Assembly (NCBI RefSeq): GCF_002803985.1
Contig: NZ_CP024963.1
Span: 744,001-808,000 of the forward strand
DNA: 64,000 bases
Origin: Williamsoniiplasma luminosum
GTDB lineage: Bacteria; Bacillota_I; Bacilli_A; Mycoplasmatales; Mycoplasmataceae
Reading direction: 5' to 3'
Below, one piece after another: positions 1-64,000 of this stretch. A model generated the notes under the pieces. That model had not been told where the DNA came from. It did not search any database and worked only from the letters and a program-made list of their open reading frames with translations. Each line of letters begins with the position of its first letter. Positions within the stretch are counted from its first letter, which is position 1. A program made the translations under genes and the position numbers.

Positions 1-465
1 GCATTCATCAACAACAACATAGTTTGCACTTGTTAATTTTAAAGCGTCCATTGAATATAATTCATTCAATCTAGTTGGAGTTCCAATTGCGATTGTTGGT
101 TGTTTTTTATTCAGTGCTTCTTGGTCTTTTTTGATATCTTCTCCCCCAATATAAAGTCCAACCGAAATTCTTGGTTCATGTTTTATAAATGGTTTAACAT
201 TTTCAAATATTTGTTTGGCTAATTCTCGTGTTGGAACAATAATTAAAGCTTGAACTTTATTAGGTTGTTCAAAATCAATATTATTTAAAATAGGCAACAA
301 AAAAGAATGTGTTTTACCTGTTCCAGTATGTGCTAAAGCAATCACATTCTTATGTTTTTTGATCAATGGAATGACCTTTTCTTGGATTGATGTGGGGTTA
401 GTAAAATGCAGATCATCCAAAGTATCATTTACATATTTTTTGAAACTAAAATTTTTAAAGTTCAT
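1..465 (-). CDS. DEAD-box RNA helicase, N-terminal part (3' end outside window)
   Basis: ATP-dependent RNA helicase of the DEAD-box family, expected to remodel RNA duplexes in ribosome assembly or mRNA turnover. The visible 155 residues are the first RecA-like domain: a Q motif (FTNPTSIQ), motif I (AHTGTGKT), motif Ia (PTRELA), motif Ib (GTPTRL) and the beginning of motif II (VVVDEC, so probably DECD rather than DEAD). The start at 465 is preceded by a GGAG ribosome-binding site that lies just inside the stop codon of the upstream nif3-like gene, so it is probably the last gene of that operon. The C-terminal helicase domain is beyond base 1, so the subfamily cannot be assigned. Confidence 0.93.
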   Translation of the reverse strand, partial: MNFKNFSFKKYVNDTLDDLHFTNPTSIQEKVIPLIKKHKNVIALAHTGTGKTHSFLLPILNNIDFEQPNKVQALIIVPTRELAKQIFENVKPFIKHEPRISVGLYIGGEDIKKDQEALNKKQPTIAIGTPTRLNELYSMDALKLTSANYVVVDEC

Positions 466-474
466 ATTTTTCTC

Positions 475-1260
475 CTATTTTTTATATTGTCTTTGGATAT
501 CATATCCTAAAACAATAACTTCTTTGTTAAACGCATTTGTTAATATTTTTTGTAAATCAATTACAAAATGATTTTCCATATAATGTCCTAAATTTAATAA
601 ATTTATTTGGTTATCATTTGCATAAATTCAATGATGCCACTTAACTTCACCAGTTACAAAAGTTGCATTTTGTAATTGATTTACAACCATTGATTCACTA
701 GCACTTCCGGGAACTAAAACAAAATTTTGAATCAATGTATTGTCATTTCAATTTAAATTTACCAAATCATCATTTGAAGCAAATATTTGCTTCATTTTTT
801 CTCTTAAAACTTTTAAAGCAATAGGAGATCTTAATTTAATTTCTGTTCCTTCTTTAAATTTTCCAAAGGCACTAATCTTTTTAACATGAAAATGTTCATC
901 GAAGATATTTAAAATCGGATTGTTTGGAGAATTATCAAAATTTGTATGAATTGAATAAACGTCAATATTGTGACTATTTAATTTTTTAATCATTATTTTT
1001 TTAGCTTGGTTCTTTTTTTCATCACTTAATTCTGCAAAAACAAAAGGGTGACGCGAAATAATTAAATCCACTTTTTCTTGAATCGCCATTTCAACAACTT
1101 GGTTATTGATATCTAAACATGTCAATATTTTTTGAACATCTTTGTTAATATCAAAATCTTTTTTTGGGTTAATGATTTGTAAACCAACCTTGTCTCAATC
1201 AGCTGCTAAAGAAATCGGGAATTTCTTATCTAAATATTTTAAAATTTTGATTAATTCCAT
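475..1260 (-). CDS. Nif3-like dinuclear metal-centre family protein
   Basis: A 261-aa member of the Nif3/YbgI/DUF34 family, hexameric proteins with a dinuclear metal site and unsettled biochemical role. Family landmarks are a motif near residue 75 (ISRHPFVF), IHTNFDNSP and, near the C-terminus, GEVKWHH and LGHYMENHF. Two ligand positions look altered: the usual HH pair in the first motif reads RH, and the usual GHYxTE reads GHYMEN, so the Glu is one place early or replaced. The start overlaps the end of trmK by 10 nt, the usual trmK-nif3 pairing in Firmicutes and mollicutes. Reading frame requires UGA as Trp at several positions, for example in the segment following residue 170. Confidence 0.9.
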
Positions 1261-1922
1261 AATTGAACATATTCCTTCATTTGTTTTATTTTATTGAAAA
1301 GCTTTAATTTGGCATCTTCATCATTTTCAATTTTTAAAAATATTTTTTCTAAAAATTGAATTTGGTTTTCTAAATATATTTTATACTCCAAATTTTGCTC
1401 AAACCATTTAAAGTCTCCTAGAAAAATATTTTCTAGTTTTTTTGCTGGTTTTTGTTTATTAATTCAAATTAATCAATAACGATGTTTTTGGTCAATGAAG
1501 AAACTTTCATATTGAATAAAATAATTTTTAGCAATTGTAAATTTTCTGATTTGTTCAATTTCGGTGTTTGAACAAATCAAATAATTTTTAATTTTATCAT
1601 TATCCTTGTTAAGAATTTCGAGAATTGTTCCACTACCTAAACCTGCTAAAAAACAATATTCTATTTCATCACTAATTTGAGTGGTGAATGCCAATCCATC
1701 ACTTAAAATGGTTGGGATTTCTTTTTGAAAATTGTGCTTTTGAATATTTTTTTCAGCAATTTTTAAAGGTTTTGCATTAATATCAACGGCATAAACTTTT
1801 TTAACAATTTTATTTTTAATTAAATTGATTGGTAAAAGACCATGATCAGTTCCGATATCTGCTGCAACAAAATCACCAGGTGGAATTAAATTTACAAGTG
1901 TTTGCAATCTTTTTGAAAGCAT
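1251..1922 (-). CDS. trmK: TrmK-type tRNA (adenine-N1) methyltransferase
   Basis: A 223-aa SAM-dependent methyltransferase of the TrmK family, which makes m1A22 in tRNA. The SAM-binding motif ADIGTDHGLLPI is at residues 20-32, followed by the acidic strand VYAVDINAKPL and the LSDGLAF region; the later motif FLAGLGSGTI resembles the family's GMGG/GxGG segment. The C-terminal third, after IDQKHRYW, is a charged helical extension consistent with TrmK. It starts 1 nt before the stop region of sigA and overlaps the nif3-like gene by 10 nt, matching the conserved sigA-trmK-nif3 order of low-GC Gram-positive relatives. Confidence 0.93.
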
Positions 1923-1923
1923 T

Positions 1924-3369
1924 TTAACCTTTATAAAATTCTTTCAACAATTTACCAAGTTTGTTGGCATTATTCGGTGCTTTTAATTTGCGTACTGTTT
2001 TCGCTTCAATTTGACGAATACGTTCACGAGTTAAATTCAATTCTTTTCCAACTTCTTCTAATGTTTTTGGTGAATCATATTTGGTTAATTGTTCTAAAAT
2101 AATTGGATTTTTAAAAGTTCTTACTTTTTGAATTGATGTATCAATATGAATTTCCAATGATTTGGCTGAATCTTTCAAGTCAGATGCAAGTGGATCGTTG
2201 CACTCTTCAGCTAACCTGATTAAAGTTCTTAATTTAGTTGGAACAATTCCATAACGCATACGAATCACTTTTTCTTCACGTGGACTCATTTCAGCGAAAA
2301 CTTGGTCAATAACTTCTTTTAGAACTTCTTTTTCAGCAAATTCATTTGGAGATAACATATCTTTGTCTTCAACAAAATCTCCAAAGTGAGTATCGTCTTC
2401 ATCTCCAAATGGTTTTTCTAATGAAACTGGTTCAACACTAATTTTTTTGATTTCAACAACTTTTTCAGGAGTAATTCCCCCACCAATGCCTTCAGCAATT
2501 TCAGCATTTGTCGGTTCACGCCCTAATTCTTGGGTTAATTGTCTTTCAATTCTGGCTAATTTATTAATTGTTTCGACCATATGAACTGGAATTCTAATAG
2601 TTCTAGCTTGGTCAGCAATTGCACGAGTAATTGCTTGACGAATTCATCAAGTTGCATAAGTTGAAAATTTAAATCCTTTTGAGTAATCAAATTTATCAAC
2701 AGCCTTCATCAAACCAATGTTTCCTTCTTCGATTAAATCTGAAAAATCCAATCCACGATTTAAATGTTTACGAGCAACTGAAATAACAAGTTTTAAGTTA
2801 GATTCAATTAATTTAAACTTTCCTTCTTCAACTTCTTCAGGATCTTCTGATTCCAACATTTGCGCATAAATAATTTCTTCTGCTTTAGTTAAAACTTTTG
2901 ATGAACCAATTTTGTTGAAATAAGCTTTAATAATGTCTTGAATTTTAGTTTCGTTACTAATTGATCCAACTCTATATTTAATTGCTTGTGATTCTTTTGC
3001 ATCTTTTTTGGCTTTTTCAGCTGCCAATCGGTGTTCTTTGAATTCTTTACTAAAGTCCTCATCCTCATCTTCATGTTCTTCTTCTAAAGCTAATGCAACA
3101 TGATCTAAATCTTCGATTATTTCTTCTTCATCTTCTAAAACAATATCTTCATGGTTAGTGAAAACAGTTCCATTTTTTTCTAAACTTTCAAAGATCACAT
3201 CATGTTCTTCATCTGTAAAAAATGAAAGATTCTTAACAAGCGCTTCTTGAATTTCGTCCATTTCTAATGTTCCATTTTTTTTGACAAAATTGATGACATA
3301 ATCAACGAATTCATCTACTGTTGCAATCTTTTTAAGTTCTGCCCCTTTTAATTTATTTTTTTTAGCCAT
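1924..3369 (-). CDS. sigA: RNA polymerase primary sigma factor
   Basis: Housekeeping sigma-70 factor of 481 aa. It has an acidic N-terminal region (residues about 50-110, rich in Glu and Asp), region 1.2 around residue 130, then region 2 with [40 protein letters not shown] and the -10-reading segment immediately after (KFSTYATWWIRQ, with two TGA-encoded Trp). Region 3 starts about residue 265 and region 4 contains the helix-turn-helix [27 protein letters not shown] near the C-terminus. The gene follows dnaG with a 2-nt gap, reproducing the classic macromolecular-synthesis dnaG-rpoD pair. Promoters found in this window (TTGACA/TATAAT type) fit recognition by this factor. Confidence 0.97.
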
Positions 3370-3371
3370 GT

Positions 3372-5207
3372 TTATTTATTTCCTCTAATTTTTTCTAATT
3401 TCATAATTTCCTTGGTTAAGGCATCTTTCATTTTTGCATATGACTTTTTGATTTGAAAATCTTTTGCTTCTTTTAATCTAATATCCAATTCATCTCTTTC
3501 TTTAATTTTCTTAAAAATTTCTAAGGTTAAGAATGAATCATCCAAACTTTTTTGGGTAAATTCTATATTGTTTAATGGTGTCGTCACAATGTCCATCAGT
3601 GCAATTGAAGAATCTAAATTAGATTCTTCAATCAGCTTTAAAATCTTTTTTAAATCGTGTCCTGCGTATTGGTGATTCTTATATTTTTTGATCACTTCTT
3701 CAATGACCAAACGCATATCAACGTTGCCAATTAAATCTATTTTGTTTGAAATAGTTTCTAAAAATTCATTTGTGTTAAGTAAATTAACTAAAATTTTATT
3801 TTCAGCAATTGCTTCACCATTTTTAGATTTTGGTTTCAAATTATCTTTTTTGGTTGGTGTTGAAATCACCACTTGTTTACTCACTTCATCATTTTGATAC
3901 CCAGTATTAAAATGATGGTTATTGGTGAATGCATCATAATATTTTTTAATAACATCGATATTCATATTGGTTATTTTGGCAAGTTCATTTAGAAATGTTT
4001 CATTCACAATTAAATCGTTACTCATTTGAATAAATTCAAATGTCTCATTTAAATATTTTTTTAATCAGTCTGGATTTGATACATCATTTTCCTGATAAAG
4101 TTTTTCAATCACAAATTTGATTGGATGAATCGATTTTTCAATCATTATTTTTAAGATTTCTTGTTTGCCTTGATTAATTAATTCGTCTGGATCGTATTTA
4201 GTATCATTATTGACAATTGTGACTTTGATATTTTGTTGTAATAATTTTTTTGCAATTTTTAATGTTGCTTGAACCCCAGGACCATCTCCATCCAAAAATA
4301 AAATAATTTTAGATTTTAATTTCTTAAATAATTTAAGATGAAACTCACTCAAACTAGTCCCCATTAAAGCAATGGAGTTTTCGATTCCAATTCTTTTTAA
4401 TGCAATCACATCCATAAAACCTTCTAAAACAATAAGTTCTTTTTTCATGTTGATAATTTTCAAAACATTGTTGATATTGTATGCAAGTTCTGACTTTTTG
4501 AAGACTATTGTTTCACGACTATTAACATATTTTGGAGTGATTTCTTCCATGGTTCTGGCTGAAAATCCAATAATTTTGTCATCTTCATTTTTGATTGGAA
4601 AAATAATTCGATCAAAGAAATAATCATAAACCTTGCCATCTTTAAGCGTAATTAATTCCGCTGCTAATAATTGCTTTTGTTCATAACCTTTTTCAATCAA
4701 CTTATCATAAAGTTTAATATTTTTAGCAGCAAATCCAATATCTCAATATTCAATTTCGCTTTTCGAAATGTTTCTTTTTTGCAAATATTCCATGGCTTTC
4801 ACACCTTCAATCGAATAAATGATGGTTTTAAATAAATTCATTGCTTGTTCATTAATTTCAAAAATCTTTTCTTGTTGAGATGTATGTTTACTTCTTTGTT
4901 CACTATTTTTAATTTCGTCAAGATTGATACCAGCATTTTTAGCGACTTCAATTAATGATGTAATAAAATCCACACGTTTAAAATTTTTAACAAAATCAAT
5001 TGCATTACCACTAGCTCCACATGAAAAACATTTATAAATTTTCTTTTCTGGAGATATTGACATCGATGGTTCACTATCATTGTGAAAAGGACAGACCGCT
5101 CAAAAATTACGACCTTTTTTATGAGTTGATACATATACAGAAATTATCGAAACAATATCTGCTTTATTTAAAATTTCGTCAATTTTTTCTTTTGAGATAT
5201 TCGTCAT
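3372..5207 (-). CDS. dnaG: DNA primase
   Basis: DnaG-type primase, 611 aa, makes RNA primers for replication. The N-terminal CHC2 zinc-binding domain is visible as CPFHND at about residue 41 and [10 protein letters not shown] at about residue 61. The TOPRIM core follows, with the conserved Glu in [13 protein letters not shown] and the acidic pair in [12 protein letters not shown], consistent with metal-dependent catalysis. The last 200 residues (after [11 protein letters not shown]) are the less conserved helicase-interacting domain. The start at 5207 has a GGAGGA ribosome-binding site and lies 10 nt after glyS. The end abuts sigA. Confidence 0.97.
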
Positions 5208-5217
5208 AATCCTCCTT

Positions 5218-6582
5218 TTAGAATTTTGATTTTAAGTATGTTTTTAAAATAGAAATTTCCACTCTTTCTTGTTGCATAGTATCTCTATTTCTGACAGTAA
5301 CTTTTTGATCATTGTCAGAATCAAAATCATATGTAACCACAAAAGGAGTCCCAATTGCATCTTGACGTCTATAACGTTTACCAACATTTCCTGTTTCATC
5401 AAACGTTGCATCAAAATCATTTAACAAATCTAAATAGATTTGTTTAGCTTGTTCATTTTGTTGTTTTTGTAATGGCATAACAGCGACTTGATAAGGCACT
5501 AAATTATACGGTAATTTCATCACAATTCTTGAATTGTTATCACCTAAATCTTCTTCACAAAATGCTTGTCAAAAAATTGCTAGCATCAATCTTTCCACAC
5601 CAACACTTGGTTCAATAACAGATGCTAAAATTTTAGAATTTGTTATCGTGTCTAAATATGTTAAATCCTGTTTACTTAACGTTTGATGAGCATTTAAATC
5701 AAAAGTTCCACGATGCGCTATCCCTCAAAGTTCTCCTCATCCAAATGGAAAATTATATTCAATATCAATTGTGCGTTTTGAATAATGTGCTAAATCTTCT
5801 TGATCAATATCATTTAAACGGTATGAATCTTTTGCAAGTTCAATTTTTTGTAAAAATTTTTCAACTTCATTGACTCAATATTCGAATCAATTTTGATCCT
5901 CTTTCTCATCATAAAAGAATTCTAATTCCATTTGTTCAAATTCTCTAGTTCTAAAGATGAAATTACCTGGGGTAATTTCATTTCTAAATGACTTACCAAT
6001 TTGGCCAATTCCGAATGGTAGTTTTTTTCTTAATGTTCTTTGAGCATTTTTAAAATTGATGAAAATTCCTTGAGCAGTTTCTGGTCTTAAATACACAACT
6101 GAATTTTCATCTTCAATTACACCTTGGCTGGTTTTAAACATTAATCCAAATTGTCTTATGTTAGTAAAATCTTTTGCTTCACATTTTGGACAAATAATTC
6201 CGCTTTCCAAAATATAATTTTCTAAATCTTGATTTGACATTGAACCAATAATTTTATTTGGATCAAAATCTAAAATTAATTTATCAGCTCTAAAACGACT
6301 ATGACATTTTTTGCAATCAATTAATGGATCATTAAATCCATCAATATGCCCAGAAGCTTTTCAAACATTTGAATTCAAAATAATTGAAGAATCCAGTCCA
6401 ATATTGAAAGGATTTCTTTTCACAAAAGTATCCCATCATAATTGTTTTAATTTATTTTTAACTTCAACTCCTAGAGGTCCATAATCTCAACTATTTGCTA
6501 ATCCCCCATAAATTTCAGAACCTTGGAATACAAACCCAGAAGTTTTTAAATGACTTACTAATTCTTCCATTGTTTTTGCCAT
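5218..6582 (-). CDS. glyS: Glycyl-tRNA synthetase (single-chain, class II)
   Basis: Homodimeric eukaryote/archaea-like glycyl-tRNA synthetase (GlyQS), 454 aa, typical for mollicutes and other low-GC Gram-positives. Class II motifs are visible: the N-terminal [24 protein letters not shown] block, motif 2 in [26 protein letters not shown], and the anticodon-binding C-terminus with [15 protein letters not shown]. Zinc-finger-like Cys pairs (CKKCHS and CPKCEA) sit in the insertion between residues 85 and 150. It is first in a glyS-dnaG-sigA series and has its own promoter upstream at 6652-6679. Confidence 0.97.
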
Positions 6583-6607
6583 ATTATTCTCCTTTATTTA
6601 AAACAAG

Positions 6608-6628
6608 AAAAGTCGCTTGACGACCTTT
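6608..6628 (-). promoter_or_regulatory. Leader hairpin upstream of glyS
   Basis: In the glyS transcript an 8-bp stem (AAAGGUCG / CGACUUUU, one G-U pair) with a 5-nt loop lies about 25-45 nt before the start codon. A T-box riboswitch would be the expected control of a glyS gene in Gram-positive relatives, but I do not see the conserved T-box sequence, and the leader (about 60 nt) is too short for one. Function unknown; it may stabilise the 5' end. Confidence 0.4.
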
Positions 6629-6651
6629 TTTGCATCCAACATACTAAGGTG

Positions 6652-6679
6652 ATTTTAGACCTTATAGGTGTTTTGTCAA
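6652..6679 (-). promoter_or_regulatory. Promoter for the glyS-dnaG-sigA operon
   Basis: A consensus -35 TTGACA (6679-6674) and a -10 TAAAAT (6657-6652) separated by 16 nt on the minus strand, lying just after the recO stop codon. This gives a leader of roughly 60 nt before glyS. Confidence 0.75.
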
Positions 6680-6691
6680 CCTATTATAAGT

Positions 6692-7459
6692 TTATACGTT
6701 TTTAAGGTTTTTGACAAATTCTTTCTCTTTAATTTGCTCTAAAATCGGATTTCAAATTCCTAATGTTTGCTCATAATAATTAAACAAATGTTTAACAAGG
6801 TAAATATGATATTTAATCGGAACAATTTGGATTTCTTCTGTTTCAACATTTGTTGTTTTTAATTTCATGATATAACTCACAAATTCAGCTGATTGAATTG
6901 GATCATCTTCTCTCACACAATTTGGACACACCAATCCATAATCTTCAAAATTAAATGCACGATAAAATTTGTATGAACGATAACATCTATAACATTGATT
7001 CAAGATTCAATCCCCACCAAAGAATTGAATCAATTTGAATAATGTTAAAACAAAATTGGAAAATGGGTTTTCATTCAAATTGATTTTTTCCAGTAAATTT
7101 AACAAAATTGTATAAATTCTAAAATTTTTTTGTCTGTCTAAAGTTGCCTGCTCAATTATCTTACCAATTGCTGAAACATACATATAATTATCATAATTTT
7201 TAGTGATTTCAAAATGGTCTTTAATTAGAATTGCTGTTTTTAATTTTGAAAGTGTATGTCTTTGTCTGGATTTGAAAATTTCAAATTCAGACAAATTAAA
7301 AGTTTGCAAAGCATATTTATTTTTAGAGGCCGGTTTATTAACCCCTAAAGCGACCATTCCAATTTTGCCATATTTATCACTAAAAATTGTAAGCACTTGG
7401 TGATTATCTTCATAATCAATTGAATTTAAAACAATTCCTTTAAACGATGTTGTTGACAT
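6692..7459 (-). CDS. recO: DNA repair protein RecO
   Basis: RecO recombination mediator, 255 aa, which helps load RecA on SSB-coated DNA. The N-terminal OB fold begins SFKGIVLNSIDYEDNHQVLTIFSDKYGKIGMVALG. A helical middle domain follows, and then a zinc-binding segment CYRCYRSYKFYRAFNFEDYGLVCPNC with two CxxC pairs near residue 155. The frame crosses a TGA Trp just before that zinc module. It follows era by 8 nt in the conserved ybeY-era-recO series, and the glyS promoter overlaps the sequence immediately after its stop. Confidence 0.95.
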
Positions 7460-7467
7460 AAAAACCT

Positions 7468-8373
7468 CTAATATTTATTTTTATCATATCCCAACATTTT
7501 AATTAAACTTGGTGAATTTCTTCAGTTTTCTTTGACTTTAATAAACAAATCTAATTCAATATTTTTTTCATAAAGCTGTTTTAGCTCTTTTCTTGATTTA
7601 TATTTAATGTCTTTGATCTTGCTTCCCTTTTGACCGATGATAATACTTTTTTGACTTTCTCGCTCAACAACAATTGTGGCCACAATATTAATTGTTGACT
7701 CATCTTCTTCTAATTCATCGATTAAGATTGCAACTGAATGCGGAATTTCTTGACCAGTTTTAAATAAGATGTTTTCTCTAATGATTTCTCTAATTGCAAA
7801 TCTATTTGGTTGGTCAGTGACCATGTCTTCATCATAAAATTGATAATCATTTTCAGGTAAATGTTTTAAAATTAAATCTTTTAAAAGGTCAACATTAACG
7901 TCTTTTGTCGAACTAATAATAATAATTTCTTCAAAATCATTATTAACCATTTCGTTTCATTCTTGAGTTTTTTGAAATAACTCATTTTTTGAAACTAAAT
8001 CAGATTTAGTAATCACTAAAAATTTGATCACATCTTGTTTTTCAAGTTGTTTCAAAATGAATTTATCATTGGTCCCAATTGTTTCATCGGCCGGAACTAA
8101 AAAGATAACAATATCAACATCTTTCATTGATTTCAATGCTGAAGCATTCATAAAGCGGTCAAGTTCTTTTTTAGAAGTATGCACACCTGGTGTATCAATA
8201 AAAATCATTTGGTATTCATCTTTTTTGGTCAGAATTCCTCGGATGTTATTTCTTGTTGTTTGGGCTTTATTAGTTACAATTGAAATTTTGTGACCAATCA
8301 TTTTATTAATTAGGGTTGATTTACCAACATTTGGACGCCCTACGATTGATATAAATCCACTTTTAAAACTCAT
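7468..8373 (-). CDS. era: GTPase Era
   Basis: Era GTPase, 301 aa, binds the 3' end of 16S rRNA during 30S maturation. The G1 motif GRPNVGKSTLIN is at residues 11-22, G3 is DTPGVH, and G4 is TKSD. The C-terminal KH domain carries VERESQKSIIIGQKGSKIKDI with the GxxG loop. Its start overlaps ybeY by 11 nt, which suggests translational coupling. Confidence 0.96.
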
Positions 8374-8872
8374 TTTCTTTTACCTCATAATCTTCTTCAA
8401 TAAATTTGATTTCATAATTTATTTTATTTTTTAATAATATTTTTGTTTGCAAGTCAAACATTTCTTTTTCATCATCAAGATTCGTTTCGTGATCAAAACC
8501 CAAAAGATGTAAGAAACCATGAACAAATAAAAATCCCATTTCTTCAACAACTGTATGTTGATATTTAATACTTTTTCTTTGTGCTTCAGCAAAGCAAATA
8601 AATATATCCCCAATTTCTCGAAAACCTAACGCCTCAACTTCTTGATTGGTCATTTCAATTGGGAATGAAATGACGTCTGGAATATAATTTTTATGGCGAT
8701 ATTCCAAATTCATTTTTTGAGCTTCTTGCTCATCGATAAAATTTATCGATAAATTTAAATTTTCATTTTTTAACTCAAGGATTTTAACGGCCGAGACAAT
8801 TATTTTTTTAGCTAATTTTTGATATTCTTGCATTTCTGTACTAGTTTGATTTTGAAATGAAATTTTTAGCAT
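8363..8872 (-). CDS. ybeY: Endoribonuclease / rRNA maturation factor YbeY
   Basis: A 169-aa zinc-dependent endoribonuclease of the UPF0054 family, involved in 16S rRNA 3' processing and ribosome quality control. The diagnostic metal motif HGFLHLLGFDHE (three His) is at about residues 116-127, preceded by the VISFPIE segment. It begins the ybeY-era-recO series; an A-tract and GAGG ribosome-binding site precede the ATG at 8872. Confidence 0.95.
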   Translation of the reverse strand: MLKISFQNQTSTEMQEYQKLAKKIIVSAVKILELKNENLNLSINFIDEQEAQKMNLEYRHKNYIPDVISFPIEMTNQEVEALGFREIGDIFICFAEAQRKSIKYQHTVVEEMGFLFVHGFLHLLGFDHETNLDDEKEMFDLQTKILLKNKINYEIKFIEEDYEVKENEF

Positions 8873-8907
8873 TAAGACCTCTTTAATTTTTATTAATTAT
8901 AACATGC

Positions 8908-10698
8908 TTATTTATTTGAATAATAAATGTACTTGCAATCAATTCGTAATTGTTCAAATAAATCCAAATATTTTCTTTGTTCTGCTTGAGAAAATAAATT
9001 TAAAGGTTCAATTAAAAGAAAATATTTTTCTTTGGCAAAAAAGATCGCCAGAAAATTAATTAATTGCTTTTGTTTATTGTTCAATTCCCTAATGTCCATC
9101 ATCAATTCCATCTCATTTGCTTTTAAAAGATTAATTAAATCTAATTTGTTAAATACTTCTTTATCGATTTCTTTGTTACCCAGAAAAATGTTTTCAGGAA
9201 TTGTTGGAAAAATCAATTGATCATTATTTGTCAGAATAAAAATTTCATCACTATTATTTGCTTGGTTGTATATTTCGTCTATTTCTGATGGAAGGTTAAT
9301 TTCTTGATTTTGAGTAATCTGAAAAGTAGATTTTTTATGGTCCAAAAAATAATTCTCAAATAGATGAAAGTTCTTTCTTTTGATAAATAAATTCATTAAT
9401 GGGTTTAGATGTTGAATTGCTAAATTCAACAAAAATGAATTTAAAATCGAAACATAAATGACGTCAAAAAAGTTTAACGAACCGATTTTCATGAGCGTGA
9501 ACATAACGACAAACAATAAGAAGTAAATAATTTTATTCATCAGTTTATGAAATAAATTATCAGTGGTTGTCACAATTTGGATTTGATTACTAATTTTGGA
9601 ATTTAATGAAACATTATCTAAAACTTGACTGCCTAAATTTTGGTCAATTCGTTTATCTTTAATTAACTTATAATTTTTGACGAATTGACCTAAATTTTGA
9701 TTTGTATTTTTTTCTTGATATTGTTTTTTGTCTTGAAATTTATCTGTTGTTAAATTACAAATAAATTTTACTAATAACAAAATCGACAACATTAATAACG
9801 AAAAGAAAACTAGTGAAGAATTAATGTTTCATATTCAAATCACACAAACAATCCCAATTGTGAAAAGGGAAAATAAATTGATCAATGTTTCCATCATCAA
9901 AAAATTAATTTTAAGATAATCGTTCATTTCCTTGAGACTATCCATGATCACCAAATCTTCAATTCCTTTATTTTTATATTTCAAATTTGCCAGTGTTTGT
10001 TTAAAAATTTTCAAATAAAAATTGTTAAAAATTTTAGTCTGAATTAAATAATAAATAAATTCTAAAATGATCGACCCAAGCGCCATGAGAGCAAATGTTG
10101 CAAAAGTTGAATAATCAATTTTTTGATTCGTAATTCATGTTGAAAATTCCATCACAAACCGACTCGTTCATAACCAAAGAAAGTTATAAGCAATTGACAA
10201 AATCGAAAGCAAAATTAAACTTAAAATTTCATTTTTTAAACTTAATCAAATTTTTTCTTTATTGAGTTGAAATTTGAATTTACCTTTTTTGCGAAAAATT
10301 AACACCTTTGATAAAAAAATTTGATTGAGTTGTTCCATATTCAAAACTTGGGGATGGGTTTTTGAAGGGTCAGAAATATAGGCTTGACCGTTTTCGATTT
10401 TGTTAATAATCACAAAATGACTAGCCCCATAATCATTTGTCACATTTAAAATAAACGGCATTTGGTGATTATTTTGTTCTAACATTTCCAGATTAGTTTC
10501 ATAACCTTTACCTTCTAATTTAAAATATTGAGCAATTGCTGATAAATCAAAGAAACTCAAACCATTTTTGTTTGAGTTATATTTGTTTTTTAATTCGTAT
10601 AAGGAAAAGCGCTTTTGTTGATGATGTTCAATCATCATCGCCAAACAAGCTCAACCACAATCCTCGTAATCTTGTTGATTAATAAATTTATACTTCAT
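8908..10698 (-). CDS. C39-peptidase ABC membrane protein with degenerate ATPase domain
   Basis: A 596-aa protein with the layout of a peptidase-containing ABC exporter. The N-terminal C39 domain has an apparently intact triad: Cys14 in DCGWACL, His94 in GASHFV and Asp110 in SDPS. Several membrane segments follow (about residues 155-310). The C-terminal region resembles an ABC ATPase in its second half: TIPENIFLG is like the Q-loop/TIxENI region, ELNNKQKQLINFLAIFFAKEK is like the signature helix, and FFLLIEPLNLF is like Walker B. However, no Walker A GxxGxGKS is present, the signature lacks SGG, and the Walker B Asp-Glu is Glu-Pro. It probably cannot hydrolyse ATP alone. No double-Gly-leader substrate gene is visible nearby. 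It follows the PfpI gene by 28 nt. Confidence 0.8.
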
Positions 10699-10726
10699 AA
10701 GTTTCCCCTATATAGATTAGGAAAAA

Positions 10727-11278
10727 TTATGAATAATTAACCACCATTTCGCTTTCAAGTTGCATTTTTGCTGTTTCACCAAGGAAATATTTAACAATTT
10801 CTAAGGCAAACGGAATTACTGTCCCGATACTTTGCCCAGTAATAATTTTTCCATCCGTAATTGCTGGTCGGGTTAAATCGATTTTGGCATGGTCTAAAAA
10901 ATTGTCGCAAGTGGGAAAATGTGTAATCTTTTTATGATCAACAATTCCAGCTTTTCCCAGCAATTGGGGAGCTGCACAAATGGCGGCAATAACTTTATCT
11001 TTTTGATAAAAAGTTTTAATCAAATCGATGATGTTTGCTTTTGTTAATAAGTGCTCAACCACTCCCCCACCAGGAATAATTAACCCGTCATAATCATCGA
11101 TTTGGATTTGATCAAGGGTTTTTTCAGCCATAAAATTAATTTGGTGTGAACCCTTGATCAACAAATCATGCACCGCAACCATCTCAACAGTAATCTTGGC
11201 TCTTCTTAAAATATCAATTGTGGCAATTGCCTCTGTTTCTTCTAATCCATCATGGAGTAATATTGCTAATTTAATCAT
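10727..11278 (-). CDS. DJ-1/PfpI family protein
   Basis: A 183-aa single-domain DJ-1/PfpI protein. It shows LLHDGLEETEA near the N-terminus (the conserved Glu), GGGVVEHLL, and the nucleophile elbow IAAICAAPQLLGKAG with the reactive Cys near residue 103. Relatives act as deglycases, chaperones or stress proteins, and the exact reaction cannot be predicted. I chose the ATG at 11278 because the GAGGTGAT ribosome-binding site lies 3-8 nt before it; two upstream in-frame ATGs overlap that site. It precedes the C39 protein by 28 nt. Confidence 0.88.
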   Translation of the reverse strand: MIKLAILLHDGLEETEAIATIDILRRAKITVEMVAVHDLLIKGSHQINFMAEKTLDQIQIDDYDGLIIPGGGVVEHLLTKANIIDLIKTFYQKDKVIAAICAAPQLLGKAGIVDHKKITHFPTCDNFLDHAKIDLTRPAITDGKIITGQSIGTVIPFALEIVKYFLGETAKMQLESEMVVNYS

Positions 11279-11304
11279 TATCATCACCTCTACAATAATT
11301 ATAA

Positions 11305-11332
11305 AAGAAAAACATCACTTGATGTTTTTCTT
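11305..11332 (-). terminator. Terminator after the FtsX-type permease
   Basis: A near-perfect inverted repeat (12-13 bp, AGAAAAACATCA and its complement) with a very short loop begins 3 nt after the permease stop codon at 11336. The outer A/T pairs give U-runs on both strands, so it may act in both directions. Confidence 0.7.
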
Positions 11333-11335
11333 GTG

Positions 11336-14300
11336 CTATTCTTGTGAATTATTCATCAATCCTGAAACGCGTTCATTGCGAACTTTATTCGATGAAACTC
11401 ATAATGCGCCAACAAAAGAAATTGCCGTAATCGCAAATGACAACAATGGTGGTCACCAACTAAATCCATAAGGAATGGCTAGACCAAATCGGGAAAGTCC
11501 AAAGACAAAGGAACTAATCACGATTCAAGCTAATCCCGTTCCGAGCACTCAAACCATTAATGATCCAGTCGAGACAACCCCAAAGGCATAAATTTGAATT
11601 TGGAAATTTGAATATCCCAATGCTCGCATTAAAATCATGAAGTTTTTATATTGAGTAATATAAATATCTCCCACCAGCATAATTAGCAAGGAAGCTGTTA
11701 GGACAATCGCAACAATTAACAAGATTCCTAAAACAATTGCTAAAGCATAAATTTGATTAATTAAAGCTTTTTGCGTGCTCAATAATTTTTGATTAGCCAC
11801 ACTGACACCTAAATTAAATCCACTTGGTGATAATAATCCAAGACTATATTGGCCAATGTTTGGTCTTGTTTGGAATGAAACCCCATTTGTAATTCCAACT
11901 GGTTCTTCAATATTTGATAATTTTCCTGTATGTCATTGACGAGCTGCGTATTTGGTATTTTCAAGGGCATTTGGCATATAAGTAATGTTGTTTAAAGCCT
12001 CACCTTCAACATAAACATCATCTTTTGCTTCTTTAAAATCATAAGTCATCAATTTATCTTTTCAAGGTCTTGTTTCACCAGTTTGATCATCAATTTCTCC
12101 TTTTCTTGATTGATAAAAATGATTAGTGTATCCATAAGTTCTTCCATTTGAATAACCTTTAATTGCGTTTGCAACTCCTTGATCAATCAATAAAAGTTTC
12201 GTATCAAAAGATTCAATTGTACTAATATTTTTTAAATTAATTTTAAGCTCTGAATTTGCATAATCAACTTTTTGATTTTCATCATATCATAATGCACCTT
12301 GAGTGGTTTCATTTCGGTCAAAAGCATAACGATATCAATATGGAGAATTTGTTCCATCCACCAAACGATCTAAACCTTGACCATGTTCTTTTTTATAATC
12401 TAGTGTATAAGGTCGAATGACAGTATAAGTTTCATTCGGATTTCCTCAAGCGTTTTGAACACTTTCTGGAATTTGATTTTGAGGAACATGTTTTTTCACT
12501 CATTTATCATTTTGAGGAATATCTTGAGGTCTTGTTCCAGGAAGATCTAGAAACTTATCATCAATTTTAGTATCTGGAATCATTAATTGAATATTGGCAT
12601 ATTTGTAATATGGTCTTAAGTATGAACTTGAAATTTGTTGATCATCAAAACCAAAAGCATTAAACAAATATGCCGAATCAGCTAAAGATGTTTTGGGTGG
12701 CATGACACCTACATCACTTATTTTTTCATTGTAAAGATCGTTATAAGTAAACTTAGCATTATCCAATTGATAAATATCTAAATAATGTTTTTGAAGGTCA
12801 ACTGAAGTTTGTTCTTTTAAAATTGCAAAGTTGCTGTCAACAGCTTTTTGATAATTTTTATCTTGGTCTGATGGTTTTCCTGTTAAAGTTTCTAAAGGTT
12901 TTTGATAAAGATTTGAATTCATAAAATCTGAATCATCATAAACTCAAGCTTGTTTTGGTAAGACATTATATTGATTTTCTTTATTACGGAAAGTGATTTG
13001 ACGCGTTGTTGTTGAAATATTTTTAAGCGTGTCGTTTTGTTTTAAATTGTAAGCAGCAACCGATTGAGCATTCCCAATCATGGGAATGGTCAATTCATTT
13101 TTTTCTTTATTTCAAACTTCAAAATCGTCAAATTTAAATGAATCAATGTTTGTGTCACCTTTTAAAATCTTTTCAATTTTATTAATTTCTTCACTTCCTA
13201 AAAATAAAGCTTGCTTTTGTTTGTCTTTTAAAACAAAAGCATCTTGGGCAGCATCTAATCCAGTCAATGAAATTTCATCATATTTATCTGTTTTTGCTTT
13301 AACAGTTGTGATTAAAGTTTCCTTTTTCGGAGTTATTTGTTCAACGTTATATGAAACTCCAAATTGTTCTAAACGTGATGGAGATTTATTAATATAACTC
13401 TTAATGTATGGGGGGACTTGGGCCATAATCACATTAATCACTTTATCTTTTCAATCAGCTCCAGTAATACTTGAACTTGAACCACTGTTGATACTTCCCA
13501 TAATTGCATTAATAATACTTGGAAGCGAATTAGTTAATGCTGAACTAATTTGAAAGGCCATTTTTTGTTTATTCGTATCAAGACTATCTTCTCGGTTGTA
13601 CTCAGTACCTAACCATTCTCTAATTTTTGCTTCTTTAGAATTTAAAATCAAACCAGTAAATTGATCAACCAAACCAATATTAAATGTTTGACCAACAACT
13701 GTAAAGAAGTTATTTCCAAAAATATTTCCCACCCAGGACAAGAATTGACCTGGGTTTTTTAAGATGTGATCGTATGAATATTTCACATATTGATCAACAC
13801 TTTTACCATCCGCTTTTAATTGTGTTTTTGGTTCAAAGTAAGTATAACGTGGAAGTGGTGAAGTTTGAGAATTGGATTGTGAATAAGCATCAGTTGTTTT
13901 GTAATATCCATAACCTTGTTTTGTTTGAGCATCTAATTTTAGATTTGATTTTGTTCAATCTTTGTCTAATTCTTCTGGGTTTGTGGTGTAGTTAATTGCT
14001 AATTTAGAAAGTGGTGCATTGGCAATTGGGTCAACATTATCATAAGAGTTAGCATATTTCACTGATTTATAAAAAGCATTCACCGCATTGTTGGCAATTG
14101 ATGGAATAGCAAGCGCTCCAGAGATTAAAAACGAAGTCATTCCCACCACAAAGACTAATAAGAAGATTGGTTTTTTTCCAGAACTAGTTAAAGTTAAACT
14201 GAATCTTAAGTTAAATGAAGCATTAGAAAATTTACCAAATTTTAATTTATCTAATCATTTGGAATTGGTTCATTTAACTGGAGATTGTAAAATATCAATA

Positions 14301-16765
14301 ACTGGTTTTTTGGTCACCATTAAAGCTGTAATAAATGAAACAATAATTGAACCAATTCCAATCACAACTAGGGCTATAACAATTGAAACTCAATCCACTA
14401 AAATTTGATTAGTTGGCATACTAAAATAATCAGCAATTAAATATGTCATCGGTAATTGTAAGCCCATGGCAAGTAATCAAGCTAATGGAATCACAACCAA
14501 ACACATAATCATACTGGTTGCCAAATAAAGACTTGAAATCATTTCGGGAGATGTTCCCATCGCTTTTAAAATCCCAATTTCTTTGGCATTGAAATTAATT
14601 GTTTTTCGAATATTAATGACCATTGCAATCATTGCGATGATTGCAATGATAGCACTTGCTGAATATGTAATTGCTTTGATGATATTCAAAACAGTTGGGA
14701 GTAAAGTTCAGTTAAGTCTATAATTCGAACTATCAAAATCAATTGGATTGAAATATGAACGAACTTTATCTTTACCTAAATTTGTAATATTAAATTTATT
14801 TGTTTGTAAATCAGTTTCAAAATCTGTTTGAAAGGCTTTGAATAAATTTAATTTTTGGGTTAATGGGATTGTTTCTTTTTGATTATTTTTTAGCGGGGTT
14901 AAAAAGTAATTGAAAGTATAAGAAGTATTATCTTGAGAAACAGAACCAGAACCATCTCCTCATTTAATTAACGTAGCAGTGTCAGCACTTGCATAAATGA
15001 TTGCTTCAGTTTTGGGTTGAGGCATTGGAAATGATGGATCGGCTGCTGGAAAGTATGAAAATGCATCGGTTGCAAAACCAGTTACTTGGAGATAGGCTTG
15101 CCCAACATAAATATAATCGCCAACCAGAACATGATTTGCTTTGGCAAATTGCTCAGAAATTGTAATTTCACCAATTGCATTCGGAGCAGTTCCATTTAAA
15201 AGCGTAAAATTAGCTGCTTTGGCATCAAATGAATTTTGGACCACAACTCTAAATTTATTATTAGTATTATGGTCAAAAATAATTGCTTCTTTTCGGAAAA
15301 TTGGAGCAAAGCCACTAGCAAGTGCATCAAGGGTAATGTGATATTGCAACATTGAAGCTTTAATGCTTTCGAAAACCCCATTATAGTAATCCATGTTATT
15401 TCAAAAAGTGTAATCTTGCATTGCTAGATCATAAAATTCACTTGAAATTTCGACCCTTTGAAAGATTGGTGTTTTGGTATCACCGCTTCCTAACATTGAA
15501 AAGATATGACTATTAAAACCTGGTGCGAACTGAATCTTTTCCACTTTAAATTTTTGATCAGGATCAGTTGTTGTTAATGGTTCAACTGAGTTTGGTTGAA
15601 CTAGTGCATTTTCAAATTTAACAACTAAAGGAATAATCATTCCTTTAAAACCTTTCTTAAGAATTTGTTCTTTAACTTTGGCATCAAATTCATTTTGAGT
15701 TTGTACAGTTTCTCCAATTTGAATTGTTTCTTTTTCAATTGTTGCTTTTGTATCTGCTGAAATTATTGAACCAATTCCAATATTTTGTAAATTTGTCACA
15801 TATTTATCCTCAGTTCATGCTTTGGTATTTAGTTCATTTTTGGCGTTTCGTAATGGAACACCAAAAATGAACGCATATTTTTCTGCTTGGTCATATGTTT
15901 TTTTGATCAAGTTTTCAGCTGGTTTGGGTGAAAGAAATTCTTCAATTGTTGAACGTATTCATTGTCCTAATTGAGCATTAATCACTATTGCGTAATTTAT
16001 TAATTCTTTTTCCTTAACTGAAAGTTGATTAAAAAATGTAAGATCAAATAAACCAGAGTTCATAACAATTATTTGTTGATTATCATTCGTTTCTTTTTTG
16101 TAAATTTTTGATTTATCATATAATTCTTCGGTATAGTTTTTAATAAATTTAAATGAATCTGGACTATTTAAATAAGCTTTTAAAATAGCAGTATTTTCTA
16201 AATAACTTAAATCTGAATGTTTTTTTTCATCTCTATCATTTGTAGTATAGTTATGAAGGTCTCAAAATAATTGGTTTGTTCATAAACGTGAAGCAATAAT
16301 TCTAAATCCATTAGCATCATCATTTATAAATTCATTTCAAACATTGATGAATTCAGGACTTTGAGTAACTTTTGTTACATAGGTTTGTGATTCACCCTCT
16401 TTTGCATACAATTTAAGATTAAATGCTGATTTAAGTGTACTATCTCCAGGTTGTCCTGTTCAAAAATAAGAAAAGTCATTATTATTAAAATCAATTGTAG
16501 GCATTGATTTAAAATCTTTAACATCAACGTTTTGAAAAGCTGCGTCTTTCCCGATTTCTGTACTTGCTTGGTAATTAAATTTTTCAACTTTACCAACAAC
16601 ATTATCATATGAAGCTTGCATGTTTCGAGTTGATGAAATCGACACCCCTAAAATTAAAGTTGAAAGGAAAGTCAAAATCAAAATAATAATAAATTGGGCT
16701 TTAAATTTAAAAACACCTTTAAATCCTTGTTTTAACAATAAGAAAATGAATGGTTTACTTTTCAT
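11336..16765 (-). CDS. Giant FtsX-like ABC permease
   Basis: A single 1809-aa reading frame once TGA is read as Trp (nine open segments all lie in one frame). An N-terminal membrane segment (about residues 18-40, FIIILILTFLSTLILGV) is followed by a roughly 640-aa extracellular region. A first FtsX-like membrane domain begins near residue 690, with ISYSASAIIAIIAMIAMV followed by KEIGILKAMGTS. Further membrane segments around 800-890 lead to a second large external region. A C-terminal FtsX domain near 1655-1785 has ALIVLGILLIVAIVL and LMRALGYS. This is the two-domain plan of MacB/FtsX/LolCE-type permeases, which usually work by mechanotransmission. No ABC ATPase is adjacent. It starts 22 nt after the MOLPALP-like gene, so the two are probably co-transcribed. 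Confidence 0.88.
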
Positions 16766-16787
16766 ATGATGATTTCCTTTCTTTTTT

Positions 16788-19553
16788 TTAATCTTCTCTA
16801 ACGATTGAACTAATAATTCAATGTGGTGTGTTGGTTGTTCAATTATGTTGAATTGAAGCTTGGCTTTCTCAAGCATCCTTGATTAAGGTAACTTTATATT
16901 TGGTTATTTTACCATTGTCTGGATTTTTATATTTTAGATAATATTCAATCAATCCTTTTAAGGTTGGTGAATCCATGCCTTCATAATCAATTAATTGTGT
17001 GGTTCATAATTCTTTTTTAAAGTAGGGAGCAATATTTTTTTCCACATATTGAACAAGTGAAGTGTTAGCAATTCATCCAGATAAATATGTGATTGCTGAC
17101 ACCGTTTTAGTAATTGATTTTTTATTACCATTTTTAATGATTTGGTTTTCAGTTGAGTTATGTCCATAGAATTTTTGAAGACCATCTAATATTGATCCTT
17201 CTCGGAAATTAAGCATACCTTTACCCTCAATTTTTTGGACACCTAAAATTCAAGTCGGAATTGATGCACCATCTATTGTTTTGCCTTGGTATTTGATTGG
17301 TTCGGCGTTGATTGGTTTAAGTGTAACTGTTACTTCTTTTGAAACGTCTCCAACTCCATAAGCCAATCCAATCATGGCCCCTGAAATAATGTCTCAATCA
17401 TGGGTGTTAAGATTGTCTATAATAAATTTATTTTTTGTTACATCAGTCTTAAATCCATCAAATTTAACTTTGGTTGTTAAAGAATCTAGAAGTGTATTAA
17501 CAGTTCCCAAACTTAGTAAATAAGTTTGACTTTCTAGCATTCTTCTATTTCGAACAACTTCAAATTCGCTAGCGACAGCATCAATAAGATCTGTTAATGT
17601 CTTTTCTTTTAATCCATACAAGAAATTAGCATCATCAAAAATGTTTAAACCTAGTTTTTTTAAAATAACATCAATTGGAGTTGACAATATTTTTTTAATA
17701 TTAAGTCCTTTAGGTATGGTAATACCAGCTATTCCTTCAATGATTGGGGCAATTTGGTCAATTAAGTTACCATCAAATAATTGCTTGAAAATATTGCCAA
17801 ATTTTTGTTTAGCAAGTTCTTCTTTTGAATCTTCATCAACTTCATTTTTAAAATTTTCAATAAGTGTTTCGGCTTTTTTTTGTTTGTCCGGATCATCTTT
17901 AAATACTAAATTTAAGACTAATGCTATCGGTTTGCCTATACCAAATGGTATATCGATAAATAATTTATCAATCAATTCTTTTATAGAACCAGTAGATGTA
18001 TATGTATTTACTTTGTCGTAAAAACCAAAATTAGATCCCAGCATCATAGGAATTGAATATAATGTATTATCTCAATCTAATATACCTTTTAATATCGGTC
18101 ATGCCCAAGAGTAATTTCCCAATAAACTTTTTACAAGCTCAGTTAATAATGGATTTGCAATTAAATCCCAAAATGGAGTTTTAGCACTTCCAATTTTCTT
18201 TTTATATTTATCTAATGTATTGCCAAATAAAGTTGAAAATAGAACTCTTTCCATCGCAAAACCTTTAGAGTCTTCTTTATCATAAGAAAGTAAATTTTGT
18301 AAAAGTCCAACTACCTGTTGGAAATTTATAACTTGAGCATAAGTATTTCCTGTTTTAGTTCATCGTACATATCCACTTGATGCCTTTATTTGATTAGAAC
18401 CGTTATTAATAACATCACTGGGATTTATATACAATCCTTCTTTTCAAATATTAGCTGCAACTTTTCCATTTGTTTGATCTATATCTATAGAAAATAAGTG
18501 ATTGTGATCTATTATTTTATCAATTGGTAATTTATCTGCTAATTTTTGAAATTCTTGAACATATACTAATAAAGTTCTTAAATATCTAATAATTTTTGTA
18601 ATTCCATCAATTGTCATTCAATTAAATGCCACATTAATTTTATCTTCAGTTCCAAATATGGCTTCAGCACCCTTATTCGCAACGTATGTCATTCAATTGT
18701 CATACTCTGTTTTTGCTTTTTCTTGGTCAGGACCAAATGTTTTTGTTCCGCTAAATAAAATTTCAGCTAAGCCTTGTCAAAATTGTTTTGTTCTAATTAC
18801 AAAAACTTCTCCGAATTTTAATGTTTCAGGATTTGTTAAATCATCTTCACTCATAGCATCTTTAAGTTGTTGAAACAATGTTTTACCAGTTAAACCACCT
18901 TTTATAATTGGATCTAGTTTTTCTAAAATACTTGAACCAACTGTTTCATCACCCATCATGCCTTTAATAGGTCCTGAAACTAAACTTGTTGACAACAACG
19001 ATTCAATTAATGGAGCATTAGCACCACCATCAAAATCAATTGATAACAACATCGATAAAACTCCAGTGATCAATCCAAAAGTGTCAGCAAATGAACTTTT
19101 ACCAGTGATCCCTTTATTAACATCAATTTTTTCACCATCTTTTTCAAGGTTTAATCCAACATCTGGATCTACATGATTATTAAAACTTCCTCAATTGGCA
19201 ACTGTGTATGGATTTTTAGCAACATTCACCTCATTAAACATTGTTGATAATAATTGTGAAACTTTAATATCTTTAAGATTTCCCAAATCACCATCAACAA
19301 CATCCCCAAGTTTTTGACCATTCATATAACTACCAGCATAAGATAAAGCAATTCCTGCCCCATTACCATCTCTGGCATCTTTTTTTTGACCCACAATTGC
19401 CCCACGAGCAACTGTTGAAGAAATATTAATATAGTTTCTAACTTTAGCTTCAATCGAAGCTAAAGTTTTATTTGCAAAAGAAAAACCAACAACAGTTACA
19501 GAAGCTGCCATAATCGAAGTTGTACCAAGAAGTATTAGTAGTTTTTTAAGCAT
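16788..19553 (-). CDS. MOLPALP-type surface protein
   Basis: A 921-aa secreted or membrane-anchored protein. The N-terminus is a signal-type sequence (LLILLGTTSIMAASVTVVGFSFA), and residues 40-56 (NYINISSTVARGAIVGQ) fit the NxSxxxR-xIxG pattern that I associate with MOLPALP family lipoproteins of mollicutes. No lipobox Cys is present, so the anchor may be an uncleaved helix or the protein may be secreted. The remainder is polar and helical, with segments such as LGTVNTLLDSL and a C-terminus ending in Trp-rich NWTTNTPHW. It is transcribed with the giant FtsX permease and may be its external partner. The family assignment rests on memory of the motif and on context. Confidence 0.7.
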
Positions 19554-19567
19554 CTGTGATTCCTCCT

Positions 19568-19597
19568 AGTTTAGCCAAAAGTTAATAAAAAAGTCAA
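19568..19597 (-). promoter_or_regulatory. Promoter for the MOLPALP-FtsX operon
   Basis: Minus-strand -35 TTGACT (19597-19592) and -10 TAAACT (19573-19568), spacer 18 nt. The AGGAGGA ribosome-binding site follows the -10 almost directly, so the 5' leader would be very short. Confidence 0.5.
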
Positions 19598-19662
19598 TTG
19601 AATTTAAATCTCATGTTATGTTTAAAAGATAACAATGATTATGATTGATTTTCTCAATCTTA

Positions 19663-20898
19663 TTAATTATATTTCATTTTTTCGTAAAGTTCTCATAGTT
19701 TTGTTTCGTATTTTGAACTTTGTTTTGGTTTGTAATATTTAACGTTTTTAATCTCATTTGGTAAGTACTGTTGTTCGACCCAATCATTGTGATAATTATG
19801 GGCATATTTATACCCAATTCCATGCCCTAATTTCTTAGCTGATTGGTAATGAGTATCCTTTAAGTGGTCGGGAATATTATAAACCATCCCATTTTCCACA
19901 TCATTAATTGCTTTTGTTGTTGCAAGATAGGCAGAGTTAGATTTTTCACTTAAACTCATTTCAATGATCGCTAACCCTAAGGGAATAATGCCTTCTGGAG
20001 CCCCAATTTGACGAAAAGCATTGGTTGCTTGCAACACATGCATTGGAACATTGGGATTAGCTAAACCAATGTCTTCATAAGCAATAATCACCATGCGACG
20101 CATTAAAGTTTCAAAATCCCCAATCTTTACTAATCTGGCAAAATAATGTAAAGCCGCATCAACATCACTGCCCCGAATTGATTTTTGCAAAGCTGATTTT
20201 AAATCATGAAAATCATCCCCATATCCAGTGCCTTTAATTTTGGCCAACGGAATCATTTGACTAATAAAATCTAAAGTAATTTCTTGATCAGGGTATAAAT
20301 TAATTAAAAGTTCTAAATGATTAATCACACTTCTTAAATCTCCGACCCCCATCTGACATAGATATTGTAAAGCTTCATCAGTGATGTTAATTTTCAAACG
20401 TTTCGTTTTAATTAAGTTTTGAAAAAAATTAAACATTTCAGCATTATTAATTGGTTCAATTTTAATAATTGTCGCACGTGAATGAATCGCTGGGTTAATC
20501 ACAAAGAAAGGATTTTCAGTGGTGGTGAAAAAGACAATTAAATTGCCTTTTTCCATATGCTCTAATAATAGATCTTGTTTATCTTTGTTCATGCGATGAA
20601 TTTCATCAATGATTAAAATAAACGGCTGATCATCATTGGTTTTGTCAATAATTTTGGCCAGTTTTTCTTTCTTGTCATAACTGGCATTAAAAAGGTCATA
20701 ATCAAGATTTAAATCTTTGGCAATTGCTAAGGCAAGACTGGTTTTCCCAGTTCCTGGAGGACCATAAAAAATCAATGAAGTGGCAAATTGCTTCTCAATC
20801 ATTTTGGCAATAATCCCATTTTCGGAAAGGATTTTTTCTTGACCAACAATGTCTTTAACAGAGTTAGGTCGTAAGAGAAAGGCTAACGGTTTATTCAT
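19663..20898 (-). CDS. rarA: Replication-associated recombination protein RarA (MgsA family)
   Basis: AAA+ ATPase of 411 aa in the RarA/MgsA/WRNIP1 family, acting at stalled replication forks and related to clamp-loader subunits. Motifs are Walker A GPPGTGKTSLA at about residue 48, Walker B ILIIDEIHR, sensor 1 VFFTTTENP, and the C-terminal tetramerisation region with RRMVIIAYEDIGLANP and GHGIGYKYAHNY. I placed the start at 20898 because GGAGGAAATT directly precedes it; an in-frame ATG four codons upstream would remove the ribosome-binding site. The last 10 codons lie past a TGA Trp. The lon terminator lies just upstream. Confidence 0.95.
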
Positions 20899-20916
20899 AA
20901 TTTCCTCCAAATAAAA

Positions 20917-20937
20917 AACTAGGTAATTTACCTAGTT
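20917..20937 (-). terminator. Terminator after lon
   Basis: Inverted repeat AACTAGGTAA / TTACCTAGTT followed on the minus strand by a T-run, about 13 nt after the lon stop codon and before rarA. Confidence 0.75.
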
Positions 20938-20949
20938 ATTTTACTATAA

Positions 20950-23283
20950 TTAAGCTGTTAATTGACTTCCAAACACTTCTTGAAATGTTTGTTCATACTT
21001 TTCAATTCCCTTAATTTCTAAGACTGCTTTAACTTCATCTGGAACATCATCAAGATCTTTCATGTTTTTCATTGGGATTAAAATCTTTTTCAATCCACTT
21101 CTAGCAGCAGAAATTGATTTTTCTCTTAATCCACCAATTGGTAACACAATTCCTCTTAAAGTAATTTCCCCAGTCATTCCAATATCTTTTGAAACTGGAC
21201 GATTTGATAAAGCTGAGATAATGGCTGTGGCGATTGTTACCCCAGCACTTGGTCCGTCTTTAGGCACAGCCCCTTCTGGAACGTGAATATGAACATCATT
21301 GTTGGCAAAAATATCTTTATCAATCCCAAATTTTTCATAGTTTGCATGAACATAGTCAAAGGCAATTGATGCTGATTCTTTCATCACATCTCCAAGTTTT
21401 CCAGTCAAGGTTAGTGTTCCTTTTCCTGGGAAATAGTTCACTTCAATTGGGAGAATATCTCCTCCAAATTGAGTGTAAGCAAGACCTGTGACCACTCCAA
21501 CTGCATTTTCTTCTTCTTTATCAGTATGTTCAAATAAACGTTTTCCTAAGTAATCATGAATGATTGCTTTGTCAACTTTAATCGCAGTCACTTCTTGATT
21601 TAATAATTTAACAATGAATTTACGAGCAATTGCTTGAATACAACGTTCTAATTGACGAACTCCAGCTTCACGAGTGTAAAACTTAATTAACTCTTCTAAA
21701 CCTTCATCTGTAAATTCTAATTCTTCAGGGGTTAATGAGTGATTTTTTAAGACTTTTTCGACTAAGTAATCTTTGGCAATATGCATTTTTTCGATTTCTG
21801 TATAACTTGATAGATTAATAATTTCCATACGGTCATACAATGCTTCAGGAATGTTTTCCAAGTAGTTAGCAGTTGCAATAAACATTACATCTCCCAAATC
21901 ATAAGGTTCTTCAATGTAGTGATCACTAAATTCTTGGTTTTGTTCTGGATCTAAAACCTCTAACATCGCAGCAGCTGGATCTCCTCTTTGATCTGAAGTC
22001 ATTTTATCGATTTCATCTAATAAAAATAATGGGTTTTTAACTTTGGCACGTTTCATTGTTTGAATAATTCGTCCCGGCATTGAACCAACATAAGTTTTAC
22101 GGTGTCCACGAATTTCAGCTTCATCTCTCACTCCACCTAAAGAAACTTTAACAAAGTTTCTTCCAATGGCTTCAGCAATTGATTTCGCAAGCGAAGTTTT
22201 ACCAACTCCCGGAGGACCAACTAAAGTAATAATTTGTCCTTTTAAATCATTGGTTTTTTGTTTCACAGCTAGATATTCAATAATACGATCTTTAACTTTT
22301 TTTAAACCATAGTGGTGTTTGTTCAACACTTCAGTCGCGAATTTTAAATCTTCAATATCATCAGTTTTTTCTCATCATGGAATTGACATCATTCAATCAA
22401 TGTAGTTTCTTTCGACATTGACTTCAGCACTCATCCCTTGCATTGATTCCATTTTACTGATTGAGGCAAGAATTTTATCTTTGATTGCTTTAGGAAATGG
22501 TTCATTTTCTAAACGATTACGGTATTTTTGAATCACATCGCCATCACTATCATCTCCAAGTTCATCTTTAATAGTTCTTAGTTTTTCACGTAAATAATAT
22601 TCACGTTGTTGTTTATCCATACGGTCTTTGATTTTACGTGAAATATCATTTTCAACTTCAGTTGAATTTTCAAGTTTAACAGCTGGAGTTTTAAAAGTAT
22701 CAATTAAAAATTGAAGACGTTTTAACGGATCATGTTCGATTAAAGCAACTGCTTTTTGTTCATTGCTTAAAGTTGGAATTATATTCACAAGACTATCAAC
22801 AACAGTGCTGAATAATGCGATATTTGGGTTCGCTAAAAAGTCATCAACTTGCTTTGGCAACGGACTTAAATGTGGTTTAATTTTAGTCATTAAAGCAATT
22901 GCTTGATCTTTGTTTTTTTCTGTGATTGATGAAGAAGTATCTGGAATTTTAACAGTTACTAAATTAATTGGACTGTTCGGTTCGATCTCTTCAACGGCTG
23001 CACGACTAATTGCATTCAAAGTAATGGTTAATGTTCCATCTTTTCATCTTTTAGCAATATCAATTGTGGCAATTGTACCAACTTCATAAGTATCTGAAAT
23101 TTCAGGTTCATCAATGGTTGAATCCTTTTGAACTAAAACAAGAATTTTTGAATTATATTCTTTAATTGCTGCTTCAATAGCAAATTTAGAGTGTGCTCTT
23201 CCGACTTCTAATGTTTGTTGTGTGCCTGGGTATGCAAACACACCTCTAGTAATTAAGACAGGAAGTTTATTTTTTTGGCTCAT
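20950..23283 (-). CDS. lon: ATP-dependent protease Lon
   Basis: LonA protease of 777 aa. The N-terminal substrate-binding domain begins KLPVLITRGVFAYPGT. A coiled region with DRMDKQQREYYLREKLRTIKDELG follows. The AAA+ module has GPPGVGKTSLAKSIA (Walker A) and LFLLDEIDKM (Walker B). The protease domain has the catalytic Ser in PKDGPSAGVTIA and the Lys in GLREKSISAA. In mollicutes, which lack most other ATP-dependent proteases, Lon is a major housekeeping and stress protease. The start at 23283 was chosen over a nine-codon longer form because AAGGAG lies just upstream. A CIRCE palindrome overlaps its promoter, so HrcA control is expected. Confidence 0.97.
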
Positions 23284-23319
23284 AATTTTTTGTTCTCCTT
23301 TTTGATACAAAAATATAAT

Positions 23320-23325
23320 ATCATA
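23320..23325 (-). promoter_or_regulatory. -10 element of the lon promoter
   Basis: TATGAT on the minus strand lies 4 nt downstream of the CIRCE element and about 40 nt before the lon start. The -35 region would fall inside the CIRCE, as expected for repression by HrcA. Confidence 0.5.
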
Positions 23326-23329
23326 TTTT

Positions 23330-23356
23330 TTAGCACTTATTGCTTTAAAGTGCTAA
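23330..23356. promoter_or_regulatory. CIRCE operator (HrcA) upstream of lon
   Basis: Perfect palindrome TTAGCACTT-N9-AAGTGCTAA. The canonical CIRCE is TTAGCACTC-N9-GAGTGCTAA, so each half differs only at the innermost base, and the change is symmetrical. It lies between the tig terminator and the lon start. Its presence places lon in the same heat-shock regulon as clpB and hrcA-grpE-dnaK in this window. Confidence 0.88.
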
Positions 23357-23376
23357 AAAAGCCTTTTTAGGCTTTT
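23357..23376 (-). terminator. Terminator overlapping the tig stop codon
   Basis: AAAAGCC / GGCTTTT stem with the TAA stop in the loop, followed on the minus strand by TTTTTT. It abuts the CIRCE element of lon. Confidence 0.75.
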
Positions 23377-24653
23377 CCGTTGTTATCAAATAAGAAGTTA
23401 GTTAACAATTCTGCTTCTAATTCTTTTGAAACTTGTTCAGCTGGTAAGATTTGTTTAACATAATCTTCTTCAACGCCGAAATTTTTAGCTAATTCAACAT
23501 ATTTTTGGTCAATTTGCTCTGGGGTTGGGGTAATGTTTTCTTTATTTTTGATTTCATTGCGCACTAGGTAAGTTTGTAAATTTAATTTAGCATCTTCACT
23601 AATTTCAGCTTCGATCATTTCATCAGTTAAGCCTGTTGCTTTTTTGTAATCTTTTAAAGTCAATCCTTTGCGAATAACTTGGTCTTCAAAGTCTTTTTTC
23701 AGTTCTTTGATTTGATGTTCGATTGCTGATTTTGGGAATTCAATGACTGAATCTTTAATAATTTCATCAATAATTTCTCCAACAAATTGTTGTTTAGTTT
23801 GAGTTTGCTTTTGAGTTAAAATATCGTTTTTGATTTTCTTTTTAAAATCAGCAATCGTTTTAATATCTGGTAGATTTAAATCTTTAACTAATTCATCATC
23901 TGCAGCTGGTAGAATTCTTTGAGTAATTTCATGCACATTTAGTTCAAAAATTGCTTCTTTACCTTGTAATTCTTCATTGTATCCTTGTGGGAAAGTTACT
24001 TTAATTTTTGCTTCCCCAATTCCAAGTCCAATCATTGAGTCTTCAAAACCAGGAATGAATTCTTTTGATCCAATCACTAATTTGTGGTTTTTTAATTCTC
24101 CACCCTTAAATGCTACATCATCAATAAATCCTTTAAAGTCAAATAAAACTGAATCACCTTTTTGAATTTTTTCATTTTTTTCACGAATTTTTTCCATTAC
24201 GAAACGGTCTTGGTAACGAGTTATAACATCATTGATTTCTTCTTCTGTTACATCGTTTTTTGGTTTTTCAACAGTTGTAATGTTTGTATATTTTCCAATT
24301 TTAATTTCAGGTTTTAAATCAAAAGTAAAATCAATGACTAATTCTTTGGTGTCAATTTTAACTGGGTTTGGGGCCGGGCTTGACATTGGTTCGATGGTTG
24401 GTTTTTGCTCTCATGCAAAATCAAAAGCTGGTTTAATCGCAATTCTATAAGCTGTTTTATAAATATTTGCTTGCGTTAAATGTTTTTTAACTTCTGATTC
24501 TGGGGCTTTACCTTTTCTAAAACCAGGAATTTCTAATTCAGTTTTAGCACGGTTTTCCGCTTTTTTAAGGGTGTTTGTTCACTCTGCTCCATCAATGGTT
24601 ACAGTTCATTTACCTAACCCTTTTTCTGTTAATTTTTCTTCTTTAAATTTCAT
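23367..24653 (-). CDS. tig: Trigger factor
   Basis: Ribosome-associated chaperone and peptidyl-prolyl isomerase, 428 aa. The ribosome-binding signature GFRKGKAP is in the N-terminal domain (about residues 45-52). The FKBP-type domain spans about residues 150-235 (KGDSVLFDFKGFIDDVAFKGGELKNHKLVIGSKEFIPGFEDSMIG). The helical C-terminal domain runs to the end. The start at 24653 has an AGAGGAAATT ribosome-binding site. The adjacent Asp23-like gene ends 15 nt upstream. Confidence 0.96.
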
Positions 24654-24667
24654 AATTTCCTCTAATT

Positions 24668-24967
24668 TTAATTTCTACTATATGCAATCGCAATATTTTT
24701 TGGTTTCAGGTTTAATGTTTGTTGGGCTGCTTGTTCAATATTTTGATTAACTTTTTTTTCATTCACATGCGTGGTTAAAATCCCTTTTGGCAAAACAATT
24801 TTGACCAAAATGTATAATAAATTATCATGTGTAATTTCAGTTTGAATTTCAACATTGACGATTTCTTTTGGTAATGAAGTTTTAGCTGCATTTAATAATA
24901 ATTTATTAAAGGCAGCTAATCGCATATCCAACGATCCCCTAGAATTTTTTTCAATTGCTATATACAT
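24668..24967 (-). CDS. Asp23/Gls24-like small protein (MMB_0454-type)
   Basis: A 99-aa hydrophilic protein without signal peptide. The pattern ERNSRGSLDMRLAAFNKLLLNAAKT, then a strand-rich middle (EIVNVEIQTEI, LLYILVKIVLPKG) and a final helix EQAAQQTLNLKPKNIAIAYS, is like a reduced Asp23/Gls24 fold. In Firmicutes asp23-family genes often sit next to efp, as here (9-nt gap). The role in a wall-less cell is unknown; membrane anchoring of Asp23 proteins is known in other species, but I see no partner here. AGGTGA ribosome-binding site precedes the ATG. Confidence 0.65.
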   Translation of the reverse strand: MYIAIEKNSRGSLDMRLAAFNKLLLNAAKTSLPKEIVNVEIQTEITHDNLLYILVKIVLPKGILTTHVNEKKVNQNIEQAAQQTLNLKPKNIAIAYSRN

Positions 24968-24975
24968 AAACTCAC

Positions 24976-25533
24976 CTATTGTGCACGTCCGGCATATTTG
25001 CCATCAACTGTGTTGACAATCACAACAGTTCCTTCTGTGACAAATAATGGAACTTGAATTTCTCAACCAGTTTCAACAGTGGCTTTTTTTTGTGCCCCAC
25101 TTGTTGTGTCACCTTTAACTGCAGCTTCTGCTTCAATAATTTTCAATTCAACTTTATCTGGAAGTGCAACTCCAAGAATTTCACCTTCATATTCAGTCAT
25201 TTTAATCATTAATCCATCAGTTAAAAAGTTTTTTTCTCAATCAAGATTTTTCATTGGTATTTGAACTTGGTCGTATGTTCCAACATCCATTAAATATGCA
25301 TCATTACCATCATTGTATAAATATTGCATTTCTTTACGTTCAATCATTGCTTTATCAACTTTATCTCCACCTGTGAAAGTCATTTCAGTACGACTTCCAC
25401 TTCTTAAGTTTTTGACTTTGACTGTTACTTTGCCTTGTTGGCGACCAGTTTTAGAAAACGATTGGTCAATGACAACATAAATATTATTTTCATATAAAAA
25501 TGTTGTTCCAGGTCTTAAATCATTAACGTTCAT
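24976..25533 (-). CDS. efp: Elongation factor P
   Basis: EF-P of 185 aa, which relieves ribosome stalling at polyproline stretches. Domain I has VNDLRPGTTFLYENNIYVV and the loop SKTGRQQGKVTVKVKNLRSG; domain II has EMQYLYNDGNDAYLMD; domain III ends [41 protein letters not shown]. The loop residue that is normally modified (Lys in the KPGKG sequence of Bacillus and E. coli) aligns with Arg here. Starts after a GGAGGG ribosome-binding site. Confidence 0.96.
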
Positions 25534-25565
25534 AAACCCTCCTTTTTTCTTTTAACACTTTAATT

Positions 25566-25571
25566 ATTATA
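25566..25571 (-). promoter_or_regulatory. -10 element upstream of efp
   Basis: TATAAT on the minus strand about 33 nt before the efp start. The -35 is poorly conserved. Confidence 0.45.
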
Positions 25572-25613
25572 AACTATCTCTCTTGATTTAGGAATCAGAA
25601 AATATCAAATTAT

Positions 25614-25697
25614 AAAAAATAAATTCGACAAATTCCAATCTTGATCATCCTCATTGATGCTCTTGTTTGGTGAGATTATTTGTCGAATTTATTTTTT
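25614..25697 (-). terminator. Long-armed hairpin after ECF S component A
   Basis: A perfect 20-bp inverted repeat (25614-25633 with 25678-25697) enclosing 44 nt, with AATCT/AGATT able to extend the stem inward. It begins 9 nt after the stop codon of the gene at 25707. The distal arm ends in a T-run, so it probably terminates transcription. A related hairpin with a compensatory pair change follows the paralogous gene (26637-26690). Confidence 0.7.
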
Positions 25698-25706
25698 TAG
25701 GGCTTT

Positions 25707-26351
25707 TTATTTTTGGTCTTTTTCATGCATTATCTTTTGCAGACAATTTTCTTTTTCGTCTAAGATTTGATAATCAAAATCATTTGGATTTTGATTTTTG
25801 AAAAAATCAGGATGTTGAATTTGTCTTTCAATAAATTTTTTAAATGATTTTGTATTTAAACCAACATAGACAACAACCCCAATTACAGCTGACACACCTA
25901 ATTGAATTGAGTTGACAATTGTTTTTCAAATCGCAGTTGATGAAGCAGCATCAGATCCGATATTCATAAAATATCAATACAATCCATAAAGTAAAACAAA
26001 GGAAGCTGAAATCGGAATTGCCCCATATGGGGTGATGAATTTACTTAGTACTTTACAAACCACATACATTAAAATATGAATTGCGATTGAAGCTGGAATG
26101 TAATGAAAAACCCCAGCAATAATATCTAATAACATTGGATAAATCATGCCAGCAATAAACATCATTGGTCCAGGAATGATACAAACTAATCCTAAAAACA
26201 ATCCATCTGATGCCTGAAATCGAGCACTACTAATATCAAATAACATCGTTGTTAATCCGAACGCCACTAACAATCCGGTGATCACTGCTGTTTGAGCAAG
26301 ATATTTAATTTTTTTAAAATAACTAAACCAGTTAATTGTTCAATTAATCAT
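25707..26351 (-). CDS. Putative ECF transporter S component (paralog A)
   Basis: A 214-aa integral membrane protein with about six hydrophobic segments. Residues 10-105 contain FKKIKYLAQTAVITGLLVAFGLTTML, GLFLGLVCIIPGPMMFIAGMIYPMLLDIIAG and AIHILMYVVCKVL; these fit substrate-capture subunits of energy-coupling-factor transporters, in particular the MPN527-like family of mollicutes. The last 45 residues are a charged cytoplasmic tail. ECF S components share a general EcfA/T module, which would be elsewhere in the genome; the vitamin or cofactor substrate cannot be told. The ATG at 26351 overlaps the stop of a possible 32-codon leader ORF. A strong promoter lies about 215 nt upstream. Confidence 0.65.
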
Positions 26352-26442
26352 TTGCCATCACCTCATTTTTTGTTGTTTGATGATTCATGATAATCAACAC
26401 GATATTATTTAAATTTTGTTTTTTGATTTGATTTTTTAACAA
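26344..26442 (-). CDS. Possible small leader ORF overlapping ECF gene A
   Basis: A 32-aa ORF (TTG start) ending KNEVMAND. It is preceded at 9 nt by AGAGGGG, and its TAA overlaps the ATG of the downstream gene within AATGATTAA, the arrangement seen in translationally coupled genes. I do not recognise the peptide. It may be real, a regulatory upstream ORF, or chance in AT-rich sequence. Confidence 0.3.
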   Translation of the reverse strand: MLKNQIKKQNLNNIVLIIMNHQTTKNEVMAND

Positions 26443-26503
26443 TTTAATCAACCCCTCTCTTGTTGCATTATTACCCTTAAAATTGATATTTTAAACATTT
26501 CCG

Positions 26504-26524
26504 CGTAAAAAAAGCTTTTGCTTT
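26504..26524 (-). promoter_or_regulatory. Small terminator-like hairpin in leader of ECF gene A
   Basis: AAAGC-AAAA-GCTTT on the minus strand followed by a run of seven T. It lies in the long untranslated leader, about 40 nt after the predicted transcription start, and could attenuate the transcript. The stem is only 5 bp. Confidence 0.35.
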
Positions 26525-26565
26525 GAGAAAAATTATTTAAAAAATAAAGGTAACAATCTATGATG

Positions 26566-26596
26566 ATTATAGCTTTCAAAAGTGTTTTTGTGTCAA
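26566..26596 (-). promoter_or_regulatory. Promoter for ECF gene A
   Basis: Perfect -35 TTGACA (26596-26591) and perfect -10 TATAAT (26571-26566), with a 19-nt spacer. Transcription would start near 26558, about 205 nt before the start codon. Confidence 0.6.
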
Positions 26597-26636
26597 ATTA
26601 TTTTTATTTTTTCCAATAATGAGTGATTAAAGTGGA

Positions 26637-26690
26637 AAAAATTCTACAAATTATCTGCTTTTTAGGAAGTTAGGAATTTGTAGAATTTTT
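26637..26690 (-). terminator. Long-armed hairpin after ECF S component B
   Basis: A perfect 16-bp inverted repeat (26637-26652 with 26675-26690) enclosing 22 nt, starting 12 nt after the stop codon of the gene at 26703. Arms read AAATTCTACAAATT and complement; in the hairpin after paralog A the same arm is AAATTCGACAAATT, with a matching change on the other side. Confidence 0.65.
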
Positions 26691-26702
26691 GATTTTTTAA
26701 TA

Positions 26703-27362
26703 TTAATTTGGTGTTGGTTCGGTTGGTGGTTTTTCAGGATCTTTGTTTTTTAAAGTTGGTGTTTCTGGTTCAATTTTAGTTGGTTCATCTTGATTTGGTT
26801 TCTTTGCCAAATTCGGATTTGGCATTTGATTTTCAATAAAACGTTTAAATGATTTTCTATTTAAAGCGAAGAAAATCACTAACCCAATCAAGACTGAAAA
26901 TCCATATTGAACTGCATCCACAACTAGTTCAGTCATCGCATTTGCATCGCCTGTTCCTGTATTTAAACCTAGTAAATATGCATATAGAACATAAATAAAA
27001 ATCAATAATGCAGAGATTGGAATTGCTCCATATCCAGTGATTACTTTACCCAACATTTTACAAGCAACAAAGATTAAAACATGCACAAGAATTGAAACGG
27101 GAATAAAAAGAAATCCGCCACTGATCAGATCTAAAAGCATCGGATAAATAATTCCGGCCACTAACATCATTGGCCCGGGAATAATACAAATTAAACCTAA
27201 AAATAATCCATCTGCAATTTGAAAAATAATTCCATTAATTTGAAAATGAAATCATGTTGTTGTCAAACCAAGAGCCACCAACAAAGCAGTTATCACTGCT
27301 GTTTGGGCAATATATTTAATTTTTTTGAAGTAACTTAACCATGTAATTATTAAAATAATCAT
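26703..27362 (-). CDS. Putative ECF transporter S component (paralog B)
   Basis: A 219-aa membrane protein paralogous to the gene at 25707: the N-terminus TWLSYFKKIKYIAQTAVIT, the motif LFLGLICIIPGPMMLVAGIIYPMLLDLISG and YGAIPISALLIFIYVLY align closely. About six membrane segments are followed by a cytoplasmic tail that differs from paralog A, being rich in Pro, Thr and Glu (PTKIEPETPTLKNKDPEKPP). The pair most likely arose by tandem duplication that included the downstream hairpin. A GGAGG ribosome-binding site precedes 27362. Confidence 0.65.
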
Positions 27363-27390
27363 TAAAACCTCCATTTATATAGATTCATTT

Positions 27391-27417
27391 ACAGCATTAA
27401 AGGCACTTTGATGCTGT
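27391..27417. promoter_or_regulatory. Inverted repeat in leader of ECF gene B
   Basis: ACAGCATTAAAG-GCA-CTTTGATGCTGT, an 11 of 12 bp palindrome about 30 nt before the start of the gene. It could be an operator or an RNA hairpin. A TATATAAAT stretch lies just downstream on the minus strand. Confidence 0.45.
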
Positions 27418-27552
27418 TTAATTTTTGAAGTTTAAGACTAAGATTTTGATTTAACTAAAAACCAGAATCAGTTAATCGACTTCAATATAATTGTATGCTT
27501 CAATTCAGGTTTGGTTTTAAAAATTTAAAATTTTTTATTTTGATTTGTTTTA

Positions 27553-28554
27553 TTAATCCTTTTGATTATTTTTTTGGGCTAATTTGGTTAAGTAATCACC
27601 AAACATAACACCATTTTCAATTTCTTGACTGTTCATCGCAAAAACACCAGCATTGCTTGGGTTTTTGCCTTGTTTTTGAATGACTAATATTTTAATTAGA
27701 CCACTCCCTGTTTGGACAATAATTCCTTCTTTATCAAAATAAAGAATTTCACCGGGAAAGTGCACTTTGCGATTCAAGGGAAAAAGATCATTATCTGTTA
27801 ATAATCTTGCTTGATGGATTTTAAATCGCACATCATTGATGTTTGTAAACGCATTGGGAATTGGGGCTAATGCTCGAATCTGGTTATGAATTTCAAAAGC
27901 ACTTTGTTCTCAATTAATTCTTTCTTCTTCGCTTGAAATATTTTTACAAAATGTCGCTTGTGTTTCATCTTGGTCAATTGGAGGGAGTTTATTTTCACCA
28001 ATCAAACTTAAAGTTTCTTGAATTAATAAAGCTCCAGCTTGACCCATTTTTTTAAATAAAGTTCCGCTATCATCACTTGGTTCAATGCTCACTTTTTTTT
28101 GAGCAAAATAAGGACCTGCATCCATTCTTTTAACCATTCGCATTAAACTCATTCCCGTTTGGGTTTCTCCATTTCAAATTGCATATTGAATTGGAGCTCC
28201 ACCACGATATTTTGGTAATAAACTTCCATGTAAATTTAATGGTTCAATTTTAGCTAAATTTAAAATTTTTTCAGGAATAAATTGACCATAAGCACAAGTA
28301 ATAATAAAGTCGGGATTTGCTTGTTTGATCACTTCAAAATCATCAATAATTTTTTGTGGTTGAATGATTTTTAAATCATTTTCTAAAGCAATTTGTTTAA
28401 CTGGTGGGGGCAACAATTCTTTTTTGCGCCCGACTAATTTGTCTGGCTGACAAATTACAAGCGTTAAATTCACTTCTTGCATTTGGATTAATTGTTTCAG
28501 AATTGTTGCCCCAATTTCTGGTGTACCACAAAAAACAACATTATATTTTTTCAT
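27553..28554 (-). CDS. fmt: Methionyl-tRNA formyltransferase
   Basis: Fmt, 333 aa, formylates initiator Met-tRNA using 10-formyltetrahydrofolate. Visible features are the N-terminal YNVVFCGTPEIGATIL, the loop CQPDKLVGRKKELLPPPVKQIA, the active-site block ITCAYGQFIPEKIL...PLNLHGSLLPKYRGGAPIQ (Asn, His and the nearby Asp), and the C-terminal OB-like domain with PNAFTNINDVRFKIHQARL. The start at 28554 overlaps the end of the DUF2779 gene by 14 nt. Confidence 0.96.
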
Positions 28555-30661
28555 GTTTTTGACCCTCTTCAAATATTTCTTTGACCTTCTGTAAAATGAC
28601 AACCATCGCTAAAGTATCTCGCCCACAATATGCTAATAAATCTGGATAAATATTTTCTTTTCATTGTTTTGTATCAATAAAACCATCCATATATTCTCTA
28701 AATGTTTGACTCGCTTTATCACCTTTATTAATTGTCAAATCTTCATAAGTAAAATCTGCTGCTAATGCTGGTTGCGTTTTTTTGATTGAATAACTTCCAT
28801 TGAACAATGGATGATAAACAATATACCAATCACGTTCACCTTTTTTACCTTTAAAAAAGTTCATTAAATCAATTGTGTTTTGCACAATGTACATCAAAGG
28901 TTTGGCAACTTGGGGAAACAAAAACGCTAAACGTTTTAACACCATTTGTTCAAATGCTTTGTTATACGCGACATAAACGCCTTGATTATAACTAAAAATA
29001 TCTTTTAAAAAACGATAAATAAATTCTGGACGTGGGTCGATTTGAACATTGGCTAAAAATTCTCGATGTTCCATTGTGCTTGGTTTTTGATAATCAAATT
29101 GATCATTTAAAATTACATCCATTGAGTATTGAAATGGAGTTTGATAATAACTATTAATTTTATTAAAGCGGGGAATTGCTCATTTAGCTGTTTCAAAATC
29201 ATACATAATCACTGGATATTGTTCATAGCTTTTTAATTCTTCACCAACTTGAAAATGATTGGTAATAATATTATTTCAATCAAAATTCTTGGGGTCTTTG
29301 GCATATTCTTTATACACATCAAAATGAATAAAGTGTTGAGGTTGAAAAAAGGGTTTATTTGGATCGGTTCTTAATTGTAAATCTAAGTGATTCAAAGATT
29401 TAATTTCATCCAAGTAAATTTGTCCAGTTTCTAAATAAGCATAAGCTTTATGATGGGCTGTAAAATTTGATGAACCCGTAAAATTAAAAATCGTTTCACG
29501 AGTTTTATCAAATCACGGCATCACATGATTACAAGCAATATTTGTGGTACTAAAACTTGCGAAATTAAAACCTTGTTTTGGAAAATGTTTCATTAACATT
29601 TCACAAATTGGTTGTTTAAAATAGGCCGAAATTTGGTGTTGATCATAGGCCATTAAATTTGTTAATTGAACCATTAAATGATCTAAATTACCATCCTTTT
29701 TAAAATCATTATACAAGCTCATAAAGGTCACATTTTTTTTATATTCTTCATCAATAATTAAAAAGTTTGCATATTCACTTTTATCTAAAATTTCGTTATC
29801 CTCTGGCGGAATTTTAAATGGTTGAAGTTCGTCAACAATTGCTTTTGCTTCATCAAAAGCAATTGGTAAAATTTTACTTTCTCATTCTTTGATCATTTTT
29901 TTAAAAATTAATCCTTCAGGATTTTCAACACCACGAATATATGTGCGATCAATATGTCCTAAAAATAAATTATCAACAATAAATCCAAGTTTTTCTAAAA
30001 CTCAAGCTTGATACACTAAATCAAAAAAGTGGGGAGCTTTAAGTTCACCAACGGCTTTAAACTCAATAATTTCAACATGTTTGTTTGGTTTAAGTTTTAA
30101 AACGTCACAACGTACTTTGAAATTTTCTTGATCATAACTAAAAGCTGGTTCAAATAAATAAGCATAATCATCATAATGATTTTCTAATAATGCTCGGGTT
30201 TTAGCTTCTGCAGTTTGGAATTTATCAATCGAAAAATCTTCAATCAGTTTGGTATTTTTATTTTCTTTGGCATTAATTTGGGCATATAAATCATGAGCCG
30301 CTTCCCCAATCGCATTTCCATCCTCAATTTGCTCACCTGCAAATTGAGCAAGATCAAAACCATCATCATCAGTTCAAGCTTGATTAAAACTATTGACCAT
30401 CTTTTGTTCATCATCATTTAAATTCTTCTTTTGTGATAATTCGTAAATTTCAAAAAGATTAATGGCTTTGCCATCACTTTCAAAATCAGCTTCGGTTTCA
30501 ATTTTATCTTTACTCATATATTCAAAAATTTGATCGCGTCTTAAATTAACTGCAATTTTAAAATTATCTAAAGAGTGCCAAATTCAAGCACTTTTTCCAC
30601 ATTCAGTTAAAGCAGTTTTAAAATCCTCTTTACTTAGATTTGTTTTGTATATTTTTTCCAT
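28541..30661 (-). CDS. DUF2779 domain protein (nuclease-like)
   Basis: A 706-aa cytosolic protein. Near residue 195 a PD-(D/E)xK-like core is visible (VRCDVLKLKPNKHVEIIEFKA: Asp, then ExK). In the C-terminal third there are motifs like a DEDD 3'-5' exonuclease: VIMYDFETAKW near 485, VAYNKAFEQMVLKRL, and CGRDTLAM near 680. This arrangement of a RecB-like nuclease followed by an exonuclease-like domain matches DUF2779 proteins, common in Entomoplasmatales. Substrate and pathway are unknown; a DNA- or RNA-processing or defence role is inference. AAAGGG precedes the start, and a terminator of the next unit lies 33 nt upstream. Confidence 0.75.
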
Positions 30662-30693
30662 CTTCAATTCCCTTTCTTTAATTATATAAAAAA

Positions 30694-30715
30694 CAAAACC
30701 TAATTAAAGGTTTTG
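30694..30715 (-). terminator. Terminator after the spiralin-like gene
   Basis: CAAAACCT / AGGTTTTG stem with a short AT loop followed by TTTTTT on the minus strand, between the gene at 30748 and the DUF2779 gene. A nearly identical stem is used after lipoprotein L1 (31514-31533). Confidence 0.75.
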
Positions 30716-30747
30716 TCAATAAAGGGTCTGAAATTTCAATAAAGAAA

Positions 30748-31212
30748 TTAATCTCGAATTATAATCTCAAATTCACCAGTCAGAATTAATGATTGCGGAT
30801 TTGCCTTAATAGTAATTGAACCAGCAGCACTTGAATCACCTTGAACTGTATAATCTGTGTAAGCTTGGGCTTTGGGTGTTGTCGGAACTCTTTTTCTAAT
30901 TGTGGTTTTAATCAGATCATAGATTACATACATGGGAGTATCTGTATCCATATAAATATTATCAATATTTCCAAGATCAAATTTTTTGATATTAGTTTTA
31001 AATTCACCAGTTATTTTTGTTGATTCAGGCAATGCTGTAACATAAACATAAGAAGTGTAATTTGTTTCACTAATTACTTCATAATCCACGTCCACTTTAG
31101 TTCCTGCAATTTTCGCATCAATACCTTCTTTCACTCTTTGTAAAACAAGGGCTTTTGAATCTCCCACAGTAAATTCTTCAAGAGTAATTTGACTAATATC
31201 TACTTTACTCAT
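30748..31212 (-). CDS. Leaderless spiralin-like duplicated-module protein
   Basis: A 154-aa protein with no signal peptide and no Cys lipobox. It is an internal duplication of about 65 residues. Repeat 1 is ALVLQRVKEGIDAKI, VDVDYEV, YVYVTALPESTKITGEF; repeat 2 is MYVIYDLIKTTIRKR, AYTDYTV, SITIKANPQSLILTGEF. Between them, FDLGNIDNI resembles the linker of spiralin-like lipoproteins of Spiroplasma and Mesoplasma. Those proteins are normally exported, so a cytosolic copy is unusual. The ATG at 31212 overlaps by 8 nt the stop of a 15-codon upstream ORF with a better ribosome-binding site. It is separated from lipoprotein L1 by a terminator and 500 nt. Confidence 0.6.
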   Translation of the reverse strand: MSKVDISQITLEEFTVGDSKALVLQRVKEGIDAKIAGTKVDVDYEVISETNYTSYVYVTALPESTKITGEFKTNIKKFDLGNIDNIYMDTDTPMYVIYDLIKTTIRKRVPTTPKAQAYTDYTVQGDSSAAGSITIKANPQSLILTGEFEIIIRD

Positions 31213-31252
31213 TGAAACAACCTTTTTTGGGATTTTTGTTAACTTTAAACAT
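31205..31252 (-). CDS. Possible 15-aa upstream ORF (translational coupling)
   Basis: MFKVNKNPKKGCFNE, preceded by AGAAAGGA at good spacing. Its TAA overlaps the ATG of the spiralin-like gene (AATGAGTAA). Either a coupled leader peptide or a mutated remnant of an N-terminal extension. Confidence 0.35.
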   Translation of the reverse strand: MFKVNKNPKKGCFNE

Positions 31253-31412
31253 TTTTTTATCCTTTCTACGAATTATTGTTAAATTTTCTAATTTTATCAA
31301 TTTGCAATTTATTATTTTATTTTTTGTTTTTGAAATCATGATTTTAAATTTAATAAATTTAATTGTCTTCCTTCAAAAAAGTCTCAGATAATTCTTGTTT
31401 TTATTGTAAAGA

Positions 31413-31454
31413 TTTTTTTCTCTTCAATCTTAAAAAGAGGTGAAGAGAAAAAAA
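31413..31454. repeat. Strong inverted repeat upstream of spiralin-like gene
   Basis: TTTTTTCTCTTCA and its complement enclose about 14 nt. U-rich flanks on both sides would permit terminator activity in either direction. Confidence 0.55.
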
Positions 31455-31513
31455 TTATTTTATGTAGTGTCACTTTTTTTGTAACACTTATATTCGAAAA
31501 AGACAAATAAAAA

Positions 31514-31533
31514 ACAAAACCTGTTAAGGTTTT
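31514..31533 (-). terminator. Terminator downstream of lipoprotein L1
   Basis: CAAAACC / GGTTTTG stem with a 6-nt loop and a following TTTTTT on the minus strand. It lies about 190 nt after the L1 stop codon, an unusually long 3' tail. Confidence 0.65.
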
Positions 31534-31575
31534 GTAAATAAAGAACTTGGATATTTATTCATGGTTTCGTTCTTG

Positions 31576-31636
31576 GGACACCAATATTTATTTTAATTAA
31601 ATCAAATAGATTTAGTTCAATTTTAAAATGGTGTCC
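31576..31636. repeat. Possible miniature inverted-repeat element
   Basis: GGACACCA (31576-31583) and its exact complement TGGTGTCC (31629-31636) flank 45 bp of AT-rich sequence. Its G/C-containing ends stand out in this region and resemble insertion-sequence terminal repeats. No transposase is present and no clear target duplication is seen. Confidence 0.35.
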
Positions 31637-31724
31637 TTAAGTTAATGCATTCTTTTTAATGATGTGTCATAAAAAAATAAATAAAATCTTATTTTAAATG
31701 TTCAGTATGTTGCCTCCGATTCAA

Positions 31725-33401
31725 CTAGTTTACTGTTTTACTCAAAAATTGGGATTTACCAACATCACTGTAAATATGATTTTCTATTGGATTAAGTTCC
31801 ATTTCTAATCGTCTTGAATAAGGAGTCATAGCCTCGACGGTGTACTTAATTTCAACACCTGGTATCTCTGTTTTACTTCCAGTAACAATTGTGTGTCCAT
31901 TAGGTAGTCGATCCCACTCATGGAATCCACGTCCAAAACGAGTTCAAAAATTACGTCCATCATTTAAATATTTTATAGATTCGAATTCCTTTACCATAGG
32001 ATTTATGGCATCTAAATATTCTTGAATATGTATCGCTTCGTATTTAATTTCAATTTTGTTTGTTTGTTTTGATTTAGCCCCTTTGTATATACCATTAGCA
32101 GTTGGAATGAAAGTAACTTGAAATGAACCAGGTCTCCATTGTTTTGGTTCTTCATATTTTTTTTCAATGTGAACATCGTTAACAATAGGAGTTTTATAGT
32201 TATTGGCTTCTAAACGCTTTTGCACTTGTTCTGCATTTTTGAATGCTGACTCAATTGCTTTTTCAAAAAAAGCTTGAAGATCACCTCTAATTGAATTCTG
32301 ACTTGATTGTTTTGAATTAGCTTCTTTGTATTTGCCATTTGGTTCTGGAATAAAATCCACATAAAACAAACCAGGACTGTCTGGAGCAGAAGCTTTTATG
32401 TATGTTGGTTTAATTTTTACATCTTGAATTTTAATTTGTCCATTGTTGTTTTGCTTTACATATTCTTCAGCTTCTTTTTCTGTTTTTATATTATTAGCTC
32501 TTCGTAGTTCTTTTTCAATTGCCTTTTCAAAAAAGATTTGATGGTCATATTCAAATGTATTTTTCTTTGAAGGGTCTGACAAAGCTCCTTGATATTTTCC
32601 ACCAGGTTTTGGGCTAAAAACTACATAAAATGAACCTTGTGTTTCTAGAGTTGGTTTTATGTAAAATATCTCAATTTTGACATCTGTTATTTTGTCTGGT
32701 TTGAAATCATTTATATAATCTTCGGCTTGTTTTTGGGTTTTGATTTCATTTGCATGTTTTTTTTCAAAAGCAATTTTATCATTAAATTCTGCTTGAATTC
32801 CAGGATCTTCAAATTTAATGATATTTAAATTTGAAGAGCGTGGAGCAGCTTCGCGATAAATTCCAGTTGGCGTTGGATTGAAAGCAGCTTGAAATGTACT
32901 TGTAGCATTAGGAAGAGGTGTTGTGTAAGCATTGGTAATGTCAACATCTTTAATGTTTGGTTTTTCATAATGGTCAGCGGCTGAACGGGTTTTAATTTCA
33001 TTGGCATAATTAAGTTCTTCAGCAATTGCTGCTTCAAATGCTGTTTGAACATCATATTCAATAACATTATTGGATGAACCAATTGGTCATGCACCACTAT
33101 ATTTTTCATTAGCAGTTGGTGTAAAAATCACTTGGAATAAACCTTTGTTTGTTGAAGTTGGAGATGTGTAATTTAATGCAATGTCAACATGTTCAATTTT
33201 AATTTCACCATTATCAAAAGTCTTTTTGTAATGATCAGCTTGTTTTTGAGTTGTTATTTGATTTGCTTGCTCAAGTTCTTTTTTAATTGCGTTTTGAAAA
33301 AGCAATTGTTCATTTTTTGTTGGATTACCACAAGCAACAACACTTGTAGCACTCCCTGCTAGCATTGATACACTGCCTAATAATATTAATAATTTTTTCA
33401 T
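31725..33401 (-). CDS. Lipoprotein L1 with tandem spiralin-like modules
   Basis: A 558-aa lipoprotein. The signal peptide ends in a lipobox (SVVAC, Cys24). The mature protein is built of about six tandem modules of 75-80 residues, each with a helix (like FQNAIKKELEQANQI), TQKQADHY, a strand with KIxxVxI, a Tyr-Pro segment and a strand like GLFQVIFTPTANEKYSGA. Equivalent blocks recur near residues 115, 195, 275, 355 and 440, and the last is divergent. The reading frame crosses TGA codons. This is a surface-exposed modular protein; binding or shielding is the likely role, and the ligand is unknown. It is the last gene of the run L2, RHH-like, L1, with AAAGGAGGT before the start. Confidence 0.8.
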
Positions 33402-33429
33402 AATGTTTTATACCTCCTTTAAAATGGTT

Positions 33430-33615
33430 TTAAATTTTATTAATTTTTCGTGTGTTTTCTTCTTTTTCATTATCATATTTCGAATCAATACAGTATTTAA
33501 TAACATTGCCGTTATTAGTGATGTATGTCATTGTTTTTAAATAATTCATTTTTGTTTTGAATTCCTTATATTGGTTTTCATTATCAAAATCGATTGTAAT
33601 TCTTTTTTTGATCAT
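33430..33615 (-). CDS. Small ribbon-helix-helix-like protein
   Basis: A 61-aa protein beginning MIKKRITIDFDNENQYKEFKTKM, a strand followed by an amphipathic helix, then NNGNVIKYCI, which could be the second helix of a ribbon-helix-helix DNA-binding fold. The tail is charged. The ribosome-binding site AAGGAGG is very strong. It sits between lipoproteins L2 (24 nt upstream) and L1 (28 nt downstream), so it is co-transcribed with them and may regulate the island. The fold is inferred from pattern alone. Confidence 0.55.
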   Translation of the reverse strand: MIKKRITIDFDNENQYKEFKTKMNYLKTMTYITNNGNVIKYCIDSKYDNEKEENTRKINKI

Positions 33616-33638
33616 TTTTTTCCTCCTTAATTTTATTT

Positions 33639-35672
33639 TTATTTTTTAGCAATCAATGTAAAATCAAACTTGCTATCATCAAATTTACCTGTTTCAAAAT
33701 CACCAAATTTGATTTTGAATAAGTCATTTTTAAGTTCCAATTGTAAAGTTGTTCATGAAACATCTTGACTGCTTTTTACACGTAATCCGGGTTCCAGTTT
33801 ATCTCTTTCTGCAAGTCAAAACGATCTCTCATTGTCATTATTGTTTGAAGATTTTTGACTATAATCTAAACTAAAAGTTGATGTCCCAACTAATTGACTT
33901 ATAAAATGTTCTTCTTTCATTTTTTTAACAGTACCATTACCATCATCAATGTTTAAATTTAAACCATCTGTAATAAGTTTAGAATTGGGTTTATCTTTAA
34001 TGAAAGTTTTATCTGATGGTAAATTTTTTCAGTAATTTCAAATGTTGAAATTTTTGTCAATTTCTTGACCTTTTTCATCAAGTGGTTTACCCGTCATATA
34101 GAACAATAATCCTTTTTGACCCATAATAGAAGTTGAATTTAGCTCATCAATATCAGTTGGTTTAATTCCATAGAAGCGGTGGAAAACATCTAAACTTTTT
34201 TTAGCACCATTATGATATGCTTTAAAAATTTGACCATTAACATCATTTTCATGTGTTGATTTTTTATCAACAGAAACTGCTATGTCAATATTAATATCAT
34301 TCAAGTTTTGACTATAACCATTAGATAGGTGAAATTGAATTCCTTTAAATGTAACTAATTCATGATTTGCAATTGTTGGTTTGATATGAAAATTATTTGA
34401 ATTTTCAGTTTCAATTGATGCATGTTTAATAACTTCATCATACTCTTGGTCAAACTTATCCAAATATGCATTCTTTTGCGTTTTAAACGCAGTTTTTAAA
34501 TCCTCATATAAAGGATCGCTAGTAATAGTTGTAGTAGTACCTAAATATAGTTTTTGTCTTTCAATTTCTTTAGCATCAATGATGCCAGCTTCACTTCCTT
34601 GTAAAGTTGTCAGTTTTACATCTTTCAATTTCAATGAACCTATTTGACTGGTGTTTGACAAACTTCTAATTACATCATTTGAATCTTTTAATGATATATG
34701 AGTGGATTTTAGGATTGAATTATTAGATTTGTCAAAATATTTTGTTTTAATTTCTTTTTGAAGATTTTGAATTAAATTTTTTGTATAGTATGAGTTTAAT
34801 GCAGTTTCATATTTTTTGGTTTTTCCACCAACTATATCTTCAGCAGAAGCTCCATTTAAAGAGTTTTTATCAATTCATACTAAATCACTACCGTCTTTCA
34901 TTAAATCAGCAGCTAAACTTTTTTGAACTTTTTTAATAGTTTCAATAATAACCCCATCATCAGAAATAGTGATTGAAACTCTTGTTTTTAATTCTTTATT
35001 TACTTTTTGGTTTTCATAATCAAGATAACTATATTTAGCAGAATAATCTAATTCAATATTTGCTAAGAATTTATTTTTGGTTTCTTCACCATCAAGTGTT
35101 GTAAAGTTTAATTTGGCATTTTTATAGTCAAATTTAATATCTTCAATTCATGCATTACCCAATGACCCAATTAATACTTGATACATTTGTTGCCTAATTG
35201 ATTTTTTCATTTCACTCATCATCTTGATTGGGCTTAAAATAGTTTCAACACTTTTTACAAATCTTTGTTGTTCTACACCATCTAAATGTTTTTCATAAAA
35301 TGTTTTGTGTCCCCCATTAGTTGGGTTATCACTTCTTGGTTCTAAATTAATTATTGATGAAGGAGATTGTGATGCTTTGTTATAAATTCTTTCTAAATTT
35401 TCACGGCTGAAAAAATTAATGTCAATGTTGTTAGTTTCACTATCTACAAGATTGGCTTTATTACTCATTGGCGAAGCAACTTGCTGAATTCATTTACTTG
35501 TAACTTCATTTTCAAAATTTTTAATTAAAGCATTGATTTCATCTTTTCCTTGATCTGGTTTAGGTTTTTCTCCAGTGTTTGGGTTTTTAATTCCACTACC
35601 ACAAGAAATAACCGTTGCACTAATAGTTGTAATTAACGAGACAGTACTTAGTAATGTTAATAATTTTTTCAT
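33639..35672 (-). CDS. Lipoprotein L2, paralog of L3
   Basis: A 677-aa lipoprotein with signal peptide and lipobox (ATVISC, Cys24). It is paralogous to L3: shared blocks include WIEDIKFDYKNA near residue 176, SITISDDGVIIETI, DLVWIDKNSL, the block DVFHRFYGI, FYMTGKPLDEKG, KNFNIWNYW, and the C-terminal end FTLIAKK. It lacks most of the FIVAR-like helical insert of L3 (about 135 residues shorter). I do not recognise a functional family. No ribosome-binding site lies at normal distance before the ATG; a conserved purine-rich site is displaced upstream by a 70-nt hairpin (35684-35753). Confidence 0.78.
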
Positions 35673-35683
35673 TGTTTTAAATT

Positions 35684-35753
35684 TTTAACACCTAAAGCAA
35701 ATTTTACAAATAAGAAAATAATGCTTTTTTCTTAATGTGTTTTAGTTGTTAAA
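35684..35753 (-). promoter_or_regulatory. Foldback hairpin between ribosome-binding site and start of L2
   Basis: Arms 35684-35699 and 35738-35753 pair over 15 of 16 positions, counting one G-U. It separates an AGAAAGGAAAA site (35754-35765) from the ATG at 35672. In paralog L3 the same flanking sequence is uninterrupted: AAAAAGAAAAGGAATTTAAAA directly precedes the ATG. The L2 arrangement therefore looks like an insertion. When folded, the site would be about 14 nt from the start codon; unfolded, about 85 nt. Confidence 0.6.
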
Positions 35754-35845
35754 TTTTCCTTTCTTTTTTATTTTTTTAATGCATTTATATAATTCGTTTT
35801 GATAATTTTTGTAAATTAAAAGGTTATTTATAATTAATTCTTTAA

Positions 35846-37222
35846 TTATAAAATTTCATCTTTTTTATCAAATATAGTATCTAAAACAGTTTCTAGATCA
35901 TTCGTTTTTAAATAACGTTGATCATTACGCTTATTGACTTCTCTGATTAATTTAGATTTCATTTCCTCTAATTTTTTATCAGAAACTAAATTTTCAGTTT
36001 TCTTATCTAAAGCAGAAATAATGTCTAAATATTCTAAAAATTCTGCTTTTAAATTACTTAATTCTTTTTGAATTTTAGCTTCATTTTGAGTTTTTTCTTG
36101 ATTTAATAATCAACGACTAGTTTCAATATCTTCTTTAGTAGATTTGATAATTTCGTCTTTAAATTCATCGAATTTTTCATTTGATACAAATAAATTATTT
36201 TGTTGATTTAAAGTTTTAAGTTCATTTTGTAAATTTGAAATGGTGTTTTTAAATTCGTCGAATTGTGTATTTGAAACAAATAGATCGGTTTGTTGATTTA
36301 GATTTTCGATACCTTCTTTAGTAGATTTAATAATTTCATTTTTAAATTCGTCGAATTGTGTATTTGAGACAAATGAATTGTTTTGTTGATTTAAAGTTTC
36401 GAGTTCATTTTGTAAATTTGAAAATTCATTTTCAAATTCATTAAATTTTGCTTTTGGTACAAATGAATTATTTTCCTCAGTCAAGGTTTTAATGTCATTA
36501 TTCAAATTTAAAATTTCATCTTCAACATCTTGTATTTCTGAATTAATGTTTTTAAATCGATCTTCTAAATTCATCGAATCTAAGAATTCTTTTTTAAATA
36601 CTTCTAAATCTGAAGTTTTAATAGAATTAGATATTTCGCTTTTCAATTTTTCAATATTTTCTTGAGTTGCAGAATAATGCGATTCTAATAGATCTATCGT
36701 TTTTTTGATATCCTTGTTATGAATTTTAATTTCTTTATCGATGTCTTTTTGTAAGCTTTCTTTAAAAGTGCTAAAAGCTTTTTTGATATTATTTGTTAAT
36801 TCATTTTCAAGTTTTTTGGTTAATACATCATTGGCTTCTTTAGCTTTTAAATTGAATAAATCTAGTTCCTTTAACAAATTACTATGTTGTTGTTTTAAGT
36901 TGATATCAAGATATTCTTTTAATGCCTTCTCATTATCAGATAAGGAATTAAGTGAGGAATCTAACAAATATTTTTCTTTCAACTTTTCTCAAACTTGTTC
37001 TTTAAACTTTTCTTTACTTGGATTAGTTGAAGGTTGAGATGATGTTTTAGAAATATTATCTGTATTAGTTTGAACAGTATGTTCAGGTTTTTTAACTAAT
37101 TCAGTGATCATTTTTTCTAAGTTGTTGATTTTATCGTTAAAAAGATTTGCTATTTTACTTAAATCGTCTGTATTTTTTGGTTGGGGTTTTGGTTCTTTTT
37201 CTGATTCTTTTGGTGAATTCAT
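35846..37222 (-). CDS. Cytoplasmic coiled-coil repeat protein
   Basis: A 458-aa protein without signal peptide or membrane segments. Residues 1-80 are polar and Pro/Ser/Thr-rich; the remainder is almost entirely charged heptad-like helix. Residues about 254-375 hold four tandem repeats of about 30 residues, each starting FVSNTQFDEFKN or a variant and continuing NLQNELETLNQQNN. I chose the ATG at 37222 because AAGGAGATTCAC precedes it; the in-frame ATG at 37240 has no site. It follows the ABC ATPase gene by 99 nt and precedes lipoprotein L2. A scaffold or tether role is inference. Confidence 0.7.
36110..36463 (-). repeat. Tandem 30-residue coding repeats in the coiled-coil gene
   Basis: Four imperfect tandem units of roughly 90 bp encoding F-V-x-N/K-x-x-F-x-E-F...L-N-Q-Q-N. 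The second and third are nearly identical at their starts, so unit-number variation by recombination or slippage is possible. Confidence 0.65.
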
Positions 37223-37321
37223 GTGAATCTCCTTGTTCATTTTGGGTTTTATATACTCTTTTTAGTGTTTTTATTAACTAAAGTTGTGTATTGTTGTTGT
37301 TTGTAATTCAATTCAAAATTG

Positions 37322-38941
37322 TTATTTATGTTTATTTGAAGTTTTGTTTAATCTATTTCTAATTTCATCAATTCGATTTTGAAGAATTTGATTTTCATTA
37401 CAATTTAATTTAATTGTTGCAGTTTGAGCTTCATTAATTTCAGAAATGTTTTGAGCAGTTGAAACTTTTGTGACTTTTGGCAATTTTGGAACCTTTGAAG
37501 TTGGTAAAACCTTTGGTGTATCTACAACTTTGTCAATTTTGGAAACTTTTTTTGCATTAACTACTTTTGATTGCGATTTTTGTTTTGGTTTGGATTGTGT
37601 TTTTGGTTGGGATTGCGTTTTTGGTTTAGATTGCAATTTTTGTACAAGTTCCGCTTTTGCTTTTGCTTGTAATTTTGCTAAATTACTTTCTTTTTCTTGT
37701 TGTAAAAGTATAGAGTCAATATCGGCTTCATCAGTGTCGTTAAAATATCCGTTTTCTTTTAAATTAGTAACTAAAGTTATTAATGAATCTAAATCGTTTT
37801 CTTGATCAAAAATTTGATTTAGAATTTGTTCATTTGGGTTTTCTTCTTGTTGTTCTAAATTAATATCTTTTGATTCATCAGACAGCTGTACATCATCAAT
37901 TGATGGAACATTTTCGACATACACTTGACCAGCATTGTTTTCCAATTTGAAAATTGGTGCATATTTAGGAATGTGTGGTTGTTCTTTATCTTTGAGGGCT
38001 TTTTGAATTTCGTCAATATTAATTTGTTGAGAAGTGACAGTTTTGACTTTAATATTCACTGAATTTAAAATTCCTAAATCATTAAAAGTTTGATGTTTTT
38101 TTAAACCGATAATAATGCTATCTTCATTTGGTTTGGGTTGAAAAGTGAGAATATCATTTTCGTTTAAAATTTTTTCAACTAATTCTAAATCGACATTTTG
38201 TTCAAAATAGACTTTGATTTTTTTGTATAATCCTAATTCTTTTTTAGTCCCAGCAAATAATAATTGTCCTCTTTCTAAAATAATAAAGTTGTCAATATTG
38301 TCATAAACTTCATTAATGTTATGAACAACTAAAATAATTGTGCAATTAGTTGTGGCAATAAATTCGTTCATAATGTCATAAGTTTTATTACGTCAATTTG
38401 AATCTAAGTTGGAACCTGGTTCATCTAAAATCATAATTTCAGGTTCTTTAATAAAACATATAATTAGATTCATCCGATTTTTCATTCCTCATGAAAAATC
38501 TCTTAAAGCTTTATCTTTGGATGTTCATAAATCAAATTTTTTTAATCAATATTCAATTCTATCTTTGGCAAGATTTTGATCAATTCCCATAACGTTGCAA
38601 ATATTACTTAAAAAGGCATATGCAGAAATAGGATACAAGGAGAAATCCATTTGGGTATAAAACCCAATTTTAGAATTAATTTCAATCGAATTAAATTTTT
38701 TGCGATCTTTACCTGTAATATAAATATTTCCTTTATAACTTAAAGTAGCACCTAATAATGAATTGATAAAAACACTTTTTCCCGAACCACTACTACCTAA
38801 AATTGCATTAATTTTACCTTTCTCAATTTCAAATGAAAAAGGACCAATATTAATGTCTTTAAATTTTTTATGAAAATTCCTTACGACAATTTCATATTTA
38901 TTTAAATCTTGTACTTCTTTGATGTTTGTTTTTCTTATCAT
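37322..38941 (-). CDS. ABC transporter ATPase with long C-terminal tail
   Basis: A 539-aa protein. Residues 15-220 form an ABC ATPase domain: Walker A GSSGSGKS (49-56), signature position FSWGM (149-153) instead of LSGGQ, Walker B IMILDEP (169-175) and switch His207 in LVVHN. A roughly 320-residue extension is unusual: a folded-looking part (IYFEQNVDLELVEKILNEN), an acidic stretch, then Lys/Gln/Pro/Ser-rich repeats (PKTQSKPKQKSQSK, near 430-450) and a final helix. The domain resembles exporter-type ATPases that partner ABC-2 permeases, and the island's permease (41642-43447) is the obvious partner. AAGGAGGA precedes the start. Confidence 0.8.
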
Positions 38942-39047
38942 TTTAATTCCTCCTTATCTATTAAATGAATTTTGATAAAAATTTGGCTTTTGATCTAAAA
39001 GAGCTAATTTTATCACTTAAATTTTTATAATTTTGCTAAATACACAA

Positions 39048-41597
39048 CTATTTTTTTCCAATTAATGTGTATGTCATATTTCCAGAATTGTGGCATGTAG
39101 CTCAATCATTTTTATTGAATCTTTCTCCAATTTTGATATTAAATAAGTCATTTCTAATAGTAAATTCAATGGATTGTCTATATTGAGGCCCAGCTGCTGG
39201 CATTAACACAAGCCCAGGTTTAAGATCTTTTGGTTTTTCATCTATTTTATATGTATTTAAATTGTCTCAACCTTGTGGATTTGTTTGTTTTCATTGAAAA
39301 TCAAATTCAGAAGATCCGATTAATTTGCTAAATAAATATTCGTTTCAAATTTGTTTAGCGTTTTCTACTGCAGAATTCACTCGTAAATTTAAAGCCTGAT
39401 TAAAAATTGATTTTCCTAATGGTTCACGTTTTCCGTTTAAAAAACTTTGTTTTTCAGGGATTTTTGCTCAATAATCTCAAATGTTAAAGTTTTTTATAGC
39501 TTCAATTTCTTTACCATTTTCATCAAGAGGTTTTCCTGTCATATTAAACACTAAAGCTTTTTGTCTTTCAGGGGTTAAATTGTCAATCTCAGCTTTTGAG
39601 ATTCCGTAAAATCTATGAAATACATCTAAATTATGTTTAATACCTTTGTAGTATGCTGCAAATGCATGTCCCTCAACTGTTTCTTCTTTCATCGAAGTTT
39701 TATCAACTGCAAGAGCTAAGTCGATTGAAATTGGATTTAATTCTTGTTTATACCCATTTGGTGTAATAAAACTCATACCTTGAATTTTCACTTGTTCATG
39801 TTTAACAATAGTTTTTTGTAGGTCCGACATATTTGCTGGTTCTTTAGTATCACCACTAGCATCTTTAACAACTTTGCTGTAATCTTCTGTTATAAATTTT
39901 GATGTATATGATTTTTTACTGTTTTCAAATGTCTTTTTTAAATCATTATATAAAGTTTTATTTTGTGCCTTAGTTCCATCAACTAAGGTTTTTTCAGCTC
40001 ATCCACCAAGTCCTGGTGTTGATACACCAACATTACCTAAATATACTTGTTGTCTTTCTAGTTCTCCAGCTTGAATGACACCGTTTTGACCGTTTGGTTG
40101 GTTGTAGAATTTAGTCATTTTGATTGTTTTTAAATTCATTGCCCCTAATCGACTTTTTTCTAACATGTCCTTATCACCAATTGGTTTAATTGAGTTGGCG
40201 ATTGGTTCAATATTTTTTAAAATTGGACTTTCACTTTTTCTAAAGTAATCTTCAACAATTTTTTTTGGAAGATCAGCACTTAATTTATCCTTGTAATATT
40301 TTGCTAATGCAGCTTTATATTTATTGTTATTACCACCAATAATATCAGCATCTGTTATTTCTGGATAGGTACTTTTTAAACTATTTTGATCAATTCACAC
40401 TAAAGGATTTCCACTCTTCATTAAGTTACCGGCTAAAGTTTTATGAACATCATTAATAGTTTCAATAAAGACTTGGTCATCAGAAATTATAATTCTAATT
40501 TTTCCACTTAAGTTTACTGATTGAACTGCATCTTCAGCATCATTATATTTATATTTACTTGAGTAATCTAAAGTAATATTTGCTATAAATTTTTCTTCAG
40601 CTCTAAGTGTTGGATTATTTACATATTGGATTTGTGCATTTTGGTAATCGAATTTAATATCTTCAATTCAATTATTTTGAAACTTACCAAGTATTATTTG
40701 ATAAGTTTGCATACTAATTGCACTTTTTAATGTTTTCATTTTTGTAATTGGGTCTAGTAGATTTTCGATGTTATTTCGAAAAGCTGTATTATTACCTTCA
40801 GTTAAAATTGAGAAAAAATTAAATGTATTTTCTTCATCTTTTACATTGTTAAAATCAACTACTGCTTGATCTAATATTTTTTTTGCTCCTTGTGCTGAAG
40901 CTTCTTCTGCAACTGCAATCGCTTTATCAATTGCTGCTTGCAAAATATTTTTAGCACTTTGTGGTTTATTTACACCAACTTTTAAAGCTTGTTCTGCGGT
41001 GGTAATTGATATTTTTAATTCTTCTAAGTTTGAAGATCTTGTTGAAATTTGCTCACTAGAAAGATCACTAAATGTTGTAATTATTGCTTTTGCAGAAACT
41101 ATATTTGTTGCAATTTTTGGTTCATCAGGAGAATCATAAAATTTTTGAATTTCTTCCACTAATTTCTTTTTATTTGCTTCAGCACCAGTTGGATTACTCA
41201 ATTGTTCTTCGGCCTTTTCAATTGCTGTTTGTAGCGCATCAAATGCTACTTGAGTTTTGTTACCTTTTACAATTGCTTTAGCTTCGACAATTTTTGCATT
41301 CAAAGCACTTAAATCATAAACTTCTTTTAGATTTCTTTTGGTGAAAAAAGAGTACTCGTTAGCTACGGCTTCTTCTGCAAAAAAACCTGCTTTATAAGTC
41401 ATTGGCCTTGAAATTTCATCATTTCATTTAGATGCTACTTCATTTTTTAATTTCTCAATCAAGGCTCTGGTTTCTTCTTTTGCATCAGGGACTGCTACTG
41501 GTGGTTTTTTATCTTTATCACCACCACAAGCAACAACTGTGGCACTAGTGGCTGCAACTAATGAAATTGCACCTAGTAATGTTAATAATTTTTTCAT
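39048..41597 (-). CDS. Lipoprotein L3 with FIVAR-like insert
   Basis: An 849-aa lipoprotein, lipobox ATVVAC (Cys24). After residue 66 it has a helical insert up to about residue 300 with repeated patterns such as AFDALQTAIEKAEEQLSNP and ILQAAIDKAIAVAEEA, resembling FIVAR modules of adhesins. Beyond residue 310 it aligns with L2: WIEDIKFDYQNA, IIISDDQVFIETI, LVWIDQNSL, LDVFHRFYGI, VFNMTGKPLDENG, FNIWDYW and the end YTLIGKK. It lies between the ABC permease (44-nt gap) and the ABC ATPase (106-nt gap), so it is physically embedded in the transporter genes. Function unknown; host-surface contact or substrate capture are both possible. Confidence 0.8.
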
Positions 41598-41641
41598 TTT
41601 TAAATTCCTTTTCTTTTTTATTTTTTTATTTTTTTTATTGG

Positions 41642-43447
41642 TTATTTGAAATCATATTTTCTAAATCTGAATAGTGCAATTGTGAAACTCAATATACTAA
41701 TTCCTAATAAAATCGCAAGATAATATCAAGGTTTCATATAATTATTTGTTGTGTCTTTAGCGATTATTCCTTCTGAATCGAGTTTGATATTATATTCGGG
41801 GTATCCTAAAAACATATTTTTTTGATTTTCTAAATATATTTTCGAATCTGAAGCTGGAGCGAACCAAATGTCTTCATAATAGAAACCTAGGTTTTTTGTA
41901 TAGAACATTCATAGGCCATTGTATAAATTAAAATATGAGAGATATTCCATGGTTTTACGACCTTTTTCATATTCTGATCAGTCACCTTTATTATGTGCGA
42001 CTGGAGTTGTTGACATTATTAAATAGTTGCTAGAATATTTAATAAAGTATTTTTCTAAAATACCGGCAATGTACATTAATTTAAAATTCATTTTTTGTTT
42101 AATGAAATCATCAATGTTACTAAATTTAAATCCATCTCCCGGATTACCTCTGATTGTGTAGTTATAAAATGATTCAACATCCTCTTTTTTTAAGGCATAT
42201 TTTTTTTCTTTTTCATTTTCAGGTTTGATATTTTCTAAATAACTATTTGTCATACCTGCTTTTAAAAAGAAGAAATCTTTGAATAAATCATATTTTTCAT
42301 ATTGCACATTATCTGAAAAATAATTGGTTATTTCTTTGGTGAAATTTCTTAAATCCAGCAAAATGTTTTTGGTTTTATCGTCTTCATTATTTTTTATCAA
42401 TTCATCCAATTCATTTTCAGAAATAAATGTATTGTTTAAAGTCAATTGAATATTAAATAAGTTATTTCTTTTTCAACTTTTTGGAACTGTTTCATCTCTT
42501 AATGGTTTTTCAAATAATTTGGCATTAGTTTCTTTAAGAACTACGGGATTGTGATTGATTAATCCTAAACCTGATCAGATTTTAATTCGTGAATCAATCG
42601 AATCTTTAGAGCTGAAGTCATCTAAATTTAATTTAGATTCGATAAATGAATCATAAACATATTTAGATAAATGTTTATATTTAATATTGCCTTTGGCAAT
42701 ATTATCATTTAGCGTATAAGCATCATAAACATCATTAACTTTAAGAATTTGACCATTTTGAAATGTGACTGTATAACTTTTTTCACTTAATTTAACAAAC
42801 GACATTGGAATATTTGCGATGAATGTTAATGCTAATAAAAGCGTGCAAATAATGGTTGTTGTTTGTAAAGTAAAAATAAAAATTAAACACATAATGAAGT
42901 TAGTCAAAAAGAATATTGCAATTATTGAATATATCAAATAACAAACCGTCATTCTTAAAATAAACATGTCATATTTAAAAAGTGTGCAAAATGCGTAAAA
43001 CATATTAATAACAAGAAAACTTACTACAATATTGACAATCATGACAAGCAGAATAAGGATATATTGAGCTAGAAAGAATCTGACTCGACTAACTTGATTA
43101 GTTAAAACAATATAAGTTGTTTTATCTTCAAAATTTTTGTTAAAGAAGAATTGAACCATTCTTAATATAAAGACAAACATTAAACAGCAAACAAAGAATA
43201 AGATAAAAAAGTTAAATATCACAACTTGTTGAGCACCGCTTTTAGTAAAAGCTAATAATACACCAATAATGATTGACACGATTAATGTTGAAATATTAAG
43301 GATGTAAAACAAGAGTTCTTTAATAATGCTCTTAAAACTAAATTTGATCAATTTTAAAAATGGTATAAGTTTAAATTTGATCAATTTCTCTTCAACATTT
43401 ATATCCTTGGGCATTTCGATTAAGTTTCTAGAAATTTTATTTTTCAT
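41642..43447 (-). CDS. ABC-2-type membrane permease with large external domain
   Basis: A 601-aa protein. Residues about 40-225 hold six hydrophobic segments; the segment NKNFEDKTTYIVLTNQVSRVRFFLAQYILILL resembles the coupling region of ABC-2 exporters. A polar region of about 350 residues (230-575) follows, probably extracellular, and a final membrane helix YYLAILLGISILSLTIALF ends the protein. I chose the ATG at 43447 with AAAGGA upstream. Located between lipoproteins L4 and L3, it is the natural partner of the tailed ATPase at 37322. Confidence 0.75.
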
Positions 43448-43480
43448 TATTTTCACATCCTTTCATGTTGTGCAAAATCA

Positions 43481-45172
43481 TTATTCATCTTCTGTAATCG
43501 GTGGAACCTTAACTAATTTAACCGAAAACACTTTTGATGAAATTTTATATTTATCATCAGTTTGTCTCTGAAGTAAAATCGCATTATAAAATTGTTGACT
43601 ACCTGGAAAAGTATCTTTTTTAATTACACTAATAACATCTTTAATTTTGGTCAATTCTTTTAGAGTATTGGTTTTATTTGATAACTCTAATGTCTTTTTA
43701 ATCGCTGCTAATCCTTCTTTATCTTGTTTAAAAAATAAGACCTTATCGTTGGTTTTAAAATCATTGACTCATTTAGAACCGAACTTTGTTGTTGAACGCA
43801 TTAATCCATTTGGATTTCAATTTTCGTCATCAATAGGTTTTATGAATTCCTTTATTTGCTTTTGAAATTGTTGTTTTTCATCATATTTAGGTTCACCAAC
43901 TTCTTCTCATGGATCTTCTTCACCAAGAGGAGGTTGAGCTTCTGGTATTCGAATAATTCATGGACTAGTAAATTTTGTATCAAGTAAATATTGACCTTGC
44001 ATAGTTTTAAATTTAGAATTATCTAATTTTTCTCCAAACTTTAAGAATTGAGGAAGTACTAACATATCATCACCAATTCTTTTTTCAAAGATGTTTCATT
44101 CAAGTGATTGTTCAGCAGAATTATCTAATTGAAGTAAATTAACTGGTAAATTCACAGTCTTATTAACATCTTTATTAAATGAATAACCTATGTATTCATT
44201 TGGCTTTATGATTATTTTTGATATCAAACTTCAATATTTAGAATCATTGGGTAAATTATTATATGGACCAATTGATTCTCCAGGATCTCAATTTCCTAAT
44301 TCATCAAATTTAATAGCCTCTTTTTGTCCTAATGAAGTTTTTGTAATTCTTTTCTTTATTTCACGAAGATATTCATCAGCATTATTAAACTCTAATTTTT
44401 GTGTTTTTAATTCTTCTTTAAATTGATCAATGTCGTTTTTTGTAAGTTCGATAGGTTTCCAAACACGACCACCAGTAAAGGAATAAATCTTATTTGGATC
44501 AACATCATTTGCAAACTTAAATGCATCACTTGTCAATCCGATTGTTGCCTTAAAAGAAAAAGTTATTTCTTCTCTTTCTCCTGCTTTGCTATTAGTCTTT
44601 ATTATTGATTGATCTTGAAATTGGAATTCTGAAATTTTTCCAAAACCAAGCCCCTCACCAGCAGCGCCCGGCATAGGACGATTTTCACCAATACCAAACT
44701 TTGTTTCTACTAATGATTTGTTTTTATATGCTGTGTCTTTTAGATGTTTTACTACTCCATCAACAGCTTCTTTTATTTTGGCCTGGGTGATTTCTCTTGG
44801 TTCTTGAGGTTTGTTATTTCCAAACTCATATTCTATAGTTGTATTACCAGAATAAATAAAATTATTCTTATTAGAGGCATTACCTTTAAATGCGATGGTT
44901 TGTTTACCCGTTGTTGTTATACCCGGTTCTTGAATACTTATAATTTCTACTGTAATTCCACCTTCAATATCAATTTTTTGGTCTACAATTAATTTTTCTA
45001 ATTTTTCTTTTTCTCAAGCTTTATTTTCCTCACCAAATTTTGAAGCTAGTGCAAACAATGTTTTATTAATAGTTGCAATATCAACCCCTGTTGGTTGTGT
45101 ACAAGCAACAACATTAGTTGATATCGTGGTCGTTAAACCTACAATACTAAGAATGGCTAATAATTTTTTCAT
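43481..45172 (-). CDS. Lipoprotein L4
   Basis: A 563-aa lipoprotein with lipobox TNVVAC (Cys24). Mature protein is polar with no recognised domain; blocks such as EITFSFKATIGLTSDAFKFAN and DPNKIYSFTGGRVWKPIEL suggest beta-rich modules. It does not align clearly with L1-L3. It is the first gene of the island, preceded by AGGGAAGGA and a 570-bp promoter region, and ends 34 nt before the ABC permease, so it is probably a dedicated external component. Confidence 0.75.
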
Positions 45173-45230
45173 TTTTTCCTTCCCTATAAAAAAATAAATT
45201 ATTTATGTTTTTATGAATTCAATTTTGCTG

Positions 45231-45259
45231 TTGTTCTATGTCTGTTTTCATAGCAACAA
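45231..45259. promoter_or_regulatory. Hairpin in the leader of lipoprotein L4
   Basis: TTGTTCTATG and CATAGCAACAA pair over 10 positions with one bulge, loop about 8 nt, roughly 60 nt before the L4 start. Could be an operator or RNA structure. Confidence 0.4.
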
Positions 45260-45520
45260 TACTTACATTGATTTATTTTTTAGAATTTATTTTCAAATCT
45301 TCGAATATCATTCAATTTAATAAATTAGATTAAATTTCTGATTTCGATCTTGAACAGTTAAAGTTTTAGTTTTTTAAAAAACTGGATATTTTTCTAATCT
45401 ATATAACTAAAAAAGAAAAAATATGACTATTTTTAAAGTTTTAAAATTTTTCCACTTCATAAGACCCAAACCCAGATATGAAATACAACTCTTATTCTCA
45501 TTGAAACAAAAAAAAAAAAA

Positions 45521-45578
45521 AACAAGTTTTTACCTACTTTTTTAACATTTAAGGTCTAAAAAGGGGTAAAAACTTGTT
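45521..45578 (-). terminator. Second terminator after the MFS genes, with poly-T(15)
   Basis: A perfect 14-bp inverted repeat AACAAGTTTTTACC / complement with a 30-nt loop. On the minus strand it is followed directly by 15 T (plus-strand A run 45508-45522). Confidence 0.7.
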
Positions 45579-45699
45579 ATTTTTCAATAAAAAGGCAAAA
45601 AAATCAATCCTATTTAATTTAGTCATAATCATTAAAAATTTAATTTTTCTAACATATTTTAACTAGATAAATTCCTCAATAAAGTTGTTTTTTGGTCAA

Positions 45700-45726
45700 A
45701 AAAATCGACTATTAAAGTCGATTTTT
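45700..45726 (-). terminator. First terminator after the MFS genes
   Basis: AAAATCGACT / AGTCGATTTT stem with a 5-nt loop, 16 nt after the stop codon, with flanking T-run on the minus strand. Confidence 0.75.
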
Positions 45727-45741
45727 AAATGCTGAAAAAAA

Positions 45742-47214
45742 TTATTGATTAATCATTTTTACTTTTTTTCTAAAAACAAGTTTATCTGATTTTCGGTAGA
45801 GAAGAATGTAGAGAATTATCCCAGAAATGCATCCAACCAAGCCAAATCCAATTGCCACAGTTAGAATTAATTGATTCCCTAATTGATCAGCAACTTGGGT
45901 TGTTGAACCAGGAAGAGTCATATGATGATTAGCTTCAATTGCTGATTTTATTTGTCTGAAAAAGGCGTTTGGTGTAAAGGCAATAATCGAAATAATATTG
46001 ACACCTGTTGCATAATTTTCATTTTGAACATTTAATTCAGCCCCAATTGGAGATCATCTAATTGTGACTAATGCTCAAGTTACTGCACCCATTAAAATTA
46101 GATTTAAACAGGCAACAACTTGAATAATAATCCCCATGGTTGGATTATTTTTTGGATTAAAATTGTTGTTGAAACCTGGTAATAGGACACCAATTAAGAC
46201 CAACAAAATACCAATAAATAACCCGATACAAATCCATAAAATATAGTTCCCAGATTTATCTGCTCTTTTGCCAAATCAACCAGAAATCATAAATCTCATA
46301 AAATAAGTTCGGAAAATTCCAAGAATCATGACAGCCAGAGCCGGGATTAAAAAGACGTTAGAAAGATAATTAATATATGAACTCAGTCCCATTTGTAACA
46401 TATAAACACCTAAAACTAAAATTCCAAGTAATCAAATTTGTCAATTTTTTAAAATTGTCACAATGGATTTAATTGAAAAACTCGTGTTCTGATCTTTGCT
46501 TTCAGCCTCTTTAATATAAAGAATAGCCAAGATTGAAGAAACAACAATTAATGTTGTATAAATGGCCACCAAAATAAAGAATCCGGCATTAATATTTTTA
46601 CCATTAATCACAACATCAGGTAAGATGCTATTTTGTGAAAGTTGTAACAACAAAGTTCCAAATAGAGCCAAAATTAGACCAATTAGACCATTAACTTTTC
46701 CTTGATAACCATTATTTTTACCAACTTGTTGTTCTTTCGCTTTGCCTTCCGAATGGTCTGTTCCGTGGTTTTTAACAGCTTTTCAAAGTGGCCCTCAAAA
46801 TAGGACAGCGATGGAAAAAGCAAAACCTCCAAAAATCACATTAAGTTGAATAGCAGTTGCTGTTGTAGTGACCCCATATGCAGATGAAATCGGTAAACTT
46901 AAATATCACCCACCCAATATGCAAGTTAGTAATAAACCGGCCACCATTAAAGTTTTGCTTTTAAATTTGTCACCCACATAAGAACCTAGTAAGTAACTTG
47001 GAATGACAACATAACCATATGTTGCAGCCGCTTGTGAATACTCAGATGCATTAAGTCCAAGGTTCGCATAAATGTTTGGAATAAAGTTTTCCATATAAAG
47101 TGGAATAGCATGGACCACAACATCAGCCAACGCTAAGATGATTAATGGAAAATAACTCTTTGTATTCACCATGAAATCTTTGAAATTAATTTTTCTTGTT
47201 TTTAATTTATTCAT
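45742..47214 (-). CDS. MFS transporter (duplicate 1)
   Basis: A 490-aa major facilitator protein with about 12 membrane helices. Conserved points are YMENFIPNIYANLGL near residue 40, GSYVGDKFKSK (loop 2-3 motif) and FWGPLWKAV. It is highly similar over its length to the next gene upstream, so the two are a tandem duplication. Position after glpQ suggests uptake of glycerophosphodiesters or another phospholipid breakdown product, comparable to the GlpU role known in Mycoplasma pneumoniae; the substrate is inference. Confidence 0.82.
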
Positions 47215-47243
47215 TTGTTTGCCTCCTTTTTGGATTTGTTTAA

Positions 47244-48722
47244 CTAATTGTTTTTAGTAAGCATTTGTTTATTTTTTTTCTTAAAAATAAACTTATCAGA
47301 TTTACGATACAAGAGAATATAAAGGGTTATCCCAGAAATACATCCAACTAAACCAAACCCAATTGCGACAGTCAAAATTAATTGATTTCCTAACTGGTTA
47401 GCAACTTGAGTTGTTGAACCAGGAAGGGTTGTATGATGGGTTGCTTCAATCGCTGATTTAATTTGTTTGAAGAAAGCATCAGGGGTAAAGGCAATAATTG
47501 AAATAATATTAACAGCTGTTGCATAATTTTGGTTCTCCACATTTAGTTCAGCCCCAATTGGAGATCATCTAATAGTCACCAATGCTCAAGTAAGTGCTCC
47601 AATTAAAATTAAGTTTGTACAAGCAACAACTTGAATGATTGTGCCTGTGATTGGATTATCATTGGGGTTAAAATTATTTTTAAACCCTGGCAAAACAACT
47701 CCCAATAAGATTAATAAGACACCAATAAATAATCCGATACATATTCATAAAATATAATTTCCCGATTTATCTGCTCTTTTTCCAAATCACCCAGCAATCA
47801 TAAATCTCATGACATAAGTTCTGAAAATTCCAATGATCATGACCGCTAGAGCTGGGATTAAAAAGACGTTTGACAAATAGTTAACATATGAACTTAAACC
47901 CATTTGTAACATATAAACACCTAAAACTAAAATGGCTAAAAGTCAAACTTGCCAATTTTTTAAAACTGTGATGATCGATTTAATTGAGAAATTAACCTCT
48001 CCTTCATCACGCGATGAATTTTTTAAATATAAAAGTGCTAAGACACAAGATGCAATGATCAAGGATGTATAAATGATCACCAAGATGAAAAATCCTAAGT
48101 TGATTGCATTTCCATTAATCATCACATTGGGAATAATTTTACTTGTTGAAAGTTGTAACAGCAAGGTTCCCAATAAGGCTAGAGTTAGTCCAATTAAACC
48201 GTTCATCATTCCTTGGTAACCATTATTTTTACCAACTTGTTTTTCTTGAATTTCACCTTCAAGGTGTTCAGTTCCATGATTTTTCACAGCTTTTCACAGT
48301 GGTCCTCAAAATAGACCACATGTTGAAAAAGCAAAACCAGCAAAAATAATATTTAATTGAACAGCAGTCACAGTGGCATTGGCAATATATGAAGCTGAAA
48401 TTGGTAAACTCACATATCAAACTCCTAAAATTGAAGAGATAATTAAACTCACCAGAATTAAGGTTTTGCTTTTGAATTTATCCCCAATATATGAACCTAA
48501 TAAATATGAAGGAATCGCTACAAATCCATATGTGGCCCCTGCTTGTGAATAATCTGAGGCATTAAGTCCAAGATTTTGATAAATATTGGGAATAAAGTTT
48601 TCCATATAAAATGGAATCGCCATCACAACCACATCAGCCAGCGCCAAAATAATTAATGGAAAATTATTTCTAATCCCTGTGAAAATATTTTTGATGGACA
48701 TTTTATTAATTTTTAATTTCAT
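47244..48722 (-). CDS. MFS transporter (duplicate 2)
   Basis: A 492-aa MFS carrier nearly collinear with the gene at 45742 (LALADVVVMAIPFYMENFIPNIYQNLGL, GSYIGDKFKSKT, FWGPLWKAVKNHGTEH). The start overlaps the end of glpQ by 10 nt, so it is translationally coupled to the phosphodiesterase. The end is 29 nt before duplicate 1. Sequence differences cluster in the loops and in the final 10 residues. Confidence 0.82.
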
Positions 48723-49444
48723 GATTTTGACTCCTTATCTTCAATTTTTAAATTGGGATTGTCACTAATATAAGCATGAATCATTTTTGAATCATAAAGT
48801 TTTTTAACTTTATCAACAGTTATATTTTCTTTAAACGTTCAAATATTCATTGGTAAATTAATTTTGGCAAAAAGCACTTGATTGCGTTTTTGCAAAACAG
48901 TCCCAACATACGGATGAACATAGTCAAATTTTTTAATTAGATCCCAGTTAATTTCACTTGGTTTTTCAAAAAGATAACCCTTTTTGAAATTTTTAGCATC
49001 TAATGTCGTGATTCATTTTAAAACATTGACACTAAATGAAGAAACAACAATTTCAGCTTTAGTCGTACTTCTTAAAATATCTAAAGCCGTTTTTAATTGT
49101 TTGAATTCTTGAACAGAATACCGGTCTGGTTTAACTTCGACATTAATCATTTTGTATTGATCACTGATTTTAGCAATAAAATCTTCAATAAATAATGGTG
49201 GAAGATAATCTTTGTTTTTTTGAAAAAATTCCAAATTACAAAGATCTTGATAAGTTATCTTTCTAATTGTTGTATTTTCATGACCAATTCTTCTTAAATG
49301 ATGGTCATGAAAAATGATAATTCTTTTATCTTTGGTTAGTCGAATATCAAATTCGACAGCTTTACAAATCTTTAAGGCTTGAATGAAATCAACCATTCGA
49401 TTTTCACCCTTTGGACTTCTAAAACCTCTATGCGCTACAAGCAT
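48713..49444 (-). CDS. glpQ: Glycerophosphodiester phosphodiesterase
   Basis: A 243-aa GDPD-family enzyme that splits glycerophosphodiesters to glycerol-3-phosphate and alcohol. Motifs are VAHRGFRSPKGENR (catalytic His and Arg) at residues 3-16, VEFDIRLTKDKRIIIFHDHHLRRIG (Glu, Asp, His) and INVEVKPD. In mollicutes the G3P feeds GlpO/GlpD, producing hydrogen peroxide in some species; that downstream gene is not seen here. The C-terminus beyond a TGA Trp ends two codons later, overlapping the MFS gene by 10 nt. A palindromic promoter region lies upstream. Confidence 0.93.
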
Positions 49445-49468
49445 AATAAGTCCCTCCTTTTAAAATTT

Positions 49469-49526
49469 ATGATATTATGAACAATGAAATTGTGAAAATG
49501 AGTTTTCCATTTTTTATATTCACAAT
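49469..49526 (-). promoter_or_regulatory. Promoter and inverted-repeat operator of the glpQ operon
   Basis: Minus-strand -35 TTCACA (49496-49491) and -10 TATCAT (49474-49469) with a 16-nt spacer. The -35 lies within one arm of an inverted repeat ATTGTGAA (49489-49496) / TTCACAAT (49519-49526), so a repressor site is plausible. A second, weaker repeat AAGGTTTA/TAAACCTT lies near 49592-49626. Confidence 0.5.
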
Positions 49527-49706
49527 CTATTTTTGCAGTTTTGTAAAAATTTTGTTTTAATTCATTATTTTATTTTTGTTAATGTTTTTAACAAGGTTTA
49601 TTTTTTGATTTAATTCTTTAAACCTTATGGGAATATTTTATCATTTTTACTTCTTTTATTGGAAAATCTTCCTTTTTTTATTTTTTTAAATTAAAGTTGC
49701 AAATAA

Positions 49707-49733
49707 AAAAAATCCATTTTGAATGGATTTTTT
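49707..49733 (-). terminator. Terminator after the OPA-family transporter
   Basis: AAAATCCATT / AATGGATTTT stem with a 3-nt loop and a T-run on the minus strand, 8 nt after the stop codon at 49742. Confidence 0.8.
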
Positions 49734-49741
49734 TGAGTTTG

Positions 49742-51181
49742 TTATTGAGTATGACGTTTGTTAAACATCGGAATCAGTAATAAGACAGCTAAACTTCCAC
49801 AAACAATTAAGAAGATGAAAATTGCATCTCAACGTGCTTGGGCATTATACAATCCCATTCCAATGATCACTTTGGACATAATTGCATCACCAATATATCC
49901 AGCCATTCCGAATAATCCACTTGCCGTTGAAACAACGCGATAATGTGAAAATTCACTAACCATAATTGGTAAGAAACATTGCGGAATATAAATAAATCCA
50001 GCCAAGAACATAAAAATAGATAATATGCCTGATTGACCATCTGATAAAGTTCAAATTCCAATTAAAGCAAATGTTGAAATTCCAATTGTTGCCGAGGTGA
50101 TTGGGGCAAAGCGTTTTAAATGTTTATTTGCTAATAATCCAACAATTAAAGTTAAAATTAACCCTCCTCAGTCGAACATTGAGTAAATTCATTTACCTTG
50201 AGCTTTAACATCGAAATTATACTCTTGTTTAAAGTAAAGTAAACTTCAATCACTTAGCCCCATTCTTAATGTATAAACAAATAAATTCACAAAGAATAAC
50301 AGTCAAACATATTTATTTAAGAGCACATATTTGACAAAAAAGTATCTTCATGGTTTCCCTTTTTCTTCGTCCATTTGGGTTTTTGATTGGTCTTTGACTC
50401 CAATCAATTCCATATTGTAATAAGTTTTAACTGGCGGTAATCCCACAGATTCTGGTGTATCTTTTAATAAAAATAACAAGAAAATACCGATCACAATTGA
50501 AATAATACTTGGTAATAAAAAGAATGATAAATATTTAAGTTCTGCAGGTAGCAGTTCTGAAAATAGGACATTTGATCCTAAAATCACAAATGTTGATAGC
50601 GCACTCCCAATGTTATGCGCAACATTTCAAGTTATAATTCGATTTCTTCTTTGTTTGTTGTTGAATCAATTGTAAAAGAAACGAATTGAAGGTGTTGCTC
50701 CTAAACTATGTACAAAACCAATCACAACTTGAATTAAACAACTCATCACAACAGCGGTGATAATGTTTGTGGCTGTGGCCCCAGTTCAAGAGAAACCAAA
50801 GGCAATGTTTAAGACACCAGCCCCAATTAATCCTAATGACAACAGTCATTTATTTGATTTTGTATCAGATAATGGTGATGATATGAATTTTGCAATCCCA
50901 TATGATATTGAAAACACCAATCCGATTGTTGCGTAATAATTATTGTCTAAAATTCCGTTATTTATTAATTCAGTTCCCACCATTGTTCATTGTTTTCTTG
51001 TAAAGTAGAAAACTAAATAACCAACAAATGTAGATCAAAAAACAATATTTTGGTTTTTGTTATATTCTTTTTTTAAAATAAAATCGTAAAGATTATCTTT
51101 GGTAATTTCTTCTCTGTCTTGTTTAACATTTAAAAAGTTAAACAAGCCAAAGGATTTTTTCTTTTTTTCTTTAGTTTCCAT
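49742..51181 (-). CDS. Organophosphate:phosphate antiporter-like MFS protein (UhpT/GlpT type)
   Basis: A 479-aa MFS protein with about 12 membrane helices. The N-terminal region (FWSTFVGYLVFYFTRKQWTMV) and GFVHSLGATPSIRFFYNWFNNKQRRNRIITWNVAHNIGSA match the organophosphate antiporter family, with the typical Arg/Lys-rich loop after helix 4. It is probably an importer of hexose-phosphate or glycerol-3-phosphate. The start overlaps the DHH gene by 11 nt. Next to glpQ, uptake of G3P is attractive, but hexose-phosphate cannot be ruled out. Confidence 0.82.
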
Positions 51182-52127
51182 TTTTCTCCTTTGCTAAAGT
51201 TTGATCTAATTGATCGATAACCACATCCATCATGGTTAAATCTTTAAATTGAATGCCACAAGATGTTTTGTGACCACCCCCACCGTTTTGTTCAGCGACA
51301 TGATTAATAGTCACCCCAGATGATCTTAATTCAGCACGAATAGTGCCATCTTCAAGTTGGGCAAAAATTACTCACACTGGTACATTTTGAATATCTGCTA
51401 ATAATGTTGAATAATCATAAGCCGCTCTGAATGCTGAAAGGTTAAATTCCTTTAATTTTTCTTTAGGCAAGTAAATATGAGCAACACCATTTGGGCTAGT
51501 TTTAAAATTGTCATAAACATAAGATGTGAATCTTACTTCTTCAATTGGTCGTTCATATAAATCATGATAAAGAGCTTCTAAATTAAAGCCTTGTTGTAAT
51601 AATCATCCAGCTAATTCAAAGGTTCTTGGTTTGGGAAAACGGACTAAAAATCTTCCTGAATCAGTCACAATTCCATGGAAGATAATTTTAGCAGCTTCCG
51701 CATCAATTTTTAGATTTTCACTTCTAATCATATCTGCTAAAATTTCGCTTGCTGCACAAAAATCATCTCGCACATAAATCAAATCCCCAAACGGTTCTCG
51801 GTTTGGATGATGATCAATTTTGATCACTTTTTTACCAAGACTTCATCGCTCGTCATCAATTCTAGCTGTATTGGCAGTATCACCAACAATCACTAAACTT
51901 TCTGCAAATTCTGAATCCTTGATTTCATCAAATTCAGTGCCAACATAATCAAGTCTTGGATTTGGTAAACCAGATATTTTAACAATTTTATCTGGTCAAT
52001 TTAAATTAATAATTCTTTTTAAGCCAAATTGAAAACCATATGCATCACCATCTGGTAGTTTGTGTCTTAAAATGATTATTTTTTCATGTTTTTTAATTTC
52101 ATTAAAAATCTCTTTGATTAATTCCAT
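51171..52127 (-). CDS. DHH/DHHA1 phosphoesterase (NrnA-like)
   Basis: A 318-aa protein of the bifunctional oligoribonuclease / pAp-phosphatase type. DHH motifs are LRHKLPDGDAYG (residues 20-31), VIVGDTAN, IDHHPN and the later DSGRF; the DHHA1 substrate-binding motif is NGGGGHKTSCG. It degrades nano-RNA and 3'-phosphoadenosine 5'-phosphate in relatives, and mollicutes commonly carry several NrnA paralogs. A TGA Trp falls near residue 177. A possible decayed copy of its 5' end lies just upstream (52143-52316). Confidence 0.92.
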
Positions 52128-52142
52128 CTTTTTTCTCTTCTC

Positions 52143-52316
52143 TTAATTTCTTTTTATTCAATAAGGGCAATATAAAACAGCAGCATTTTTAATTTCATTA
52201 AAAATGCTTTTAGGCCAAATTAAAAACTGAACGCTTTGCATTTCAAAGTTATGTCTGAAATTGGTTATTGATATTTTGTTCTCTTATTGAATTAAAAAGT
52301 TAATTATTAATTCCAT
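52143..52316 (-). pseudogene. Possible interrupted copy of the DHH gene 5' end
   Basis: From a good AAAGAGAAAG site the frame reads MELIINFLIQ, then TAA (52284-52286), then continues in the same frame for 46 codons with segments ENKISITNFRHNF, SIFNEIKNAAVLYCPYWIKRN, ending in TAA. The start MELI and the 20-nt match ATTTTTAATGAAATTAAAAA also occur at the start of the DHH gene. Either a decayed duplication or chance similarity in AT-rich sequence. The hairpin GCATTTTTAA / TTAAAAATGC (52183-52207) lies in it. Confidence 0.35.
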
Positions 52317-52488
52317 AAATTCTTTCTCTTTTTTAACTATTTTTTATAATTAACAAAGAGAAAAAACTCACAATAATATTTTATCATTAATCATATATAT
52401 CTTGGAAAATTTTATTAAATTAAATCTTTCAAAGTATTAATAATTTTTTGGTATATAAGTTTTCTATAAAAATAGATTTAAAAAACAA

Positions 52489-52512
52489 AAAATTCCATCT
52501 TAATGGAATTTT
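52489..52512 (-). terminator. Terminator after the membrane-anchored protein gene
   Basis: AAAATTCCAT / ATGGAATTTT stem with a 4-nt loop and T-run on the minus strand, 35 nt after the stop codon. Confidence 0.75.
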
Positions 52513-52546
52513 AAATAATTATCTTTAACTGTAAAGTAAGTTGATC

Positions 52547-53176
52547 TTAATCAGCTTTTTTACGTGTTGGCACAAATTTTTGAGTTTGTAAATGTTTATT
52601 AATTCGATCTGCACTTGATAAAGTTTTGGGCTCTTTAGTTTTGTTTTCTTTAGTTTCTGCTTTAACTTTTTTATATTCAAGTTTTTCTTTTTCTTTTAAT
52701 TCTTTACCACGAAGTTTTTCATCACGTTTTAATTGATTTTTTTCTTCTTTGGTTAATTTAATTTTTTTCTCAGAAATTGCAATACGTTTTTTAGTATCTT
52801 CTAATTCTAAAACACCATTAACTTGTCAATCAGTTTTATAATTTTTCTTATCAATTTTAGTTGTTAAACCTTCAACTTCATATGCTCTAATTTCTAAAAT
52901 TTTATTAGTTTTAGGTTCAATAATTTCAATCACAACATCGAAGACATCACGATATTTATATTCAGCACCTTTGCGGGCATAAACTTTTTCAAATTCAATA
53001 CGTAAATTTTTACGACCTTCTTCTTTGGCAATGTAACTTTTAATTCTTTCACGAACTTCTTGATAACGTTTTTCTTTTTCTTTTTTAGAGGCTTTACGAC
53101 CAGTAATTGTTGTTACAATTACAAATCCGATTACCCCAACCAAAACGACCATAAGGACTATTGTCATTGTATCCAT
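52547..53176 (-). CDS. Membrane-anchored charged protein of unknown function
   Basis: A 209-aa protein. Residues 5-25 (TIVLMVVLVGVIGFVIVTTI) form one N-terminal membrane helix, then a basic stop-transfer, a mixed domain (RKNLRIEFEKVYARKGAEYKYRDVFDVVIEIIEPKTNKILEIRAYEVEGL) and a highly charged Lys/Glu-rich helical tail. The frame crosses TGA at residue 117. It follows mnmA by 39 nt and may share its transcript. I do not recognise a family. Confidence 0.7.
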
Positions 53177-53215
53177 TGTAAACCACCTCTTTTCATCTAT
53201 ATCTTATTGTAATTG

Positions 53216-54394
<1,179 letters not shown>

Positions 54395-54407
54395 TATTTT
54401 AACATTT

Positions 54408-55871
54408 TTATTGAATGAAAGCAAAGGCAACAAAGTAAGCAATCAAGCATAAACATAGTGGTCAAATTAAAATATGCACTTTTTTAGCTTTATTTGTGAT
54501 GATCATCACAAATGCATAAGCTAAAATGGTTACTGCTACTCCATTTACAATAGTAAATGTTGTGATGGCAAATAAAATTCCAAGAAAGGCCGGGACTGCA
54601 AATTCTGGTTTATCTCATTCGATTTCTGAAATATGTAAAACCATTAAAATTCCAATAAAGACACAAGCAGCCCCAGTCACAACTGTTGGAATTGTTGCAA
54701 AAATTGGGAAGAGCGCAATCGCTACACCAAATAAAGCAACATTGACTAAAGCAACAACTCCAGTTTTAGCACCTTGGCTAATTCCAGCACTTGATTCAAC
54801 CATAATTGACATCGAACTAACTCCGACAAGTCCATTTAAAATTCCAGAACCAGCATCAATTAACATTGTTGGTCGACTCACTTCCATTGGGGTTTTGATA
54901 TGTTGGTTACGTTGCATGTATAAAGCTGATAGGGCAGCACTATCATCAAAAAATGACATCAGCATGACAACTAAAACACAAACATATAATCCGGGATTTG
55001 ATCAAATTTTGGGATTTGCAAAAGCCTTCATTCCAGATTCGATGTTTCAAATAAATCCATCAAAATCATAAGTAAAATCAAAACCATTTCTAAAATTAGC
55101 TGAGCTAATTTTAGTGATTTGTTCACTTGGAAGGGTGTTGGCTAAAATGATTGCAAGAACAAATCCGATTAAAATTGATAAAGCAACACCCCCATTAATT
55201 TTTTTATAGTGAAAGAACAGCATTAAACATAAGGTTATCATTCCCAAAATAATAAATAAATAATTTTCTTTTAAAGTTGAAAGGGAAGCGACGGGTAAAC
55301 CAGAAGTTTTTTCAATTGCAAATCAACCCATTTGTTCAAGTCCAACGTAAGCAATGAAAAAGGCAATCGCCACAGCAAAAATCACTGATAGGGATTTAGG
55401 AATTCCTTGTAAAATCATTTGTCGCATCGGAGTGACTGTCACTAAAAAGAAGAAAATTGATGCTAATAAAACAGCAATCATCGCTCCTTCAAAACCTAAT
55501 TTGGCTTGTTGGGCCAAAGTGTATGTAAACAAAGTGTTCATCCCCATTCCCGGAGACATGACAATTGGGACATTGGCTCATAATCCCATTAATAAGGTGG
55601 CCACAATCGAAGTAATGGCTGTGGCAAAAAAGATACCAAAACCATTCATGTGTTGTTCTGAATCATTGATTGATGGGGAAAGTTCTAAAATTCCTTTATT
55701 CACACTCAAGATGTAAACAAGGGCTAAAAAGGTTGTTAAACCACCAAGCAGTTCCTTTTTTAAAGTTGTGTTAAATTTATCGAATTGAAAATATTTTTGA
55801 ATTCGATAAACTGTTTTGTTTTGTGATCATTGAAATTGATCTTTATCGTTTAAAACGTTATTTTTTTGCAT
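54408..55871 (-). CDS. NCS2-family purine permease (AzgA-like)
   Basis: A 487-aa membrane protein with 12-14 hydrophobic segments. The pattern ELLGGLTTFLALVYILSVNKGIL at residue 40, MSPGMGMNTLFTYT (conserved NCS2 motif), the segment FFDDSAALSAL and SSAGISQGAKTGVVALV match the adenine/guanine/hypoxanthine permease branch (AzgA/PbuG). Mollicutes cannot make purines, so base uptake is essential. Three TGA Trp are needed to keep the frame. A 26-nt terminator-like hairpin ends 23 nt before its start codon. I see no guanine riboswitch aptamer in the 100-nt gap to dnaJ. Confidence 0.88.
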
Positions 55872-55894
55872 AATCTTTTTCCTTCCAAAAAAAA

Positions 55895-55920
55895 AGATTT
55901 TTAAGTTTCCTTAAAAATCT
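55895..55920 (-). terminator. Strong intrinsic terminator between dnaJ and the purine permease
   Basis: AGATTTTTAAG / CTTAAAAATCT, 11 bp perfect, GAAA loop, followed by nine T. It probably ends the heat-shock operon but lies inside any leader of the permease gene, so it might also serve as an attenuator. Confidence 0.85.
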
Positions 55921-55921
55921 A

Positions 55922-55937
55922 GTTCAAATATTTGAAC
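55922..55937. promoter_or_regulatory. Perfect palindrome upstream of the permease
   Basis: GTTCAAATATTTGAAC, a 16-bp perfect palindrome adjacent to the terminator and 35 nt after the dnaJ stop codon. It may be an operator. Confidence 0.45.
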
Positions 55938-55972
55938 AGACCAATATATTTTAACCTATTTTGTTGATTTTT

Positions 55973-57091
55973 TTAATCTAAAATATTTTTAACTGTGAAG
56001 TGCGAGTCTTTTTCAATCTCTTCAAGCTTTTGTTTGGTGAATTTATCAACACTTGTTGGGACTGCAATTTTGATTCATAATTTTAAATCCCCACGTTTGT
56101 GTGAATAAGGATCTTTAAATAATCCTTTGTCTTTAATGGTGATATATTCATCAGTTGAAATTCCTTTCGGCACTTTAATTTTAAGTTCACCATCATAGGT
56201 TTTGACAATGATTTCATTTCCTAAAATCGCATCTAAATAACTTAAGTTGTATTCCATGATTAAATCTGATGCACCAGAAATTTTGAATTGATGCGATTCT
56301 TTTAATTTAACGTTGACATAAATATTTCCACGCGGTCCTTGATTTGATGATCAATGACCTTCGCCTTCAAGTTTTAATTGTTGACCTGGTCTTAAACCTT
56401 TAGGAATTGGTAAATGCACTTCAGTTTTGGCGTGATAATAACCACCCCCACGACATTCTTTACATTTATTAGTAATAATTTTCCCAGCTCCATGACAATC
56501 TGGACAAACTTGTTGTGATTGGAAAGATAAAGGTCCCATATGTTGTAAAGTCACAACAGTTCCTTGCCCTTTACAACGCTTGCATGTGTGCACATCTTTG
56601 GGGTTTTCACTTCCATGTCCATGACATTTTTGACATTGAGTTAATAAATTTAAACTAACAATTTTATCAACTCCAAAAATTAATTCTTTGTAATTTAAAC
56701 CAACATCAATTACGACATCTTCACCACGTCTTGGACGTTGTCTTTGATTTGATTGATGTTGATCTTGACCAAAAAATGAACTGAATCCAGAAAAACTTTG
56801 ACCCCCACCAAACATGTTTGAGAAGAAATCATCAAAATTGCCAAAGCCACCAAAACCACCAGTTTGACCTTCAACTCCGGCATGACCAAATTGATCATAA
56901 CGTTGACGTTTTTCCTTATCTAAAAGGATTTCAGCAGCTTCATTGACTTCTTTAAATTTATCTTCAGCATTGGCTTGTTTATTCATATCTGGGTGATATT
57001 TTTTTGCCAATGTCCGATATGCTTTTTTGATTTCTTGATCAGTTGCAGTTTTTGAAACACCTAAAACTTCATAATAATCTCTTTTAGCCAT
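55973..57091 (-). CDS. dnaJ: Chaperone DnaJ
   Basis: DnaJ/Hsp40 of 372 aa. J domain at residues 4-68 with the HPD motif in KYHPDMNK; Gly/Phe-rich region ([18 protein letters not shown]); four CxxCxGxG repeats ([32 protein letters not shown]) binding two zinc ions; and the C-terminal substrate domain, across two TGA Trp. It stimulates DnaK ATPase and delivers unfolded substrates. A terminator hairpin separates it from dnaK, so levels may be lower than DnaK or depend on read-through. Confidence 0.97.
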
Positions 57092-57111
57092 GTCTCCCTT
57101 TCTATAAAAAG

Positions 57112-57128
57112 ACTAACTAGGCGTTAGT
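57112..57128 (-). terminator. Attenuating hairpin between dnaK and dnaJ
   Basis: ACTAAC / GTTAGT with a 5-nt loop followed by CTTTTTA on the minus strand, just after the dnaK stop codon and 20 nt before the dnaJ start. Only 6 bp, so probably partial termination. Confidence 0.5.
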
Positions 57129-57135
57129 ACTTTTT

Positions 57136-59558
<2,423 letters not shown>

Positions 59559-59566
<8 letters not shown>

Positions 59567-60587
59567 ACTTCTCCTTTTGTTTTTTATCAACGAGTTGAAT
59601 TAGTCATTCCACTAATTGCATTGCTTGATCATAATTCATACGTTTAGGACCAACTAATGTAATGGCTGTTGATTTCCCATTCATTTCAAATTCTGCTCCC
59701 AGCATCGCTATATCATCAAGATTGTTGTCACCATCTTCTCCGATGCTTGTCACAATTTTATGGATTGATTGATTCGAACCATAATGGACATTATATCAAT
59801 CAAAAGGGGACATTTTTTCCATAATTTGAATCACAGATTTTAATTTTTCAGTATTATTAAATTCTGGATTTTCAAGCATATATTTCAATCCATGCATTTC
59901 TTTGGTTTCTTGACCACCTTGTAAAATTGCACCTAAAAATGATTGAAAAATAAACTCATAATTTTGAACGCTAATTTTTAATTCACTTTTTAATTTTTGT
60001 GTGATTTTATCAATGTCAGAAATTTTTTCATTAACTAAGTTATCTGAAAAAAGTTCGATGGAAATTGACAAGTCAGACAAAGAAATATTTCTTAAATTAA
60101 AAACTTTTTTTTGAACCATTCCATTTGATAAAACGAAAATCACTGAAGCATTTTCATCGGATAATGGAATTAAATCAATCTTTTTTAATAACACATCATT
60201 TTTAGTTTCTTTGGTTGAAATGATGGCTGTTAATTTGGTCATTTCACTAATAATATTTGTGGCTTGATCAAGCACATCTTCGATATTATTGTTTCGTAAA
60301 TTAATTAATTTTTCTAATTGGTGTTTGAGTTCTTCGTTGCTTGTTTTATTCATCAAGAAATCAACATAATAGCGATAACCTTGAGTTGATGGCACACGTC
60401 CAGAAGATGTGTGTTGTTTTTCTAAGTAACCTTTTTCTTCTAAAAATGCTGATTCGTTTCTGATTGTTGCACTAGAAATTTTAATGTGTAAAAGATCTAA
60501 AATGGTTTTCGAACCAACTGGTTGAACAGTCTTAATAAATTCTTGAACAATCACTTTTAAAATCAATTCTTGTCTATCTGTTAACAT
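59559..60587 (-). CDS. hrcA: Heat-inducible transcription repressor HrcA
   Basis: HrcA, 342 aa, represses heat-shock genes by binding CIRCE. An N-terminal winged helix has DRQELILKVIVQEFIKTVQPVGSKTIL and ISSATIRNESAFLEEKGYLEKQHTSSGRVPSTQGYRYYVDFLM; the dimer/GAF-like C-terminal domain follows across a TGA Trp at residue 265 and ends near QLVEWLIQLV. It is the first gene of its operon and is autoregulated, because a CIRCE lies 26 nt before its start. Two other CIRCE copies in this window (lon and clpB) give a visible regulon. Confidence 0.97.
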
Positions 60588-60612
60588 TAAATCACGACTC
60601 CCATTTCATATT

Positions 60613-60639
60613 TTAGCACTTAAATGATTATATTGCTAA
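60613..60639. promoter_or_regulatory. CIRCE operator upstream of hrcA
   Basis: TTAGCACTT-N9-TATTGCTAA. The left half matches the lon copy exactly; the right half has two mismatches. It overlaps the clpB stop codon (60636-60638), so the 3' end of clpB doubles as operator DNA. A TATAAT lies inside it on the minus strand. Confidence 0.85.
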
Positions 60640-62780
60640 TTTAAAGCTGCTGAATTTTTAAGAACATAATGACCTTTTTCTTCAACATCAATTAAGTATT
60701 TTTTATCTTCTTGTAAATGCCCACTAATAATTTCTTTAGCTAACAATGTTTCTAAATTTTTTTCAATATAACGTTTAATTGGTCGTGCTCCAAATTTTAG
60801 ATCATAACCATTTTCTAAAATGTCTTTTTTCGCATTATCTGAAAATGAAATGTATCAAGAATGCGTTTTTTCTAAACGTTTTGCCAATTCATTCAATAAT
60901 TTATCAATGATTTCAACAATGACATCTTTTGACAAAGCGTTGAATGTGACAATATTGTCAATTCTGTTTAAAAATTCTGGTCGGAAATGTTTTTGTAATT
61001 CAGCAGTTAACATTTGTTGACTAATCTCATTGGGATTTTCAGCGTTTAACATATATTCACTGGCAATGTTTGAAGTCATAATTATAATTGTATTTTTAAA
61101 ATCAATTGTTTTACCTAAAGAATCTGTGATTCTTCCATCATCTAAAACTTGTAATAAAACATTGAAAACATCTGGGTGAGCTTTTTCGATTTCATCAAAT
61201 AAAATAATTGAATATGGATTTCTTCTAACAGCTTCAGTTAATCTTCCACCCTCTTCATATCCGACATATCCAGGAGGTGAACCAATCAATTTAGAAACTG
61301 AATGTTTTTCCATGTATTCACTCATATCAATGCGAATCATTTTTTTCACTGAGTTAAACATCGCTTCAGCCAAAGATTTGGCCACTTCAGTTTTTCCAAC
61401 CCCAGTTGGGCCTAAAAATAAGAAACTTCCAATTGGTTTATTCGGATCTTTAATCCCTGCACGACTACGCATAATCGCTTCACAAACTGCTTGAATTGCT
61501 TCATCTTGACCTTTAACTTGTTCTTTTAAAGTTTCGGGTAAAGTTAAGAGTTTAGCTTTTTCTGATTCAATCAATTTGTCAACCGGAATGTTAGTTCAAC
61601 GAGCGACAATACTTGCAATTTCTTCTTCAGTTACTTCTTCTGTTAATAACGAATCTTTAGAATTCATTTCAGTTTCTAATAATTGTTTTTCAAGTGTTGG
61701 GAGTAATGAATATTGAATCTCTCCAGCACGTTTATAATTACCTTCAGTTTGTGTGATTTCTAATTCTTTTTTTAATTGTTCAATCGTGTTTTTAAAACCA
61801 TTAATTCTTTCTAAAACCTTTTTTTCTGATTCTCATTGTTGGTTTAAAGCAGATTGTTTAACTTGCAAGGATTTTAATTCAGTTTCAGCTTCAATTAAAC
61901 GGTCTTGAGATTTACTATCTTTTTCTTTAGAAAGCGCTGAACGCTCAATTTCTAATTGCATAACTTTACGATTGATTTGGTCTAATCCTTCAGGGATGGA
62001 AGCCAGTTCTGTTTTAATTCCAGCAGCTGCTTCATCGACCAAATCAATCGCTTTATCTGGTAAAAAACGGTCAGAAATATAACGATTTGATAAATCAGCG
62101 GCAGCGACAAGCGCATTGTCGTGAATTCTTACTCCATGATAGTTTTCAAAACGTTCTTTTAAACCACGTAAAATCGAAATTGTTTGTTCTAAAGTTGGTT
62201 CCGCGACTAAAACTTTTTGAAAACGTCTTTCTAAAGCTGCATCCTTTTCAATGTATTGACGATATTCATTTAAAGTGGTGGCTCCAATTGCTTTTAATTC
62301 ACCGCGAGCAAGTGAAGGTTTCAATAAATTAGAAACATCCATCCCTCCAGATTGACCAGTTTTACCAGCTCCAACAATTAAATGTAATTCATCAATGAAT
62401 AAAATAATTTCTCCATTTGATTGTTTAATTTCATTCACAACTCCTTTAATACGACTTTCATAATCACCAAGATACATCGCCCCGGCCATTAAACTTCCCA
62501 TATCAAGTTCTAAAATTCTTTTATTTCGTAAAACAGATGGCACATCACCTTTAACAATTCGTTGAGCCAATCCTTCAATAACCGCGGTTTTACCAACTCC
62601 AGGTTCTCCAATTAAAACAGGATTATTTTTGGTTTTACGACTTAAAATTCGCACCACACGCATAATTTCTTCTTCACGCCCAATCACGGGATCAATTTTG
62701 CCATCTTTGGCATCTTTTGTTAAATCTCTTGTGTATTTGGCTAACGCGTCAGTGACTTTACCTTTTTCTTGAATATCCAT
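60636..62780 (-). CDS. clpB: ATP-dependent disaggregase ClpB (short form)
   Basis: ClpB, 714 aa, which rescues aggregated proteins with the DnaK system. It begins directly at the first AAA+ domain ([28 protein letters not shown]). Walker A1 is GEPGVGKT and Walker B1 is ILFIDELH; a coiled-coil middle domain follows (residues about 300-430); Walker A2 is GPTGVGKT and Walker B2 is [12 protein letters not shown]. The N-terminal substrate domain found in the long forms is missing, as in other mycoplasmas. The start was chosen at 62780 with GGAGGTTTAT just upstream. The frame crosses TGA in several places. Confidence 0.96.
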
Positions 62781-62813
62781 ATAAACCTCCACATTGAATT
62801 TATAATTACAAAA

Positions 62814-62819
62814 ATTATA
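62814..62819 (-). promoter_or_regulatory. -10 element of the clpB promoter
   Basis: TATAAT on the minus strand, 34 nt before the clpB start, with a possible -35 TTCACA 16 nt upstream that lies inside the CIRCE element. Confidence 0.65.
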
Positions 62820-62828
62820 GCATATGTT

Positions 62829-62855
62829 TTAGCAATGTGAATAGGTGAGTGCTAA
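62829..62855. promoter_or_regulatory. CIRCE operator upstream of clpB
   Basis: TTAGCAATG-N9-GAGTGCTAA. The right half is the exact canonical CIRCE half-site; the left half differs at three inner positions. It overlaps the clpB promoter. Confidence 0.85.
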
Positions 62856-62898
62856 AAAATAAATTTAATTATTACCGTTATAATTTAAAAGAAAAAAA

Positions 62899-62922
62899 CT
62901 AAAATCCATTTTGGATTTTAGT
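62899..62922 (-). terminator. Terminator of the DUF285 repeat gene
   Basis: ACTAAAATCC / GGATTTTAGT stem with a 4-nt loop and a following T-run on the minus strand, about 55 nt after the stop codon of the repeat protein. Confidence 0.8.
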
Positions 62923-62976
62923 AAAAATTAGATCAATACCAGTGACTTACTAATCAGCAACGGTTTTTTTGTCACA

Positions 62977-64000
62977 CTATCATTCTGGAAAATTAGGTAA
63001 ATTTTCTTCTGTTAAACCTGATTCAAATGAAAAGTTATAACAATCATAAACATTATCTACATTTCAGCTTTTTAAATCTTGATTAAATGCTTTTGCATAT
63101 CTAAACATACTAGTCATATTTTTCACATTTAGAGTATCTCACCCTGAAATATTTCTATTAAATATTGCTGCTGCTTCAAACATCCCCTCCATTGTTGTTA
63201 CTTTAGAAGTGTTTCAATTTGAAATATCACCATCAAATGCTGATGCATCTTTAAACATTTCTTTCATATCAGTTACTTTTGAAACGTTTCAAACATCACC
63301 AACAGTATTTATGTCTTTATTAAATGAATTTGTACCTTTAAACATACTAGACATATTTGTGACTTTTGAAGTGTTCCAGTTGGTAATATCAGCATTAAAT
63401 ACTCTTGCATTTTCGAACATTCCAGACATATTAGTTACATTTGAAGTGTTTCAATGATTGTCTACAGTGTTTATGTTTCTATTAAATTTGTTTGTGCCCT
63501 TAAACATACTAGACATATTTGTGACTTTTGAAGTGTTCCAGTTGGTAATATCAGCATTAAATGCTTTTGCATTTTCGAACATAGAACTCATATCAGTTAC
63601 ATTTGAAGTGTTTCAGTTGGTAATATCAGCATTAAATACTCTTGCATTTGAGAACATTCCAGACATATCAGTTACATTTGAAGTGTTTCAATGATCGTCT
63701 ACAGTGTTTATGTTTCTATTAAATTTGTTTGCACCTTTAAACATGCTAGACATATCAGTTACATTTGAAGTGTTTCAATTTGAAATATCAACATTAAATG
63801 ATTGTGCATTTTGAAACATAGATCCCATATTTTTTACTTCTAAAGTATCTCAATTTGAAATGTTACCATTAAATTTCTTTGCCCCATCAAACATCATGGT
63901 CATATCAGTTACATTTGAGGTGTCTCATATTTTATCTTTTCTTGTTAAATCTTGATTAAATGATTCTGCATCTTGAAACATTAGTTGCATTTCAGTTACA
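62977..64000 (-). CDS. DUF285/BspA-like repeat surface protein (5' end outside window)
   Basis: Only the last 340 residues are present. They consist of about 13 tandem units of 25 or so residues of the type [21 protein letters not shown], characteristic of DUF285 repeats that fold as BspA-like leucine-rich solenoids. Units alternate between a short form and one with an insert [12 protein letters not shown]. The end is ENLPNFPEW. Such proteins are abundant, variable surface proteins in mollicutes with proposed adhesion or immune-evasion roles. The plus-strand reading frames over this region are shadows of the repeats. Confidence 0.88.
63200..63960 (-). repeat. DUF285 coding tandem repeats
   Basis: Imperfect units of about 75 bp, some longer with a 15-bp insert. 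Blocks such as 63360-63450 and 63520-63700 are nearly identical, allowing recombination that changes repeat number. Confidence 0.7.

Follow-up and report, generated by a model that had tools for sequence, protein, structure and literature searches.

In this insect-type relative of the mycoplasmas, the surface lipoprotein gene L2 carries, between a Shine-Dalgarno (SD) site and its ATG, a foldback insert of about 72 nt, which is real and has so far been seen in this genome alone. Because the predicted folding of this insert is close to chance, an ordinary small insertion is more likely than a regulatory switch. We give slightly better than even chances to the reading that the insertion is lineage-specific and that L2 initiates without the displaced SD site.

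Genomic setting

The window, i.e., the whole stretch of 64,000 nt that was analysed, covers positions 744001-808000 of a 1.03-Mb mollicute genome in which TGA is read as tryptophan. L3, a paralog of L2 with 42% identity across the shared part, lies at 39048-41597, and a coiled-coil-like protein and an ABC transporter ATPase are encoded in the interval between the two genes. Orthologs of the L2 protein show 31-45% identity; by protein profile, the relatives among named genomes are Mesoplasma seiffertii and M. grammopterae, with no near strain. The features of the L2 leader, together with the SD site of L3 for comparison, are listed in Table 1.

On the minus strand, four lipoprotein genes are arrayed at 31725-45172 around the ABC transporter ATPase, which has a long C-terminal extension, and the coiled-coil protein. 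The order of a membrane protein and then a lipoprotein of the L2 family is found again in relatives, and a similar C-terminal stretch precedes the lipoprotein gene in L012, L013, L014 and L022. The interval that separates L2 from the next lipoprotein gene contains an ORF of 61 aa with a strong SD, AAGGAGG (33430-33615, minus strand). Elsewhere in the window, two related membrane proteins have mechanical starts (26366 and 27374, minus strand) with no SD site; AGGTGG or GGAGGT is found just inside both ORFs, which suggests that the true starts lie a few codons downstream. The minus-strand protein at 62977-63990 contains repeats of one recurring type, which presumably resemble BspA-like surface proteins.

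Table 1. Features of the L2 leader and its surroundings (positions within the window)
Feature	Positions	Strand	Remarks
L2 lipoprotein gene	33639..35672	minus	677 aa, table 4; signal peptide matches NCBIfam LP_plasma
L2 codons 4-9 (UUAUUAACAUUACUAAG)	35647..35663	minus	predicted competitor for the right arm (fold prediction)
Insert	35677..35748	minus	72 nt including one direct-repeat copy; deduced by comparing the leaders of L2 and L3
Direct repeat AAAATTTAA, right copy	35677..35685	minus	9 nt; L2/L3 leader comparison
Right arm TGCTTTAGGTGTTAAA	35684..35699	minus	pairs with the left arm (35738..35753)
AGGTG	35689..35693	minus	weak alternative SD, 16 nt from ATG; -5.1 kcal/mol
TAAAAT	35701..35706	minus	-10-like box in the insert, putative leader of ~21-22 nt; fits Mesoplasma florum TAWAAT (PMC7745072)
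Inner A/U-rich hairpin	35711..35734	minus	8 bp; in every predicted fold, pair probability 0.9-1.0
Left arm TTTAACAACTAAAACA	35738..35753	minus	14/16 pairs on the mRNA strand, 15/16 on the plus strand
Direct repeat AAAATTTAA, left copy	35749..35757	minus	9 nt; L2/L3 leader comparison
Displaced SD AGAAAGGA	35757..35764	minus	strong, 84 nt upstream of the L2 ATG; hybridisation -9.0 kcal/mol
L3 SD site AGAAAAGGA	41606..41614	minus	AAAAGGA, uninterrupted comparison; 8 nt before the L3 ATG (41597)

An insert between the SD site and the start codon

The L2 leader reads AAGAAAGGAAAATTTAACAAC...GGTGTTAAAAATTTAAAACA-ATG on the minus strand. SD hybridisation energies were calculated against the genome's own 16S tail, AUCACCUCCUUUCU. 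Within the window, 26 of 34 starts have an SD of -3.8 kcal/mol or lower at ordinary spacing; L2 is among the starts that do not, its AGGUG (-5.1 kcal/mol) sitting 16 nt away. By inspection of the 25 starts of the form ATGAAAAAATTATTA in this genome, L2 alone was seen to have a good site so distant. Across the family (60 genomes), 95 occurrences of AGAAAGGA lie 2-14 nt ahead of ATGAAAAAATTA, and only 3, near 2173 such starts, lie 62-92 nt ahead of it; the other two of these three distant cases carry a closer purine-rich site too. Ordinary mollicute lipoprotein leaders have the same SD site and signal-peptide start as L2 and differ from it in spacing, with 95 ordinary cases in the 60 genomes set against the displaced site of L2. 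Because such spacing is unusual across the 60 genomes, the displaced AGAAAGGA is probably the true former SD of L2. The sequence-only reading had placed this site 85 nt from the ATG; the displacement stands, and the measured distance is 84 nt.

That reading had also noted a purine-rich site 8 nt before the ATG of L3, which is borne out (AAAAGGA), and an insertion in L2 relative to L3 between site and ATG. When the flanks of L2 are joined at AAAATTTAA, they give TAAAAAAATAAAAAAGAAAGGAAAATTTAAAACA-ATG, whose alignment to the L3 leader needs two small gaps; the local score, 48, is attained in 1 of 1000 shuffles, a likeness beyond chance that supports the insertion. No other of the 25 lipoprotein leaders in this genome matches the joined flanks as well as L3 does (48, the next being 35). 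Since the match is so close, a gain of ~72 nt in this lineage would be the simplest history to account for the compared leaders. Five other genomes contain orthologs (L010, L011, L012, L013, L014 and L022), and the leaders of these are ordinary, with a site near the ATG.

Probable initiation without the displaced site

We propose that a lineage-specific insert of ~72 bp, which forms an imperfect inverted repeat rich in A/T, entered the SD-ATG spacer of an L3-like lipoprotein leader, and that L2 would still start at the same ATG while making no real use of the displaced SD. Initiation could then take one of several routes, namely the weak AGGUG 16 nt upstream, a short transcript started within the insert, or SD-independent initiation at the A/U-rich start. 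The hairpin would be a by-product of the inserted sequence, and its effect on L2 synthesis would be at most modest and probably a lowering one.

Initiation without the displaced SD is favoured because of the AGGUG, the TAAAAT box, and the data on SD sites and hairpins in a related mollicute, Mycoplasma pneumoniae, in which initiation works with or without an SD, SD strength is without effect on translation efficiency, and expression is lowered by hairpins near the start codon (PMC10568206). The loss of an SD should cost more here than in M. pneumoniae, because the SD rule holds both in this window (26/34) and in Mesoplasma florum, where an SD motif accompanies 84% of detected proteins (PMC7745072). 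Against the proposed initiation stand also the long spacing of AGGUG and the fact that the start of the short transcript is a predicted one.

Two further candidates for the start of translation were rejected. An earlier start of L2 is precluded by an in-frame TAA 15 nt upstream of the ATG; for an upstream ORF after the displaced SD, inspection by eye showed no ATG before that of L2, and the TTG and GTG codons soon meet stops.

Predicted folding and a possible split ribosome-binding site

In an alternative that we regard as unlikely, the displaced AGAAAGGA still serves L2, as the upstream half of a split ribosome-binding site in which a co-transcriptional hairpin cuts the SD-ATG distance from 84 to ~14 nt. 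The strength of the upstream AGAAAGGA and its rarity at such a distance (3 cases, with 2173 such starts in the 60 genomes) favour this arrangement, and a precedent exists in phage T4, whose genes 25 and 38 have split (accommodated) ribosome-binding sites (Nivinskas 1999; Malys and Nivinskas 2009; PMC3014915). In T4 as in L2, a foldable, lineage-specific sequence parts the SD from the ATG and can shorten the distance between them, and L2 shares with the T4 type a strong SD (-9.0 kcal/mol) too distant from the ATG (84 nt) for direct use. However, the T4 spacers of 22-27 nt are shortened to 5-11 nt, and the folded distance in L2 is greater than that in L3 (8 nt) or in T4 (5 and 11 nt). The T4 cases are backed by DMS probing, by mutants and by conservation among close T-even phages (PMC3014915), whereas L2 is known from its sequence and a weak predicted stem.

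The folds reported here were all predicted by a single program, and such predictions are uncertain at this A/T content. For the leader without coding sequence, the long stem was predicted with a probability of 0.98-0.99, which speaks for a split site, and the folded SD-ATG distance of ~14 nt given by the sequence-only reading is correct for this isolated leader. The spacer alone folds at -11.8 kcal/mol at 37 C, an energy matched by 48-51 of 1000 dinucleotide shuffles (~5%); energy and end closeness together are matched by just 20-23 of 1000 such shuffles, which is again in favour of a split site. Adding 24-36 nt of coding sequence lowered the long-stem probability to 0.01-0.3, and with 60-90 nt it was 0.02-0.7; in prediction, the long stem is lost from ~24 nt of coding sequence on, and the partner of the right arm becomes codons 4-9, a competition that weighs against the split site. 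The GGA of the displaced SD is itself paired in several of the predicted folds, which also argues against its use. With coding sequence included, the energy of the 161-nt mRNA stretch (-13.8 kcal/mol) is no better than that of shuffles (z 0.18), and the fold is weaker than that of the opposite strand (-18.8 kcal/mol).

The earlier count of 15/16 pairs with one G-U applies to the plus (antisense) strand. In the minus-strand transcript, the plus-strand G-U turns into an A-C mismatch, so that the mRNA pairs at 14/16 positions, with A-G and A-C as its two mismatches, a further point against the split site. The inverted-repeat search did not list the arms of the L2 leader. Support from covariation is absent, in that the orthologs have uninterrupted leaders and none of the 59 related genomes carries an insert in which compensatory arm changes might be seen.

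With the pairs counted on the wrong strand, a fold near chance and a coding region that competes for the right arm, the proposal that folding creates a functional start is unsupported. The same applies to a response to temperature, ligand or protein. A search for Rfam matches (RNA thermometer, riboswitch or other) gave nothing beyond two matches at chance level, both below gathering scores and located elsewhere in 33000-42000. Two-state pairing of the right arm would often be expected in A/T-rich RNA, and its prediction here is not evidence of a switch. We rate as quite improbable the fuller version of the split site, in which a foldback insertion has split the ribosome-binding site of a chromosomal gene, its own hairpin restores initiation over 84 nt, and competition by codons 4-9 makes a two-state start.

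A possible promoter within the insert

One of the routes named above, a transcript started within the insert, may also be taken as the main explanation, although we consider it distinctly unlikely that the TAAAAT at 35706-35701 gives rise to a transcript beginning near 35693 with a leader of ~21 nt that starts with AGGUG. It is unlikely to the same degree that the hairpin and the displaced SD both lie outside the main L2 mRNA, as this reading holds. Promoters of Mesoplasma florum lack a conserved -35 box and have the box TAWAAT, 6-7 nt after which the transcripts start (PMC7745072), and the box in the insert fits both the motif and the spacing. However, it has no TGN extension, TANAAT boxes occur at ~3 per kb on the minus strand, a perfect TATAAT is present also at 35850-35845, upstream of the L2 leader, and a sigma-70-type promoter scan found no minus-strand site here. 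An invertible promoter is implausible, as the inverted arms enclose just 38 nt.

Where the upstream coiled-coil gene ends, an inverted repeat with perfect 10-bp arms of A/T only, TTATAATTAA-AGAA-TTAATTATAA (35828-35851, minus strand), overlaps both the stop codon of that gene and the perfect TATAAT; this repeat may serve as a terminator or belong to a promoter for L2.

Origin of the insert and the opposite strand

The sequence-only reading had offered a miniature transposon, and we hold it to be very improbable that the insert is a miniature inverted-repeat transposon (MITE), or what is left of a decayed insertion sequence, with a transposase that recognises it and AAAATTTAA as target duplication. 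This explanation concerns origin and is compatible with the other models of the L2 start. Its anatomical support is weak: direct repeats flank an inverted repeat, and the leader of the paralog L3 is uninterrupted. Like MITEs, the insert is a short non-coding inverted repeat with short flanking direct repeats; in contrast to them, it is single-copy, its ends are imperfect (14/16 arms), and no parent element was found. A second copy was sought in the genome itself and in 59 related genomes of the family, with short A/T-rich matches as the sole result. The direct repeat is weak evidence for transposition, because repeats of at least 8 nt arise in 600 of 2000 shuffled spacers (30%). In addition, the right inverted end does not exactly meet the direct repeat, and the ends were matched to no insertion sequence. 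A literature search for looped spacers and mollicute MITEs yielded nothing directly applicable.

It is extremely improbable that the hairpin acts on the plus strand, e.g., as an A/T-rich terminator for antisense transcription: 15/16 pairs, -18.8 kcal/mol for the 161-nt plus-strand fold and the T-rich sequence that follows (~35754-35778) would suit such a role, but the T run simply complements the purine-rich SD region, no plus-strand gene is evident here, a terminator scan found none, and the z value of that fold is only -1.07.

Significance

If the displaced site plays no part in the start of L2, the leader is an example of an ordinary insertion that mimics a regulatory element, with a fold that had been counted on the wrong strand. 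If, on the other hand, the split site works, the T4 arrangement would be known from a cellular gene too, with a spacer three times as long, and L2 would be an example of how an insertion into a leader can be tolerated.
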